Positions 1-64,000 of a DNA stretch of 64,000 nt are shown here, in pieces. How positions within the stretch are numbered: position 1 is the first letter of the stretch; each line of letters opens with the position of its first letter. This DNA comes from Methylobacterium sp. SyP6R (GTDB lineage Bacteria > Pseudomonadota > Alphaproteobacteria > Rhizobiales > Beijerinckiaceae), in assembly GCF_019216885.1 (NCBI RefSeq), contig NZ_JAAQRC020000001.1, forward strand, positions 6,067,501 to 6,131,500. Reading direction: 5' to 3'. The notes beneath the pieces were generated by a model. That model saw only the letters and a list, made by a program, of their open reading frames with translations, ran no database searches and was not told the origin of the DNA. Position numbers and translations under genes: made by a program.

Positions 1-1541
1 TGGTAGTGTTCGAGCCAGAACCGGGCGTTCGAGGCGAGGAAGGCCGAGACCTCCGTGCGCCCGAAATTGTAGATGTAGGTGCCCCAATCCTGGTGGAAGC
101 CCTGGCGCGGGTCGGCATGCTCGTAGAGATGCGTGCCGTCGAACTGGCCGAGGCCGTGGGCGTCGAGGGGGAAGTGGCCCGGCACCCAATCGAGCAGGAT
201 GCCGATGCCGGCCTCGTGCGCCGCGTTGACGAACTCGGAGAAATCCTCCGGCGAGCCGAAGCGGCTGGTCGGCGCGTAGAGCGAGACCGGCTGGTAGCCC
301 CAGGACCCGTCGAACGGATGCTCGGTGATCGGCAAGAGCTCGATATGGGTGAAGCCCATTTCCTTGGCATAAGGAATCAGGCGGTCGGCCAGTTCGCGAT
401 AGGTGAGGTAGCGGTTGCCCTCGCCGGGCACCCGCGCCCAGGAGCCGAGATGGACCTCGTAGATCGAGATCGGGCCGTGGCGATGGTCGAGCGCGTTGCG
501 GCTCTGCATCCAGGCCTGGTCGCGCCAGACCGGTGACGGCAGGCCTTCGAGTCGCGACGCGGTCTCGGGCGGTTGCTGGGCCGCGAAGGCGACCGGGTCG
601 GCCTTGAGCGGCAGCAGCGCGCCGTCGGGCCCGCGGATCTCGAACTTGTAGTGGCCGCCCTTCTTCAGTTCGGGGATGAACAACTCCCAGACGCCGCCAT
701 CCGGCCACAGCCGCATCGGGTGGCGCCGTCCGTCCCAGTCGTTGAAGTCGCCGACCACCGAGACGCGGCGGGCATTCGGCGCCCAGACCGCGAAGCGGAA
801 GCCCGGCGTGCCGCCGATCTCGACCGCCTGCGCTCCGAGCACCCGGTGCACGGCGTCGTTGCCGACATCGCGCAGGAGGCCGATCTCCTGCTGGTTCAGG
901 GTCGCGCCGTACTCGTAGGGGTCGCGCCGGGTGCGCTCGGTATTGTCCCAGCCCTCGACGGCGAGGCGGTAATCCGGCCGCTGCGGATGGGAAAAGCTCG
1001 CGACGAAGAAGCCGGCCGGGTGGCGTCGCTCCATCGGAACGCGGGTGTCGCCGATCACCACGGTGGCGGCACGGGCCTCCGGCAGCACCGCGCGGACCTC
1101 CCACTGCCCCTCCCCGACCTCGTGCGGCCCCAGCACCGCGAAGGGGTCGCCGTGCTCGGCCCGCATCATCGCCTCGACGGCGTCGGGATGGACCGCGTAG
1201 GCGCGGCCCGGCACCGGCGGCCGGGCGGGACGGCTCGGGGCCGGCCCGGACACCTTCGGTGAGGCCGCCGCCTGCATGGCGGCGACGCGCAGGGAGACGT
1301 GCTTCTTCGGCTTGGACGACACGGATCCCTTGCCCTTCTTGCCCGACTTCTTGTCCATGCCCTTGGCACCGGCCGTGACCGGCGTGACCAGCACGGCCGC
1401 GACCTTGGACTTGTCCGCCTTCGCTGGCTTGCCGGTCTTCTTGCCGGTATCTCTGGAACTGTCGGTCACGGGCATCCCAAGGTTGCGGTCGGTCTGGTGC
1501 CGGCGAGCGGCCGGCTTCCGGGCGCGGGTCTCGTCGTCCAT
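1..1541 (-). CDS. glgB: 1,4-alpha-glucan branching enzyme GlgB (C-terminal part outside window)
   Basis: Transfers alpha-1,4 glucan segments to alpha-1,6 positions, branching glycogen-like glucan. The frame stays open from the ATG at 1541 to the window edge (513 codons), so the last third, including the usual catalytic Asp/Glu motifs, is missing. Visible family marks are HGDPFAVLGPHEV near residue 110 (start of the N-terminal GlgB domain), the CBM48-like region, then IYEVHLGSW, HIELLPITEHPFDGSWGYQ and DWGTYIFNFGRTEV of the GH13 barrel. It starts 3 bp after the treS stop, as last gene of the operon. Odd: about 95 extra N-terminal residues, with roughly 16 lysines in the first 75, precede the conserved domain. 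An internal ATG would shorten this tail, so the start is less sure than the identity. Confidence 0.93.
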   Translation of the reverse strand, partial: MDDETRARKPAARRHQTDRNLGMPVTDSSRDTGKKTGKPAKADKSKVAAVLVTPVTAGAKGMDKKSGKKGKGSVSSKPKKHVSLRVAAMQAAASPKVSGPAPSRPARPPVPGRAYAVHPDAVEAMMRAEHGDPFAVLGPHEVGEGQWEVRAVLPEARAATVVIGDTRVPMERRHPAGFFVASFSHPQRPDYRLAVEGWDNTERTRRDPYEYGATLNQQEIGLLRDVGNDAVHRVLGAQAVEIGGTPGFRFAVWAPNARRVSVVGDFNDWDGRRHPMRLWPDGGVWELFIPELKKGGHYKFEIRGPDGALLPLKADPVAFAAQQPPETASRLEGLPSPVWRDQAWMQSRNALDHRHGPISIYEVHLGSWARVPGEGNRYLTYRELADRLIPYAKEMGFTHIELLPITEHPFDGSWGYQPVSLYAPTSRFGSPEDFSEFVNAAHEAGIGILLDWVPGHFPLDAHGLGQFDGTHLYEHADPRQGFHQDWGTYIYNFGRTEVSAFLASNARFWLEHY

Positions 1542-1544
1542 GGG

Positions 1545-4808
<3,264 letters not shown>

Positions 4809-4923
4809 CGCGTCAGAGCCTCATTCGATCGGGTCGTGGCGCCGGGCTGATGGCTGTCGTGGCATTCGCCATGCTTCAAGCTCAACGCGGGGCGCCGGGG
4901 AGAGTTCGGGCTGCCTGCCGGCA

Positions 4924-4941
4924 CGGACGGTCACCCGTCCG
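4924..4941 (-). other. Hairpin between glgE and treS
   Basis: Perfect 7-bp stem (CGGACGG/CCGTCCG) with a 4-nt loop in the 150-bp gap between the glgE stop and the treS start. There is no T-run, so it is more likely an mRNA processing or stability structure than a terminator. Confidence 0.4.
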
Positions 4942-4958
4942 CGCCGATACGCACTCGG

Positions 4959-8366
<3,408 letters not shown>

Positions 8367-8430
8367 CGGCCCGATCCTGCCTGCTCTTTCTCGTCGTACA
8401 GGCGCGGGACCGGAGCCCCGCGCCGGGGTC

Positions 8431-11400
8431 TCAACTGGCGGAGTGACGCAGAACGGCCAGGGGGAGACGTGCGAAGAGTCGAGCCATCGACAGCCGCCCG
8501 CCCTCGGACCGGATCTCCTCGCCCGTCACCAGGTCGCGCCAGACGCTGCCCTCCGGCACCGGCAGCGACGTGCCGGCAAAGGCACCCGCGAGGCTCGGAA
8601 GCTCCGCGGCGGCGACGCGGCGCGGCACCGCCACCAGCAGGTCGCCGGCCTCCGCGCCCGCACTCGCGTCCTGGCGCAGGAAGGCGACGACGCGCTCCGC
8701 CCCCTCCCCTTCGGCCACGACCGGCGCGTAATCGGCCTCGGCGTAGAAGCTCGGGAATGCCGCGCGGTCGGCGAGCAGCCGGGCCAGGACCCGTTGCTTG
8801 ATCCGCCCGTCCGGCCAGGACGCCAGCAGGTCGTCGAGCGCGACGTCCTGCCCGAGGGCCGCCTCGCGCCCGGCATAGTCGACCGGGCGGCGGTTGTCGG
8901 GATCGACGAAGGAGAAGTCCCAGAACTCCGTGCCCTGGTAGATGTCGGGCAGGCCCGGCAGGGTGCATTTCAGCGCCGACCGGGCGAGGCCCGTCACCAT
9001 GCCGACCCGGGCCAGCCGCTCGGCGAAGGGCTTGAAGTCCCGCAGGAACTCCGAGCCCGGCGCCACCAGGGCGTCGAACAGCTTGGCGACGGCGCCCTCA
9101 TAGGCCTCGTCGACGTTGACCCAGCTCGACCGGCGCTTGCCCTCGCGCATCGCCTTCTCGGCATAGGCGCCGAGCCGCTGGCGGAACTCCTCGACGGCCT
9201 TCGGGTCGGGGGAGTCGGTCAGCAGCTCCAGCGGCCAGGCGCCGAGGATGGCCTGCAGGAACATCCACTGGTCGTTGGCATCGGGCGCCGCCTCGCCCTC
9301 GACCTGCGAGAGGTGGGGCTTCGCCAGCTCGCCCCACAAAGCCCAGGCATCGGCCCATTCGTCCGGGACTTCTGACAAGGCCAGCAGCCGGGTCCGGGCA
9401 TCCTCGCCGCGCTTGGTGTCGTGGGTGGCCGTGGTGATCATCGCGTTCGGCCAGTCGCGGGCACGGGCGGCCTGGAGCGCGTGGAAATGCTCCGCCGTGA
9501 CCCCGTACTCCCCCGGATCGCCCCCGACTTCGTTGAGCGCCAGCAGCTCGACGAAGCGGTAGAACAGGGTGTCCTCCAGGCTTTTCGCCATGACCGGGCC
9601 GGTGAGCTGCTGGAAGCGGCGGCGGAAACGGCGCACCACCTCCGGGTCGGGCCGGCCCGCCCCTTCGGTGTCGAGCCGCCCGAGCAGCACGGCTTGCGCG
9701 AAGTCGTGCACCGAGCGATCGGGCAGGCTGGACCGGCGCTTGGCCTTGCGCACCGTGTCGCCGATGAGCTTCAGGTCCTCCGGCTCGATCTCGTTCTCGT
9801 CGAGGTCCGAGCCCAGATAGCTGCGATAGACCGGGAAGCGGGCGATGATCTCGGACAAGGCCTGGCGCAGGGCATTGACCGAGAAGTCGCGGGTGCGCCG
9901 GTCGGCATCGGCCACCTGCTTCAAGTCCGAGGTCAGGACTTCCAGCTCGCTGGCGAAGCTGGTCTCCAGGATCTCGCCCTTCACGTTGCGCAGGAGCCAG
10001 GGATAGGGCTCGTCCATGCCGGTCGCCCCGGCATAGAGCCTGGCGACCGCCTCGCGCTTCCCCTGGTCGACGAACAGCCCGTCGATCTGGTTGAGCACGT
10101 CGTAGCCGGTGGTGCCGGCGATCGGCCAGGGCCGTAAGCGCTCGCCGGGCTCCAGGATCTTCTCCACCACGATGTAGAAGCCGGGCCCGAGCGCCGCCTG
10201 GAGCGCGCGGGTATATCCCGCCGGATCGGCCAGCCCGTCGATGTGGTCGATGCGCAACCCGTCGATCCGCCCCTCGCGGATCTGGCGGAACAGCATCGCG
10301 TGGGCGCCCTCGAAGACCCGTCTGTCCTCGACCTTGAGCCCGGCGAGCGAGTTCACGTCGAAGAAGCGGCGGTAGTTGATGTCGCTCGCCGCGACCCGCC
10401 AATGGGCGAGCCGGTAGGCCTGCGCCTCGAGGATGCGGTGGAGCGCCCCGAAGCTGTCGGGATGGCCCTTGAAGCCGTTGACCAGCGTCACCGCCCGGTC
10501 GATCGCCGCCTTCAGCCCGGGCGAGGCCGAGACCGCGTGGGCGAGGCGCCGCTTCAAGCCTTCCGCCTCCTCCGGGAAGGCGGCCATGCGCTCGGAATTG
10601 GTCTCGTCGCCCATCCGGCGCAGGCGCTCGGAGATCGACAGCACCTCCGCCGAGCCCTCGTCGCCGACTTCCGGCAGGGCCGCGAGCGCCCGGTCGAGGA
10701 TGATCGGGTAGTTGAGCGGGTTGACCGGGAAGCGGTGCTCGAAGTGCCAGACGCTGAAGCCGCCCTCCTCCGGATCGAAGGCGAGCTTCAGGTCGCCCTT
10801 CTCCAGCGCCTCGCCGTAACGATCACCCAGGAACGGCACGACCAGCTTGTTGCGGGCCCCCAGCCGGCCCCAATCGATGTCGAAGGCGTCGGCCGCCGGC
10901 GACAGGGCGCCCCATTCGAGCACCGAGAGCCACCACGGATTGTCGGCGCCGCCGACGCCCATGTGGTTGGGCACGATGTCGAGCAGGAACTTCAGCCCGT
11001 GACCTTTCAGCGTGTCGCTGAAGCGGATGAAGGCCTCTTCCCCACCCAGTTCCGGGTTGATCTCGCGATGGTCGACGATGTCGTAGCCGTGCATCGAGCC
11101 GGGCCGCGCCTTGTGGATCGGCGAGGCGTAGACGTGGCTGATGCCGAGCTTGGCGAGATACGGGACGATCTTGGCCGCGTGGTCGAAGGTGAAGTCCTTG
11201 TGGAATTGCAGCCGGTAGGTCGCCCGCGGCGGCGGCGAGGCCAGCCGCGCGGCGCCCGAGCGCGGGCCCCGCTCCTCGGACGAGAGCGAGGCGGCGAGCT
11301 TGGCGAGCGGCCCGCCCGGCGCCGCGATCGCGTCGAGGTCGCGGTCGAGCTTGCGGCGCCAGTTCGGATAGCCCTCGGTGACGCCCGGCATGTTGGCCTG

Positions 11401-13353
11401 GCTCACCTCGCCCAGGATGTCCTCGTACTGCACCGCCGTCAGCACCGAGGGAGCGCGGGCGAGGAAGCGCACGGCCGCCTCGAAGGGCGGCTGGTCGGGG
11501 ACATCCGCCGTCGGGACCAGGCCTTCCTGGTTCAGGGCTTCCGCGAGGCGCCGGCGCTCGTGCACCCGCTCCTCGCGCTCGGCGCCCGCCCGCTCGGCGT
11601 CGTAGAGGCCGAGCGACTGGCGCAGCTCGGTATCGACGCCGCGCCACCAGCCGACGAAGGTCGGCAGGTCGTGGGTGGTGATGGCGCAGAGCGCGTCGCG
11701 CGGATACTCGGCGGGTCGCTTGAACCGGCCGCCCTCGCCCCGCTCGAAGGACAGGATGCGGTAGCTCAGGATGCCGGCCTGCATCAGCGCGTCGGAGAAT
11801 CCGGCGGGCGCCGTGCCGAGGTCCTCGGCGATGACGAGGCACTTCGCCCGGTGGCTCTCCAGGCGCAGGACCGCCAGCATCGCCTCGAACGGCATCGCCA
11901 CGTAGGCACCGGCCTTCGCCCCCTGCCCGACCGGGATCAGGAACAGGCGGGTGAGCTGGAAGGCGTGGTCGATGCGGATCGCGCCGGCATGGCGCATGTT
12001 GGCCTGAACCAGCGCCCGGAAGGCCGCGAGGCCGTCGCGTTCCAGTTCCAGCGGGTCGAAGGGCGGCAGGCCCCAATCCTGGCCCTGCGGCGCCAGGATG
12101 TCCGGCGGCGCGCCGATCGACAGGCCGGCGGCGAAGCGCTCCGGATGCGACCAGATCTCCGAGCCGCCGCGATCGGCGCCGACTGCGAGGTCGCGGTAGA
12201 GGCCGAGGCGCATGCCCGAGGCGAGCGCCTGCGCGGAAGCCGCGGCGAGCTGCCGGTCGGCGAGGAATTGCAGCCAGGCGTGGTACGACACCCGCTCCTG
12301 GTGCTCGGCGGCGAAGGCGGAGACGTCCGGCGTGCCGTTGCGGCGATAGGCCTCCGGCCAGTCGCCGAGCCAGTTCGCGCCCATCTTCGAAAAATGCTCG
12401 GCCAGAGCCTCGAAGGTGGCATGGGCCTCCAGATTCTCAGCCCCTGCGGCGCGGAAGGCGAGGAACTCGGTGTCACGCCCGGCCCGGGCCGGCGAATCCT
12501 GCCACAGGGCCTCCAGCACCGGGCTCAAGACCTGCCAGATCCCGGCATGATCGACGAGGGAGGCGTCGCGCAGGCGGGCGATCTCCGAGGCGGACTCCGT
12601 CATCAGCCGCTCGGCCCGGCTGCCGGCGAGACCCGGCAGCGACCTCGGATCGATGAACAGGGTTTCCAGGAACAGCCGCGAGGACGGCGAGTAGGGCGAG
12701 ACCTTCTGCCGGTCGGTCGAGAACAGGGCATGGACCGGGCTCAACCCTAAGAAGGCCGCGCCCCGGGCGCCGGCATCCGCCGCGGCCCTTCCGGCATCGG
12801 CGTAAGTGCCGATGCCGAGATTGGTGTCGGAGCGCAGGCCGTAGAGCTGGGCGGCGAGGCCCCAGTCGCGGGCACCCTCGTCGCCGAGCGCCCGCGGACG
12901 CCAGCAGCGCTGGGGTGCTGCGATCACCGTCGCCTCGGCGCGCCGGTCGCCCAGGCTCACGGTGAGGCGGTGATAGCCGGGGGTGAGCGGCGGCAGCTCG
13001 ATCGCGGCGGTCTCAGGGTTCAAGGCCACGCGCCCGTCGCGGGCGGTGCCGCGCTCGTCGACGATGCGCCAGCTCAGCGTGCCGGAGCTCGCCTCCGCCC
13101 GCACCTTTACCCGCACGGCGCGGCGGGCCTCGACCGGGACCAGCGGCGGCACCAAGCCCTGGCGCAACGAGCGGATCCGCGCGAGGCTTGCCCGCGCCTC
13201 GTCCTCGGAGCCGGCCGGCAGGCCGAGGGCGGCGAGCAGCCCCTGGCGCACGGAAAGCGGGGTCTCGACGCGCTGGCCGAAGGCGTCGGTGTAGTCGGCA
13301 GCGATGCCCGCCTCATCGGCGAGCCGCGCGACGACATCCTCGGTCACGGCCAT
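8431..13353 (-). CDS. 4-alpha-glucanotransferase fused to malto-oligosyltrehalose synthase (MalQ-TreY)
   Basis: 1640 residues. Residues 1 to about 700 are a GH77 glucanotransferase that disproportionates malto-oligosaccharides: RIDHAFQLTRLF holds the presumed nucleophile, VIAEDLGTAP the acid/base and TTHDLPTFVGWW the third acidic residue. From about 708 it is TreY, starting RATYRLQFHKDF, with YASPIHKARPGSMHGYD, DIVPNHMG and GLRIDHIDGL (nucleophile D1036). TreY turns the reducing end of glucan chains into a trehalosyl unit for TreZ. There is no stop, frameshift or internal start with a clear ribosome site at the junction, so this is one polypeptide. The ATG lies 1 bp after the treZ stop, suggesting coupled translation. 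Fusing the two activities could feed longer glucans directly to TreY (inference). Confidence 0.93.
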   Translation of the reverse strand: MAVTEDVVARLADEAGIAADYTDAFGQRVETPLSVRQGLLAALGLPAGSEDEARASLARIRSLRQGLVPPLVPVEARRAVRVKVRAEASSGTLSWRIVDERGTARDGRVALNPETAAIELPPLTPGYHRLTVSLGDRRAEATVIAAPQRCWRPRALGDEGARDWGLAAQLYGLRSDTNLGIGTYADAGRAAADAGARGAAFLGLSPVHALFSTDRQKVSPYSPSSRLFLETLFIDPRSLPGLAGSRAERLMTESASEIARLRDASLVDHAGIWQVLSPVLEALWQDSPARAGRDTEFLAFRAAGAENLEAHATFEALAEHFSKMGANWLGDWPEAYRRNGTPDVSAFAAEHQERVSYHAWLQFLADRQLAAASAQALASGMRLGLYRDLAVGADRGGSEIWSHPERFAAGLSIGAPPDILAPQGQDWGLPPFDPLELERDGLAAFRALVQANMRHAGAIRIDHAFQLTRLFLIPVGQGAKAGAYVAMPFEAMLAVLRLESHRAKCLVIAEDLGTAPAGFSDALMQAGILSYRILSFERGEGGRFKRPAEYPRDALCAITTHDLPTFVGWWRGVDTELRQSLGLYDAERAGAEREERVHERRRLAEALNQEGLVPTADVPDQPPFEAAVRFLARAPSVLTAVQYEDILGEVSQANMPGVTEGYPNWRRKLDRDLDAIAAPGGPLAKLAASLSSEERGPRSGAARLASPPPRATYRLQFHKDFTFDHAAKIVPYLAKLGISHVYASPIHKARPGSMHGYDIVDHREINPELGGEEAFIRFSDTLKGHGLKFLLDIVPNHMGVGGADNPWWLSVLEWGALSPAADAFDIDWGRLGARNKLVVPFLGDRYGEALEKGDLKLAFDPEEGGFSVWHFEHRFPVNPLNYPIILDRALAALPEVGDEGSAEVLSISERLRRMGDETNSERMAAFPEEAEGLKRRLAHAVSASPGLKAAIDRAVTLVNGFKGHPDSFGALHRILEAQAYRLAHWRVAASDINYRRFFDVNSLAGLKVEDRRVFEGAHAMLFRQIREGRIDGLRIDHIDGLADPAGYTRALQAALGPGFYIVVEKILEPGERLRPWPIAGTTGYDVLNQIDGLFVDQGKREAVARLYAGATGMDEPYPWLLRNVKGEILETSFASELEVLTSDLKQVADADRRTRDFSVNALRQALSEIIARFPVYRSYLGSDLDENEIEPEDLKLIGDTVRKAKRRSSLPDRSVHDFAQAVLLGRLDTEGAGRPDPEVVRRFRRRFQQLTGPVMAKSLEDTLFYRFVELLALNEVGGDPGEYGVTAEHFHALQAARARDWPNAMITTATHDTKRGEDARTRLLALSEVPDEWADAWALWGELAKPHLSQVEGEAAPDANDQWMFLQAILGAWPLELLTDSPDPKAVEEFRQRLGAYAEKAMREGKRRSSWVNVDEAYEGAVAKLFDALVAPGSEFLRDFKPFAERLARVGMVTGLARSALKCTLPGLPDIYQGTEFWDFSFVDPDNRRPVDYAGREAALGQDVALDDLLASWPDGRIKQRVLARLLADRAAFPSFYAEADYAPVVAEGEGAERVVAFLRQDASAGAEAGDLLVAVPRRVAAAELPSLAGAFAGTSLPVPEGSVWRDLVTGEEIRSEGGRLSMARLFARLPLAVLRHSAS

Positions 13354-13354
13354 C

Positions 13355-15175
13355 TCAACGCACCTCTTTCACGAACACGCCCGACCAGGCGGGCAGGACC
13401 AGGGCGCCGTCCTCATTCTGCGAGACGGCAGGGGAGCGCCAGATGATGCGGCCGGGCAGCGGCCCCGGCTCGTACGCGTCGCCGCCGAACACCCCGACGA
13501 AGCGCAAGGAGCCCCCGGCGAAGGCCCAGGTGACGTCGATCACGTCGGGCCGCGGCAGGGTGTAACGGCCGCCCTGCCAGGGGGTCTTCAACAGCGGCAC
13601 CACCTCGCGCTGGCGCAGGTGAAGCAGCGCGGTGGTGTCGGCCAGGACCTCGCGATGCGGCGAAGCCTCGCGCTCGGCCCAGTCGAGCGTCGAGCGCCGG
13701 AACGTCTCGGCGGCGGTGGGGTCGGGAATCGTCTTCGCCTTCTCCTCGTCGGCGAAGGCGGCGAAGCTCTTGAACTCGCGCCGCCTTCCGTCGCGCACCG
13801 CCTTGTTCAGCTCCTCGTCGGGGGCGAAATCGACGAAGAACAGGAACGGCGTCGAGGCCGACCATTCCTCGCCCATCCACAGCATCGGGATCTGCGGGCT
13901 GAGCAGCAGCCCGGCGCGGGCGAGCGCCAGCTTGCCCGGATCGGCGAGGTGGCTCAGCCGCTCGCCGAGCGCCCGGTTGCCGACCTGATCGTGATTCTGC
14001 AGGAAGGTGACGAAAGCCGACGGCGGCAGGTGGCCGGAGCGCTCGCCGCGGGGATGGTTGTCGAGGGTCTTGAACGGCTCGCCCTGGTAGGCGAAGCCCT
14101 CCGCCAGGCTGCGGGCGAGATGCGCCGCCGGCTTGTCGGAAAAGCTCTCGTAATAGCCGGATTCCTCGCCCGTCAGCAGGATGTGCCAGCCGTGATGGGT
14201 GTCGTCGGCCCATTGCGCGCTGTGCAGGACCGGCTGGCCCGCGTGATCGCGCTCCAGCCAGCGGGCCTGGTTGGCCTCGTTCTCCAGCATCAGGTGGATC
14301 GGGCGATCGGGATATGCCGCGCGGATCCGCTCGGCCAGTTCGGCGAGGAAGTGCTTGTCGGAATCGTCCTGGATGGCGTGGACGGCGTCGAAGCGCAGGC
14401 CGTCGAAGTGGAATTCCTCCAGCCAGTACAGCGAATTGTGGACGAAGTAGTCCCGCACCACCTGGCCGGACGTCTTGCCGTCGAAGTTGATGCCGGCGCC
14501 CCACGGGGTCGGGTGGCGCTCGGTGAAGAACGTCTCGGCATAGGCGTGGAGGTAATTCCCGGCCGGGCCGAAATGGTTGTAGACGACGTCGAGGAAGACC
14601 ATCAGGCCGAGGGAATGCGCCCGGTCGACGAGGCGGCGCAGGTCGTCCGGGGTGCCGTAGGCCGAATCCGGCGCGTAGGGCAGCACGCCGTCATAGCCCC
14701 AGTTGCGGGTGCCCTTGAAATCGGCGAGCGGCAGCAGCTCGATCGCCGTGACGCCGAGGTCGCGCAGGGATTCCAGCTTCTCAGCGAGCGCCGCATAGGT
14801 GCCCGCCGGCGTCGCGGTGCCGACATGGCACTCGTAGATCACCGTCTCCTCGAACGGACGCCCGGCCCAATCCCGATCGGTCCACGGGAAGGCGGCGGGG
14901 TCGATGACCTCGGATAACCCCGACACGTCCTCCGGCTGGAAGCGCGAGGCGGGATCGGGCACCACGAGGTCGCCGTCGATCCGGTAGCCGTAGCGGGCCC
15001 CGGCCCGCAGTCCCGGCACCGTCAGACGGCGCCAGCCTTCGCCCTGATCGTCCAGCGGATGCTCCTGCCCGTCGAGCACCAGGGCGACGCTCTTGGCGGT
15101 CGGCGCCCAGAGGGCGAAGCGCACCCCCTCCGGTCCGATCTCCGCACCGAATGGCATGCTGTGGGTGCGCCGCAT
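13355..15175 (-). CDS. treZ: Malto-oligosyltrehalose trehalohydrolase (TreZ)
   Basis: Cuts free trehalose from the maltooligosyl trehalose made by TreY. 606 residues from the ATG at 15175. An in-frame upstream start at 15199 exists, but 15175 has AAGGATGG ahead of it and opens with the family-typical MRRTHSMPFGAEI. Domains are an N-terminal CBM48-like fold (GVRFALWAPTAKSV), then a GH13 barrel with VYNHFGPAGNYL, GLRFDAVHAI (nucleophile Asp), LMLENEANQA (acid/base Glu) and FLQNHDQVGN. First gene of the minus-strand trehalose/glycogen operon; the next start is 1 bp downstream of its stop. I did not find a convincing EcfG-type stress promoter upstream. Confidence 0.95.
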   Translation of the reverse strand: MRRTHSMPFGAEIGPEGVRFALWAPTAKSVALVLDGQEHPLDDQGEGWRRLTVPGLRAGARYGYRIDGDLVVPDPASRFQPEDVSGLSEVIDPAAFPWTDRDWAGRPFEETVIYECHVGTATPAGTYAALAEKLESLRDLGVTAIELLPLADFKGTRNWGYDGVLPYAPDSAYGTPDDLRRLVDRAHSLGLMVFLDVVYNHFGPAGNYLHAYAETFFTERHPTPWGAGINFDGKTSGQVVRDYFVHNSLYWLEEFHFDGLRFDAVHAIQDDSDKHFLAELAERIRAAYPDRPIHLMLENEANQARWLERDHAGQPVLHSAQWADDTHHGWHILLTGEESGYYESFSDKPAAHLARSLAEGFAYQGEPFKTLDNHPRGERSGHLPPSAFVTFLQNHDQVGNRALGERLSHLADPGKLALARAGLLLSPQIPMLWMGEEWSASTPFLFFVDFAPDEELNKAVRDGRRREFKSFAAFADEEKAKTIPDPTAAETFRRSTLDWAEREASPHREVLADTTALLHLRQREVVPLLKTPWQGGRYTLPRPDVIDVTWAFAGGSLRFVGVFGGDAYEPGPLPGRIIWRSPAVSQNEDGALVLPAWSGVFVKEVR

Positions 15176-15387
15176 CGGGCCACCATCCTTCGAAAGCAAG
15201 AGTGTGCGAACGGCGTGGGGCGCCGCTCAGGAAATTCGGTGGTTGGGAGCAGGTTCCGCAGGATCGTCCCGCATTGCGGCGACCGCGCTGCAATGCGGGA
15301 GCTAAGGCGGCCCGCGCCGTCGGCAATGTCCGGAACGACACCAGCCGGGAACGGCCGCGCGGGATCGCCTCGTAGCGTTAAGACGCC

Positions 15388-15576
15388 TCAGAACGCCCAG
15401 GCGAGGGTCGCCGCGAAGGCCACCGCGACGGCTGCGCCGGTCGCCGTCATCGCCATACGCCCGATCCCGGCCGCCGCCGCGGCGACGCCCTCCTCGGCGA
15501 AGCCGAAGGCCTGGCCGGCGGCCTGCTCGGCGCGGGCGAGGGAGAGATGACGGGCGTGGCGGTTGACGGCTTTCAT
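15388..15576 (-). CDS. Small membrane protein, unknown function
   Basis: 62 residues from the ATG at 15576, with AGGAG about 11 nt upstream. The C-terminal third (AMTATGAAVAVAFAATLAWAF) is one hydrophobic segment ending at the C terminus. The N-terminal part is basic, then Ala/Gly-rich. I do not recognise a family. It sits alone between the divergent trehalose operon and parE. The same frame extends upstream, but only the 62-residue form has a ribosome site. Confidence 0.55.
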   Translation of the reverse strand: MKAVNRHARHLSLARAEQAAGQAFGFAEEGVAAAAAGIGRMAMTATGAAVAVAFAATLAWAF

Positions 15577-15675
15577 CGTCGGAACGCTCCTGCGGCGCGC
15601 GATCCCGTCCGGCGTCGGGGGCGGCCGTCCGGTCAACGGGCGGTGACGGCCGAGGTTCCGCGGGGTATCGCGCGC

Positions 15676-15715
15676 GTCACCGAGCTTTAAGGGAATTTGT
15701 TTACGTCTCGGTGAC
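15676..15715. other. 9-bp inverted repeat upstream of the small membrane protein gene
   Basis: GTCACCGAG and CTCGGTGAC are perfect 9-bp arms separated by 22 AT-richer bases. It lies about 100 bp upstream of the 15576 start and 118 bp upstream of parE. It could be an operator or a leader hairpin. Confidence 0.4.
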
Positions 15716-15802
15716 TCTGGTACGGGTTCTGCTGCGCGGCGATTCCGCGCCGCCCGACCATGCCCGTTCGTCACACCCCGACGCTGCTCAAAGGCCCTTT
15801 TT

Positions 15803-15817
15803 GTTCCGCGTTTGTTC
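15803..15817 (+). promoter_or_regulatory. LexA (SOS) box, alphaproteobacterial type
   Basis: The direct repeat GTTC-N7-GTTC lies 16 bp before the parE ATG at 15833. This is the known alphaproteobacterial LexA target pattern, and parE is, to my recollection, among LexA-regulated genes in this class. The position would let LexA block transcription or initiation. Confidence 0.75.
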
Positions 15818-15832
15818 CGGTATAGGGAAAGG

Positions 15833-17965
15833 ATGACCTCGAATGCTGCCAGAGCCCTTCCCCCACCGCGAGGCCGTCGCGTGAGCGAGGCCGCACGAGA
15901 CCTGTTCGGCGCGGGCGGCAAGCCGCCCGGGACGCCGCCAGAGCCGAAGCCGCCGGCGGATCCGCTGAAGGCGGAGGCGGTGAAGCGCCCGAAGCCCGTC
16001 GCCGTGTCCGCGCCCGTGGACGCGGCGGAGGCCGGCTACGACGCCTCGGCGATCGAGGTGCTGGAGGGGCTGGAGCCGGTGCGGCGCCGGCCCGGCATGT
16101 ATATCGGCGGCACCGACGAGAAGGCGCTCCACCACCTCTTCGCCGAGGTGATCGACAACTCGATGGACGAGGCGGTGGCGGGCCATGCCAGCTTCATCGA
16201 GGTCGAACTGGAGGAGAGCGGCTGCCTCGTCGTGACCGATAACGGCCGCGGCATCCCGATCGACCCGCATCCGAAATTCCCCGGCAAGTCGGCGCTCGAG
16301 GTCATTATGACCACGCTGCATGCCGGGGGTAAGTTCGATTCGAAGGTCTACGAGACCTCCGGCGGCCTGCACGGCGTCGGCATCTCGGTGGTGAACGCCC
16401 TCTCGGACGTGCTCGAGGTCGAGGTCGCCCGCAACCAGACCCTCTACCGCCAGACCTTCTCCCGCGGCCACGCGCAGGGGCCGATCGAGACGATCGGGCG
16501 GGTGCAGAACCGGCGCGGCACGAAGGTGCGCTTCCATCCCGATGCCGAGATCTTCGGCGAGCACAGGTTCGATCCGCGCCGCCTGTTCAAGATGGCGCGC
16601 TCGAAGGCCTACCTGTTCGGCGGCGTCGAGATCCGCTGGCGCTGCGCGCCCGCCCTGCTGGAGGGCGTCGAGAACGTCCCGGCGGAGGCCGTGCACCGCT
16701 TCCCGGCCGGTCTCAAGGACTATCTCGCCCGCGAGATCGACGGCAAGGAGCTGGTCGCCGACGGGGTCTTTGCCGGCAAGATCACCAAGCCGGGCAGCCA
16801 CGGCTCGCTCGAATGGGCGATGGCGTGGCTGTCGAACGACGACGGCTTCTCGTCCTCCTACTGCAACACCATCCCGACGCCGGAGGGCGGCACCCACGAG
16901 AGCGGGATGCGGGTGGCCCTGCTGCGGGGCTTGCGCGACCACGCCGAGCGGGTCGGCCAGGTCAAGCGGATGGCCTCGGTCACCGCCGACGACGTGATGC
17001 TGACCTGCGCGGCGATGCTGTCGGTCTTCATCCGCGAGCCGGAGTTCCAGGGCCAGACCAAGGACAAGCTCGCGACGCTGGAGGCCTCCCGCATCGTCGA
17101 GGCGGCGATCCGCGACGCCTTCGACCACTGGCTCGCCGCTTCCCCGGCCCAGGCCAACAAGCTCCTCGACTGGGTGATCGACCGGGCCGAGGAGCGCCTG
17201 CGCCGGCGCCAGGAGAAGGAGGTCGCCCGCAAGACCGCGACCCGCAAGCTTCGCCTGCCCGGCAAGCTCGCCGATTGCTCGAAGGCCGGGGCCGCGGGCT
17301 CCGAGATCTTCATCGTCGAGGGCGATTCGGCCGGCGGCTCGGCCAAGCAGGCGCGCGACCGCGCCACCCAGGCGATCCTGCCCTTGCGCGGCAAGATCCT
17401 CAACGTCGCCTCGGCGAGCCGGGACAAGCTCGGGGCGAACCAGCTCCTCTCCGACCTGATCCTGGCGCTGGGCTGCGGCATCGGCAAGCAGTACCGGCAC
17501 GACGACCTTCGCTACGAGAAGGTCATCATCATGACCGATGCCGACGTCGACGGCGCCCACATCGCCTCGCTGCTCATCACCTTCTTCTACCGGCAGATGC
17601 CGGAGCTGATCGAGCAGGGGCACCTCTACCTCGCCGTCCCGCCCCTCTACCGGCTGACGCAAGGGGCCAAGAGCGCCTATGCCCGGGACGACCGGCACAA
17701 AGAGCAGCTGCTCAAGACCACCTTCAAGTCGGGCAAGGTCGAGATCGGGCGCTTCAAGGGCCTCGGCGAGATGATGCCCGGCCAGCTCAAGGAGACCACG
17801 ATGGATCCGAAGAAGCGCACGCTCCTGCGGGTCGAGGTGGTGGAAGAGGCGAAGGTCGCGACCGGCGACACGGTCGAGCGGCTGATGGGCAACAAGCCCG
17901 AGGCCCGCTTCGCCTTCATCTCCGAGCGGGCTGTCTTCGCCGACGAGATCGAGCTCGACATCTGA
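15833..17965 (+). CDS. parE: DNA topoisomerase IV subunit B (ParE)
   Basis: ATPase subunit of topoisomerase IV, which decatenates daughter chromosomes together with ParC (not in this window). 710 residues from the ATG at 15833, preceded by GGGAAAGG; an in-frame TTG 21 bp earlier is less likely. Motifs are VIDNSMDEAV (ATP site), DNGRGIPID, GGLHGVGISVVNAL, and the TOPRIM motifs EGDSAGGSAKQARDR and MTDADVDGAHI. About 75 Pro/Ala-rich residues precede the conserved ATPase start (EVLEGLEPVRRRPGMYIGG). Closer to ParE than GyrB because it lacks the long GyrB insertion. A LexA-type box lies just upstream and a strong terminator follows. Confidence 0.93.
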   Translation: MTSNAARALPPPRGRRVSEAARDLFGAGGKPPGTPPEPKPPADPLKAEAVKRPKPVAVSAPVDAAEAGYDASAIEVLEGLEPVRRRPGMYIGGTDEKALHHLFAEVIDNSMDEAVAGHASFIEVELEESGCLVVTDNGRGIPIDPHPKFPGKSALEVIMTTLHAGGKFDSKVYETSGGLHGVGISVVNALSDVLEVEVARNQTLYRQTFSRGHAQGPIETIGRVQNRRGTKVRFHPDAEIFGEHRFDPRRLFKMARSKAYLFGGVEIRWRCAPALLEGVENVPAEAVHRFPAGLKDYLAREIDGKELVADGVFAGKITKPGSHGSLEWAMAWLSNDDGFSSSYCNTIPTPEGGTHESGMRVALLRGLRDHAERVGQVKRMASVTADDVMLTCAAMLSVFIREPEFQGQTKDKLATLEASRIVEAAIRDAFDHWLAASPAQANKLLDWVIDRAEERLRRRQEKEVARKTATRKLRLPGKLADCSKAGAAGSEIFIVEGDSAGGSAKQARDRATQAILPLRGKILNVASASRDKLGANQLLSDLILALGCGIGKQYRHDDLRYEKVIIMTDADVDGAHIASLLITFFYRQMPELIEQGHLYLAVPPLYRLTQGAKSAYARDDRHKEQLLKTTFKSGKVEIGRFKGLGEMMPGQLKETTMDPKKRTLLRVEVVEEAKVATGDTVERLMGNKPEARFAFISERAVFADEIELDI

Positions 17966-18012
17966 AACGGGCCCCCGGGGGACGGCACCGCCCTCCCCCG
18001 GACCACGCCGCG

Positions 18013-18049
18013 AAAACGGCCCGGCCGCTCACGCGACCGGGCCGTTTTT
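18013..18049 (+). terminator. Rho-independent terminator after parE
   Basis: Perfect 12-bp stem (AAAACGGCCCGG with its complement at 18037-18048), 12-nt loop, and a TTTTT run on the plus strand. The A-run on the left arm may also give weak function on the minus strand. Confidence 0.85.
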
Positions 18050-18093
18050 GCCTGGGACAGCCGGCACTGCCGATGCGACGCCGCCAGAACGCG

Positions 18094-18118
18094 AAAAGCC
18101 CGGCCATGAGGCCGGGCT
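18094..18118 (-). terminator. Rho-independent terminator after the porin gene
   Basis: 9-bp stem AGCCCGGCC/GGCCGGGCT with a 4-nt loop, followed on the minus strand by TTTT. It begins 31 bp after the porin stop codon. Confidence 0.85.
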
Positions 18119-18148
18119 CCGCTCCGTCGACCTGACGGAAAGCGACGA

Positions 18149-19012
18149 CTAGAAGCCGTTGAACTTGTAGTTCAGGCCGGCGCGGACGACCGCGAACTCG
18201 GTCTCGCGACGGACCGGGCCGGCGTTCACGACGACCACGCCCGGCGAGCCGAGGCCGACCACGTTGCCGGCGTTGTTCACGGCGAAGGCGCCGTTGTTGC
18301 GGTTGCCCTGATCCAGGTTCACGTACAGGCCTTCGACCTTGAGGGTCACGGCCGACGAACGGAAGAAGTTCAGGAACGAGTCGGTCGGGATGGCGTACTC
18401 GACGCCGCCGCCGACGACCCAGCCGGTCTGGAACTCGTCACGCGAGCTGTTCGGCAGACCGAAGTCGCGGCCGCCGCCCGAACCGTAGGCGAAACCGCCG
18501 GTGGCGTACACGAGGGTGCGGTCCCAGGCGTAGCCGAGGCGGCCACGGACGGTGCCGAAGTAGTCGAGGCCGGCGACGCCGTTCGGGTTGAACACCTGCT
18601 GGGCGGCGATCGGGCCGGTGGCGGCGAAGCGGTTCCGGTCACGGCCGAAATCGACGTACTGGGCGTCGGCCTCGACGCCGACCACGATGCCCGAGCCCGG
18701 GGTGAACTGGTAGTTGTAGCCGACCTGGCCGCCGCCGACGAAGCCGTCGGTCGAGCGCTGGCCCGGGAAGGCGATCACGGTCGGGGTGGCTACGAGGCCG
18801 GTGGCCGGGCCGACGCCGACGACGGTGGAGCCGCGGTTGTCATTGGTGCCGAAGCCGTAACCGGCGTTGAAACCGGCGTAGAAGCCCGTCCAGGTGAACA
18901 CCGGCACCGGCGTGAAGACCGGCGGCGGGGCCGCGCGGCGCGGCAGGTCGGCGGCCGAAGCAGCCGCGGACAGGCCGACGAGGGCCACGGAGGCGAGGAG
19001 GATCTTCTTCAT
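18149..19012 (-). CDS. Outer membrane beta-barrel porin (Omp25/OmpA-like, Rhizobiales type)
   Basis: 287 residues from the ATG at 19012. The first 20 residues are a clear signal peptide (MKKILLASVALVGLSAAASA, cut before ADLP). After a proline-rich stretch comes WTGFYAGFNAGYGFG, typical of the Omp25/Omp31-like outer-membrane family of Rhizobiales. Repeated alternating strands follow (VGYNYQF, GVEADAQYVDFG, GRLGYAWDRTLVYATGGFAYG), and the chain ends in YKFNGF with the terminal Phe expected for barrel assembly. It is monocistronic, with its own terminator. The frame is open for 26 codons further upstream, but the signal peptide fixes the start. Confidence 0.88.
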   Translation of the reverse strand: MKKILLASVALVGLSAAASAADLPRRAAPPPVFTPVPVFTWTGFYAGFNAGYGFGTNDNRGSTVVGVGPATGLVATPTVIAFPGQRSTDGFVGGGQVGYNYQFTPGSGIVVGVEADAQYVDFGRDRNRFAATGPIAAQQVFNPNGVAGLDYFGTVRGRLGYAWDRTLVYATGGFAYGSGGGRDFGLPNSSRDEFQTGWVVGGGVEYAIPTDSFLNFFRSSAVTLKVEGLYVNLDQGNRNNGAFAVNNAGNVVGLGSPGVVVVNAGPVRRETEFAVVRAGLNYKFNGF

Positions 19013-19233
19013 TGTCTTACTGGTCCTGATTGGCGAGAGCCGGCGCGCTTCTATCCCCGGTCGGTCACCCGGTCTGTCGCATTCCTGCAACGAGGACAGG
19101 GTTTACCCGCCCACCCGTCAACGAACCGTGAATCGGGAGCGAGCGCCGATCCAAAAAATCGAGCGAGTACGGTCACTTAGCATTAACCATGATGCTCCAG
19201 GGTTTCCCCGTGGACTTCCCCTGAGGAATCGCA

Positions 19234-19500
19234 ATGGACGCGTTCGGGCGCGAGACCGCGCCGCCTTCCCTGCTCCGCCGCACCTGGCGGATCGCCCTGT
19301 TCGCCGTGGCGGGCTCGCTGGCGGCGACTCACTTCCTCGCATCGCGCAGCGGCACGCCGTCCGGCTCCGGCGGGCAGGCGGTCGCGTCGTTGCGCGGCCT
19401 CGTCGAGCCCGAGACCACCGGGTCGATCGCCGGCCAATCGATCGCCGGCCAAGCGGAGCGGACACGGCTCGACCCGTGCAGCGTGCCCGCGCGCCCGTGA
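19234..19500 (+). CDS. Small single-pass membrane protein, unknown
   Basis: 88 residues. A basic N terminus (RRTWR) precedes one hydrophobic segment (IALFAVAGSLAATHFLA, about 20-36), then a soluble tail with EPETTGSIAGQ. A related ETTGSI motif occurs in the small secreted protein at 36472. TGAGG lies 8-12 nt before the ATG. It is divergent from the porin gene, and no family is recognised. The DNA 24-60 bp upstream contains TTAACCAT, a CtrA-like half site. The following 296 bases up to the helicase start hold nothing I can support. Confidence 0.5.
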   Translation: MDAFGRETAPPSLLRRTWRIALFAVAGSLAATHFLASRSGTPSGSGGQAVASLRGLVEPETTGSIAGQSIAGQAERTRLDPCSVPARP

Positions 19501-19796
19501 CGCTTGCGCTCTCGTCGGGTCCCGGCGCCCGTGGGATGCCCGAACGGCGTCGGGACACGGCATCGGCAGCGGCCCGGCCCACCGAACAAATCCCGGTCAG
19601 CCCTTGACAAACGTCCTCGCATCGGGCGTGTCCTGCGGGCGGTCGCGTGCAGGCGCGACAGAGCAATGGCGTGAACGTCCCGCCTCGGCGTCTCCGGCGC
19701 GGGACTGGCTGCGAAACGACTTTGCATCCCGGCCGTTGCCGCGACGGTGTCTTCCGCGCCGGCCCGATCCGCCCGCGCGCAACGGTTCTCTTCAGG

Positions 19797-21389
19797 ATGT
19801 CATTCGCCGAACTGGGTTTAAGCGAGAAGGTCCAGCAGGCCGTCGAGGCTGCGGGCTACACCACGCCGACCCCGATCCAAGCCCAAGCCATTCCGCACGT
19901 CCTCGCGCGGCGCGACGTCCTGGGCGTCGCCCAGACCGGCACCGGCAAGACGGCGGCGTTCACGCTGCCGATGCTCACCATGCTCGAGCAGGGCCGGGCC
20001 CGGGCGCGGATGCCGCGCACGCTGGTCCTCGAGCCGACGCGCGAGCTCGCCGCGCAGGTGGTCGAGAATTTCGAGCGCTACGGCACCAACCACAAGCTCA
20101 ACGTCGCGCTCCTGATCGGCGGCGTCTCGTTCGCCGACCAGGACCTCAAGATCACCCGCGGCGTCGACGTGCTGATCGCGACCCCCGGACGGCTCCTCGA
20201 TCATTTCGAGCGCGGCAAGCTGCTGCTCACCGGCGTCGAGCTCCTGGTGATCGACGAGGCCGACCGGATGCTCGACATGGGGTTCATCCCCGACATCGAG
20301 CGCATCGTGAAGATGGTGCCGTTCACGCGCCAGACCTTGTTCTTCTCCGCGACGATGCCGCCGGAGATCCAGCGCCTCGCCGACGACTTCCTGCACAATC
20401 CCGTCCGCATCGAAGTGGCGCGCCCGGCCTCGACCGCCACCACCATCACCCAGCGGCTGGTCGCGACGGGAGCGGAAGGGCACCTGAAGCGCAAGACCTT
20501 GCGCAAGCTGATCCGCGCGGCGGACGAGCTCAATAACGGCATCATCTTCTGCAACCGCAAGCGCGACGTTGCGCAACTGCAGAAGTCGCTGTCGAACCAC
20601 GGCTTCAACGTCGCGGCCCTGCACGGCGACATGGACCAGCGCGCCCGCATGGCGGCGCTCGACGCGTTCCGCTCGGGCGAGGTGCCGCTGCTCGTCGCCA
20701 GCGACGTGGCCGCCCGCGGCCTCGACATCCCGGCGGTGAGCCACGTCTTCAACTTCGACGTGCCGCACCACGCCGAGGATTACGTGCACCGGATCGGCCG
20801 CACCGGCCGGGCCGGCCGCTCCGGCGCCGCCTTCACCCTGGTGGGCCGCGGCGACGAGAAGTCGGTCGCGGCGATCGAGACGCTGATCGGCCAGCCGATC
20901 CCCTGGGCGGAGGGCGACCTCGCCAGCCTGCCCGACGACGAGGCCGCCGAGCCGGAGCGCCGCGGCCGGGGCGGTCGCGGCCGCCGCGACGAGGGACGGG
21001 CCGAGGGCCGGCGCGACGGATCCGGCCGGCCGGAATCCCGCAGCGACGAGGGCGGGCGCCGGGACGAGACACGCCGGCGCCGTTCCCGCGGCAACCGCCA
21101 AGAGGGCACCCAGCAAGAGGGCACCCAGCAAGAGGGTCGCCGGCACGAGGAGGCCGGGGCACCCGCGGCTCCGCGCCGCAACGGCCAGGCACCGCGGCCG
21201 ACGACGCCGGAGCGCCGCGTGCCGGACGAGCGCCGTCACGCGGACGAGCGTCCCGCCGGCCGGCGCAACGACCGTGGCCGCCACCGCGACGACGACGCGA
21301 TGCCGGAGGCTGAGATCGGCATGGGCGCTCACGTCCCTGCCTTCCTGCTACGGCCGGTTGTACTGAAGAAGCGGACAGAGGGCGAGTAG
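19797..21389 (+). CDS. DEAD-box ATP-dependent RNA helicase (RhlE type)
   Basis: RNA remodelling helicase for ribosome assembly or RNA turnover. 530 residues from the ATG at 19797 (MSFAELGLSEKV), where the conserved Q-motif region begins; the frame upstream lacks family similarity. Motifs in order are Q motif (TPTPIQAQAI), AQTGTGKTAAF (I), PTRELAAQ (Ia), TPGRLLD, DEADRMLDMGF (II), SATMP (III), ARGLDIP (V) and HRIGRTGRAG (VI). The last 150 residues are a low-complexity Arg/Gly/Glu-rich tail containing a short 15-nt tandem repeat (encoding QEGTQ units near 21110-21140). Such basic tails bind RNA in RhlE-like proteins. It stands alone, followed by a GGDEF gene. Confidence 0.92.
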   Translation: MSFAELGLSEKVQQAVEAAGYTTPTPIQAQAIPHVLARRDVLGVAQTGTGKTAAFTLPMLTMLEQGRARARMPRTLVLEPTRELAAQVVENFERYGTNHKLNVALLIGGVSFADQDLKITRGVDVLIATPGRLLDHFERGKLLLTGVELLVIDEADRMLDMGFIPDIERIVKMVPFTRQTLFFSATMPPEIQRLADDFLHNPVRIEVARPASTATTITQRLVATGAEGHLKRKTLRKLIRAADELNNGIIFCNRKRDVAQLQKSLSNHGFNVAALHGDMDQRARMAALDAFRSGEVPLLVASDVAARGLDIPAVSHVFNFDVPHHAEDYVHRIGRTGRAGRSGAAFTLVGRGDEKSVAAIETLIGQPIPWAEGDLASLPDDEAAEPERRGRGGRGRRDEGRAEGRRDGSGRPESRSDEGGRRDETRRRRSRGNRQEGTQQEGTQQEGRRHEEAGAPAAPRRNGQAPRPTTPERRVPDERRHADERPAGRRNDRGRHRDDDAMPEAEIGMGAHVPAFLLRPVVLKKRTEGE

Positions 21390-21512
21390 ACCCCGGTTTT
21401 CTCGCTTGTAAGGCCATAATTTCTCCGCGCCTTAACTGCTTCTCCACCGACAGCCCGTAGAGGTCATGGAGAGGCGCCGGCACGAAGCCGTCGTCCAGCG
21501 CGGAGACGTTCG

Positions 21513-22577
21513 ATGTCTGACCTGAGCAGCGCCGACCTCGATCGGAGCTTCTTGTTCGGTCAGCGGGCCATGGAGCTGATGAAGGCGTACCGCTCATCGG
21601 CGACACCGCGCAGCTATGCGGTCTGGTACACCTACGTCGCCGGCCTGAACTCCCAGCTCATCGAGGCGGTGAAGCGGCTCACCGCCGAGCACGGCACCCT
21701 GGCCGACGCCCATATCGACCAGCTCTTCGAGACCTATCTCGACGGCCGCAAGCTCTCGATCGAGACCGAGCGGGCGAGCACCGGGGTGCTGGCCGAGATC
21801 GAGCAGATCATGGAGATGCTCGACGCCGCCCTGGGCTCCACCGCGCGCTACGGCGCATCGCTGCAGGCCTTCACCCAGGATCTCGCCGCACCGGCGGTGA
21901 ACCGTGCCCGGGTACGGGAGATCGTGTCCTCCCTCGTCGTCACCACCCGGGACGTGGCCGCCAACAACCGCACCCTCGAGGCGCGGATGCGAGAGAGCCG
22001 CAACGAGATCGAGACCCTGCGCGAGACCCTGGAGGCGGTGCGCGTCGAGTCGCTGACCGACCCGCTCACCGGCATCGGCAACCGCAAGCATTTCGAGGAG
22101 ATGCTGCACAAGGCCGTCGACCACGCCGCGGTGCAGGGCCAGCCGGTCTGCCTCGTCGTGCTCGACATCGACCACTTCAAGCGCTTCAACGACCTCTACG
22201 GCCACCTCACCGGCGACCAGGTGCTGCGGCTGGTGGCGATGACCATGCGCGAGAGCGTCGAGCCGCGCACCACCATCGCGCGGTTCGGGGGCGAGGAATT
22301 CGGCATCATCCTGCCGGGCAGCGACCGGGAGGAGGCACGGGCGGTGGCCGAGAAGGTCCGCACCAGCGTGATGGGCCGCGAACTGGTCAAGCGCTCAACC
22401 GGCGAGAGCCTGGGGCGGATCACCATCTCGGTCGGCCTCGCCTCCTACCGCCGCGGCGACACCGCGGTGTCGCTCCTGGAGCGCGCCGACCACTGCATGT
22501 TCACCGCCAAGCGGGCGGGCCGCAACCAGGTGATCGACGACAGCGTGTCGCCCGAGACGATGGACGACGTCGCCTGA
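21513..22577 (+). CDS. Diguanylate cyclase (GGDEF domain)
   Basis: Makes cyclic di-GMP, which in this lineage tunes motility and surface attachment. 354 residues. About 180 N-terminal residues form a helical region without a recognisable sensory fold, with a coiled-coil stretch before the catalytic domain (NNRTLEARMRESRNEIETL). The GGDEF domain starts at SLTDPLTGIGNRKHF, with VVLDIDHFKRFND and the active site RFGGEEFG. The usual inhibitory RxxD site is absent (E and T occupy those positions), so product inhibition through that site is unlikely. No membrane segment. It is 123 bp after the helicase, probably with its own promoter. Confidence 0.9.
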   Translation: MSDLSSADLDRSFLFGQRAMELMKAYRSSATPRSYAVWYTYVAGLNSQLIEAVKRLTAEHGTLADAHIDQLFETYLDGRKLSIETERASTGVLAEIEQIMEMLDAALGSTARYGASLQAFTQDLAAPAVNRARVREIVSSLVVTTRDVAANNRTLEARMRESRNEIETLRETLEAVRVESLTDPLTGIGNRKHFEEMLHKAVDHAAVQGQPVCLVVLDIDHFKRFNDLYGHLTGDQVLRLVAMTMRESVEPRTTIARFGGEEFGIILPGSDREEARAVAEKVRTSVMGRELVKRSTGESLGRITISVGLASYRRGDTAVSLLERADHCMFTAKRAGRNQVIDDSVSPETMDDVA

Positions 22578-22671
22578 CCCCCAGCCCGAAGCCTTCGGAG
22601 CGATTTCTCGGCCTGCCCCCTCCCCCTTGAGCGGCACTGGGTGCGCCGCCCCGGGGGGGGCGGGCGTGCTC

Positions 22672-23052
22672 TCAGGCGTGGGCGGCCGTCAGGGCGTTCG
22701 GATCGGCGGGCGTGATCGCGACGGATTCACCGCAGCCGCAGGCCGAGGTCTGGTTCGGATTGTTGAACACGAACTGCGACGACAGCTTCGTGGTCTGGAA
22801 ATCCATCTGAGTCCCGAGCAGGAACAGCACCGCCTTCGGATCGATGAAGACGCGGACGCCCTTGTCCTCGATCATGTCCTCGCCGGGTTTCCGCTCCTCG
22901 GCGTATTCCATCGTGTAGCTCATCCCGGCGCAGCCGCCGTTCTTGACGCCGACGCGCAGGCCCGCGATCGGGCGCTCAGCGTCGGCCATGATGCCCTTGA
23001 TCCGCTCGGCGGCGGCCTCGGTCAGCGACATCACCTTGAAGCTCGGTGCCAT
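22672..23052 (-). CDS. sufA: A-type Fe-S carrier protein (SufA/HesB-IscA family)
   Basis: Carries or delivers assembled Fe-S clusters to target proteins. 126 residues from the ATG at 23052 with GGAGAGAG upstream (a TTG 6 bp earlier is possible). The three family cysteines are visible: one in GGCAGMSYTM and the CGC pair in SACGCGESVA near the C terminus. It is the last member of the suf cluster in the same direction, but is cut off from sufT by the oppositely oriented Uma2 gene, so it probably needs its own promoter. Confidence 0.9.
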   Translation of the reverse strand: MAPSFKVMSLTEAAAERIKGIMADAERPIAGLRVGVKNGGCAGMSYTMEYAEERKPGEDMIEDKGVRVFIDPKAVLFLLGTQMDFQTTKLSSQFVFNNPNQTSACGCGESVAITPADPNALTAAHA

Positions 23053-23175
23053 GTTCAAAACTCTCTCCGACGGCCGGGTTCAAGGCCCGGGCGGTTGAGG
23101 CGCGAGGTTACGTCTCGGAAGATAAGCATCCCGTTGCCGATGGTCCACCGGAGGGATGTGCTAGGATGAGCCGTC

Positions 23176-23781
23176 ATGGAGGCGGCGATGGCGGATGCGG
23201 CGCGGCGGCGGATGACGCCGGAGGAATTCTTTCGCTGGCAGGAGGACCAGGACGAGCCGTTTGAACTCGTCGATGGCGTTCCGGTCCCGAAGCACCGGAT
23301 GATGACCGGGGCGAGCGTCCAGCATGACCGGGTGACGGTGAACGTCATCATCGCCTTGGGCAATAAGCTGCGTGGCTCCCGCTGCCGCCCGACGACCGAC
23401 GATGTCTCGCTGCGAACCAGTATCACCACGATCCGGCGGCCCGACGTCACGGTCGAGTGTGGCGAACTGGTCTACGACACCCACGAATCCCGCGAGCCAC
23501 GCCTCGTCGTCGAGGTCGCCTCTCCGTCCACGACCACTGTCGACCGGACGGTGAAACTGGAGGAGTACAAGCGCCATCCGACGCTCCGGTCCATCCTGCT
23601 CCTCGAGACCGTGGCGCCGGTCGCCCTGCTCTACCGCCGCGAGGGGGAGGGCTGGCAACCGGTGCTGTTCGAAGGCCTCGATGCCGTCATCGCCCTGCCG
23701 GAGATCGGCGCGAGCCTGGCGCTGGCCGAGGTCTATGACGGCCTCGCCTTCCCGCCCCGCATCACCGACGCGATGCGCTGA
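23176..23781 (+). CDS. Uma2-family (DUF820) putative endonuclease-fold protein
   Basis: 201 residues. The PD-(D/E)XK-like core is visible: MTPEEFFRWQE near the N terminus, ELVDGVPV, then RRPDVTVECGEL and RLVVEVASPSTTT, which match the Uma2 motif pattern. Uma2 genes are numerous in cyanobacteria and in Methylobacterium-like genomes; their cellular role is not established. It lies opposite to, and inside, the suf operon between sufT and sufA: 124 bp after the sufA start (divergent) and 6 bp from the sufT stop (convergent). It looks like an insertion into the operon (inference). Confidence 0.8.
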   Translation: MEAAMADAARRRMTPEEFFRWQEDQDEPFELVDGVPVPKHRMMTGASVQHDRVTVNVIIALGNKLRGSRCRPTTDDVSLRTSITTIRRPDVTVECGELVYDTHESREPRLVVEVASPSTTTVDRTVKLEEYKRHPTLRSILLLETVAPVALLYRREGEGWQPVLFEGLDAVIALPEIGASLALAEVYDGLAFPPRITDAMR

Positions 23782-23787
23782 ACCCGC

Positions 23788-24177
23788 TCACCACATGTCG
23801 AGCGCGATGCGGGCCTCGTCGGACATCCGGCTCTGGTCCCACGGCGGGTCGAACACCATCGTCACGTTGCACCCGGCGACGCCCGGCACCGCCGAGACGG
23901 CGTTCTCGACCCAGCCCGGCATCTCGCCGGCGACGGGACAGCCCGGCGCCGTCAGCGTCATGTCGATGGCGACATTGCGGTCGTCGGCGATGTCGACCCG
24001 GTAGATCAAGCCGAGCTCGTAGATGTCGGCCGGAATCTCCGGATCGTAGACGGATTTGAGCGCCGCCACGATGCCGTCGGTCAGACGGTCCATCTCCTCC
24101 GGCGGGATCGCGGAGGCGTTCACCTGGGCGTTCAGCGACGGGGTATTCGCGCCGCTCGCGGCGGGGGTATCGGTCAT
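23788..24177 (-). CDS. sufT: Fe-S assembly protein SufT (MIP18/DUF59 family)
   Basis: 129 residues. The DUF59 core covers about 30-129: VYDPEIPADIYELGLIYRVDI, then LTAPGCPVAGEMPGWVENAV with the conserved Cys, and VFDPPWDQSRMSDEAR. SufT helps mature Fe-S proteins. The first 30 residues are a Ala/Ser/Thr-rich extension common in alphaproteobacterial forms. It starts 7 bp after the sufS stop, so it is co-transcribed with it. Confidence 0.92.
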   Translation of the reverse strand: MTDTPAASGANTPSLNAQVNASAIPPEEMDRLTDGIVAALKSVYDPEIPADIYELGLIYRVDIADDRNVAIDMTLTAPGCPVAGEMPGWVENAVSAVPGVAGCNVTMVFDPPWDQSRMSDEARIALDMW

Positions 24178-24184
24178 GGGGTCC

Positions 24185-25429
24185 TCACGCGAACATCCGT
24201 TCGGCCCGGGTCAGGGCCGAGACGAGGGCGTCGATCTCCGCCGTCGTATTATACAGGCCGAACGAGGCGCGACAGGTGGAAGTGGTGCCGAAGCGCTTGA
24301 GCAGCGGCATGGCGCAGTGGGTGCCGGCCCGCACCGCAACGCCCTGGCGGTCGATCACCGTGGCGACGTCGTGGGCGTGCGCACCCTTCATCTCAAAGGA
24401 GATCACCGCGCCCTTGTGCTTCGCCGTGCCGATGATCCGCAGGCTGTTCATCCCGCGCAGGGCGTCCTGCGCGTAGGCCAGCAGATGCGCCTCGTGGGCG
24501 GCGATGCGCTCGCGGCCGAGCGACATCATGAATTCGAGCGCCGCGCCGAGCCCGATCGCCTCGATGATCGCCGGGGTGCCCGCCTCGAAGCGGTGCGGGG
24601 GCGCGTTGTAGGTGATGCGCTCCTCCTCGACGATCTCGATCATCTCGCCGCCGCCCTGGTAGGGGGGCAGACGCTCCAGCCACTCCTTCTTGCCGTAGAG
24701 CACGCCGATGCCGGTCGGCCCGTAGACCTTGTGGCCGGTGAAGACGAAGAAGTCGCAATCGAGGGCCTGGACGTCGATCGCCTGGTGGACGGCGCTCTGC
24801 GCCCCGTCGAGCAGCACCGGCACGCCGTGGGCATGCGCGATGCGGACGATCTCTTCCGCCGGCGTCACCGTGCCGAGGACGTTCGACATCTGGGTGATCG
24901 CCACCATCTTGGTGCGGGGCGAGAAGAGCTTCTCGAACTCCTCGACCAGGAAGTTGCCCTCGTCGTCGACGGGGGCGAATTTCAGCACGGCGCCGCGGCG
25001 CTCGCGCAGGAAGTGCCAGGGCACGATGTTGGAATGGTGCTCCATGATCGACAGGATGATCTCGTCACCCTCGCCGATCAGCCCGGCCCAGCCCATGCAG
25101 GTCGCGACGAGATTGTAGGCCTCGGTGGCGTTGCGGGTGAAGATGATCTCGTCGGTGGAGCGGGCGTTGAGGAACTGGCGCGTCGTCTCGCGCGCGCCCT
25201 CGAAGCCGTCCGTCGCCGCATTCGCCATGAAGTGCAGGCCGCGATGCACGTTGGCATAGGCCGTCTCCATCGCGCCCGACATGGCGTCGATCACCGCCCG
25301 CGGCTTCTGCGCCGAGGCGGCGTTGTCGAGATAGACCAGCGGCTTGCCGTAGACCTGCTGCGACAGGATCGGGAATTGCGCCCGGATCGCCTCGACGTCG
25401 TAGGGGGTCTGGAGGACGGGTGCGTTCAT
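24185..25429 (-). CDS. sufS: Cysteine desulfurase SufS (class II)
   Basis: PLP enzyme that takes sulfur from cysteine as a protein persulfide for Fe-S clusters. 414 residues. It shows YLDNAASAQKPRAVID, the PLP lysine in FTGHKVYGPTGIGVLYG, and the active-site Cys in RAGTHCAMPLLKRFG (C372), the class II pattern. It sits 59 bp after sufD and 7 bp before sufT. It is the second desulfurase of this operon, alongside the NifS/IscS-type enzyme at the operon head. Confidence 0.94.
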   Translation of the reverse strand: MNAPVLQTPYDVEAIRAQFPILSQQVYGKPLVYLDNAASAQKPRAVIDAMSGAMETAYANVHRGLHFMANAATDGFEGARETTRQFLNARSTDEIIFTRNATEAYNLVATCMGWAGLIGEGDEIILSIMEHHSNIVPWHFLRERRGAVLKFAPVDDEGNFLVEEFEKLFSPRTKMVAITQMSNVLGTVTPAEEIVRIAHAHGVPVLLDGAQSAVHQAIDVQALDCDFFVFTGHKVYGPTGIGVLYGKKEWLERLPPYQGGGEMIEIVEEERITYNAPPHRFEAGTPAIIEAIGLGAALEFMMSLGRERIAAHEAHLLAYAQDALRGMNSLRIIGTAKHKGAVISFEMKGAHAHDVATVIDRQGVAVRAGTHCAMPLLKRFGTTSTCRASFGLYNTTAEIDALVSALTRAERMFA

Positions 25430-25457
25430 CTCGGGCTCTCGTGCAGGGGCGTGAGAG

Positions 25458-25479
25458 GGGCCGGCCCTTGGGCCGGCCC
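25458..25479 (-). other. GC-rich hairpin between sufD and sufS
   Basis: Two copies of GGGCCGGCCC, self-complementary and 2 nt apart, in the 59-bp gap. No T-run follows. It may slow decay or partly stop transcription inside the operon. Confidence 0.45.
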
Positions 25480-25488
25480 GATCGTTTC

Positions 25489-26808
25489 TTAGCCGCGGCG
25501 GGCGAGCCAGGCTTCGGTCTCGGCGATCATTGCGTCGCGGGCCCCCTCGTGGGTCACCGCCTCGATCGCCTCGCCGAGGAAGGCCTGGACCAGCAGGCTC
25601 TCGGCCTGGGGCCGCGGCAGGCCGCGGGCCATCAGGTAGAACAGCAGGTCCTCGTCCGGCGCGCCGCAGGTGGCGCCGTGGCCGCAGGCCACGTCGTCGG
25701 CGAAGATCTCCAGCTCCGGCTTGTTCATCATCTGCCCCTCGTCGGTGAGGAGGAGGCAGTCCGACTTCATCTTGCCGTCGGTCTTCTGGGCGATCTGCCG
25801 GACGATGATCTTGCCCTGGAACACGCCGGTGGCGTCGCCGTCGATGACTGTCTTGAACTGCTCGCGGCTGATGCCGCCGACCGCCGCGTGATCGGCGAGC
25901 AGCGTCGAGTCGGCGAGCTGGCCGTCGCGGATCATCGCGGCGCCGTTGACCGTGGCGGTCGCGTCGTCGCCGGCGAAGTGCAGGTAGAGCTGGTGGCGCG
26001 ACAGCACCGCGCCGGTCACCACGTTGACGGTCTCGATGTGCGAGCCGGCGCCGAGGCGGGCCGAGACGGTCGAGAGCGCGATGGCGGCATCACCCTCGAT
26101 GTTGAGCCGGCTGTGCAGCACGCGGGCGCGGTCGCCGACCACGACGTCGAGGACGTCGTTGGGCTGGTAGGCGATCCCGTCCGGGCCCTCGTGGCTCTCG
26201 AGCAGCGTCACCTCGGACTCATCCCCGGCCACGACCAGCACGCGGGTCGCGGTCGAGAACGGAGCCTCGCCGGTGCCGATGAAGCGCAGGTGCAGGGCGC
26301 GCTCGATCCTGGCGCCGGCCTCGACCTTGATCACCGCCCCGTCCGCCATGAAGGCGGCGTTGAGCTGGTAGATCGGGTTCTCGCGGGTCTGCTCGACCGG
26401 GGCGAGGTGGTCGAGGAGCGGATGACCCTCGGCCATGGCCTTCGCGAAGGTGACCACCTCCAGGCCCTCGGGCAGGCCGGACAGGTCGGAGAGCGCCGCG
26501 ATCAGGTGGCCGTTGACGAAGGTCAGGCGTGCGGCCTCGATCCCGGCAAAGCCCCGGGCCGCCTTGACCGCATTGCGGGCAGTCTCGGGCTCGGGCGCCT
26601 CGGCCGGCGGGGCGGCCTCGCGCACAGCAGCGCGCAGGTCGGTGTACTTGAAGGCCTCGACGCGGCGATGCGGCAGGCCCGCCGCCTCGAAATAGCGGAA
26701 CGCTTCCTCGCGGGCGATGGCCGCCCCGGGGAGCTTGAGCCGCTGGACCTCGAAGAGCTTCGACAGCCCGGTCTCGGCGGCGGTGCGGAGGGTCGTGACG
26801 TCGGCCAT
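25489..26808 (-). CDS. sufD: Fe-S cluster scaffold component SufD
   Basis: Part of the SufBC2D scaffold where Fe-S clusters are built. 439 residues from the ATG at 26808, 2 bp after the sufC stop (a GTG overlapping that stop is an alternative). Typical regions are HRRVEAFKYTDLR near residue 50 and the C-terminal beta-helix core ending with MNKPELEIFADDVACGHGATCGAPDEDLLFYLMARGLP, which contains the functional Cys/His stretch. In line with sufB and sufC in the operon. Confidence 0.93.
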   Translation of the reverse strand: MADVTTLRTAAETGLSKLFEVQRLKLPGAAIAREEAFRYFEAAGLPHRRVEAFKYTDLRAAVREAAPPAEAPEPETARNAVKAARGFAGIEAARLTFVNGHLIAALSDLSGLPEGLEVVTFAKAMAEGHPLLDHLAPVEQTRENPIYQLNAAFMADGAVIKVEAGARIERALHLRFIGTGEAPFSTATRVLVVAGDESEVTLLESHEGPDGIAYQPNDVLDVVVGDRARVLHSRLNIEGDAAIALSTVSARLGAGSHIETVNVVTGAVLSRHQLYLHFAGDDATATVNGAAMIRDGQLADSTLLADHAAVGGISREQFKTVIDGDATGVFQGKIIVRQIAQKTDGKMKSDCLLLTDEGQMMNKPELEIFADDVACGHGATCGAPDEDLLFYLMARGLPRPQAESLLVQAFLGEAIEAVTHEGARDAMIAETEAWLARRG

Positions 26809-26810
26809 GG

Positions 26811-27563
26811 TCACGCGGCCTCGCTCGCCCGGTACTCGGCATAGCCCGAGGCCTCGAGCTCGAGGGCGAGCTCCTTAGCCCCGGACTTCACCACCCGGCC
26901 CTGCGCCATCACGTGCACGGTGTCGGGCACGATGTGGTTGAGGAGCCGCTGGTAGTGGGTGATCACCAGGAAGCTGCGGTTCTGGGCGCGCAGCGCATTC
27001 ACGCCCTCCGAGACGATGCGGAGCGCATCGATGTCGAGGCCGGAATCGGTCTCGTCGAGGACGCAGAAGCGCGGCGACAGGAGCGCCATCTGGAGGATCT
27101 CCATGCGCTTCTTCTCGCCGCCGGAGAACCCGACATTGAGGGCGCGCTTGAGCATCTCGCGGTTGATCTCGAGCTTGTCGGCAGCCGCGAAGACCTGGCG
27201 CATGAAGTCGGGGGTGGTCAGCTCCTCCTCGCCGCGGGTCTTGCGCTGGGCGTTCATCGCCGCCTTGAGGAAGGTCATCGTGCCGACGCCCGGGATCTCC
27301 AGCGGGTACTGGAAGGCCAGGAAGATGCCGGCCGCCGCGCGGGCATCCGCTTCCATCTCCAGGATGTTCTCGCCGTCGAGCAGGATCTCGCCGTCGAGGA
27401 CCTCGTAATCCTCCTTGCCGGCGATGACGTAGGACAGGGTCGACTTGCCGGAGCCGTTCGGCCCCATGATGGCGGCGACCTCGCCGTCGTTGACGGTCAG
27501 GCTCAGGCCGTTGAGGATGCGCTTGTCCTCGATGTTGACGACCAGGTTCTTGATTTCCAGCAT
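26811..27563 (-). CDS. sufC: Fe-S assembly ATPase SufC
   Basis: ABC-type ATPase that drives conformational change in the SufBC2D scaffold. 250 residues from the ATG at 27563, with AGGAC upstream. Walker A is [10 protein letters not shown]. The signature region is [16 protein letters not shown], Walker B is [15 protein letters not shown], and the H-loop is VITHYQRLL. There is no membrane part, as expected for SufC. A hairpin lies in the gap between sufB and this start, and the sufD ATG follows the stop after 2 bp. Confidence 0.95.
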
Positions 27564-27634
27564 GATAAGGTAGTCCTGACGGGAGCGGCCGACCGCGCGG
27601 CACCGCATCCGTTGCAATGAATTCGGGGCGTAAG

Positions 27635-27661
27635 AGGCTTCCGGCTCGTCGCCGGAAGCCT
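27635..27661 (-). other. Hairpin between sufB and sufC
   Basis: Perfect 11-bp stem AGGCTTCCGGC/GCCGGAAGCCT with a 5-nt loop, 9 bp after the sufB stop. No T-run. Likely an mRNA stability element or attenuator within the operon. Confidence 0.5.
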
Positions 27662-27669
27662 GGGAGCGA

Positions 27670-29139
<1,470 letters not shown>

Positions 29140-29208
29140 ACCCGTCTCCTACCGCTTACGGCTTCAAGGGCCGCGAGGTGATGACACGGCCGGATGCGAG
29201 GCACGCGC

Positions 29209-30384
29209 TCACGCGGCCCGCTCCCGGCGCTTATATAGGGACGAAACCAGCCGATCGAAGGCCGCGAGGAAGCTTTCCCCGTCCTCTTGCCGGCTGTTCC
29301 ACCCCAAACTCACGCGCAGCGCCCCAGCGGACAGGGCGGAATCGACCCCCATCGCCGCGAGCACGCCGGAGCGCGACACCTTGCCCGAGGCGCAGGCCGC
29401 CCCGGACGAGACCGCCACCCCATCGAGGTCGAGGGCGATCAGGGCCGTCTCGGCCTTGAGCCCCGGCAGGGCGAAGCAAAGCGTGTTGGGCAGGCGCTCG
29501 GCCCCCGCCCCGAACACCACGGCATCGGGCGCGCGTGCCCGCACGCCCGCCTCGATCGCGTCGCGCAGGGAGGCGAGGCGGATCGCCTCGGCCGACATGG
29601 CTGCCAGCGCCAGTTCCGCGGCGATCCCGAACCCGACGATGCCCGGCACGTTCTCGGTCCCGGCCCGCAGGCGCCCCTCCTGCCCGCCGCCGCGGTGGAA
29701 GGCGGGCTCCAGGATCGCGCCCTCCCCGAGCACGATCGCACCAACGCCCTTCGGCGCACCGAGCTTGTGCCCCGACAGGGTCAGGGCGTCGGCAGCGAAT
29801 ATATTGCGCGCGATCGATATCCGTCCAGCGGTCTGGACCGCATCGCTGTGGAACAGGGCGCCGTGCTGGCATGCGAGTGCCGCAACCCTCGCCAGGGGCT
29901 GGACCACGCCGGTTTCGTTGTTGGCGGCCTGGACCGAGACCAGAGCGGTGACGCCCTCCGCGGCACACGCCGCCAATCGCGCCTCCAGGACGTCGAGGCG
30001 GATGACCCCGTCGGCATCGACCGGCAGGATCGCGGTCTCGTGCGCCGGGAAGCGGTGGCCTTGCAGGCAGCACGGATGTTCGGTCGCGCCGATCAGCAGC
30101 CGGGTCGGCGCCGGCACGCCGCGCCGGCATAAAGAGCCCGACAGGACCGCGTTCGCGGATTCGGTGCCGCCGCTGGTGAACACCACCTGCGACGGCTTCA
30201 CCCCGGCGAGGGAAGCGACCTTGGCCCGCGCCGCCTCGATCGCCGAACGAGCCGCCCGCCCTTCGCGATGGACCGAGGACGGGTTGCCGGGCAGGTCGTG
30301 GAGCGCGCGCACGACCGCCTCCGCCACCTCGGGCCGCAGGGGCGAGGTGGCGTTGTGGTCGAGATAGGCGCGCGGGCGCTCCAT
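29209..30384 (-). CDS. Cysteine desulfurase (NifS/IscS-like, class I)
   Basis: 391 residues. PLP-dependent sulfur donor. YLDHNATSPLRPEV is at the N terminus, PLP Lys is in LSGHKLGAPKGVGA, the substrate region is RAGTENVPGIVG, and the active-site Cys is in SSGAACASGKVSRS (C331), as in class I enzymes. ATG at 30384. First gene of the Fe-S operon. Alphaproteobacterial suf operons often carry this second desulfurase. No IscR-type repressor gene sits in front of it here; instead there is a double Irr-like site 116 bp upstream. Confidence 0.9.
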   Translation of the reverse strand: MERPRAYLDHNATSPLRPEVAEAVVRALHDLPGNPSSVHREGRAARSAIEAARAKVASLAGVKPSQVVFTSGGTESANAVLSGSLCRRGVPAPTRLLIGATEHPCCLQGHRFPAHETAILPVDADGVIRLDVLEARLAACAAEGVTALVSVQAANNETGVVQPLARVAALACQHGALFHSDAVQTAGRISIARNIFAADALTLSGHKLGAPKGVGAIVLGEGAILEPAFHRGGGQEGRLRAGTENVPGIVGFGIAAELALAAMSAEAIRLASLRDAIEAGVRARAPDAVVFGAGAERLPNTLCFALPGLKAETALIALDLDGVAVSSGAACASGKVSRSGVLAAMGVDSALSAGALRVSLGWNSRQEDGESFLAAFDRLVSSLYKRRERAA

Positions 30385-30499
30385 GCGCTGAATTCCTTTG
30401 CCTTTCCCCCCGGGGGCCGTGCTAAGGCCCGCCCCGGATACACGTAATCAGATGGTGCGTGCTTGCCGGCGCGAGGCCGGGGACGACGGCACCCGGTTC

Positions 30500-30534
30500 T
30501 TTAGAATGATTCTAGTTCGCTAGAACCATTCTAA
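30500..30534 (-). promoter_or_regulatory. Tandem Irr (iron control element)-like boxes forming an inverted repeat
   Basis: Two AT-rich sites, TTTAGAATGATTCTAG (30500-30515) and CTAGAACCATTCTAA (30520-30534), each fit the Irr/ICE pattern TTAGAA-N3-TTCTAA. Together they make a 15-bp inverted repeat with one mismatch around TTCG. They lie 116 bp before the desulfurase start and 106 bp before the divergent hydrolase start. Irr is the haem/iron-status regulator of Rhizobiales and is known to control suf operons in some of them. Confidence 0.75.
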
Positions 30535-30639
30535 GGGTGCTTTTATGGGAGACCGACCCCGAGTCAAGCATCGGACTCGGGGTGCCCAGCCGTTCCCGCG
30601 CCGCATTCACGCAGCGTTGAAGCTCGAAAGAGGTCGTTC

Positions 30640-31296
30640 ATGCCCGAGGTCATCTTCGCCGGTCCCGCCGGTCGGCTGGAGGGGCGCTACCAGGCGCCGA
30701 AGCAGAAGGGCGCCCCGATCGCCATCGTGCTGCATCCGCACCCGCAATTCGGCGGCACGATGAACAACCAGATCGTCTACAACCTGTTCTATACGTTCGC
30801 GAATCGCGGTTTCGCGGCCCTGCGCTTCAATTTCCGCGGCGTCGGCCGCAGCCAGGGCGCGTTCGACCACGGCGTCGGCGAGTTGTCGGATGCCGCCGCC
30901 GCCCTCGACTGGGTCCAGGCGATGAACCCCGAGGCCCGGGCCTGCTGGATCGCCGGCGTTTCGTTCGGCTCCTGGATCGGCATGCAGCTCCTGATGCGCC
31001 GCCCGGAGATCGAGGGCTTCATCTCGATCGCCGCGATGGCCAACCGCTACGATTTCAGCTTCCTCGCCCCCTGCCCGTCCTCGGGCCTGTTCGTGCACGG
31101 CTCCGAGGACCGGGTCGCGCCGGCCCGCGAGGTGATGCCGGTGATCGAGAAGGTGAAGACCCAGAAGGGCGTCATCATCGAGCACCAGATCGTCGACGGT
31201 GCCAACCACTTCTTCGACGGCAAGGTCGACGAGCTGACCCAGACGGTGGACACCTACCTCGACAAGCGGCTGGGCAAGCGCGACGAGGCGGCGTGA
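30640..31296 (+). CDS. Alpha/beta-hydrolase (small serine hydrolase)
   Basis: 218 residues. The fold marks are IVLHPHPQFGGTMNN near residue 30, FNFRGVGRSQG, the nucleophile elbow GVSFGSW, the acid region HGSEDRVAP, and the catalytic His in GANHFFDGK. This corresponds to the cytosolic small-hydrolase group often annotated as dienelactone-hydrolase-like; the substrate is unknown. No signal peptide. It is divergent from the Fe-S operon across the Irr-like sites, so it might share their control. Confidence 0.85.
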   Translation: MPEVIFAGPAGRLEGRYQAPKQKGAPIAIVLHPHPQFGGTMNNQIVYNLFYTFANRGFAALRFNFRGVGRSQGAFDHGVGELSDAAAALDWVQAMNPEARACWIAGVSFGSWIGMQLLMRRPEIEGFISIAAMANRYDFSFLAPCPSSGLFVHGSEDRVAPAREVMPVIEKVKTQKGVIIEHQIVDGANHFFDGKVDELTQTVDTYLDKRLGKRDEAA

Positions 31297-31350
31297 GGAA
31301 GAGGGCATCCCGGAGCCCGAAACCTCGGAGTCCATGATACTGCTTCGACA

Positions 31351-31401
31351 CTCTTCGTCATCCCGGGCCCGGCGCAGCCGGGAACCCGGGACGACGAAGA
31401 G
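31351..31401. repeat. Extragenic palindrome (REP/RPE-like)
   Basis: An imperfect palindrome whose arms are CTCTTCGTC-ATCCCGGG and CCCGGG-ACGACGAAGAG around a GCCGGG/CCCGGC core. The TCATCCCGGG...CCCGGGAcGA form is typical of repeated palindromic elements in alphaproteobacterial intergenic DNA. It lies between convergent genes. Confidence 0.6.
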
Positions 31402-31433
31402 GATGTCAGGATCGTGGAGCAGGTCGGACCGGC

Positions 31434-31916
31434 TCAGTACGGCACGCGGTCGGCCTTGTCGTGGTACTTCTTCCAGACCTCGACGGCCTCGACCCGCATG
31501 ATCTGGCGGGTCGGGATCGAGCGCTCGTCGACCGGCTTCTTCAGCTCGCCGTAGATCATGCTGTCGTCGAAGTCGCCGTAGCGCAGCGCATCCTCGTTGG
31601 TCGAGGCGTAATAGATCTCCTTGATGCCGGCCCAGTAGGCCGCCGCCATGCACATCGGGCACGGTTCGGCGCTGGTATAGAGCGTGGCGTCGCGGAGCTT
31701 GAAGCTGCCTTGCGCCTTGCAGGCCTTGCGGATCGCCTCCATCTCGCCGTGCCAGGTCGGGTCGTTCTCGGCGACGACGCGGTTCGCACCCTCGGCCAGG
31801 ATTTGGCCGTCCTGCACGATCACGCAGCCGAACACCCCGCCGGCGCTCTCGACGAGCGAGGTCTTCTCCGACAATTCGATGGCACGGGCCATGAACGTCC
31901 TGTGGTCGTCCGTCAT
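31434..31916 (-). CDS. Nucleoside/guanine deaminase-type protein (CDA fold)
   Basis: 160 residues. Zinc-dependent deaminase of the guanine deaminase/tRNA deaminase fold. The zinc and catalytic motifs are WHGEMEAIRKA (HxE, with Gly in place of the more usual Ala) and TSAEPCPMCMAAAYWAG (PCxxC). The C-terminal part (DALRYGDFDD, KKPVDERSIPTRQ) resembles bacterial guanine deaminases, so guanine to xanthine is the best guess. It may be co-transcribed with the ABM-domain gene 32 bp upstream. Confidence 0.82.
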   Translation of the reverse strand: MTDDHRTFMARAIELSEKTSLVESAGGVFGCVIVQDGQILAEGANRVVAENDPTWHGEMEAIRKACKAQGSFKLRDATLYTSAEPCPMCMAAAYWAGIKEIYYASTNEDALRYGDFDDSMIYGELKKPVDERSIPTRQIMRVEAVEVWKKYHDKADRVPY

Positions 31917-31948
31917 CGTGAAGTCCTTTCGCCTTTCGGGCGGGAGCG

Positions 31949-32887
31949 CTACGGCAGGAAGGTGAACAGGGCGATCTCGGCCGCGTACAGCCCCAGCATG
32001 ACGCAGGCGCCGAGAAACTCAATCCGCCGTCGCGCTTGCGGCGCCGGGGTCAGCCACCAGCCGAGGGCGGCGGTGGCGAGCCCCATCAGCAGCCAGGAGA
32101 CCAGGGCCACGCTGATCGCGTTGCCGATGAAGGTCGCGACCGCCACCGGCAGCCCGGCGGTGAGCGGGCTGAGGAAGCGGATCTCCAGCATCACCACCGG
32201 AAACAGCACGAGCAGCACCAGGGCCGTCTGCTTCCAGGCCGGCGGGGTCGCGCCGCCCTCCTCCGGGAACCAGCCGGCGAAGGGCGCGGCAAGGCGTCGG
32301 CTGGTCCAGGTCGCGACCGCCGGATCGGCCTGGCGGAGCAGCGCCCGGCGCTCGGGCGAGGCGAGCCAGGCATCGAGCTCGGCCGGCGTGGCGAAGCGCA
32401 CCAGCGCCGTCCAGTAGGGGATTTGCGGCGGCAGCGGCGCCTGGACGAGGGTGCCGGCATAGCCGGGGAACCGCGCCTGCGCGGCCTGCGCCGCCTCGGC
32501 CCAGGCGCGGAACGCGGGCTCGCGCCCGGGTTCGACCCGGGTGGCGACCACCTCGGTCACGCAGGCGAGGTCGTGGACGTCGGGAGCCGCCTCGTCGTCG
32601 GCGGGATGATCGGGATCGAGGAGCGGCGCCAGGGCCGCCAGGTACTCCGCCCGGGCCGGGCCGTCGCGCCAGGCGCCAAGCGCCGCCGAATCGCGAAAGC
32701 GCTGGACCACGTGCCAGTCCGGCGCCTGGGGTGCGACCGGAACGATCTCCAGGCTGACGAAGCCCGGCGCCTCGCAGGCCGCCCGGGTCAGGGCGGCCTG
32801 CCATCGCGAAAAGTCGTCTTCGGCGCCGGAGCGGAGAGAGATCCGCGTCACGATCGCCGTCACGCCGGCGTGGCTGGGTAAGATCAT
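31949..32887 (-). CDS. Double ABM-domain protein with C-terminal membrane segments
   Basis: 312 residues. Two antibiotic-biosynthesis-monooxygenase-like (dimeric ferredoxin-like) repeats: the first about 8-90 (VTRISLRSGAEDDFSRW, APGFVSLEIV, WHVVQRFRD), the second about 108-200 (VVATRVEPGREPAFRAW, FPGYAGTLV, YWTALVRFATPAELDAWL). Then WKQTALVLLVLFPVVMLEI and two or more further hydrophobic stretches to the end, so it should sit in the inner membrane with the ABM domains in the cytosol. Catalysis is not proven for this membrane-bound group. Confidence 0.8.
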   Translation of the reverse strand: MILPSHAGVTAIVTRISLRSGAEDDFSRWQAALTRAACEAPGFVSLEIVPVAPQAPDWHVVQRFRDSAALGAWRDGPARAEYLAALAPLLDPDHPADDEAAPDVHDLACVTEVVATRVEPGREPAFRAWAEAAQAAQARFPGYAGTLVQAPLPPQIPYWTALVRFATPAELDAWLASPERRALLRQADPAVATWTSRRLAAPFAGWFPEEGGATPPAWKQTALVLLVLFPVVMLEIRFLSPLTAGLPVAVATFIGNAISVALVSWLLMGLATAALGWWLTPAPQARRRIEFLGACVMLGLYAAEIALFTFLP

Positions 32888-33094
32888 CGGGAGATCGCGA
32901 CCGACGGGAAGCGGCGGGACAATGCGCAGCGGCCTGTTACCGGTGCCCTAACGCCGAAGGTCCGGCTTATCCTGACAGGTTTGCGGTCACGTCCCACCGC
33001 CGAATGACACGGCGCCAGCCATCGTTGCTGCGATTCCTCGCCGAAACGTCTCACCCGGACGCGCCGCCGCCGCGCCCGGGTGAGACGGACCGCG

Positions 33095-33454
33095 TCAGCG
33101 CGGCGCCGCACCATCCGGGCGGTTCGACGGCATCCCGCCGGGAGCGTCCGGGTAGGCGGTGCTCGGCACCGGCCCGGGCTTTCCGACCGAGCTGCTCGGC
33201 ACCGCCGTGCGGCTCGCATCCGCCGCCCCCGAGGGGCCGGGCGCCGCCGGGCACGGGCCGCCGGCCGGACAGGCGCCGTGATCGGTCGCGACCGATCGGC
33301 CGCCCCGCTCGGCCGCCGGCTGGCCGCCGGGGCTGTCGGGATAGGCCGCCGCCCCGCCCGGCTGGCGCGAGGGGGCGGCGGGGGTCGGTGAGCCTTGGGC
33401 GAGTGCGGGGCCCGCCGCGAGGGACGCGAGCAGGGCGAGGGCGAGGGCGCGCAT
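33095..33454 (-). CDS. Small proline-rich secreted protein, unknown
   Basis: 119 residues. Residues 1-19 (MRALALALLASLAAGPALA) are a signal peptide. The mature part is Pro/Gly/Ala-rich, with a duplicated motif YPDSPGGQP and YPDAPGGMP and two cysteines in HGACPAGGPCPA. There is no CxxCH haem motif. Its ATG overlaps the TGA of the GMC oxidoreductase by one base (TGATG), so translation is probably coupled. It occupies the place where a cytochrome c subunit is often found in gluconate-dehydrogenase-type operons. Confidence 0.65.
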   Translation of the reverse strand: MRALALALLASLAAGPALAQGSPTPAAPSRQPGGAAAYPDSPGGQPAAERGGRSVATDHGACPAGGPCPAAPGPSGAADASRTAVPSSSVGKPGPVPSTAYPDAPGGMPSNRPDGAAPR

Positions 33455-35022
33455 CAGATGTCCCGCCTCTGCATCGCACCGGCGATGTGGTCGGCCTGGC
33501 GGAGCGCCAGGGCGACGATGGTCAGGGTCGGGTTGCAGGCCGCGCCGCTCGTGAACTGGCTGCCGTCGGAGACGAACAGGTTCTTCACGTCGTGGGTCTG
33601 GCCGAACTTGTTCAGCACCCCGTCCCGCGGCTTCGCGCTCATCCGGTTGGTGCCCATGTTGTGGGTGCTCGGATAGGGCGTGACCGGGTAGGTGACGGTG
33701 GCGCCGACCGCCTCGTAGATCGCCGCGCCCTGCTTGTAGGCGTGGTTGCGCATCGCGACGTCGTTGGGATGATCGTCGTAATGGACGCTTGCCACCGGCA
33801 TCCCGTGCTTGTCCTTGACGGCGGGATCGAGGGTGATGCGGTTCGTCTCCTGCGGCATGTCCTCGCCGACGAGCCACATCCCGGCCATGCGCGGATATTG
33901 CTCCATGGCGCTGGTGAAGGAGCGGCCCCAGGCACCGGGATTGAGGAAGGCGGCCATGAACGGCACGCCGAGCGAGACCGTCTCCATCTCGTAGCCGCCG
34001 GAGAAGCCGCGCTTGGGGTCGTGATGCGCCTCGTCGCGGATGATGCCCGCCATGGTGGTGCCGCGATACATGTGCACCGACTTCTCGAACACGCCGTAGA
34101 CGCTGCCGGTCATGTGCCGCATGTAGTTGCGGCCGACCTGGCCCGAGGAATTGGCGAGCCCGTCCGGGAACATGCTGGAGGCGCTGTTGAGGAGGAGCCG
34201 CGGGCTCTCGATCGAGTTGCCGGCCACCGCGACGATGCGGGCCTTCTGGCGCTGGAGCTTGCCGTCGGCATCGGCATAGACCACGCCGGTCACCTTGCCG
34301 GAGGCGTCGTGCTCGATGCGGAGCGCCATGCAGTTCGGGCGCACCTCCAGGTTGCCGGTCTCCTCGCCGCGGGGGATCTCGGCGATCAGGGTCGACCATT
34401 TCGCCCCCGACTTGCAGCCCTGGAAGCAGAAGCCGATCTGCTGGCAGGAGCCGCGGTCGTGGCGCTCCTCGCTGTTGATCGCCATCCTGCCGGTATGGAC
34501 CTCCTTGTAGCCGACGCGGCGGGCGCCGGCCTCCATCACCTTGAAGTTGTTGTTGCCCGGCAGGCCCGGGATGTTGTTGGTGCGGGTCACCCCCATCCGG
34601 TCCTCGGCCTTGGTGTACCAGGGATCGAGCTCGGCCCGGGTGATCGGCCAGTCGAGGAGGTTGGCGCCGGGCAGCGCGCCGTAATGGTCGCGGATGCGGA
34701 ATTCGTGCTCCTCGAAGCGCAACGAGGCGCCGGCCCAGTGCACGGTGGAACCGCCCACCGCCTTGACGATCCAGGCCGGCAGGTTGGGGAAGTCCCGCGC
34801 CACCCGCCACGAACCCGAGGTGGTGCGCATGTCGGTCCAGGCGAGCTGGGCGAAGCTCGCCCATTCGTCGTTGACGAAATCCTCCATGTTGTGGCGGGCG
34901 CCGGCCTCGAGGATGACGCAGCGGATGCCCTTCAATGCCAGCTCGGTGCCGAGCGTGCCGCCGCCGGCGCCCGAGCCGACGATGACGACGAGCCCGTCGT
35001 CGTTCAGGTCGAATGTGGCCAT
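33454..35022 (-). CDS. GMC-family oxidoreductase (gluconate/sorbitol dehydrogenase large-subunit type)
   Basis: FAD enzyme oxidising an alcohol or sugar acid. 522 residues from the ATG at 35022 (GAGGAAACC upstream). The FAD dinucleotide fold is VVIVGSGAGGGTLGTELALKG. VGGSTVHWAGASLRF and the C-terminal GMC region STHNMGTNRMS followed by NLFVSDGSQFTSGAACNPTLTIVALALRQADHI are typical, and CQQIGFCFQGCKSGAKWS is the cysteine-rich part. It has no signal of its own. The upstream small subunit carries a Tat signal, so the pair is probably exported together. The substrate cannot be told from sequence. Confidence 0.88.
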   Translation of the reverse strand: MATFDLNDDGLVVIVGSGAGGGTLGTELALKGIRCVILEAGARHNMEDFVNDEWASFAQLAWTDMRTTSGSWRVARDFPNLPAWIVKAVGGSTVHWAGASLRFEEHEFRIRDHYGALPGANLLDWPITRAELDPWYTKAEDRMGVTRTNNIPGLPGNNNFKVMEAGARRVGYKEVHTGRMAINSEERHDRGSCQQIGFCFQGCKSGAKWSTLIAEIPRGEETGNLEVRPNCMALRIEHDASGKVTGVVYADADGKLQRQKARIVAVAGNSIESPRLLLNSASSMFPDGLANSSGQVGRNYMRHMTGSVYGVFEKSVHMYRGTTMAGIIRDEAHHDPKRGFSGGYEMETVSLGVPFMAAFLNPGAWGRSFTSAMEQYPRMAGMWLVGEDMPQETNRITLDPAVKDKHGMPVASVHYDDHPNDVAMRNHAYKQGAAIYEAVGATVTYPVTPYPSTHNMGTNRMSAKPRDGVLNKFGQTHDVKNLFVSDGSQFTSGAACNPTLTIVALALRQADHIAGAMQRRDI

Positions 35023-35122
35023 GGTTTCCTCCGGGTCCGCGCGGCCGGTCGCGGCCGGTCCGGCGCGGCTGTTCATTGATTGTTCTTTGGTGGACGGTCG
35101 GCGTGAGTGCGTGTGCCGGCGG

Positions 35123-35671
35123 CTAGACCTTCGGCAGCCAGTCGATGTCGTTGAAGCCGCGGTTGATGTAGCCGCCCTTGTCGGCGGACGACCCCTCGTA
35201 GCCGAATTTCGGCCAGATCTCCGGCTGGTTGTAGAGCGAGACGACGAGGTCCGAGCGGATCTTCTTGAAGAAGTCCGTGTGGCTGATGCCCTCCAGCACC
35301 GCGACCCGGTCGGCCTCCCAGCCGATCTGGGCGTAAGCGACCTTGTGGCGGGCCTGCGCGTCCTCGTCGAGGCGGCGCACCCCGGAGGTCAGCAGCGTCT
35401 TCACCGACGGGTCGGCGGCGGCCTTGCCGTCCCAGGGCTTGATCGCCGTGATGTAATAGACGTCGCCGAGGAAGTCGTGCGGGTAGATGTCCCGCGCCAT
35501 CTTCACCAGGGTCTTCAGCTCGGCCGGCGACAGGGCGGCGCCGTTCTCGGCCCAGGCTTCCGAGACCTGGAGCCCGGCGGCGCTGGCGAGGGCGGCGGCC
35601 GGCGCCGCGGCGGCGGCGCTCTGCAGGAAGCCGCGGCGGCTGAACCGCACGCGCGGATCGACTTCTCTCAT
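35123..35671 (-). CDS. Gluconate 2-dehydrogenase subunit 3-type protein, Tat-exported
   Basis: 182 residues from the ATG at 35671 with GAGGAGACA upstream. The N terminus has a twin-arginine signal (SRRGFLQSAAAAAPAAALASAAG). The mature domain, PAELKTLVKMARDIYPHDFLGDVYY onward, is the subunit 3 family that partners GMC dehydrogenases and carries them through the Tat system. It precedes the GMC gene by 100 bp in the same operon. Confidence 0.85.
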   Translation of the reverse strand: MREVDPRVRFSRRGFLQSAAAAAPAAALASAAGLQVSEAWAENGAALSPAELKTLVKMARDIYPHDFLGDVYYITAIKPWDGKAAADPSVKTLLTSGVRRLDEDAQARHKVAYAQIGWEADRVAVLEGISHTDFFKKIRSDLVVSLYNQPEIWPKFGYEGSSADKGGYINRGFNDIDWLPKV

Positions 35672-35764
35672 GGGCTTGTCTCCTCTGATGTCGTTTTTTA
35701 TGCCGTGCACGTGTCGGCCGGCGCGGGGCGCGTCTGTCGCGCGCTCCCGCACCCGCCGGGGATG

Positions 35765-36160
35765 TCAGCGGAAGCGGCCGCCCTTCTGGATCACCTCGAT
35801 CTTGTAGCCGTCCGGATCGGTAGCGAAGAAGAAGCGGGCGAGCGTCTTGCCCTGGTGCTGGAAGTCCTTGACCGGGGTGGCGGGCAGGCCTTCCTGCGTG
35901 AAGCGGGCATGCTCGGCATCGACGTCGTCCACCACCACCGCGAGGTGGCCGTAGCCGTTGCCGAGATCGTAGGGCTCGGTGCGGTCGAAGTTGACCGTCA
36001 GTTCCAGCTCGAACGGCGACGAGGGATGGCGCAGGTAGACGAGCGCGAACCCGTCGAAGCCGACGCGCTCGGCGAGTTCGAGGCCGAAGGCGCGGGCGTA
36101 GTAGGCGCGGGAGCGCTCCTCGTCGAGGACGCGGATCATCGAGTGGACGGGCTTGGCCAT
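35765..36160 (-). CDS. VOC-family protein, glyoxalase I (lactoylglutathione lyase)-like
   Basis: 131 residues from the ATG at 36160. Two beta-alpha-beta-beta-beta repeats: HSMIRVLDEERSRAYYARAFGLEL, YLRHPSSPFELELTVNFDR, GYGHLAVVVDDVDAEHARF, FFATDPDGYKIEVIQKG. The metal ligands His6, Glu in FELELT, His in GYGHLA and Glu in YKIEVI fit glyoxalase I, which removes methylglyoxal with glutathione. It precedes the GMC operon in the same direction. The 311 bases between this start and the gene at 36472 contain no feature I can support beyond being a divergent promoter region. Confidence 0.85.
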   Translation of the reverse strand: MAKPVHSMIRVLDEERSRAYYARAFGLELAERVGFDGFALVYLRHPSSPFELELTVNFDRTEPYDLGNGYGHLAVVVDDVDAEHARFTQEGLPATPVKDFQHQGKTLARFFFATDPDGYKIEVIQKGGRFR

Positions 36161-36471
36161 CGGCAGCAGGAACCTCGTTTCGCGTAAGCCACCGCTCGGG
36201 TGTCGCTGTTGAGAATAGCTCCAGGGACGGAGCCGGGGTGGTAGCGGGCTGTGACGCGGGCGGGCCGATCGGGGCGTCCGCCCGCGCCCTCCCGCAAGCG
36301 ACGGCGCACGATGAGCGTCGGCCCGCCACGGAGACCGGCCAGTTCTTGTTCCGCTCCGCCGCGTGCGCGAGGACACATCGCAACGGCCTTCGCCCACCTA
36401 TCTTCCGATCATCGCAACGGAAGCAGCCACCAACCCGGACCTGCACTGCGAATAAGGAGCCTGAATACCAG

Positions 36472-36735
36472 ATGAAGACCCGTATCGCCGCCGTCGTCAC
36501 CGCGATTGTCCTTGGCGCCGCTCCGATCTCGTCCGCCATGGCATTCGGCCCCACCTCTCCCGCCACCCCGTTCGGCCCTCGCGACGTCGAGACCACCGGC
36601 TCGATCGGCTCCGCCAATACCAGCGTGCCGTTCTACGGCGCCTGCCCGATGAGTTCGGCCTCGGAGGGCAACGCCAACCAGCAGAACTTCCCGGTCAAGC
36701 AATACGGCCAGACCGCGGGCGGGCACCGCTGCTGA
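36472..36735 (+). CDS. Small secreted protein with ETTGSI motif
   Basis: 87 residues. AAGGAG lies about 13 nt before the ATG. Signal peptide MKTRIAAVVTAIVLGAAPIS-SAMA, cut before FGPTSP. The mature part has DVETTGSIGSAN, then two cysteines (GACPM near the middle and the C-terminal residue, which could form a disulfide). No recognised function. A related motif occurs in the 19234 gene. Followed after 18 bp by a tiny membrane protein gene. Confidence 0.65.
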   Translation: MKTRIAAVVTAIVLGAAPISSAMAFGPTSPATPFGPRDVETTGSIGSANTSVPFYGACPMSSASEGNANQQNFPVKQYGQTAGGHRC

Positions 36736-36753
36736 TCCGACAGGAGACGGGAC

Positions 36754-36864
36754 ATGAGTGACATGAAGCTTCTGCGCGCCGTTTCCTACGGCATGATCGG
36801 TGTTCTGGCCGGGGGCCTCGCCATGACGGTATTCGGCACCGCCAGCGCCCTGATCAACATGTAA
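36754..36864 (+). CDS. 36-residue membrane peptide
   Basis: ATG at 36754 with AGGAGACGGGAC just upstream. The peptide is a single hydrophobic helix (AVSYGMIGVLAGGLAMTVFG) with a polar N terminus. It is 18 bp after the secreted-protein gene and directly before a hairpin, so the two probably form one transcript. Too short for homology-based naming. Confidence 0.5.
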   Translation: MSDMKLLRAVSYGMIGVLAGGLAMTVFGTASALINM

Positions 36865-36870
36865 TCCGCC

Positions 36871-36900
36871 GAAGGGCCGCTCCTCGGGGGCGGCCCTTCT
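36871..36900 (+). terminator. Hairpin terminator after the small-protein pair
   Basis: Perfect 10-bp stem GAAGGGCCGC/GCGGCCCTTC with a 9-nt loop, 6 bp after the stop at 36864. The T-tract is poor (TCTC), so efficiency is uncertain. Confidence 0.55.
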
Positions 36901-36996
36901 CGCATGAGCCGGAAGCGCGGGGTTTTTCCCGCGCCCCCGCCGGAACCGCAGAGCTTCGGTTCGCTTTGCCCCTGCAAACCCTCGCAGGAGACAGCC

Positions 36997-37293
36997 ATGC
37001 CCCCGCTCGCCCGCCTGCTTTCCGCCTTTCTGATCCTGGCCGCGAGCGCCGCCCCGGCCCTCGCGATCTCGGACCGGCGCGACCAGCCGACCCAGGCCGA
37101 CATCCCCGACGGCAAGGGCGGCGACGCGTCGGGAATCGCCCCTCCGCAGGCGATCAAGCCCGAGACCAAGGTGATGCCCGGCGACACGGGCCTGAGCGGC
37201 AGCACCCGCGCGCGCACCAATCCCCTCGACCAGCTCGAGCCCAAGGACCGGCGTGCCACCGGCGGCGGCGACGGGGCCGGCGACCGACGCTGA
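36997..37293 (+). CDS. Small secreted protein, unknown
   Basis: 98 residues from the ATG at 36997 (CAGGAGACA upstream). Signal peptide PPLARLLSAFLILAASAAPALA. The mature chain is charged and Pro/Gly-rich (SDRRDQPTQADIPDGKGGDASG, PETKVMPGDTGLSGSTRARTNPLDQLEPKDRRATGGG), with no cysteine and no domain I recognise. It probably resides in the periplasm. Confidence 0.6.
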   Translation: MPPLARLLSAFLILAASAAPALAISDRRDQPTQADIPDGKGGDASGIAPPQAIKPETKVMPGDTGLSGSTRARTNPLDQLEPKDRRATGGGDGAGDRR

Positions 37294-37354
37294 GGCAACT
37301 CCTTGCCGGCCACCAGGGTTAACCCCCGCGCAACGCACGCGAGGGGAGTCGCCC

Positions 37355-38071
37355 ATGGGTCTGCTCGATCAGGTCATCGGTTCGGTGCTCGGCAACGTCC
37401 TCGGAGGCGGGGGCCGGCATGAGGAAGGCCGCGAGGGCGGCTCCGGGGCGATGTCGCCCCTGGTCAAGGCGCTGCTGATGCTGCTCGCCGCCAAGGCGAT
37501 GCAGGGCGGTTTCGGCGACATCTTCGGCGGCGGCCGCCGGCCGGTGCCGCAGGGCGGGCCCGACGACGGCGACGCCCCGGATCCGCACGGCTACGGTGCG
37601 CCGGACCCGCGCGACGACGCGCCCCGCGGCCGGCGCGGCGAGGATCCGGACAATCCCTATTCCGACCTTGCCGGGATGCTCGACGGCCCCGGCGGCGGGA
37701 CCCAGGCGCCCTCCCCCGGCAGCGGGGGCATGCAGAACCCGTTCGACCAGGGCGCCGGGCCGTATTCCCGCCTCGACCGGGAGCAGCCGGAGGATGCCGC
37801 CGGCGGTCTCGACCAGCTCATCGACCGCTTCCGCCGCGGCGGCCTCGGCGAGATGATCGAATCGTGGATCGGCCCGGGCCACAACCGGCCGATCCAGCCG
37901 CAGCAGCTCGCCCAGGCGCTCGGCCCCGACACGGTCGAGACCCTGAGCCGACAGACCGGAATGGGCCGGGACGACCTGCTGGCACAGCTCGCCCAGGTGC
38001 TGCCGGGCGTGATCGACGGGTTGACGCCGCAGGGCCGGCGTCCGAACCACGACGAGATGCGCGGCTGGTGA
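37355..38071 (+). CDS. YidB/DUF937-type protein
   Basis: 238 residues from the ATG at 37355 with GAGGGGAG upstream. The N terminus, MGLLDQVIGSVLGNVLGGGG, and the C-terminal domain (GGLDQLIDRFRRGGLGEMIESWIG, QPQQLAQALGPDTVETLSRQTGM, LLAQLAQVLPGVIDGLTPQGRRP) match the YidB/DUF937 family. The middle 100 residues are Gly/Pro/Asp-rich linker. The function of the family is unknown. No signal peptide. Confidence 0.8.
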   Translation: MGLLDQVIGSVLGNVLGGGGRHEEGREGGSGAMSPLVKALLMLLAAKAMQGGFGDIFGGGRRPVPQGGPDDGDAPDPHGYGAPDPRDDAPRGRRGEDPDNPYSDLAGMLDGPGGGTQAPSPGSGGMQNPFDQGAGPYSRLDREQPEDAAGGLDQLIDRFRRGGLGEMIESWIGPGHNRPIQPQQLAQALGPDTVETLSRQTGMGRDDLLAQLAQVLPGVIDGLTPQGRRPNHDEMRGW

Positions 38072-38118
38072 TTCGTCACGGCGCCCCCGGGCGCCGTTTC
38101 GCGCGAAGGGTGACGCCG

Positions 38119-38826
38119 ATGGCCTACGAGCTCCATTACTGGCCGATGATCCAGGGCCGGGGCGAGTTCGTCCGTCTCGCCCTGGAGGAGGCCGGCGCGC
38201 CTTACGTCGATGTCGCCCGCGAGGACGGCATCGACGGCCTGATGGCCGGGCTCGACGCGCCGCCCCGCCCGCCCTTCGCCCCACCCTACCTGCGCGACGG
38301 CGATCTGGTGATCGGCCAGACCGCCGCGATCCTGCTCCATCTCGGACCGCGCCTCGGCCTCGTCGGGGAGCGCGAGGCCGACCGGATCTGGACCCACCAG
38401 ATCCAGCTCACTATCGCCGATGCGGTGGCCGAGGCCCATGACAGCCACCACCCGATCGCCTCCGCCCTGTACTACGAGGAGCAGACGGAAGAGGCCGCAC
38501 GCCGGGCCGCGGATTTTCGCGAGAGCCGGATCCCGAAATTCCTGCACTGGTTCGAGCGGGTGCTGGCGACGAACACCGTCGGTCCGCGCCACCTCGTCGG
38601 CGAAAGCCTCAGCTACGCCGACCTCTCGCTGTTCCAGCTGGTGGAGGGCCTGGCCTACGCCTTCCCGCGGGCGACCGAGCGGGCGCTCGGGTTCACGCCG
38701 AAGGTCGTCGCCCTGCACCGGCTCGTGGCCCGCCGGCCGCGCATCGCCGCCTATCTCGCGAGCGACCGGCGCGTACCCTTCAGCGAGGACGGGATTTTCC
38801 GCCGCTACCCGGAACTCGACGCCTGA
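38119..38826 (+). CDS. Glutathione S-transferase
   Basis: 235 residues. Thioredoxin-fold N domain (YELHYWPMIQGRGEFVRLALEEAG, Tyr near the N terminus as possible catalytic residue; PPYLRDGDLVIGQTAAILLHLG with the glutathione-binding Gln-Thr). All-alpha C domain (IPKFLHWFERVL, GESLSYADLSLFQLVEGLAYAFP with the N-capping motif). The sequence FAEAHDSHHPIAS-like stretch near 105 is close to eukaryotic Pi/sigma-type GSTs. Start chosen at the ATG at 38119; a GTG 9 bp upstream is possible. It stands alone; the substrate is not predictable. Confidence 0.85.
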   Translation: MAYELHYWPMIQGRGEFVRLALEEAGAPYVDVAREDGIDGLMAGLDAPPRPPFAPPYLRDGDLVIGQTAAILLHLGPRLGLVGEREADRIWTHQIQLTIADAVAEAHDSHHPIASALYYEEQTEEAARRAADFRESRIPKFLHWFERVLATNTVGPRHLVGESLSYADLSLFQLVEGLAYAFPRATERALGFTPKVVALHRLVARRPRIAAYLASDRRVPFSEDGIFRRYPELDA

Positions 38827-39296
38827 CGCAGCAGCACCGGAAGGGCCGAGACCGGTCCGCCCGGGGCACCATTCGCGAATCAGTTCGGCCCGGACATCCT
38901 CCCACCGGCCTCCCTCCGGGCGATCGGCATGGGGGCCACGCGCGATGCCGCAACGGAATGTCGAAACGTTGCGGATGCGCAACAGGCTCACGGGGCGGCA
39001 GGCTTTTTCCTAAACCGTTGATTTCACGCGCCTCCCAAGACGCACGTTGCCGTGGCGCAACGGAGTGTGGCCTCAGATGGACAGCCGGGGGGCGTCCTTA
39101 ACAAAAAATTAACCATTTCGGCGCGAAAGTCCGTTAACCAAATCGTTAACCAAACCGCGCCTCGACGCGCATGCCGGCCGACAACGCAAGTCCACTGCGA
39201 AGTTCCGGTAATTTTCGACAATCAAGAACCAAGCAACCCCGCTGCCTTCTCAGGCAACGGAACAGAAGAACTCGTCAAAAAATCTTGGGGGCTGGC
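38827..39296. other. Intergenic region between GST and ftcR: promoter region
   Basis: 470 bases without a gene. The first 230 look plain. From 39090 to 39160 the DNA becomes AT-rich and contains four TTAAC repeats, including a perfect CtrA-type site (listed separately) and a second pair TTAACCAAATCGTTAACC at 39134-39151 with 8-base spacing. This is probably the ftcR control region. Confidence 0.6.
39098..39113 (+). promoter_or_regulatory. CtrA box-like site upstream of ftcR
   Basis: TTAA-N7-TTAAC, the full consensus for the alphaproteobacterial cell-cycle and flagellar regulator CtrA, followed directly by CCAT (half site TTAACCAT). It lies 184 bp before the proposed ftcR GTG. Confidence 0.6.
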
Positions 39297-39980
39297 GTGT
39301 ACATCGTCGTCGACGAGCGGGAAAGCGTGGCTGCACACTACGTGGAAGGCTTCGGCGTGGAGGGCGTGGCGGCCCGGGGGCTGGACGTGCGGGACGTCCA
39401 GACCTGGATCGACGCCACGCCGGCCCAGGACCTCGCGGCGGTCCAGGGCTTCGTCATCGGCGATTGCGCCGACCGGGCGACCTTCACCGGCCTGCTGCGC
39501 AGCCTGTCCGGTGCGCCGATCATCGCGCTGAACGAGACCCGCTCCCTGGAGCAGACCCTCGCGCTGTTCACCGCCGGCATCGACGACGTGGTGCGCAAGC
39601 CGGTCCATGTCCGCGAGATCATCGCCCGAGCCGGGGCGATCCGCCGCCGGACCAACCGCAGCGAGGCAAAGCCCGCGAGCACCCCGGACAAGAGCGGCCG
39701 CCTGACCGTCCATACCGACGGGCGCGATCCGGAGATCGACGGCCAGAGCCTGCTGCTGCCCCGGCGCGAGCGCGACATCCTGGATTATCTCGCCCGCAAC
39801 CGCGGCCGGCCGGTGACCAAGGGCCAGATCTTCAAGGCGGTCTACGGCGACCTCGACGCGGCCGTCGACGAGAGCGTCGTCGAGGGCCACATCAGCAAGC
39901 TGCGCAAGAAGCTGCGGATGCGGCTGGGCTACGACCCGATCGAGGCCAAGCGTCTGGCCGGCTACACCTTCGTCGGCTGA
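39297..39980 (+). CDS. ftcR: Flagellar two-component-type transcriptional regulator FtcR
   Basis: 227 residues from the GTG at 39297 (GGGGG six bases upstream), which gives MYIVVDERESV as in FtcR; the open frame begins at an ATG 126 bp earlier without similarity. N-terminal receiver-like domain (1-115) with PIIALNETRSLEQTLALFTAGIDDVVRKPVHVREI but no obvious phospho-acceptor Asp in the standard position. C-terminal OmpR-type winged helix (LLLPRRERDILDYLARNRGRPVTKGQI, VVEGHISKLRKKLRMRLGYDPIEAKRLAGYTFVG). In Brucella FtcR is a flagellar master activator. Its place at the edge of the flagellar island and the upstream CtrA-like site fit that role. Confidence 0.88.
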   Translation: MYIVVDERESVAAHYVEGFGVEGVAARGLDVRDVQTWIDATPAQDLAAVQGFVIGDCADRATFTGLLRSLSGAPIIALNETRSLEQTLALFTAGIDDVVRKPVHVREIIARAGAIRRRTNRSEAKPASTPDKSGRLTVHTDGRDPEIDGQSLLLPRRERDILDYLARNRGRPVTKGQIFKAVYGDLDAAVDESVVEGHISKLRKKLRMRLGYDPIEAKRLAGYTFVG

Positions 39981-40011
39981 TCCCCTCTCTCCTTTCAGCG
40001 ACCGGAATGCA

Positions 40012-40047
40012 ACGAAGCCCCGGGCGGTCGACCGCCCGGGGCTTCGT
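40012..40047. terminator. Perfect 36-bp palindrome between ftcR and flagellin gene 1
   Basis: All 36 bases form a perfect palindrome (arms 40012-40029 and 40030-40047, core GGTCGACC), midway between the convergent ftcR and flagellin stops. No strong T-run on either side. It most likely acts as a bidirectional transcription stop. Confidence 0.6.
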
Positions 40048-40091
40048 CGTCATCGGAGTGACCGCCGCCGGGAGGGCGGCGGTCGGTCATC

Positions 40092-41858
40092 TTAGCGGAA
40101 GAGCGAGAGGACGTTCTGGCTCGCCGAGTTGGCGATCGAGAGCGCCTGCACCGCCAGCTGCTGCTGCGTCTGCAGCGCCTTCAGCTTGGTCGACTCCTCC
40201 TCCACGTCCGCATCCACCAGGATGCCGATCGTGCGGTCGTTGGCCTTCATCAGCGTGTCGACGAAGGTCTTCTGGCCGTCGATCTGCGTCTTGTTGGCAC
40301 CCAGCTTCGTACCCGCATCCGTCACCTTGCCGATCGCCTTGTCGACCGCCGAGATGATCGCCTGCAGGTCCGCGTCGCCGTTGGTGCCCACCAGCTTCGA
40401 GATGTCGAGGTTGGCGATCGAGTACGAGCCGCCGCCGAATTGCGGGTTGTAGGTCCCCGCGGCCGTGTCGAGGATGCCCTGCGCCTGCGTCGTCCCGGCA
40501 TTCGTGCCCGAGGCGCTGCGCACCACCACCGTGCCGGCCGCAACGTTGTTGAACGTCGTCGCGGTGAAGCCGAAGGCCGCCACGTCGGCGCCGCCCGTCG
40601 CGATCGTCTTGGTGTTGTCGGAGTTCGACAGCGTGATCTTGCCGTTCGAGAACGACGCGGTCACCGTGCTGGCCGTCGCCGCGGCGAGCTTGGTGTTCAT
40701 GATCGCAACCAGGTCGGCGCCGTTCACCGCGGTGTTGCTCGCCGAGGTCGCCGAGGCGCCCAGGGCGGTGAAGTCCGCCGCCACCAGGGTCAGGGTCTTG
40801 GGCGTGGCGCCGTCGTTGATCGTGATCACCTTCGAGCCCGTCGACAGGTCGAGGGTGGTGATCGCGGTGCCGGTCGCCACGGCCGACTGCGCGCCCGTCG
40901 TGACGGTGCCGAGGCCGATATCGAGCACCCGCTTGCCGCCCGCGGACGGGTTGGCGAGCTGGACGTTCAGGGTCGAGGCTGCACCGGTGCCGGTGGTGGT
41001 GAAGTTGAGCCGGCCCGACGAGTCGAGGCCCGCCGTGACCTTGCCGGCGAGACTGCCGTTGGCGGCGATCTGGTTGTTGAGGGCGTTGAGGAACTCGCTG
41101 GTGGTGACCTTGGACAGGTTCTGGGCGGCCGACTGCATGTTGCCGGCGTTGAGGGTCAGCGTGCCGGCGACGCCGCCGACCGTCACGGTCAGCGAGACCT
41201 CGTTCGGGCCCGAGAAGTCCGCCGTACCGGTGCCCGAGCCGAAACCGGCGGTGCCGGTCAGCGAGGTCGAGCCGACGATCTGGGCATTGGTGGCGGCGGT
41301 GTTCACGCTGGTCGAGTTGACGTCGTAGAGCTTGATGCTCTGCACGTTCACGGCGATCTGCGAGAAGGTGATGGTCCCGCTGGCGGTGCGCGAGAAACCG
41401 CCGACCACGTTCTGGGTCGCCAGGTAGGCGCTGTTGCTGGCCGAGGAATTGACCGAGAGCCAGTTCTGGCCGCTCGAGTTCGAGGAATCGGCGGTCGCCT
41501 TCATCTTCGACTGGATGGCGGCGATCTCGGTCTGCACCTTCGAGCGGTCGACGCCCGGGGTCATCGCGGTCTGCAGCTTGGCCCGCATGTTCTGCAGGTC
41601 GGAGATGATGCTGTTGAGGCCGTTATAGGCGGTGTCGACCGACGAGGAGCCGAGGCCGAGCGAGTCCTTGACCGCGCCGAGCGAGGCGTTGTCGGTGCGC
41701 ACCGTGGTGGCGATCGACCAATAGGCGGCGTTGTCGGAGGCGGCCGAGACGCGCTGGCCGGTCGAGACCCGGTTGCTGGTCGTGTCGAGGTTCTGGTTGA
41801 TGTTCTTGAGGGTGGTCAGCGCCGTCATCGCGGCGTTGTTGGTCAGCAGGCTGGTCAC
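40092..41858 (-). CDS. Flagellin, copy 1
   Basis: 588 residues, starting with GTG at 41858 (AGGACGACC upstream). The conserved D0/D1 ends are present: TALTTLKNINQNLDTTSNRVSTGQRVSAASDNAAYWSI at the N terminus and MKANDRTIGILVDADVEEESTKLKALQTQQQLAVQALSIANSASQNVLSLFR at the C terminus. The variable middle is Thr/Ser/Gly/Ala-rich and about 300 residues long, so the protein is longer than the 270-500 residues of most flagellins. Subunit of the filament, exported through the flagellar channel. It differs from copy 2 at only 16 positions by my count. A long leader precedes it. Confidence 0.95.
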   Translation of the reverse strand: MTSLLTNNAAMTALTTLKNINQNLDTTSNRVSTGQRVSAASDNAAYWSIATTVRTDNASLGAVKDSLGLGSSSVDTAYNGLNSIISDLQNMRAKLQTAMTPGVDRSKVQTEIAAIQSKMKATADSSNSSGQNWLSVNSSASNSAYLATQNVVGGFSRTASGTITFSQIAVNVQSIKLYDVNSTSVNTAATNAQIVGSTSLTGTAGFGSGTGTADFSGPNEVSLTVTVGGVAGTLTLNAGNMQSAAQNLSKVTTSEFLNALNNQIAANGSLAGKVTAGLDSSGRLNFTTTGTGAASTLNVQLANPSAGGKRVLDIGLGTVTTGAQSAVATGTAITTLDLSTGSKVITINDGATPKTLTLVAADFTALGASATSASNTAVNGADLVAIMNTKLAAATASTVTASFSNGKITLSNSDNTKTIATGGADVAAFGFTATTFNNVAAGTVVVRSASGTNAGTTQAQGILDTAAGTYNPQFGGGSYSIANLDISKLVGTNGDADLQAIISAVDKAIGKVTDAGTKLGANKTQIDGQKTFVDTLMKANDRTIGILVDADVEEESTKLKALQTQQQLAVQALSIANSASQNVLSLFR

Positions 41859-42331
41859 GGCTGGTCGTCCTGATCTACACGTTACTGGCTAGGGCGATCG
41901 TGATCCGGGCTCGCACCGGTACAGCAGAACGGCCTCATGCCGTCGGGACGACCGAGCGGAGGCGCGCTGGATTGCCCAGCCCGCGGCCGATCCGGTCGGT
42001 CTCTCTTGATCCCCCCGGGACGACGGCATCGCCGTCCAGGGCTCGCTCAAGCCCGACTCGCTGCGCGTTAGACATCCGGACTCTCACCGGGGTCAGCGGT
42101 TCGACATCATGTCTCTGGGCTCGTCGGAGCCCATCCGCTGCACCTGCCTCGCCGGGGGAGCAGCCTCGCTGCCGCCCCGTCGATGAAGCCAATCTGCACC
42201 CAGAAGGTTATTCGACGATTAAGCTTAAGAGCGCAGATCGGAAAGGCGTCGGTTTTTACCGAACCCGCGCCGGTCGATTGTCAAGATCTCGTTAACCATA
42301 GATTTTCATTAACCACAAGACGACGATGAGC
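41859..42331 (-). other. Leader and promoter region of flagellin gene 1
   Basis: No coding gene. It holds the conserved leader (41905-42150, listed separately). Upstream of that, AT-rich DNA contains GCTTAATCG on the minus strand (42217-42225, also found before copy 2), and TTAACCAT at 42292 and TTAACCA at 42309, CtrA-like half sites. The promoter is expected between about 42190 and 42310 (inference). Confidence 0.55.
41905..42150 (-). promoter_or_regulatory. Conserved structured 5' leader RNA of flagellin 1 (candidate flg-Rhizobiales-type motif)
   Basis: Two blocks, at about 42072-42150 and 41905-41945, are shared with the leader of flagellin 2 although the DNA between them differs in length and sequence. 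On the minus strand the first block contains the hairpins GGGCTCcgacGAGCCC and GACAtgaTGTC, and a CCGGTGAGAGTCCGG stem. Conservation without coding capacity points to a cis-acting RNA. A flagellin leader motif in Rhizobiales (flg-Rhizobiales) has been described; membership is not tested here. Confidence 0.6.
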
Positions 42332-42367
42332 AAAAGAAAAAGGCCACGTCCCTGAGGACGTGGCCTT
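42332..42367 (-). terminator. Rho-independent terminator after flagellin gene 2
   Basis: Perfect 12-bp stem AAGGCCACGTCC/GGACGTGGCCTT with a CTGA loop, followed on the minus strand by TTTTTCTTTT. It begins 53 bp after the flagellin 2 stop and isolates it from copy 1. Confidence 0.9.
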
Positions 42368-42419
42368 GTATCGTCGCGCCGGTCGGCGGACCGCTCGGCG
42401 GTCCGCCACCCTCCGCCGC

Positions 42420-44186
42420 TTAGCGGAAGAGCGAGAGGACGTTCTGGCTCGCCGAGTTGGCGATCGAGAGCGCCTGCACCGCCAGCTGCTGCTGCGTCTG
42501 CAGCGCCTTCAGCTTGGTCGACTCCTCCTCCACGTCCGCATCCACCAGGATGCCGATGGTGCGGTCGTTGGCCTTCATCAGCGTGTCGACGAAGGTCTTC
42601 TGGCCGTCGATCTGCGTCTTGTTGGCACCCAGCTTCGTGCCCGCATCCGTCACCTTGCCGATCGCCTTGTCGACCGCCGAGATGATCGCCTGCAGGTCCG
42701 CGTCGCCGTTGGTGCCCACCAGCTGCGAGATGTCGAGGTTGGCGATCGAGTACGAGCCGCCGCCGAACTGCGCGTTGTAGGTCCCCGCCGTCGTGTCGAG
42801 GATGCCCTGCGCCTGCGTCGTCCCGGCATTCGTGCCCGAGGCGCTGCGCACCACCACCGTGCCGCCCGCAACGTTGTTGAACGTCGTCGCGGTGAAGCCG
42901 AAGGCCGCCACGTCGGCGCCGCCCGTCGCGATCGTCTTGGTGTTGTCGGAGTTCGACAGCGTGATCTTGCCGTTCGAGAACGACGCGGTCACCGTGCTGG
43001 CCGTCGCCGCGGCGAGCTTGGTGTTCATGATCGCAACCAGGTCGGCGCCGTTCACCGCGGTGTTGCTCGCCGAGGTCGCCGAGGCGCCCAGGGCGGTGAA
43101 GTCCGCCGCCACCAGGGTCAGGGTCTTGGGCGTGGCGCCGTCGTTGATCGTGATCACCTTCGAGCCCGTCGACAGGTCGAGGGTGGTGATCGCGGTGCCG
43201 GTCGCCACGGCCGACTGCGCGCCCGTCGTGACGGTGCCGAGGCCGATATCGAGCACCCGCTTGCCGCCCGCGGACGGGTTGGCGAGCTGGACGTTCAGGG
43301 TCGAGGCTGCACCGGTGCCGGTGGTGGTGAAGTTGAGCCGGCCCGACGAGTCGAGGCCCGCCGTGACCTTGCCGGCGAGACTGCCGTTGGCGGCGATCTG
43401 GTTGTTGAGGGCGTTGAGGAACTCGCTGGTGGTGACCTTGGACAGGTTCTGGGCGGCCGACTGCATGTTGCCGGCGTTGAGGGTCAGCGTGCCGGCGACG
43501 CCGCCGACCGTCACGGTCAGCGAGACCTCGTTCGGGCCCGAGAAGTCCGCCGTGCCGGCGCCCGAGCCGAAGCCGGTCGTGCCGGTCAGAGAGGTGGCGG
43601 CGAGAACCTGGGCGTTGGTGGCGGCGGTGCTGACGCTGGTCGAGTTGACGTCGTAGAGCTTGATGCTCTGCACGTTCACGGCGATCTGCGAGAAGGTGAT
43701 GCTGCCGCTGGCGGTGCGCGAGAAACCGCCGACCACGTTCTGGGTCGCCAGGTAGGCGCTGTTGCTGGCCGAGGAATTGACCGAGAGCCAGTTCTGGCCG
43801 CTGGCGTTCGAGGAATCGGCAGTGGCCTTCATCTTCGACTGGATCGCCGAGATCTCGACCTGCACCTTCGAGCGGTCGACGCCCGGGGTCATCGCGGTCT
43901 GCAGCTTGGCCCGCATGTTCTGCAGGTCGGTGATGATGCTGTTGAGGCCGTTATAGGCGGTGTCGACCGACGAGGAGCCGAGGCCGAGCGAGTCCTTGAC
44001 CGCGCCGAGCGAGGCGTTGTCGGTGCGAACCGTGGTGGCGATCGACCAGTAGGCGGCGTTGTCGGAGGCGGCCGAGACGCGCTGGCCGGTCGAGACCCGG
44101 TTGCTGGTCGTGTCGAGGTTCTGGTTGATGTTCTTGAGGGTGGTCAGCGCCGTCATCGCGGCGTTGTTGGTGAGCAGGCTGGTCAC
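42420..44186 (-). CDS. Flagellin, copy 2
   Basis: 588 residues, GTG start at 44186. Same architecture as copy 1, with conserved D0/D1 ends and the same long Thr/Ala-rich middle. The 16 differences cluster at residues 85-215 and 440-490; the 225-435 segment is identical in protein. It lies directly upstream of copy 1 in the same direction, offset 2328 bp. It has its own terminator and leader, so the two are separate transcription units from a tandem duplication. Confidence 0.95.
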   Translation of the reverse strand: MTSLLTNNAAMTALTTLKNINQNLDTTSNRVSTGQRVSAASDNAAYWSIATTVRTDNASLGAVKDSLGLGSSSVDTAYNGLNSIITDLQNMRAKLQTAMTPGVDRSKVQVEISAIQSKMKATADSSNASGQNWLSVNSSASNSAYLATQNVVGGFSRTASGSITFSQIAVNVQSIKLYDVNSTSVSTAATNAQVLAATSLTGTTGFGSGAGTADFSGPNEVSLTVTVGGVAGTLTLNAGNMQSAAQNLSKVTTSEFLNALNNQIAANGSLAGKVTAGLDSSGRLNFTTTGTGAASTLNVQLANPSAGGKRVLDIGLGTVTTGAQSAVATGTAITTLDLSTGSKVITINDGATPKTLTLVAADFTALGASATSASNTAVNGADLVAIMNTKLAAATASTVTASFSNGKITLSNSDNTKTIATGGADVAAFGFTATTFNNVAGGTVVVRSASGTNAGTTQAQGILDTTAGTYNAQFGGGSYSIANLDISQLVGTNGDADLQAIISAVDKAIGKVTDAGTKLGANKTQIDGQKTFVDTLMKANDRTIGILVDADVEEESTKLKALQTQQQLAVQALSIANSASQNVLSLFR

Positions 44187-44564
44187 GGCGAGGGATTCCG
44201 GTTTTTGAGCGTGGCGGGAATGTGCAAGGTTCCGGGCTCACACCGGTGCAGCGGAACGGCTTCATGCCATCGGACGCGAGGGGTCCGACCGACTGCGCTT
44301 CGACACATCCGGATTCTCACCGGGGGCTGCGGCTCGACATCATGTCTTGGGCTCGGGGAAGCCCATCCGCTGCACCTGCCGGGCGGCCCTGCTGGGGCGC
44401 CGCCGACAGATGCACTATCGGGGGGGCCCCCTTAGCAAGCGATTAAGCCCTCGGTAATACCCGCTATCCACACCCCGGCCGCCCGGCAGGAATGTCCCCG
44501 GGAGGCCGGCAGGAATTGCCTTTCGGACAGGCCCGGGCAAGGCAGCGCGGCTATTCCGGCTCGC
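44187..44564 (-). other. Leader and promoter region of flagellin gene 2
   Basis: No coding gene. Conserved leader at 44232-44382. On the minus strand, TTAATCGCTTGCTAAG at about 44432-44447 resembles a CtrA site with one mismatch and shares GCTTAATCG with the copy 1 promoter region. The remainder up to the flbT start shows nothing further. Confidence 0.55.
44232..44382 (-). promoter_or_regulatory. Conserved structured 5' leader RNA of flagellin 2 (candidate flg-Rhizobiales-type motif)
   Basis: Blocks 44306-44382 and 44232-44275 match the copy 1 leader. The hairpin GGGCTtccccgAGCCC keeps its stem while its loop changed relative to copy 1; GACAtgaTGTC and CCGGTGAGAATCCGG are also kept. The spacer between blocks is about 95 bases shorter than in copy 1. 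Preserved stems with variable loops suggest RNA-level function. Confidence 0.6.
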
Positions 44565-44996
44565 ATGAGCGGACATCCCGGGCCCACCCCGCGCGGCGGC
44601 AAGGCCGAGACGACACCGACGCGCATCGTCCTCAAGAAGGGCGGCACGTTCTTCCTCAACGGCGCCCTGATCCGGGCGCACGATGCCTTCGGCGCGGAGA
44701 TCCACCTCGCCGAAGCCCTGCTGCTGCCGAGCCAGATCCTGTCGGCGGAGGCGGCGCGGACGCCGCTGCAGCGGCTCTATTACTGCGTGCAGCAGGCCCT
44801 GATCGAGCCTGAGGCGGCCGCGACCTGGCGGGAGGCGTTCACGGCGGGCCTGCCGCCGGTGCTCGACCCTCACTCCACGGTCGGGCCGGTCCAGCGGGAC
44901 AGCCTGGAGCGGGTCGCCGCCCTCGTCGAGGCCGGGCGCCTGATCGAGGCCCTGGCGGCCCTGCGCCGGGCGATCAAGGCCGGGCCGGCGACCTGA
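44565..44996 (+). CDS. flbT: Flagellin expression regulator FlbT
   Basis: 143 residues. The FlbT signature is clear: RIVLKKGGTFFLNGALIRAHD followed by EIHLAEALLLPSQILSAEAARTPLQRLYYCVQQALIEP. In Caulobacter FlbT acts after transcription by destabilising flagellin mRNA through its 5' leader; rhizobial forms can be positive. It lies beside the two flagellins with long leaders, which are likely targets (inference). I see no flaF gene next to it, although the two are usually paired. Confidence 0.88.
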   Translation: MSGHPGPTPRGGKAETTPTRIVLKKGGTFFLNGALIRAHDAFGAEIHLAEALLLPSQILSAEAARTPLQRLYYCVQQALIEPEAAATWREAFTAGLPPVLDPHSTVGPVQRDSLERVAALVEAGRLIEALAALRRAIKAGPAT

Positions 44997-45008
44997 CTCG
45001 GGCGGTCC

Positions 45009-45025
45009 GGGGCTGAAAAAGCCCC
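45009..45025 (+). terminator. Short hairpin after flbT
   Basis: GGGGCT/AGCCCC stem with a GAAAA loop, 13 bp after the flbT stop. There is no T-run, so it is only a candidate terminator. Confidence 0.4.
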
Positions 45026-45053
45026 GCGCAAGCCACCGGTCTTACATCCCTGG

Positions 45054-45091
45054 AGAGCTTCACGATCGCGCGGCGATCGCGAAGCTTCTCT
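45054..45091. other. Long imperfect hairpin upstream of motA
   Basis: Left arm 45054-45070 and right arm 45073-45091 pair over about 16 bp (GAGCTTC and CGATCGC blocks) with one mismatch and one bulge and a 2-nt turn. It lies 92 bp before the motA ATG. It could be a second terminator for flbT or a leader structure. Confidence 0.45.
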
Positions 45092-45182
45092 AGATCCTTG
45101 ATTTTGCCGCATTTTCTACGCCGAGCCGGTATCCACCTCGTCGGAAAATGCTCTAGCCCATCAAGACGGAGCATTGCGGGAT

Positions 45183-46055
45183 ATGGGAATCCTCGTCGGC
45201 CTTCTCATCGCCATCGGCTGCATGCTCGGCGGCTTCGTGGCCATGGGCGGCCACCTGATCGTGATCTGGCAGCCCTGGGAGTTCGTCATCATCGGCGGCA
45301 TGGCGGCCGGCACCTTCGTGATCGCCAACCCGATGAAGACCGTGGTCGATTCCGGCAAGGCGACCATGGAGGCGTTCAGCGGCAAGGGGCCGAAGCGCAA
45401 GGACTTCCTGTCGCTGCTCGGCCTGATCCACGCCCTCCTGCGCGAGATCAAGACCAAGCCGCGCAACGAGGTCGAGACCCATTTCGACGATCCGGCGAAT
45501 TCCGAGATTTTCAAGAACTACCCGGACGTGACCAAGGACCAGGGCCTGGTCCTGTTCATCTGCGACTATTGCCGGCTGATCCTGATCGGCGGCGCCCGCT
45601 CGCATGAGATCGAGGCGCTGATGGAGGAGGAGATCGGCACGCACAAGAAGTACGCGCTCAAGCCTTACAACGCGATCAACACGGTGGCGGAGGCGCTGCC
45701 GGCGCTCGGGATCGTCGCGGCGGTGCTCGGCATCGTGAAGGCGATGGGTGCGCTCGACCAGTCGCCGCAGATCCTCGGCGGCCTGATCGGCGCAGCCCTC
45801 GTCGGCACCTTCTTCGGGGTGTTCGCCTCCTACGGCGTGCTGGCGCCGCTCGCCATCAAGGTGAAGGGCGTGCGCGAGAAGCAGTGCTCGGTCTACACCA
45901 TCGTGAAGCAGAGCCTGATCGCCTACATGAACGGCGCCCTGCCGCAGGTGGCGATCGAGCACGGCCGCAAGGGTATCGCCGCCGCCGACCGTCCGACCAT
46001 CGACGAGGTCGAGGCCGCGACCGTGCCGGGCGCCCAGAACCGCGAAGCGGCCTGA
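45183..46055 (+). CDS. motA: Flagellar stator protein MotA
   Basis: Proton-channel stator subunit of the flagellar motor. 290 residues from the ATG at 45183 (GGAG 13 nt upstream; an in-frame TTG lies 9 bp earlier). Two N-terminal membrane helices (GILVGLLIAIGCMLGG, WEFVIIGGMAAGTFVIAN), a cytoplasmic loop with KDFLSLLGLIHALLREIK, and two further helices (ALPALGIVAAVLGIVKAMG, GGLIGAALVGTFFGVFASYG). KYALKPYNAINTVAEALPALG is the conserved third-helix entry. Its partner motB is in the converging operon at 56698. It leads the operon motA-fliM-fliN-fliG-flhB. Confidence 0.94.
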   Translation: MGILVGLLIAIGCMLGGFVAMGGHLIVIWQPWEFVIIGGMAAGTFVIANPMKTVVDSGKATMEAFSGKGPKRKDFLSLLGLIHALLREIKTKPRNEVETHFDDPANSEIFKNYPDVTKDQGLVLFICDYCRLILIGGARSHEIEALMEEEIGTHKKYALKPYNAINTVAEALPALGIVAAVLGIVKAMGALDQSPQILGGLIGAALVGTFFGVFASYGVLAPLAIKVKGVREKQCSVYTIVKQSLIAYMNGALPQVAIEHGRKGIAAADRPTIDEVEAATVPGAQNREAA

Positions 46056-46074
46056 GAGCCGGGACACGCGAGCC

Positions 46075-47022
46075 ATGACCAGCCTCTCCGACCAGACGAT
46101 CCTCAAGAACCCCGCCGACATCCGCGCCCGCATCCAGGAGGCCGCCGGCCTCTCCCTGGACCGGCTGCCGATGCTGCAGCTCATCTTCGACCGCCTGGCC
46201 ACCGCCTGCGGCGACGGCCTCAAGCACCTCGCCGCCTCGTCGATCCTCTACTCGCTCAACGGCGTCGAGACCGGGCGCTTCGGCGAGTTCCTCGACGCCT
46301 ACGACGCGAAGGCGGTGGTGGGCATCTTCCAGGCCCCGGCCTGGGACGGCCACATCCTGGTCGGCCTCGACCGCGACTTCGTCTTCACCATGGTCGAGGT
46401 GCTGTTCGGCGCCGACGGCACGGAGCAGCCGGTCGACGACGAGCGCGCCTTCTCGGCGATCGAGCTGCGCATCGCCCAGATCGTGCTTGAGCAGGTCGGC
46501 CGGGCGCTCGAAGCCTCGTTCGGCCTCGTCTCGAAGACCGCGTTCACCCTGGAGCGCACCGAGACCCGGATGGAATTCGCGGTGATCGGCCGGCGCACCA
46601 ACAAGGCGATCCAGGCCAAGTTCAACCTCCAGGCGTTGAGCCGCGGCGGCGAGATGTTCATCATCATCCCGCAGACGGTGCTCAACCCGCTGCGCCCGAG
46701 CCTTGCCAAGGTGCTGACCGGCGAGACCAGCACCCGCCGCGACCCGCGCTGGACGAGCCAGATCGCCGCCGAGGTGCAGAAGACCACGGTGCACCTGCGC
46801 GCCGTGCTGGAGGAGCGCCACCTGAGCCTCGGCGAGATCGCCGGGCTGAAGGTCGGCCAGGTGATCGCCCTCGACGCCACGCCGGCGACGCGCATCAAGC
46901 TCGAGGGTAACGACAAGCCGCTGTTCTGGTGCCATGCCGGGCAGTCGCAGGGGGCCTACGTCCTTCGGATCGACGAGGCCATCCAGGACAAGGAAGGGGC
47001 GGAGCATGGTCTCGCTGGTTGA
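46075..47022 (+). CDS. fliM: Flagellar motor switch protein FliM
   Basis: 315 residues. C-ring protein that binds CheY-phosphate and changes rotation direction. The middle domain (LPMLQLIFDRLATACGDGLKHL, FQAPAWDGHILVGLDRDFVFTMVEVLFGAD) and the C-terminal SPOA domain (LRAVLEERHLSLGEIAGLKVGQVIALDA, VLRIDEAIQDK) are present. The N-terminal CheY-binding peptide is not the canonical form. 19 bp after motA; its end overlaps the next small gene by 17 bp. Confidence 0.93.
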   Translation: MTSLSDQTILKNPADIRARIQEAAGLSLDRLPMLQLIFDRLATACGDGLKHLAASSILYSLNGVETGRFGEFLDAYDAKAVVGIFQAPAWDGHILVGLDRDFVFTMVEVLFGADGTEQPVDDERAFSAIELRIAQIVLEQVGRALEASFGLVSKTAFTLERTETRMEFAVIGRRTNKAIQAKFNLQALSRGGEMFIIIPQTVLNPLRPSLAKVLTGETSTRRDPRWTSQIAAEVQKTTVHLRAVLEERHLSLGEIAGLKVGQVIALDATPATRIKLEGNDKPLFWCHAGQSQGAYVLRIDEAIQDKEGAEHGLAG

Positions 47023-47311
47023 CGGAGTGCTGCTCGCCGCCCTGGTGGGCACCAATGCCTGCGTGCTGCCGCTCTACCTGAAGCTCAAGCGCCTCGACCG
47101 CGCCCAGGCCGAGTACGGCCGGGCGGTCGCGGCCTCCGGCCATGCGCTGGCGAGCGCCGGCGAGGCGGTCCGGAGCTTTGCCGGCGAGGGCCGGGAGATC
47201 CTCGAGGCGCTGGGCGCCAAGATCGAGGAGGCGAAGGCGACGCTCGACGCCCTGGAGGCCAGCCGGCGCGCGGCGGCGCCGGAGAGGACGGCGGCCGAGC
47301 GCGGGCGCTGA
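47006..47311 (+). CDS. Small membrane-anchored protein of the flagellar operon (DUF6468-like)
   Basis: 101 residues. GGAAGGGGCGGAG precedes the ATG, which lies inside the last codons of fliM. One N-terminal membrane helix (VDGVLLAALVGTNACVLPLYLKL), then a helical, probably coiled-coil, cytoplasmic part (AVAASGHALASAGEAVRSF, GREILEALGAKIEEAKATLDALE). It resembles the DUF6468 family that follows fliM in Rhizobiales operons; this name is from memory of gene order. The 324 bases after it hold no gene I can support. Confidence 0.75.
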   Translation: MVSLVDGVLLAALVGTNACVLPLYLKLKRLDRAQAEYGRAVAASGHALASAGEAVRSFAGEGREILEALGAKIEEAKATLDALEASRRAAAPERTAAERGR

Positions 47312-47635
47312 GGGCCGAGCCTCGTCCGACGACACGGTCGGCCGGATCGAGCGCCCGACGCCGCCTCCCCCGATGGCACCGCCATCGGGCGCAGCCGCCC
47401 GCGCGTCGATTTCGCCGCATCGCTTGAACCAAACGGTATGATTTTCGTCGGATCGTAGAGGTCCCGCTGCGTTCCCTGCGGGCCGCGGCGGGGCGGGACG
47501 GCGCCCGGCCCGGGCGGCCGGGCACGGCGCATGTCCCGGCCTCGGCGAGGAGAGGCCGGCATCGCCGCAAGCCTCGGATCAGCTTGGGGCTTTAGGACTG
47601 TCAGCAACACGTCGAGACCCGCACGCGAGCCCGCG
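47312..47635 (+). other. Gene-free gap within the flagellar operon
   Basis: 324 bases between the small membrane protein and fliN. The DNA shows a short hairpin GATGG/CCATC near 47370 and an AT-richer stretch near 47430-47450 (ACGGTATGATTTTCG), which could be an internal promoter. No open frame with a ribosome site stands out. Confidence 0.4.
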
Positions 47636-47983
47636 ATGAGCACCAGCCCCTTCCCCGATGCCGGCGCCAGCCCCGCCTTCCCGAGCCAGGGATCCCAACC
47701 CGGGTCGGCCGAGGACGGGCGCAACCTCGATTCGATCCTGCGCATCCCGGTCCTGGTGCAGGTGGTGCTCGGCTCGGCCACCATGCCGGTCGCCAACCTG
47801 ATGAAGCTCGGCCGCGGCGCGATCGTCTCCCTCGACCACCGGGTCGGCGAGCCGGTCGACGTGATGGTCAACGGCCGGGTGATCGCCCGGGGCGAGATCG
47901 TCATCGTCGAGGAGGAGAATTCCCGCTTCGGCGTCTCGCTGACCGAGGTGGTCGGCCCGGCCGACGCCGCACAGAACGGCTGA
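47636..47983 (+). CDS. fliN: Flagellar motor switch protein FliN
   Basis: 115 residues from the ATG at 47636. After about 35 variable residues comes the SPOA domain: LDSILRIPVLVQVVLGSATMP, NLMKLGRGAIVSLDHRVGEPV, VMVNGRVIARGEIVIVEEENSRFGVSLTEV. FliN forms the base of the C-ring with FliM and helps dock the export ATPase. Its stop is 4 bp before the fliG GTG. Confidence 0.93.
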   Translation: MSTSPFPDAGASPAFPSQGSQPGSAEDGRNLDSILRIPVLVQVVLGSATMPVANLMKLGRGAIVSLDHRVGEPVDVMVNGRVIARGEIVIVEEENSRFGVSLTEVVGPADAAQNG

Positions 47984-47987
47984 TCGC

Positions 47988-49025
47988 GTGAACTTTGCGG
48001 CGTCCCCCCCGGCCCTGCGCAGCGGCTCCCGCCAGCTCGCGCCCGTCGACCAGGTCGCGACCTTGCTCCTGGCCATGGGCAAGCCCGCGGCCGGGCGCCT
48101 GCTGAAGTACTTCGAGCCGGACGAGATCAAGCGGATCACCCACTCGGCCTCGCGGCTCGGTGCGGTGAGCCCCGACCTGCTCGACACCGTGGTCGAGAGC
48201 TTCGCCGAGGAATTCGCCAGCGGCTCGAGCCTCGTCGGCACGGTGTCGGAGGTCGAGAAGCTCCTGACCGGCCTGCTCCCGGCCGACCAGGTCGCCGACA
48301 TCCTGGCCGACCTGCGCGGCAACGCCAACCGATCGGTCTGGGAGCGGATGGCGACGGTGTCGGAGACCTCGCTCGCGAGCTACCTCGTCAAGGAGCACCC
48401 GCAGACCGCGGCCCTGATCCTGTCGAAGGTCAAGCCGGCCATCGCCGCCAAGGTGATGGGGCACCTGCCGCTGCCGGTGCGCAACACCGTGATGCGGCGG
48501 ATGCTGAGCTTCAAGCCGGTGACCGACGACGTGATGCAGGCGGTCGAGCGCGCCCTGCACGAGGACTTCCTGATCAACGGCTCGCGCAATTCCGGCGCCG
48601 ACACCCACGCCAAGATGGCCGACATCATCAACAAGATGGATCGCCAGCAGATGGACGAGGCACTGACCAGCCTGTCCGATACGCTGCCGAAATCGGTCGA
48701 GATCCTCAAGGGCCTGCTCTTCACCTTCGACGACATCGTCAAGCTGGCGCCGCGCGCGCGCACCACCCTGTTCGACGCGGTGCCCAACGACCGCCTGGTG
48801 CTGGCCCTCAAGGGCACCGATGCCGAGTTCCGCACCGTGGTGCTGAGCGCGCTGTCGGCCCGCGTCCGCCGGATGGTCGAGCACGAGCTGAACGGCGGCG
48901 AGCCGGCCGCCCAGCGCGACGTGATGGAGGCGCGCCGCAGCATCACCGACCTCGCCATGGACATGGCGGGCCGCGGCGAGATCGAGATCAACCCGGGAGG
49001 CGAGGATGAAGCCCTCATCCGCTGA
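47988..49025 (+). CDS. fliG: Flagellar motor switch protein FliG
   Basis: 345 residues, GTG start 4 bp after fliN. Rotor protein that touches the MotA stator and binds FliF. The FliG fold is plain: DQVATLLLAMGKPAAGRLLKYF (N domain), LVKEHPQTAALILSKVKPAIAAKVMGHLP (middle, with the EHPQT motif), and SVEILKGLLFTFDDIVKLAPRARTTLFDAVPNDRLVLALKG (C domain with charged torque helix). Together with FliM and FliN it completes the switch complex in one operon. Confidence 0.94.
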   Translation: MNFAASPPALRSGSRQLAPVDQVATLLLAMGKPAAGRLLKYFEPDEIKRITHSASRLGAVSPDLLDTVVESFAEEFASGSSLVGTVSEVEKLLTGLLPADQVADILADLRGNANRSVWERMATVSETSLASYLVKEHPQTAALILSKVKPAIAAKVMGHLPLPVRNTVMRRMLSFKPVTDDVMQAVERALHEDFLINGSRNSGADTHAKMADIINKMDRQQMDEALTSLSDTLPKSVEILKGLLFTFDDIVKLAPRARTTLFDAVPNDRLVLALKGTDAEFRTVVLSALSARVRRMVEHELNGGEPAAQRDVMEARRSITDLAMDMAGRGEIEINPGGEDEALIR

Positions 49026-49116
49026 GCGGCGCACGATGACCGGGGCGATGTCGGGCCGGCGGTTCGTCGCTCCCGCCGGGGCGGGGCCCGCGCTCCGCGC
49101 GGCGTCGCATGTCTGA
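49006..49116 (+). CDS. Possible 36-residue coupling ORF between fliG and flhB
   Basis: ATG at 49006 preceded by GGGAGGCGAG, a strong ribosome site lying inside fliG. The frame encodes a basic Arg/Ala/Gly peptide (MKPSSAERR...) and ends in TGA at 49114-49116, just inside the flhB start (ATGTCTGA). It may pass ribosomes from fliG to flhB rather than make a useful protein. Conservation is unknown. Confidence 0.3.
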   Translation: MKPSSAERRTMTGAMSGRRFVAPAGAGPALRAASHV

Positions 49117-50173
49117 CGAGACCGACCAGGAGAGCAAGACCGAGGCCGCCACCGAGCGGAAGGTGCGCGACGCGATCGAGAAGGGCGACGTGCCGTTCTC
49201 CCGCGAGGCCCCGGTCTTCGCCTCGATCCTCGGCCTCCTGGTCTGCCTGAGCCTGGTGGTGCGGGGGCAGGCGGCAGAGCTCGCCCGGGACCTCTCCTCG
49301 TTCCTCGACCATCCGGGGGGCTTCTCCCTGGCCTCGGCCGAGGACGCGCTGACCCTGATGCAGGCGACCGGCTTCGCCCTCGCCCGTTTCCTCACGCCGA
49401 TCCTGCTGGTCCTCTCCGGCTTCGGCCTCGTCGCTTCCCTCGCCCAGAATGTCCCGAGCCTCGTCACCGACCGGATCGCCCCGAAATGGAACCGCGTCTC
49501 GCCGGCCTCGGGCTGGGGACGGATCTTCGGCCGCTCCGGCCAGGTCGAGTTCCTGAAAGCCGTCCTTAAAGTCTCATCGGTCAGTCTCGTCGTCCTCCTG
49601 CTCCTGCGCTCGGAACAGGCCAAAGCCGTGAGTGCCATGTTCGTCGACCCGAGCCAGCTCCCCGAGCTGATCCTGACGACCGCGATCCGCCTGGTCTCGG
49701 CCGTGAGCATCGCCACCATCGTGATCGTGGCGGGCGACCTCGTCTGGGCGCGCCTGCGCTGGCAGCGCTCGCTCAAGATGTCGCGCCAGGAGATCAAGGA
49801 CGAACACAAGCAGATCGAGGGCGATCCGACCGTCAAGGCGCGCCTGCGCTCGCTCGCCCAGGACCGCAACCGCAAGCGGATGCTCGGCCAGGTCGACCGC
49901 GCCACCGTCGTCATCGCCAACCCGACCCATTTCGCGATCGCGCTCCGCTACGAGCCCTCCGAGGGCCCGGCACCGATCGTGCTCGCCAAGGGCCAGGACC
50001 TCATCGCCCTGCGCATCCGCGAGATCGCCGAGCAGAAAGGCATCCCGGTGATCGAAGACAAGCCTCTCGCAAGATCGCTGTACGATGCTGTCCAAGTCGA
50101 CCAGATGATCCCTGCGGAATTCTACCGCGCGGTCGCGCAGATCCTGTTCTTCCTGTTCGCGAGACAACGATGA
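49109..50173 (+). CDS. flhB: Flagellar export apparatus protein FlhB
   Basis: 354 residues. Export-gate protein that switches substrate from hook/rod to filament. N-terminal charged part (ETDQESKTEAATERKVRDAIEKG), four membrane segments (such as FASILGLLVCLSLVV, FLTPILLVLSGFGLVASL), then the cytoplasmic domain with self-cleavage motif NPTH at 271-274 (VIANPTHFAIALRY) and ARSLYDAVQVDQMIPAEFYRAVAQIL. It starts 83 bp after the fliG stop. Its last 4 bases (ATGA) overlap the next gene. Confidence 0.95.
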   Translation: MSDETDQESKTEAATERKVRDAIEKGDVPFSREAPVFASILGLLVCLSLVVRGQAAELARDLSSFLDHPGGFSLASAEDALTLMQATGFALARFLTPILLVLSGFGLVASLAQNVPSLVTDRIAPKWNRVSPASGWGRIFGRSGQVEFLKAVLKVSSVSLVVLLLLRSEQAKAVSAMFVDPSQLPELILTTAIRLVSAVSIATIVIVAGDLVWARLRWQRSLKMSRQEIKDEHKQIEGDPTVKARLRSLAQDRNRKRMLGQVDRATVVIANPTHFAIALRYEPSEGPAPIVLAKGQDLIALRIREIAEQKGIPVIEDKPLARSLYDAVQVDQMIPAEFYRAVAQILFFLFARQR

Positions 50174-50610
50174 TCCCTCACGACCACGATCTCGCGCAGG
50201 CCCGGCCGATCTCCCGGGACGTGATCGCGGCGGCCGAGGAGGTCTTCGCGACGACGCTCCGCGACTTCATCACCGAGTTCTGCCTGCTCGACGGCAGCGT
50301 GCTGATCGGCTGGGTGCGGGGCGAGCGCCACGGCAACATCGCCGACCTCGTCGCCTCCTCGGCCGAGCCGTTCTTCAAGCACGCGACCCTCACCTATGCC
50401 GATGCCGCCGACGTCTGCCTCGACTGGGGCCGCTCGATGCAGGTGGTGCTCGACATGGAATTCGCGGCCAAGCCCGTGACGGTGTTCTTCAAGCTCGTCC
50501 TCGACGGCTGCTTCGTCGGCGTGGCGATCCAGCGGATCCTCGCCGAGGAAGGCCCGCCCCTGCACCTCGACACCTTCGCCCGCGCCCTCTCGGAAGCCCG
50601 GCTCTCCTGA
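50170..50610 (+). CDS. Conserved-looking protein of the flagellar operon, unknown function
   Basis: 146 residues. Its ATG overlaps the flhB stop (ATGA), so it is translated with the flagellar operon. It has no signal peptide and no long membrane helix; hydrophobic patches are FITEFCLLDGSVLIGWVRG and VTVFFKLVLDGCFVGVAIQRIL. There are three cysteines. I do not recognise the family. Position suggests a role in flagellar export or assembly control, possibly a chaperone or regulator (inference). Confidence 0.7.
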   Translation: MIPHDHDLAQARPISRDVIAAAEEVFATTLRDFITEFCLLDGSVLIGWVRGERHGNIADLVASSAEPFFKHATLTYADAADVCLDWGRSMQVVLDMEFAAKPVTVFFKLVLDGCFVGVAIQRILAEEGPPLHLDTFARALSEARLS

Positions 50611-51051
50611 CGAATCGGTGCCCGGTCCGACCTATCAGAGATACCCGCGACCTGCGCTCCGTTCCTTGATTCCGCCGCAATGTCCGCCGCTGCCCGAGGA
50701 TTCTCCGGCAACCGGGAGCGGGCACGGAAAGAGGCGCGAGATCAATATCTTGAGGCCGAATCAGCCGTGTCCGCCTCCGGCCGGGCTAACCCCCGTCTAA
50801 CGCGTCCGTCCGCACACACCCCCGGGGTTTCCTAAAAAAGTCCTGCGAAGCGGGCTTGCTGCGGTGCGGCGGTCATTGACCCGCCGCAGCCGCCCGGACA
50901 TGAATTCGGTCAGGGCAAATCGGACGCCGATGGAATTCGGGCCGGCGCGGGCTTCGTCATGCGTCGGACGACCCAAGGTTCCGGTCGGTACGGCAAGATG
51001 GGCGCAGGTCGGTGCGGCACGGTCCGGCCGGGCTCGATGAGGGTGCGACAG
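50611..51051. other. Intergenic region before the second ftcR-like gene
   Basis: 441 bases without a clear gene. One structure stands out: arms TGCGGCGG (50865-50872) and CCGCCGCA (50881-50888) around TCATTGAC, pairing further as GGTCA/TGACC with a one-base bulge. An A-run lies at about 50834-50840. No full CtrA site is seen here, unlike the first ftcR. Confidence 0.45.
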
Positions 51052-51780
51052 ATGTATTTCTTGGTTGATGCCAGGAAATCGGTGAATGCGGGCTTCAAGG
51101 CCGGGTTCGACAGGGAAGGAGTATCTTCCTTTTCCCTTTCTCCCGAGGAGTTCACAAGCTGGATCGAATCGGCCTCCCGCAGCGACCTCGACGCGGTGCA
51201 GGGCTTCCTGCTGGGTGATTTCGACGAGCGTGCCCGCTGCGCCAGCACGATCCGTCGACAATCCCGCGCCCCGATCATCGCGCTGGCCGATTCGCGCTCG
51301 CTGGAGCAGACCCTGGTGCTGTTCGATGCCGGCATCGACGACGTACTGCCCAAGCCCGTCCATGTCCGCGAGATCCTGGCCCGGGCCGAGGCGATCTGGC
51401 GCCGGGTCAACGGAGAGGCGGCGCAAAGCCCCGAACCGGCCCCCGCCACGCCGGACGAACTGCCGGGCGCCCCTGCCGCGCAAGGCCGGGGACCGGAGCG
51501 CCTGAAGGTGTTCTTCGACGGGCGCGACCCCGAGATCGACGGCGTGCCGCTGTCCCTGCCGCGGCGGGAGCGGCACATCCTGGAGTTCCTGGTGCGCAAC
51601 CGCGGCCGGCGTGTGACCAAGAGCCAGCTCTTCAACGGCGTCTACGGCGTCTACAGCGACGGCGTCGAGGAGAGCGTGGTCGAGGGCCATGTCAGCAAGC
51701 TGCGCAAGAAGCTGGCGCAAGCCCTCGGCCACGACCCGATCGAGGCCAAGCGCTATATCGGCTACACCTATGTCGGGTGA
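51052..51780 (+). CDS. Second FtcR-like response-regulator-type transcription factor
   Basis: 242 residues from the ATG at 51052 (MYFLVDARKSV); an ATG 15 bp upstream is possible. It is clearly a paralogue of the 39297 gene: PIIALADSRSLEQTLVLFDAGIDDVLPKPVHVREILARAEAI matches its receiver-like part. The DNA-binding half (LSLPRRERHILEFLVRNRGRRVTKSQLF, EESVVEGHVSKLRKKLAQALGHDPIEAKRYIGYTYVG) is nearly the same. The linker between domains is longer and Pro/Ala-rich. It lies at the other end of the motor operon and faces the fliF-fliK operon. Confidence 0.85.
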   Translation: MYFLVDARKSVNAGFKAGFDREGVSSFSLSPEEFTSWIESASRSDLDAVQGFLLGDFDERARCASTIRRQSRAPIIALADSRSLEQTLVLFDAGIDDVLPKPVHVREILARAEAIWRRVNGEAAQSPEPAPATPDELPGAPAAQGRGPERLKVFFDGRDPEIDGVPLSLPRRERHILEFLVRNRGRRVTKSQLFNGVYGVYSDGVEESVVEGHVSKLRKKLAQALGHDPIEAKRYIGYTYVG

Positions 51781-51897
51781 GAGGCGTCCACCCCGCGCTC
51801 CCGGGCACCGCGTGGTTCCGGCATGACGTAGCGGACGGCCCTCTTCCCGGGCATCCGCGCAAAATACCGACGGCTCGCAACCTCCTCGTCGGCCCAA

Positions 51898-51969
51898 CCT
51901 TTCGGTTGCAGAACGCCCTTTACTCTCAGAACGTCCCTTACTTGCAGAAATTCCTTTACTTGCAGAAAT
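51898..51969 (-). repeat. Four degenerate 18-bp tandem repeats at the 3' end of the transglycosylase gene
   Basis: Four consecutive 18-bp units of the form (c/t)cctttacttgcagaaa(t) at 51898, 51916, 51934 and 51952. The stop codon of the transglycosylase lies inside the last unit, so the array begins in coding DNA and runs into the downstream region. The outer units are more diverged. Confidence 0.8.
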
Positions 51970-52570
51970 TTTTGGCCCCCGGCGTCCACTGGCCGAATCC
52001 GGAAGCCACCATGTTGGCGATCACCCGGCAGACATACTGCTTCTGGGCCGGGTTGTTGTTCGGACCGGCGTGATAGCGGGCCACCGCCAGGGTCCAGCTG
52101 CCCTCCCGGGCCTTCAGCTCCTTGAGGAAGACCGTCGCGTATTCGACGTTCTGGCGCGGGTCGATCATCGCCTCGAGCGAGGCGAACTTCGCCCGGTGAT
52201 AATAATGGTTGATCTGCATGCAGCCGAGATCGACCAGGCGCACGCCGCTGGCCTGCGCCTCGCCGAGGCGCCGGATCACGTCGGCGGCGTTCGTGCCGAA
52301 ATAGGCCTTGCCGCCGATATTCATCGCATAGGGCTGCAGCGAGCCGCGGTTGCCGCTCTCGGTCAGCCCGACGGCGTAGAGCATGCCCAGCGGCACGCCG
52401 TGGCGCGCGGCGGCCTGCGCCATCTGCTGCTCGCAGACGTTGCCGGTCGCGGGCAGCGGCGCCTTGGCGGCCCCGGAGACCGTGGCGGCGGCCTGCGCGC
52501 CCGAGACGGCGCCGAGGGCGGCGCTAAAGGTAAAGACCGCCGCGGTCGCGATCGCCGGTACGCGCATCAT
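51956..52570 (-). CDS. Lytic transglycosylase (SLT family) of the flagellar operon
   Basis: 204 residues from the ATG at 52570 (GGAGCAGAGAG upstream; a second ATG follows directly). Signal peptide MMRVPAIATAAVFTFSAALGAVSGAQA. Catalytic region AARHGVPLGMLYAVGLTESGNRG, with the catalytic Glu in ESG; then DLGCMQINHYYH and VARYHAGPNN, typical of SLT domains. It cuts peptidoglycan, probably to let the flagellar rod pass. The start overlaps the end of fliK by 47 bp. Last gene of the minus-strand flagellar operon. Confidence 0.87.
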   Translation of the reverse strand: MMRVPAIATAAVFTFSAALGAVSGAQAAATVSGAAKAPLPATGNVCEQQMAQAAARHGVPLGMLYAVGLTESGNRGSLQPYAMNIGGKAYFGTNAADVIRRLGEAQASGVRLVDLGCMQINHYYHRAKFASLEAMIDPRQNVEYATVFLKELKAREGSWTLAVARYHAGPNNNPAQKQYVCRVIANMVASGFGQWTPGAKNFCK

Positions 52571-55376
52571 CTCTCTGCTCCATGGTCCGGCGCCCGCCTT
52601 CCTCTGGCGCGTCGGGGGTGCGGCGGGCCGGCTGGTCCGGGCTCGCGCCGCCCTGCTGCTGCCCGCCCGCGAAGGACGGCAGGGATTGGCCGCCGCCTGG
52701 CGGCGCCCCTTGCGGCGACGCATCGGGCTGGCCCGGCAGGCGGCCGGCCTGCACCGTGACGAGATCGGGCTGGTAGCCGGCCTCGCGCACCAGGGCGCTC
52801 AGGAGCCCGCCGTCGCGCCGCAGGAGATCGGCGGTCTCCTCGCGCTCGGCCCGCAGGCTCATCTCCAGGCGGCCATCCTGCAGCCGCATCCGGACCAGGA
52901 CCTGGCCGAGCTCGGCCGGGCGCAGCTGCAGCGTCAGGAGCCGCACCGGTCCGTCCGCCTGGGCGGCGGCGCTCCAGGCCGCCGCGACCGCCCCGGCTCG
53001 GACCGGGGTGGGATCGGGCAGGGTCGCGGCTCCGGTCGCCACCGCATCGGCGATCTGGCGCAGGGTGGTGAGGGGCAGGGCCGCCGGGGCATGGGCCGGA
53101 ATAGGCTCAGCCGCGGAGACGGGGGCGGACACGCTCGCCGCCGCGTCCTCGGCCCGGCGCTCGCCGGGCGTGGCCGGGGCGGCGATCCTGGTCTCGGAAA
53201 CGGATTTGATCTCTTGATGCGGCTTGGCGTCCTGCGGAGCCCTGGCGTCCTGCGGAGCCCTGGCGTCCTGCGGAGCCTTGGCGTCCTGCGGAGCCTTGGC
53301 GTCCTGCGGAGCCTTGGCGTCCTGCGCAGCCCTGGCGTCCTGCGGAGCCTTGGCGTCCTGCGGAGCCTTGGCGTCCTGCGGAGCCTTGGCGTCCTGCGGA
53401 GCCTTGGCGTCCTGCGGAGCCTTGGCGTCCTGCGGAGCCTTGGCGTCCTGCGGAGCCTTGGCGTCCTGCGGAGCCTTGGCGTCCTGCGGAGCCTTGGCGT
53501 CCTGCGGAGCCTTGGCGTCCTGCGGAGCCTTGGCGTCCTGCGCAGCCTTGACGTCCTGCGCAGCCCTGGCGTCCTGCGCAGCCCTGGCGTCCTGCGCAGC
53601 CCTGGCGTCCTGCGGAGCCTTGGCGTCCTGCGGAGCCTTCGCGTCCTGCGGAGCCTTCGCGTCCTGCGGAGCCTTGGCGTCCTGCGGAGCCCTGGCGTCC
53701 TGCACGGCCTTGACGTCCTGCAGAGGCTCCGCCTCCGGCGACGGCCTGGCATCGGATGCCGGCGCGGCGGATGTGGCTCCTCCGTGCCGCAGCGGCTCCG
53801 CCGTCCCGGCCAGGCCGGATGTCTTCGGTTCGGAGGCCGTATCGTCCGGAGTCCCGGCAGCCTCGAATGACGGCGCGCCGCCCGCCGCGGCGGGCATCGC
53901 AGCCGGGCGGCCGGTGGCCGGCGTGCTCGTTTCGGGCCGAGGCGTGGCCGCCGCCACGCGATCTGCCGGGACCGGCGACGCCGCACCCGCAGGCGGCCCC
54001 GTCACGGCCGCACCCGGCGGGAGAGTGGCGCCCGGCACGGCGGGGGCTTGGTCGACGGAGGCCTGGCGGGCGGGCGGCGGCGGCGTCGCAGCCTGGCTCG
54101 CCTGGACCGGATCACCGGCCGATCCGTGCTGCGGCATCGCGGGCTGCGGCGATGCCGCGGCCACGGCCTCCTGAAGCGAGGGGCCGGCCGCGGGGCCCGC
54201 CGCCTCGCGCGGGCCCGGGACGGGGGGTGTATCGGCCGTGACCCGATCCTCGGCGGCACCGGGAGCCGACTCGCCCCTCGGTGGCAGCGCCGTCGCGGCG
54301 GCAGGCGGCGACGCGGCCGGCATGGGAGCGGCAAGGACAGGTGCGGCGAGAACGGGGGCGACAGCGACCGGCGCGGGAGCCGACGGCGCAGCACCCGATC
54401 CAGTGGCCGGAGAACCCGTCGTCGCGGTGGCGGCCGGGCGCGCCGCAAGGCTGGGCGTCGCGACAGGGGCGAAATGCGTCTCCTGCGCGATAACGGTCAT
54501 GGCCGGCCGCGTCGCAACGACCGACGCGACCGTGTCGACCTCGAATCCCGACGCTCGCGACGGCATCGCGGCGGTGGGCGTGCCGGCCGCGGCCGGCGGC
54601 GCGATTGGGGCCGGCAACGGGATCGCCGCATCGGTGCGGGTCGGCCACGGGACGGCAGCGAGCGGAGCCGCATCGGCCGGAGCGAGATCCGGTGCGGTCT
54701 CCGGGTCGGGGGCGGCGCTGTCCTGATCCGGGACGGCTGCGGCGATCCTGGGGCTCGGCGCCGGATTCGGGGCCTCCGCCACGGCGCCCGACAATGCGGG
54801 GTGAGGCGCCGCCTCCCGCTTCGATCCGGCGGCCGACGCCTCCCGCGACGCCGGGCTCGGCAGGGTTGCGAGTTGCGGAGCCGTCGGCGGCACCGTCGGG
54901 AGAGATTCCGGGACTGCGAGCGGTGGGGCGAGCGGGGATGCAGGCTCGGCGACCGTCACCCGGGCGGCAGGCGGCGGCGCGGCTGGGGTGGCGGGCGCTC
55001 CAGGCACGGCGGCGCCCAGCCCTGCCGGGGCGTTCGCGGCCGGGCCCGGCGCGGGAATCCGGCCGGCGGCCCGCTCCATCAGGGCGGCGAGGTCGGCGTC
55101 GCCCGGACGGACGGACCCGGCAGGGACCACGCCGGCGAGGAGCGCGCCCAGGGTCGCGGAACGCGGGGACGCATCGGCGCGCGCGGAAGCGGTCTCGGCG
55201 GCCGGACCGGTGCCGGCCTCGGGCGGGGTCGCGGGTGCGGGGCGCTCGCCCTTCTCGAGGAGCCCGAGCACGGCATCGAAGCCGGCACCGGAATTCTGAG
55301 GGGTCGGGTCGCCGGCATTGCGGGCGCCGTCGAGGCGCGGCCGCGGGCCCGTCAGCATCGCGTCGAGGGGAGTCAC
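52524..55376 (-). CDS. fliK: Flagellar hook-length control protein FliK (with giant repeat linker)
   Basis: About 950 residues from the GTG at 55376, whose GTGA overlaps the motC stop; ATG at 55358 is an alternative. The C-terminal domain is the FliK substrate-switch domain: PVRLLTLQLRPAELGQVLVRMRLQDGRLEMSLRAEREETADLLRRDGGLLSALVREAGYQPDLVTV. The rest is Pro/Ala/Thr-rich low-complexity sequence, as is usual for FliK N-terminal rulers, but far longer than the 400-600 residues of most homologues. Residues about 550-720 are 28 tandem copies of a six-residue unit (PQDAKA and variants). FliK measures hook length and triggers FlhB switching, so linker length may matter. Confidence 0.87.
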   Translation of the reverse strand: MTPLDAMLTGPRPRLDGARNAGDPTPQNSGAGFDAVLGLLEKGERPAPATPPEAGTGPAAETASARADASPRSATLGALLAGVVPAGSVRPGDADLAALMERAAGRIPAPGPAANAPAGLGAAVPGAPATPAAPPPAARVTVAEPASPLAPPLAVPESLPTVPPTAPQLATLPSPASREASAAGSKREAAPHPALSGAVAEAPNPAPSPRIAAAVPDQDSAAPDPETAPDLAPADAAPLAAVPWPTRTDAAIPLPAPIAPPAAAGTPTAAMPSRASGFEVDTVASVVATRPAMTVIAQETHFAPVATPSLAARPAATATTGSPATGSGAAPSAPAPVAVAPVLAAPVLAAPMPAASPPAAATALPPRGESAPGAAEDRVTADTPPVPGPREAAGPAAGPSLQEAVAAASPQPAMPQHGSAGDPVQASQAATPPPPARQASVDQAPAVPGATLPPGAAVTGPPAGAASPVPADRVAAATPRPETSTPATGRPAAMPAAAGGAPSFEAAGTPDDTASEPKTSGLAGTAEPLRHGGATSAAPASDARPSPEAEPLQDVKAVQDARAPQDAKAPQDAKAPQDAKAPQDAKAPQDARAAQDARAAQDARAAQDVKAAQDAKAPQDAKAPQDAKAPQDAKAPQDAKAPQDAKAPQDAKAPQDAKAPQDAKAPQDAKAPQDAKAPQDARAAQDAKAPQDAKAPQDAKAPQDARAPQDARAPQDAKPHQEIKSVSETRIAAPATPGERRAEDAAASVSAPVSAAEPIPAHAPAALPLTTLRQIADAVATGAATLPDPTPVRAGAVAAAWSAAAQADGPVRLLTLQLRPAELGQVLVRMRLQDGRLEMSLRAEREETADLLRRDGGLLSALVREAGYQPDLVTVQAGRLPGQPDASPQGAPPGGGQSLPSFAGGQQQGGASPDQPARRTPDAPEEGGRRTMEQRDDARTGDRDRGGLYL
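53221..53724 (-). repeat. 28-copy 18-bp minisatellite inside fliK
   Basis: The unit GGCGTCCTGCGGAGCCTT (plus strand) repeats with an exact 18-bp period; the GxCGTCCTG core recurs from 53226 to 53712, which is 27 periods or 28 units. Most central copies are identical at DNA level; edge copies vary (AAG/AGG, CCG/GCG changes). In frame it encodes PQDAKA, AQDARA and AQDVKA. Confidence 0.95.
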
Positions 55377-56701
55377 GGGTCGGTCCTGTCGATCATCCGG
55401 TCGACCTGCGCGAGCGCTTCGCGCGCCCGGGCGATCGACGCGGCCTCGGGAATCTGGCGCTTGCCGTCGGCGGGGGCGGCCTCGGCGGTCGGTAGCGGGG
55501 GCTCCACCGCGGGTACCGGCGGTGCGCCGCCGCGGATCTGGCGGGCGGTGGAGAGGGCGGCCTCGAGGAGGGCACGGTCGGGCGCGTCGAGCCCGGCCCG
55601 GTCGACGGCGCGCAGGCCCTCGAGCCCGTCCTCGTAGCGCCCGTCGACCACGATCAGGGCGGCGGCGCGGTAGAGCCGGGCCCGGGCGGCGGCCTCGCTG
55701 TCGGGCGAGGCGAGGCTGAGCGCCCGCTCGGCCGCGAAGGTCGCGGTCTCGCGCCGTCCCTGGTCGAGCCCGGCCCGGGCGACCAGGAGATAGAGGTCGC
55801 GCCGCTCCCCCGGCTCGATCTCGTCCAGCATCCGCTCCAGCCGGTCGACGCGCGCGCGGTCGCTGTCGAAGTCGAGGCGGGTCAGCGCCGTGGCGAAGCG
55901 CTGGCGGAAATTGCCGGCATAGACCGAGCGGCGGAACCGCCGCAGGTACTGGATCGACAAAGCCTCGAAGCGCCGGGAATCCCCGCCCTGGGCGTGGATG
56001 AAGATCTCGCGGCGCAGGGCCCCCTCCTCCACCAGGGTGCCGGGGGCGAGCAGGCGGGCGAGGTCGAGAAGCTCGATCGCCTTGCGCGGGGCCTCGCGCA
56101 CGGTGACCGCGGCGAGAGTCAGGGCGAGCTGGCCGGCGAGGCCGGGGGGCTGGCTGCGCGGATCGAAGCGGCCGAGCAGGGTCCGGGCCTCGCGCTCGCG
56201 GCCCTCCAGATAGGCGAGCGCGCCGCGCACCAGGGCCGAATCGTCCTCCGACAGCTTGGCCGCCTCGCGCATCCGCCGCAGGACCGCCGGACCGCCGCCG
56301 CTGAGCGCGAAGGTCACCGCCGCCCGCACGTTCTCGGGCGCTGCCCACGTGTCCGGATCGAGGGCGAGCAGGCGCTGCTCGATATGGCCGAGGAGCTGGC
56401 GCTGGGCGAGATGGGCCTGGGTCGAGCCGCGGGCGATCCGGTCCTGCAGGAGCTGCAGCGTGCGCACCAGCTCGACCGGCAGACCGCGGGGCGCCACCGG
56501 CAGCGGCTCGATGGGCTTGGCCGGCGCGCCGTGGCCGCCATGGCCGTCCCCTCCCCCGCCATGGGCATCGGCGGCGGGCGCGGCATGGCCGTCGCCGCCG
56601 CCATGGCCGTCCCCGGCGGCGCGGGCCGGCAGCGTCGTCAGGAGACCGGCGGCGAGGAGAAGTCCGGCCGTCGCGAGGCCGGCTTTGCGGCGGCGGCTCA
56701 T
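55373..56701 (-). CDS. motC: Chemotaxis/motility protein MotC
   Basis: 442 residues. Periplasmic stator-associated protein of Rhizobiales, shown in Sinorhizobium to bind MotB. Signal peptide KAGLATAGLLLAAGLLTTLPARA. A Gly/His-rich stretch follows (about 30-60, with five His in GDGH/DAH/GGH units). Then the MotC domain: LVRTLQLLQDRIARGSTQAHLAQRQLLGHI, KLSEDDSALVRGALAYLEGREREA, RRFEALSIQYLRRFRRSVYAGNFRQRF. It overlaps motB by 4 bp (ATGA) and fliK by 4 bp (GTGA). Confidence 0.88.
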   Translation of the reverse strand: MSRRRKAGLATAGLLLAAGLLTTLPARAAGDGHGGGDGHAAPAADAHGGGGDGHGGHGAPAKPIEPLPVAPRGLPVELVRTLQLLQDRIARGSTQAHLAQRQLLGHIEQRLLALDPDTWAAPENVRAAVTFALSGGGPAVLRRMREAAKLSEDDSALVRGALAYLEGREREARTLLGRFDPRSQPPGLAGQLALTLAAVTVREAPRKAIELLDLARLLAPGTLVEEGALRREIFIHAQGGDSRRFEALSIQYLRRFRRSVYAGNFRQRFATALTRLDFDSDRARVDRLERMLDEIEPGERRDLYLLVARAGLDQGRRETATFAAERALSLASPDSEAAARARLYRAAALIVVDGRYEDGLEGLRAVDRAGLDAPDRALLEAALSTARQIRGGAPPVPAVEPPLPTAEAAPADGKRQIPEAASIARAREALAQVDRMIDRTDP

Positions 56702-58023
56702 TCGGGCAGCCCCCGGACCAGGATCTCGATGCGCCGGTTCTCCGCCGCCTTCGGGTCGGCGGGGTTGCGCGGCTGGCGGTCGGCATAGCCCTCGATGCGC
56801 TCGATCCGGGACTCGTCGACGCCGCCGCGCACCAGCATGTAGGAGGCCATCTGCGCCCGGGCCGTCGAGAGGCGCCAGTTGTCGTAGGTGTCGGAGCGGA
56901 ACGGCCGCGCATCGGTATGGCCGCGGACCACGATGCGGCCCGGCCGGCTGTTGATCACCTTGGCGATCTTCTCGATCGCCCGCACCACCTTCGGCGTCGG
57001 CTCGGCCGAGCCGACGCCGAACATGCTGAAGTCGATCTCGTCGGTGATGCTGATCAGGATACCCTCGCCCGAGCGGCGCACCTCGACCTTCGGGGTCGGC
57101 GTGCCGGTGGTGGCGAGCGGCGCCACCGCCTTGGCGATCTCGGCCTTCATGGCGGCGACCGCGGCGGTCTCGGCGGCCTTCTCCTTCGTCGAATCCTTCG
57201 GATCCCTGGCAAGATCCTTGGCCGCATCCTTCGGGGCGTCCGCGGGCGCCGGCACCTTGAGGGCGGCCGACTTCGCGGCGTCCTTGGCGTCCTTCGCCGG
57301 ATCCTTGGGGGTGAGCGGCAGCCCGTCATCGGCCGAGGCGACGCGGGTGGGCGCGTCCTTCGGGTCGCGCGGCTTGGCCGCCGCCACCTGGCCGGCGGCG
57401 TCGAGGCGGTTCTCGGACGGGGCCGAGACCGCGGTGCCGACCTTGCCCGGCCGCTCGGTGCGGTGGCGCGGCAGCGGCTCGACCTGCCAGTAGAGCGGAT
57501 CGAACGGATCGCGCGCCGCGTCGCCGCCGCTGATGCCGGGCTGGCCGGATTCGACCGCGGCCGCGTCGGAACTCGCCGTGTCGCCGCGCTCGCCCTCGGA
57601 GGCGAGCCGCGCCAGCACGGCGTAGGGGTCCTGGAACAGCGCCGATTCCCGCGCCCGGCTGCCCGGCGCGGCCTCGCTCGCCTTGTCGCCGGCCTTGCCC
57701 TCGCCCTTGCCTTCCCCCTTGCCCTCAGCCCCCTTGCCCTCGGCCTTGCCGCCCTCGGCACCGGGCTCGGAGGGGGTGTCGTGGGGATCGCGCAGACCCT
57801 TCTTGTCGTGGGTGACCTCGGCGAGCTTCACCGGGTTGAAGTACTCGGCGATGGTCTGCTTCTGCTCCTTGCTGGTGGAGTTGATCAGCCACATCACGAG
57901 GAACAGCGCCATCATGGCGGTCATGAAGTCGGCGAGCGCGATCTTCCACGCGCCGCCGTGATGGCCGTCCTCGTGGTCGCCGTGCCGCTTGATGATGATG
58001 ATTTCCTGGTGGCCTTCGGACAT
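56698..58023 (-). CDS. motB: Flagellar stator protein MotB
   Basis: 441 residues. N-terminal helix KIALADFMTAMMALFLVMWLIN contains the proton-carrying Asp. A long linker, rich in Lys/Gly/Glu and Lys/Asp/Ala repeats (GKGEGKGEG near 105, KDPAKDAKDAAK near 245), separates it from the OmpA-like peptidoglycan-binding domain (PGRIVVRGHTDARPF, NWRLSTARAQMASYML, NRRIEILVRG). Rhizobial MotB proteins have such extended linkers. It starts 1 bp after the stop of the fliH-like gene, and its partner motA is in the facing operon. Confidence 0.93.
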   Translation of the reverse strand: MSEGHQEIIIIKRHGDHEDGHHGGAWKIALADFMTAMMALFLVMWLINSTSKEQKQTIAEYFNPVKLAEVTHDKKGLRDPHDTPSEPGAEGGKAEGKGAEGKGEGKGEGKAGDKASEAAPGSRARESALFQDPYAVLARLASEGERGDTASSDAAAVESGQPGISGGDAARDPFDPLYWQVEPLPRHRTERPGKVGTAVSAPSENRLDAAGQVAAAKPRDPKDAPTRVASADDGLPLTPKDPAKDAKDAAKSAALKVPAPADAPKDAAKDLARDPKDSTKEKAAETAAVAAMKAEIAKAVAPLATTGTPTPKVEVRRSGEGILISITDEIDFSMFGVGSAEPTPKVVRAIEKIAKVINSRPGRIVVRGHTDARPFRSDTYDNWRLSTARAQMASYMLVRGGVDESRIERIEGYADRQPRNPADPKAAENRRIEILVRGLPE

Positions 58024-58024
58024 C

Positions 58025-58987
58025 TCAGGTCTCCGCCACCGCCGCCGCGATGAGGCGCGTCCAGGCGCCGAGCTGGGTATCGATCACGGTCTGGTCGGCG
58101 CTCACCTGCACCTCCGCGATCTCCGCCGTGGTGAACGAGACGGAGGCCGAAAGCGGCCCGAGGCGGGCAGCCAAGGCCGCCAGCAGGTCTTCCGGGCCGC
58201 TCACCCGGATGGTGGCCGCCTGCGGCTCGGCCAGCAGCCGCGTCAGCGCGCCGCTCAGCTCCGTCACCGCCTGGCGGCGCAGGGCGTCGGTCAGGACCGG
58301 CACCAGCAGCCGGGCGATCCGGTCCGACAGGGTCGCGTCGAGGGCGCGGAGCGCCGCCGCGAAGCCGTCGGCCAGGGCCTCGGCCTCGGCCTCGCTCCAG
58401 TGCCGGCGCGCCTCGGCGAGGCGGGCTTCCGCGGCTTGCGCCGCCCGGAGGCGGGCGATCTCCGCCTCCTCCCGCGCCTCGGCCAGGCCCTGCTGCCGGC
58501 CGCGCTCCTCGGCGGCGGCGAGCAGAGCGGCGCGCTCCTCCGGCGTCTCGCGCTTGGGCGCGGCCGGCTTGACGAAGGGCGAGGCGACGGCCGCCGGCTC
58601 GGCCGCGGGCGGGGCGGCGAGGGCCTGGGCCGCGATGGCGGCCAAGACGGGGGGCAAGACGGGGGGCAGGCCGGACGAGGCGGCGACGGGGGGTATCACG
58701 ATCGAGGGCGTGTCGATCGAGGACTTGACCGGACGCGGCAGCAGGCCGTCCTGCCAATCCGCCGGGGGGCCGTCGAGCAGCCCGGCCGCCGGACGTTCCG
58801 TCGCCGGACGTTCCGTCCGGGCCGGCTCGACCCGGATCGCGTCCGGGGTCTCGGGGACGGGGATGGGTGCGCGGGGGGCCCGGGCGAGGCCGGCCCAGGG
58901 GTCGCCGAAGGCCGGGGTCGACGCGGCCTGGGACGGAACCGGCGCGGGTGCGAATTCCGGCAGGTAGCGGGCGATCGGCGCGTCCAT
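58025..58987 (-). CDS. FliH-like flagellar assembly protein
   Basis: 320 residues from the ATG at 58987, overlapping the fliF stop (TGATG). The first 140 residues are Pro/Ala-rich. The second half has a long charged helix (EERAALLAAAEERGRQQGLAEAREEAEIARLRAAQAAEARLAEA), then a C domain (LLVPVLTDALRRQAVTELSGALTRLL, ATIRVSGPEDLLAALAARL). Layout matches FliH, the regulator of the FliI export ATPase, and the position right after fliF supports it. Overall similarity is low, and neither fliI nor fliJ is in the window. Confidence 0.72.
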   Translation of the reverse strand: MDAPIARYLPEFAPAPVPSQAASTPAFGDPWAGLARAPRAPIPVPETPDAIRVEPARTERPATERPAAGLLDGPPADWQDGLLPRPVKSSIDTPSIVIPPVAASSGLPPVLPPVLAAIAAQALAAPPAAEPAAVASPFVKPAAPKRETPEERAALLAAAEERGRQQGLAEAREEAEIARLRAAQAAEARLAEARRHWSEAEAEALADGFAAALRALDATLSDRIARLLVPVLTDALRRQAVTELSGALTRLLAEPQAATIRVSGPEDLLAALAARLGPLSASVSFTTAEIAEVQVSADQTVIDTQLGAWTRLIAAAVAET

Positions 58988-60699
58988 CACGCCATTTCCT
59001 CACGCATCAGCCAGCGCTTGAGGATCGCGGCGACCTGCTCCTCGTCGAGGTCGATCAGCTGCTCCAGGCGCTTCTGCGGCGAGTTCTTCGCCTTCTCGGC
59101 CATGTCCTCGATGAGGCTCGCCATGGCGGGCATCCCGTCGGGGCCGGCGAGCGCCGCCTGGCCGGGCACGGCGCCCGGCAAGGCCTGTCCGGGAGCCGGC
59201 AGGGCGCCGGCCTCGGCCATCGCGGCGCCCGGTAGCGCCGCGGCACCCGCCGCCTCCAGGGCCGCGATCTCGGTCTGGGCGGCTTCCGGCGGCGCCAGGA
59301 TGGCGCGGAGCGCCGGGCGCAGGCCGAACCAGATCAGCAGACCCGCCACCACCAGGATGGTGGCCGCGTTGATGAGGGTCGCCGACTGGCGCATCATCAC
59401 GTCGGCGATGCTGAGCGGCGGCACCGGCTCGAGGGCCTGGCCGTCGTTGATGAAGCTCACCGCCGCGACCTTGACCGTGTCGCCGCGATCCTTGCTGGCG
59501 CCGGCCGCCGAGGCGACGATCTGCTCGATCTCGGCGATCTGCTTGTCGAGGTTGACGGTGGCGGCGTCCTTGTCCGTCTGGCCGGCCTGCGCGGCGAGGC
59601 GCGAGCGGTTGACCAGCACCGCGACCGAGAGGTGCTTGACCGCGTAGCCGTCGCTCACCGTCTGGACGACCTTCTGGCCGATCTCGTAGTTGGTGAGGTC
59701 CTCCTTCTTGGAGGTCTCGTTGCTGGCAGTGTCGTTGCCGTCCGAACGGGTGCGCTGGTCGGGCAGGTTCTGCTGGGCGGAAGTCGGCCGCTGGGCGCTG
59801 CGGTTCTGGCTGTTCTCGTTCTCGCGCGTCGAGCGGACCGAGCGGGCGACCTGCTGGTCGGGGTTGTAGATCGTCTCGCTGGTCGAGGTCTTGTCGGTGT
59901 TGAGCTGGGCCGCGACGCTGACCTCGAAGTTGCCCAGCCCGAGATAGGGGGTCAGCGCCCGGCGGATGCGGTCCTGCACCTCGTGGCTCATGTCCTTCTC
60001 CAGGCTCGCCATCTTGCCGGTCGGGGCCTGGCCGCCGTCGTCGCCCGACAGGAGCAGCGTGCCGTCGGCGCCGATCACCGTGACCCGGTCGGGCTTCATG
60101 CCGGGGATCGCCGAGGCGACGAGCTGGCGGATCGCCTGGGCGCCGCTGCGGTCGTCGGCCGGCTCGGTGCGCACCACCACGGAGGCCGAGGGAGGCTGCT
60201 GGTCGCGCCGGAACGAGCCGCGCTCCGGCAGCACGATGTGGACGCGCGCCGCGCGCACGCCCTTCATGCCCTGGATCGTGCGGGCGATCTCGCCCTCGAG
60301 CGCGCGGACCCGCGTCACCTCCTGCATGAACGAGGTCATGCCCAGCGACCCGAGGTCGTTGAACAATTCGTAGCCCGACTTCGAGCTCTGCGGCAGGCCC
60401 TTCTCGGCGAGCAGCATCCGGGCTTGCGCGGTATTGCCGTAGGGCACCAGCACGGCGGCGCCGTCGGCGCTCACGTCGAAGCGGATGCCCGCATCCTTGA
60501 GCACGCCGCCGATGCGCGCCACGTCTTCGCGGGACAGGCCGGTATAGAGCGTCTCCTGCGCCGGCCGGCTCAGGTAGTAGGCGCCCAGGCCCACCGCCAG
60601 GAACACCACGAGGCCGATGAGCCCGAGCGCGGCGAGGCGCCGGGGGCCGAGTTCGACGATGTTGCTCCAGAGCCTTTCGGCTTGCTCGCGACCGGACAT
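58987..60699 (-). CDS. fliF: Flagellar M-ring protein FliF
   Basis: 570 residues from the ATG at 60699 (an upstream in-frame start at 60735 lacks similarity). Forms the MS ring in the inner membrane. Helix 1 LAALGLIGLVVFLAVGLGAYYL, then ring-building domains (TLYTGLSREDVARIGGVLKDAGI, LPQSSKSGYELFNDLGSLGMTSFMQEV, GVRAARVHIVLPERGSF), helix 2 ATILVVAGLLIWFGLR, and the C-terminal FliG-binding tail (NSPQKRLEQLIDLDEEQVAAILKRWL). The D/E in that tail fits FliG contact. First gene of the minus-strand operon fliF-fliH-motB-motC-fliK-slt. Confidence 0.95.
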   Translation of the reverse strand: MSGREQAERLWSNIVELGPRRLAALGLIGLVVFLAVGLGAYYLSRPAQETLYTGLSREDVARIGGVLKDAGIRFDVSADGAAVLVPYGNTAQARMLLAEKGLPQSSKSGYELFNDLGSLGMTSFMQEVTRVRALEGEIARTIQGMKGVRAARVHIVLPERGSFRRDQQPPSASVVVRTEPADDRSGAQAIRQLVASAIPGMKPDRVTVIGADGTLLLSGDDGGQAPTGKMASLEKDMSHEVQDRIRRALTPYLGLGNFEVSVAAQLNTDKTSTSETIYNPDQQVARSVRSTRENENSQNRSAQRPTSAQQNLPDQRTRSDGNDTASNETSKKEDLTNYEIGQKVVQTVSDGYAVKHLSVAVLVNRSRLAAQAGQTDKDAATVNLDKQIAEIEQIVASAAGASKDRGDTVKVAAVSFINDGQALEPVPPLSIADVMMRQSATLINAATILVVAGLLIWFGLRPALRAILAPPEAAQTEIAALEAAGAAALPGAAMAEAGALPAPGQALPGAVPGQAALAGPDGMPAMASLIEDMAEKAKNSPQKRLEQLIDLDEEQVAAILKRWLMREEMA

Positions 60700-60832
60700 C
60701 TCTTTTCGCCAATCCCGTCCCAGCGCAGGCGACACTGCCTCATCGCTCTCTTGACGCCCCTGCCTTGTGCGGAGGTTGCGCGCCCCTTGTGCGCCGGCGC
60801 ACCCGGCGGCGGACCGGTCGGTTGACGGCTTC

Positions 60833-60848
60833 GATGATGATCGTCATC
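60833..60848. promoter_or_regulatory. Near-perfect palindrome upstream of the SDR gene
   Basis: GATGATGATCGTCATC, 16 bp, palindromic apart from one symmetric pair. It lies in the 212-bp divergent region between fliF and the SDR gene, 64 bp before the SDR start. Operator-like. Confidence 0.5.
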
Positions 60849-60856
60849 AATACAAA

Positions 60857-60872
60857 CATGACGGCGGTCATG
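60857..60872. promoter_or_regulatory. Second palindrome upstream of the SDR gene
   Basis: CATGAC-GGCG-GTCATG, perfect 6-bp arms, 8 bp after the first palindrome and 39 bp before the SDR ATG. The pair could bind a dimeric repressor such as a TetR- or MarR-type protein; none is encoded nearby. Confidence 0.5.
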
Positions 60873-60911
60873 AAAAACCGCCGATCCGGAGCACGACCCA
60901 GGAGCTTTGCC

Positions 60912-61697
60912 ATGAGTGACCAGACGCCCGCCGCCCTGATCACCGGTGCCTCGTCCGGCATCGGAGCGACCTATGCCGACCGTCTCGCCCGGCGCGGCCA
61001 TCCCCTGGTGCTGGTGGCGCGCGACGCCGCCCGGCTCGAGGCCCTCGCGACGCGGCTGCGGTCGGAGACCGGCGTCGCGGTCGACGTGCTGCCCGCCGAC
61101 CTCACCGATCCATCGGGCCTCGCCGCGGTCGAGGCGCGCCTGCGCGACGATGCGGGACTCGGGCTCCTCGTCAACAATGCCGGCGCGGCGGCGCCGGCAG
61201 GCTTCGCCGACCCCGACCTCACGCCGCAATACCGCCTCGTCGACCTCAACGTGGTGGCGCTGACGCGGCTCGCCGGCGCCGCCGCGCAGGGGTTCCTCGT
61301 CCGGGGCAGCGGGGCGATCGTCAATATCGGCTCGGTGGTGGCGCTCGCGCCCGAGTGGCTGCCCGGCGTCTACGGGGCCACCAAGGCCTACGTGCTGACC
61401 CTGTCGCAGGCCCTCCGGTCGGAGCTGGGGCCGCGCGGCCTCTACGTCCAGGCCGTGCTGCCGGCCGCGACCCGCACGGAAATCTGGGAGCGCTCGGGAC
61501 GGGCGGTGGAGAGCCTGCCGGGCGTGATGGCGGTCGGCGAACTGGTCGATGCCGCGCTCAAAGGTTTCGACCGGCGCGAGGCGGTGACGATCCCATCCCT
61601 GCCGGACGAGGGCCAGTGGGAGGCCTTCGAGGCCGCACGCCGGGCGATGGTGCCGAATTTTTCGCAAGAGCACGCCGCCGCGCGCTACCGCGACTGA
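60912..61697 (+). CDS. Short-chain dehydrogenase/reductase (SDR)
   Basis: 261 residues from the ATG at 60912 (AGGAGCTTTGCC upstream). Classical SDR: nucleotide motif ITGASSGIGATYA, then ADLTDPSG, NNAG, the Ser in NIGSVVALA, and the catalytic YGATKAY. The NADP-type basic residue is present after strand 2 (VARDAARLEALA). Substrate unknown. It is divergent from fliF and separate from the chemoreceptor gene downstream; two palindromes upstream suggest regulated expression. Confidence 0.9.
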   Translation: MSDQTPAALITGASSGIGATYADRLARRGHPLVLVARDAARLEALATRLRSETGVAVDVLPADLTDPSGLAAVEARLRDDAGLGLLVNNAGAAAPAGFADPDLTPQYRLVDLNVVALTRLAGAAAQGFLVRGSGAIVNIGSVVALAPEWLPGVYGATKAYVLTLSQALRSELGPRGLYVQAVLPAATRTEIWERSGRAVESLPGVMAVGELVDAALKGFDRREAVTIPSLPDEGQWEAFEAARRAMVPNFSQEHAAARYRD

Positions 61698-61947
61698 CGA
61701 TGAGACGGCGCCGCGATTCGCCCGGGGTAAGACGAGTCCTGGGTTTGCGGATCGCGCGCCGTCCGGCAATGGAGCAAAACGGAATTTCGCCTTGCAACGG
61801 CTTCCCATGGGGAACGCCCGATGCAATCGACCGACGGTCGTTCCGCCGGTCGTGACCGGGGATGGCCCGGGCTTCACGCGCCCTTAACGTCGGATCGACA
61901 GGCTCGAATCGGTCGCCCCCGGCCTGCCGAGCCCTTTGCCCCCCGCC

Positions 61948-63963
61948 ATGACCTCGCGACGCCTGCCCGCTCTGCGCTCCATCGGAGGCAAGCTCACCGC
62001 CGCCCTGCTCGCCTGCTCGCTGACGGCGACCGCGCTCCTCGGATGGACCGCCTACCGGCAGCAGCACGAGGCCGCCGACGCCGCCATCGCCGCGGCCCTG
62101 AACCAGCGCTATCGGGCGGTGGCGGATGCGATGGCCGACCAGGGCCAGCGGGCGCTGGCGGTCTCGACGGGCCTCGCCCACGACCCGGCGATCGGCGAGG
62201 CGATGCAGGCCGGCGACCGCCCGGCGATCCTCGCGCGCTACGCGGCGCTCGGAGCGCCGCTCGCCGACGGCCTGAACCTGCGGCTCGTCAGCTTCTTCCG
62301 ACCCGACGGCCTCGCGCTCGCGCGGCTGCACGCGCCGAACGCCCACGGCGATTCGGTGCTCGCCCGCCGCGCCACCGTGCGGGCGGTGTTGCAGAGCGGC
62401 AGGCCCGCCACCGGCATCGAGCCCGGGCGGGACACGATCGCGATCTTCGCCACGGTGCCGGTCGTGCGCAACGGCGCCACGGTCGGCATCGTCGATGTCG
62501 GCAGCCCGCTCGGCGCCGGCTTCCTCGCCGACCTGAAGCGGCGGCTCGGCGTCGACCTGGCCTTCCACCTCGTCAAGGACGGCACGCGCACGACCCTGGC
62601 GGCGACCTTTTCGGACAAGACCCTGCTCGACTCTGCCGGTCATGCGGAGGCCCTGGCCGAGGCGACCGCCCAATCGATCGCCGAGGCGACGGCCAAGGCG
62701 ATCTCCTGGCGCGAGACCGCCCTCTCGGGGCGCGAGACCGCCGTGACGGCCGGCCCGCTCGTCACCTTCGCCGGCCAGGCGATCGGCACGATCGAGGTGG
62801 CGCTCGACATCTCGGACCTGGTCGCCGCGCGGCACCGGGCCGCCCTGACGCTGCTGGGCGTGCTCGCCCTCGCCGCCCTGGCGGCGCTCGCCGTCGCCTG
62901 GGCGCTCGCCCGGCATATCGGCCGGCCGCTCGCCGCCCTCGACCGTACCATGCAGGCCCTCGCCGAGGGCCATCTCGACGCGGCCGTGCCGGGGACGGAG
63001 CGGAGCGACGAGGTCGGCACCATGGCCCGCTCGGTCCGGCTGTTCCGCGATGGCCTCGCCGAGGCCGAAGCCTTGCGCGCCGCGGAGGAGACGGGCCGGG
63101 CGCAGCGCGAACGCCGGGCCGGCGCGGTGGACGACCTGGTGCGGGGCTTCGACCGGGCGGTGGGCGAGGTCGTCGGCATGGTCTCGGCGGCGGCGACCGA
63201 GATGCAGGCGACGGCGGCCCAGCTCACCGCCACCGCGGGCGAATCCGCCCGGCGCTCGGCCTCCGTGGCGGAAGCCGCCGGCGATGCCGCCCGCAACGTC
63301 CGGATGGTATCGGACGCGGCCGGCACGCTGGGCGCCTCGGTCAGCGAGATCGACCGCCAGGCCGCCGCCTCGGCCGAGCGCTCGAAGGAAGCGGTCGCGG
63401 AGGCCGCGCAGGCCGGCACGATCGTGGCGGACCTCGCCGGTGCCGCCAACCGGATCGGCGACGTGCTCGCCCTCATCTCAGGGATCGCCCAGCAGACGAA
63501 CCTTCTGGCGCTCAACGCGACGATCGAGGCGGCCCGGGCCGGCGAGGCGGGGCGCGGCTTCGCGGTCGTCGCGGCGGAGGTCAAGCAGCTCGCCGGCCAG
63601 ACCGCCAAGGCGACGGCCGAGATTTCCGAGCAGATCGCGTGGATCCAGGCCTCGACCGGGCGGGCCGTGACGGCGATCGCCGGGATCACCGAGACGATCC
63701 ACGCGGTGAGCGACACCGCCGAGGTCATCGCCGGCACCGTGCGCGAGCAGGGCAGCGCGACCCGGGCGATCGTCAGCTCCGTCGGCCAAGCCTCGACCCG
63801 CACCGGCGACGTCACCGCGACGATCGCGGGCGTGTCGCAGGCCGCCCGGGAGACCGGCCACGCCGCCACCCAGGTGCTCTCCACCTCCTCGGAGCTTGCC
63901 GGCCAAGCCGAGCGCCTGCGTGGGCAGGTACAGGGGTTTCTGGAGGCGGTGCGGGCGGCGTGA
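61948..63963 (+). CDS. Methyl-accepting chemotaxis protein with periplasmic CACHE-like domain
   Basis: 671 residues from the ATG at 61948 (an in-frame TTG lies 12 bp upstream). Helix 1 [18 protein letters not shown] (about 17-34), a periplasmic sensor of about 260 residues ([59 protein letters not shown], resembling a double-Cache/DUF4153-like sensor), helix 2 [22 protein letters not shown], then HAMP ([23 protein letters not shown]). The signalling domain has the tip [42 protein letters not shown], which contacts CheA/CheW. The ligand is unknown, and no pentapeptide CheR tether is seen at the end. Confidence 0.92.
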
Positions 63964-64000
63964 GGGTTGTCCGTCCAGGGTCAGCGCCGGTGGCTTGGGT

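Follow-up and report, generated by a model that had tools for sequence, protein, structure and literature searches.

Irr boxes at the suf and isc-suf promoters of Alphaproteobacteria were predicted by Rodionov et al. in 2006 (as relayed in the available part of PMC6956336). For R. sphaeroides, the accessible sections of that paper report a gel shift in which Irr bound DNA with TTAGAAATATTCTAGA, a sequence that includes the exact core of the box, ahead of the suf promoter P3, that Irr binding was not confirmed for P1 and P2, and that the effects of Irr on the isc-suf promoters were small, with P1 and P2 falling in an irr mutant (PMC6956336). The excerpted text of PMC3413700 adds that some suf genes were raised in an R. 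sphaeroides irr mutant, that the mbfA start of this species lies within its Irr box, consistent with a repressor role, and that 23 Irr sites are predicted in Bradyrhizobium japonicum and 2 in R. sphaeroides. Irr recognises its site, the ICE, only in the haem-free state, and whether it represses or activates depends on where that site lies (available part of PMC7762939).

The suf locus of Methylobacterium shares with the known alphaproteobacterial suf Irr boxes the core TAGAA-N3-TTCTA and the target operon, and the genome carries an Irr gene. At R. sphaeroides P3, as far as the excerpted source describes it, a single box lies ~50 nt upstream of the start, whereas Methylobacterium has two, at and just downstream of the predicted start. 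A start within the Irr box, as predicted here, is known from R. sphaeroides mbfA, which differs in being another gene with a single box in the part of the source available (PMC3413700). The suf loci of Microvirga, Bosea, Xanthobacter and Neorhizobium resemble that of Methylobacterium in having a box between suf and a divergent hydrolase, but theirs is one box, 31-39 nt downstream of TTGAC, whereas Methylobacterium has a second, 19 bp downstream. IscR-controlled isc and suf operons are likewise Fe-S operons under an iron-linked regulator; unlike them, the Methylobacterium operon has no iscR gene at its head. Among the listed matches of a literature search on Irr in Methylobacterium or Methylorubrum extorquens (titles and abstract starts), there was no study of this operator. 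An Irr box at suf is already known and the tandem form is new; the paired sites are a conserved genus-level form of a known switch and no new kind of system.

The suf locus and its paired boxes

The sequence TTTAGAATGATTCTAGTTCGCTAGAACCATTCTAA, read directly from positions 30500-30534 of the window (the whole 64-kb stretch of DNA analysed), holds both boxes. The features of the locus are as follows, with strands given relative to the window.

30640..31296, forward strand: alpha/beta hydrolase, divergent neighbour (PF02129, PF12146 and PF00561 above cut-off)
30562..30567, reverse strand: -35 hexamer TTGACT of the predicted suf promoter (kept in 34 of 34 Methylobacterium loci)
30540..30545, reverse strand: -10 hexamer TAAAAG of the predicted suf promoter, with a 16-bp spacer (from the locus alignment)
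30533, reverse strand: predicted suf transcription start, within ~2 nt (placed from the -10 position)
30521..30533, reverse strand: Irr-type box A, promoter-proximal for suf, at about +1 to +13 of the predicted transcript (exact TAGAANNNTTCTA; -35 hexamer 34 nt upstream)
30515..30520, no strand: linker of 6 bp, variable in sequence (length fixed by the search pattern, which matched in 108 of 111 genomes)
30502..30514, reverse strand: Irr-type box B, the second and downstream one, at about +20 to +32 of the predicted transcript (exact TAGAANNNTTCTA; pair in 108 of 111 genomes of the genus)
29209..30384, reverse strand: sufS2, NifS-like cysteine desulfurase, first gene of the operon (best family TIGR03402, 328.5 bits, below the cut-off of 530.75)
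27670..29139, reverse strand: sufB (NF008773 and TIGR01980 above cut-off)
26811..27563, reverse strand: sufC (TIGR01978 above cut-off; scanned as 26811-27566)
25489..26814, reverse strand: sufD (best family TIGR01981, 219.7 bits against a cut-off of 222)
24185..25429, reverse strand: sufS, second cysteine desulfurase (TIGR01979 above cut-off)
23788..24177, reverse strand: SUF-associated gene (TIGR02945 above cut-off), which we take to be DUF59-type
22672..23058, reverse strand: SufA-type Fe-S carrier (PF01521 above cut-off; operon membership assumed, as it lies beyond an antisense gene)

The operon thus named runs sufS2-B-C-D-S-DUF59, with A probably a further member. On the forward strand at 23176-23781, a Uma2-family gene (PF05685) runs antisense to its neighbours; it separates the SUF-associated gene (23788-24177) from the SufA-type gene (22672-23058) and splits the 3' end of the suf cluster. 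As the first-pass annotation had described, the two sites lie between a cysteine desulfurase (NifS-like, 29209-30384, reverse strand) and a divergent hydrolase (alpha/beta type, 30640-31296, forward strand), and no IscR-type gene heads the operon, the interval between sufS2 and the hydrolase holding no gene at all.

The boxes are two perfect 13-bp TAGAA-N3-TTCTA palindromes, at 30502-30514 and 30521-30533. Their centres lie at 30508 and 30527, so the spacing is 19 bp from centre to centre and, equally, from start to start as a direct repeat. The earlier description of two ICE-type sites 20 bp apart therefore stands as to the two sites, which are exact, and is corrected as to their distance. 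The inverted repeat of 15 bp with one mismatch that had also been reported was recovered as such, with arms at 30501-30515 and 30520-30534 (15 nt, 93% complementary, one mismatch, 4-nt gap). A spacing of 19 bp corresponds to 1.81 helical turns, so two dimers would not sit exactly on one face of the DNA, while contact between them would still be feasible. Allowing at most one mismatch, the 13-bp core was found twice in the 64-kb window against 0.03 expected, and none of 100 shuffled windows held two core matches. No other place in the 7.5 Mb genome holds the exact core, and by an independent-base model at 71% GC, a pair with up to three mismatches is expected 0.0007 times per 7.5 Mb.

A sigma-70 consensus scan of 30385-30639 returned no promoter. 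The predicted suf promoter was recognised by comparison instead, its -10 being TAAAAG or TACAAG. An alignment of 34 Methylobacterium loci on the pair (L046-L075 and L079-L082, of which L082 is the genome studied here) contains one other conserved block, made up of TTGACT and the -10 element, and the predicted promoter that these form points at sufS2. TTGACT starts 34 nt upstream of box A in 31 loci and 33 nt upstream in the other 3. The -10 element reads TAAAAG or TACAAG in 27 of the 34 loci, and the other seven have TACAAA (2), TAAAAA (2) or GTACAA with a one-base shift (3). By this alignment, the predicted suf start at ~30533 would be the first base of box A, and the two boxes would cover about +1 to +32. 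The predicted suf -35 overlaps with a perfect 10-bp inverted repeat (30556-30583, arms 8 nt apart), which, as judged by eye, most of the aligned relatives do not preserve as a repeat.

Conservation in Methylobacterium and across the order

The first-pass annotation had made its reading depend on the two sites being conserved in related genomes, and they are. With the 6-bp linker, the only spacing searched, and up to three mismatches, a single pair was found in each of 108 of the 111 genomes of the genus, at a spacing fixed across species; a reversed-pattern control matched in 1 of 111. The three genomes without a match (G077, G078 and G093) are 85, 70 and 91% complete. Among the matches listed, 60 of 75 genomes (of the 108) carry the pair free of mismatches, and over the 34 aligned loci, mismatches within the pair are confined to the inner half-sites (five, with none in the outer ones). 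In all 30 same-genus pair loci that were fetched, the pair is flanked by the hydrolase and sufS2. In a set of 80 named loci, the pair was found in six of the seven titled Methylobacterium, and all six pair-bearing loci carry that title; the seventh Methylobacterium-titled locus belongs to a metagenome-assembled genome and has a single box and a hydrolase that is 79% identical.

To extend the comparison beyond the genus, we used the 3 kb upstream of sufB in 100 order-level loci, with the own genus left out. These were hand-picked for family spread from the places listed, 158 of 159 genomes having matched, and box counts refer to the 94 loci with both neighbours. In 57 of these 94 loci, the interval from the hydrolase to the next suf-operon gene holds a box matching at least 9 of 10 positions (reversed-sequence control, 0 of 94), and at least one box was found in 25 of 39 families; the remaining 37 loci have none. 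For 56 of the 57 boxes, TTGAC starts 24-52 nt upstream, and for 40 of the 57 it starts 30-38 nt upstream. Single boxes were also found in all eight Microvirga loci (32-36 nt from TTGAC) and all three Bosea loci (37-39 nt) of the named set. Since the usual single box shares the TTGAC spacing of box A, box A is probably ancestral, with box B added downstream. The distance from box B to TTGAC is 53 nt, and a minority of order-level boxes come closer to this figure, at 48-50 nt from TTGAC, including that of one of the two same-family loci (L100).

The pair itself appears in only 2 of the 94 order-level loci, both from a single genus of another family (g56). Three of five genomes of this genus have it, at the same locus; those with at most 5% contamination number two, neither with the pair, and the three pair-bearing genomes fall outside that set. 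Compared with the window, the hydrolase of the pair-bearing genomes is ~74% identical and sufS2 50-52%, identities low enough to argue that these pairs are not stray Methylobacterium DNA.

In one genus with genomes of 6.9-8.8 Mb (f36g42; loci L163, L165, L192 and L193), there is no box ahead of sufS2, and all four loci carry a 9/10 site, TTGAA-N3-TTCTA, just upstream of sufB, which recalls the internal P3 of R. sphaeroides. In the 19 Bradyrhizobium-titled loci, the stretch 40-330 nt ahead of the hydrolase holds no 8/10 box.

Of the 100 order-level loci, 94 have the hydrolase in divergent orientation next to suf, whether or not an IscR-like gene is there as well. Such constancy could mean that the Irr-read boxes act chiefly on the hydrolase, or on hydrolase and suf alike, with Irr as an upstream activator of the hydrolase, and Irr can indeed activate depending on the position of its site (available part of PMC7762939). 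We consider this unlikely. The box keeps a distance of 33-34 nt from the suf-pointing TTGAC in all 34 Methylobacterium loci, whereas the hydrolase start is anywhere between 85 and 144 nt away from it (sufS2 is also at a varying distance, 116-220 nt), and anchoring the 34 sequences on the hydrolase start brought out no conserved element. Moreover, the hydrolase and suf stay adjacent in the 37 order-level loci without a box. The suggestion of the first-pass annotation that the hydrolase belongs to the same regulon finds no support here, the gene being divergent in 94 of 100 loci regardless of the box and having no conserved promoter of its own; judged from sequence, its membership is unsupported rather than excluded.

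With regard to IscR, an IscR-like match was found in 21 of the 94 order-level 3-kb stretches, and the IscR-like protein of one such locus (L107) has IscR as its best family, below cut-off. Of these 21 loci, 14 have the box, as do 43 of the 73 without a match, and so the box does not track the loss of iscR. Doubling of the box as compensation for iscR loss was also considered and is unsupported, as the Microvirga and Bosea loci have no second box.

Candidate regulators and other Irr-type sites

The genome encodes two FUR-family proteins, one of them Irr and the other Zur-like and below cut-off. The Irr protein exceeds the cut-offs of both models that describe it (NF045677, 213.1 bits against 170; NF045678, IrrA, 213.7 against 150), and it has a Cys-Pro pair near the N-terminus and a His-rich stretch, which we take to be the haem-binding features of Bradyrhizobium-type Irr. 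Three Rrf2 matches were found in the genome, one of them below cut-off. The two strong ones reach no more than 48 bits against IscR models and 54 against RirA, neither being close to IscR or RirA, whereas the IscR-like protein from a relative reaches 178 bits with IscR models.

Aconitase is an Irr-type target. In the genus, the same motif was found there in a related form, TTCGAA-N3-TTCTATA, which lies upstream of aconitase in all 30 loci fetched (from 41 genomes with a match) at 12-13 of 14 positions, the second-best stretches of these loci scoring 7-10 of 14. In the genome studied here, the site lies outside the window (L031:1501-1517), between aconitase (PF00330) and a gene that, by eye, reads as ccmA-type. 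Measured against the order-wide 17-bp form, the aconitase site is the better one, with one mismatch against two for the suf box. A canonical 17-bp site turned up in just 4 of 111 genomes of the genus (control, 1 of 111), and in the own genome relaxed palindromes show no enrichment, with counts of 385, 37 and 18 against 754, 65 and 23 in the reversed controls. With the relaxed motif not enriched and canonical sites rare, the rest of the Irr regulon is invisible by pattern.

The boxes could also be read by a regulator other than Irr, such as the Zur-like FUR protein, one of the Rrf2 proteins or an unrelated factor. The confinement of exact cores to suf in the own genome would suit such a factor, as would the rarity of canonical sites in the genus compared with the 23 predicted for Bradyrhizobium japonicum; few sites are not unheard of for Irr itself, however, as only 2 are predicted for R. 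sphaeroides (both counts from the excerpted text of PMC3413700). The core is identical to that in the R. sphaeroides region bound by Irr (accessible sections of PMC6956336). Among the proteins that could take this role, the genome has one Irr above cut-off and its other FUR protein is Zur-like, while IscR models give the two strong Rrf2 proteins 48 bits or fewer, compared with 178 for the IscR-like protein of a relative. The related box ahead of aconitase in 30 of 30 loci likewise speaks for Irr, and we judge control by another regulator to be quite unlikely.

The locus combines a core as in Irr-bound DNA, an Irr gene in the genome and a conserved position at a predicted Fe-S promoter. The earlier proposal that two Irr-type sites control suf is favoured by the pair in 108 of 111 genomes, by its place at the predicted suf start and by the box in 57 of 94 order-level loci, and is further backed by the Irr gene and by the related aconitase box.

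The inverted repeat as RNA and a proposed haem switch

The 15-bp inverted repeat might instead act as RNA: as a stem-loop at the 5' end of the suf leader, it could stabilise the mRNA or sense a ligand. The predicted start would place the stem at the very 5' end of the transcript, and the leader has a computed fold of -67.2 kcal/mol (z -3.55) with a 15-bp stem. We examined pairing between the spacers of the two boxes in the 75 genomes listed of the 108 with a match, which gave 61 distinct sequences after orientation by a linker rule. Pairing across the boxes at the outer spacer positions exceeds that in shuffles, which ignore relatedness (0.74 versus 0.51, p < 0.001; 0.64 versus 0.48, p 0.01), and so does the middle spacer pair when G-U is allowed (0.62 versus 0.54, p 0.03, with shuffles that likewise ignore relatedness). 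A test by G+C class over 29 distinct sequences does not explain the pairing away, A.N1-B.N3 being the sole pair below 0.05. On the other side, Watson-Crick pairing of the middle spacer position is 0.46 versus 0.37 (p 0.08), with more than half of the sequences unpaired, and the linker pairs have no excess of pairing over shuffles. The spacers are symmetric within box A too (0.67 versus 0.50), and single-box relatives keep the box near the same place without a long stem. An Rfam search of 30300-30700 gave no match at E up to 1. A role for the repeat as RNA is very unlikely in our estimate, and the hairpin is probably a by-product of the boxes, because any two adjacent palindromes form an inverted repeat.

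We explain the element best as a doubled Irr operator at the suf promoter that blocks suf at low haem or iron, a reading to which we assign a probability of about 0.75. Weighing against it are the small and mixed Irr effects at the R. sphaeroides isc-suf promoters, the scarcity of canonical sites in the genus together with the lack of enrichment of relaxed palindromes, the better fit of the aconitase site to the 17-bp form, the 37 of 94 order-level loci that have no box, and the spacing of 1.81 helical turns. The palindromes, their spacing and their position at the promoter come from the sequence and from comparison, and it is from these that we infer binding, direction and cooperativity. In the proposed mechanism, apo-Irr would accumulate when haem, and so iron, is scarce, and two Irr dimers side by side over about +1 to +32 would block initiation or promoter escape, such that the Irr-blocked promoter would keep suf down. 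Once haem is made, Irr would bind it and be inactivated or degraded, the operator would empty, and Fe-S assembly would be expressed. The second box, which is absent in most relatives that have a box, should tighten or steepen this repression. The fixed spacing would be compatible with two abutting dimers, whose binding may be cooperative, as the first-pass annotation proposed.

A further-reaching version of the doubled operator, in which suf in Methylobacterium has lost IscR feedback and come under a doubled, cooperative Irr operator at its start, with the pair, as the sole exact-core site of this genome, being the dominant Irr target of the genus, is tentative and in our view rather doubtful. 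If it were true, haem status alone would set the supply of Fe-S clusters as a steep switch. Because neighbouring genera have a single box at a promoter and operon that in Methylobacterium carry two, nature offers an unusually clean comparison, which makes it testable whether operator doubling at a fixed spacing sharpens the iron control of Fe-S assembly.
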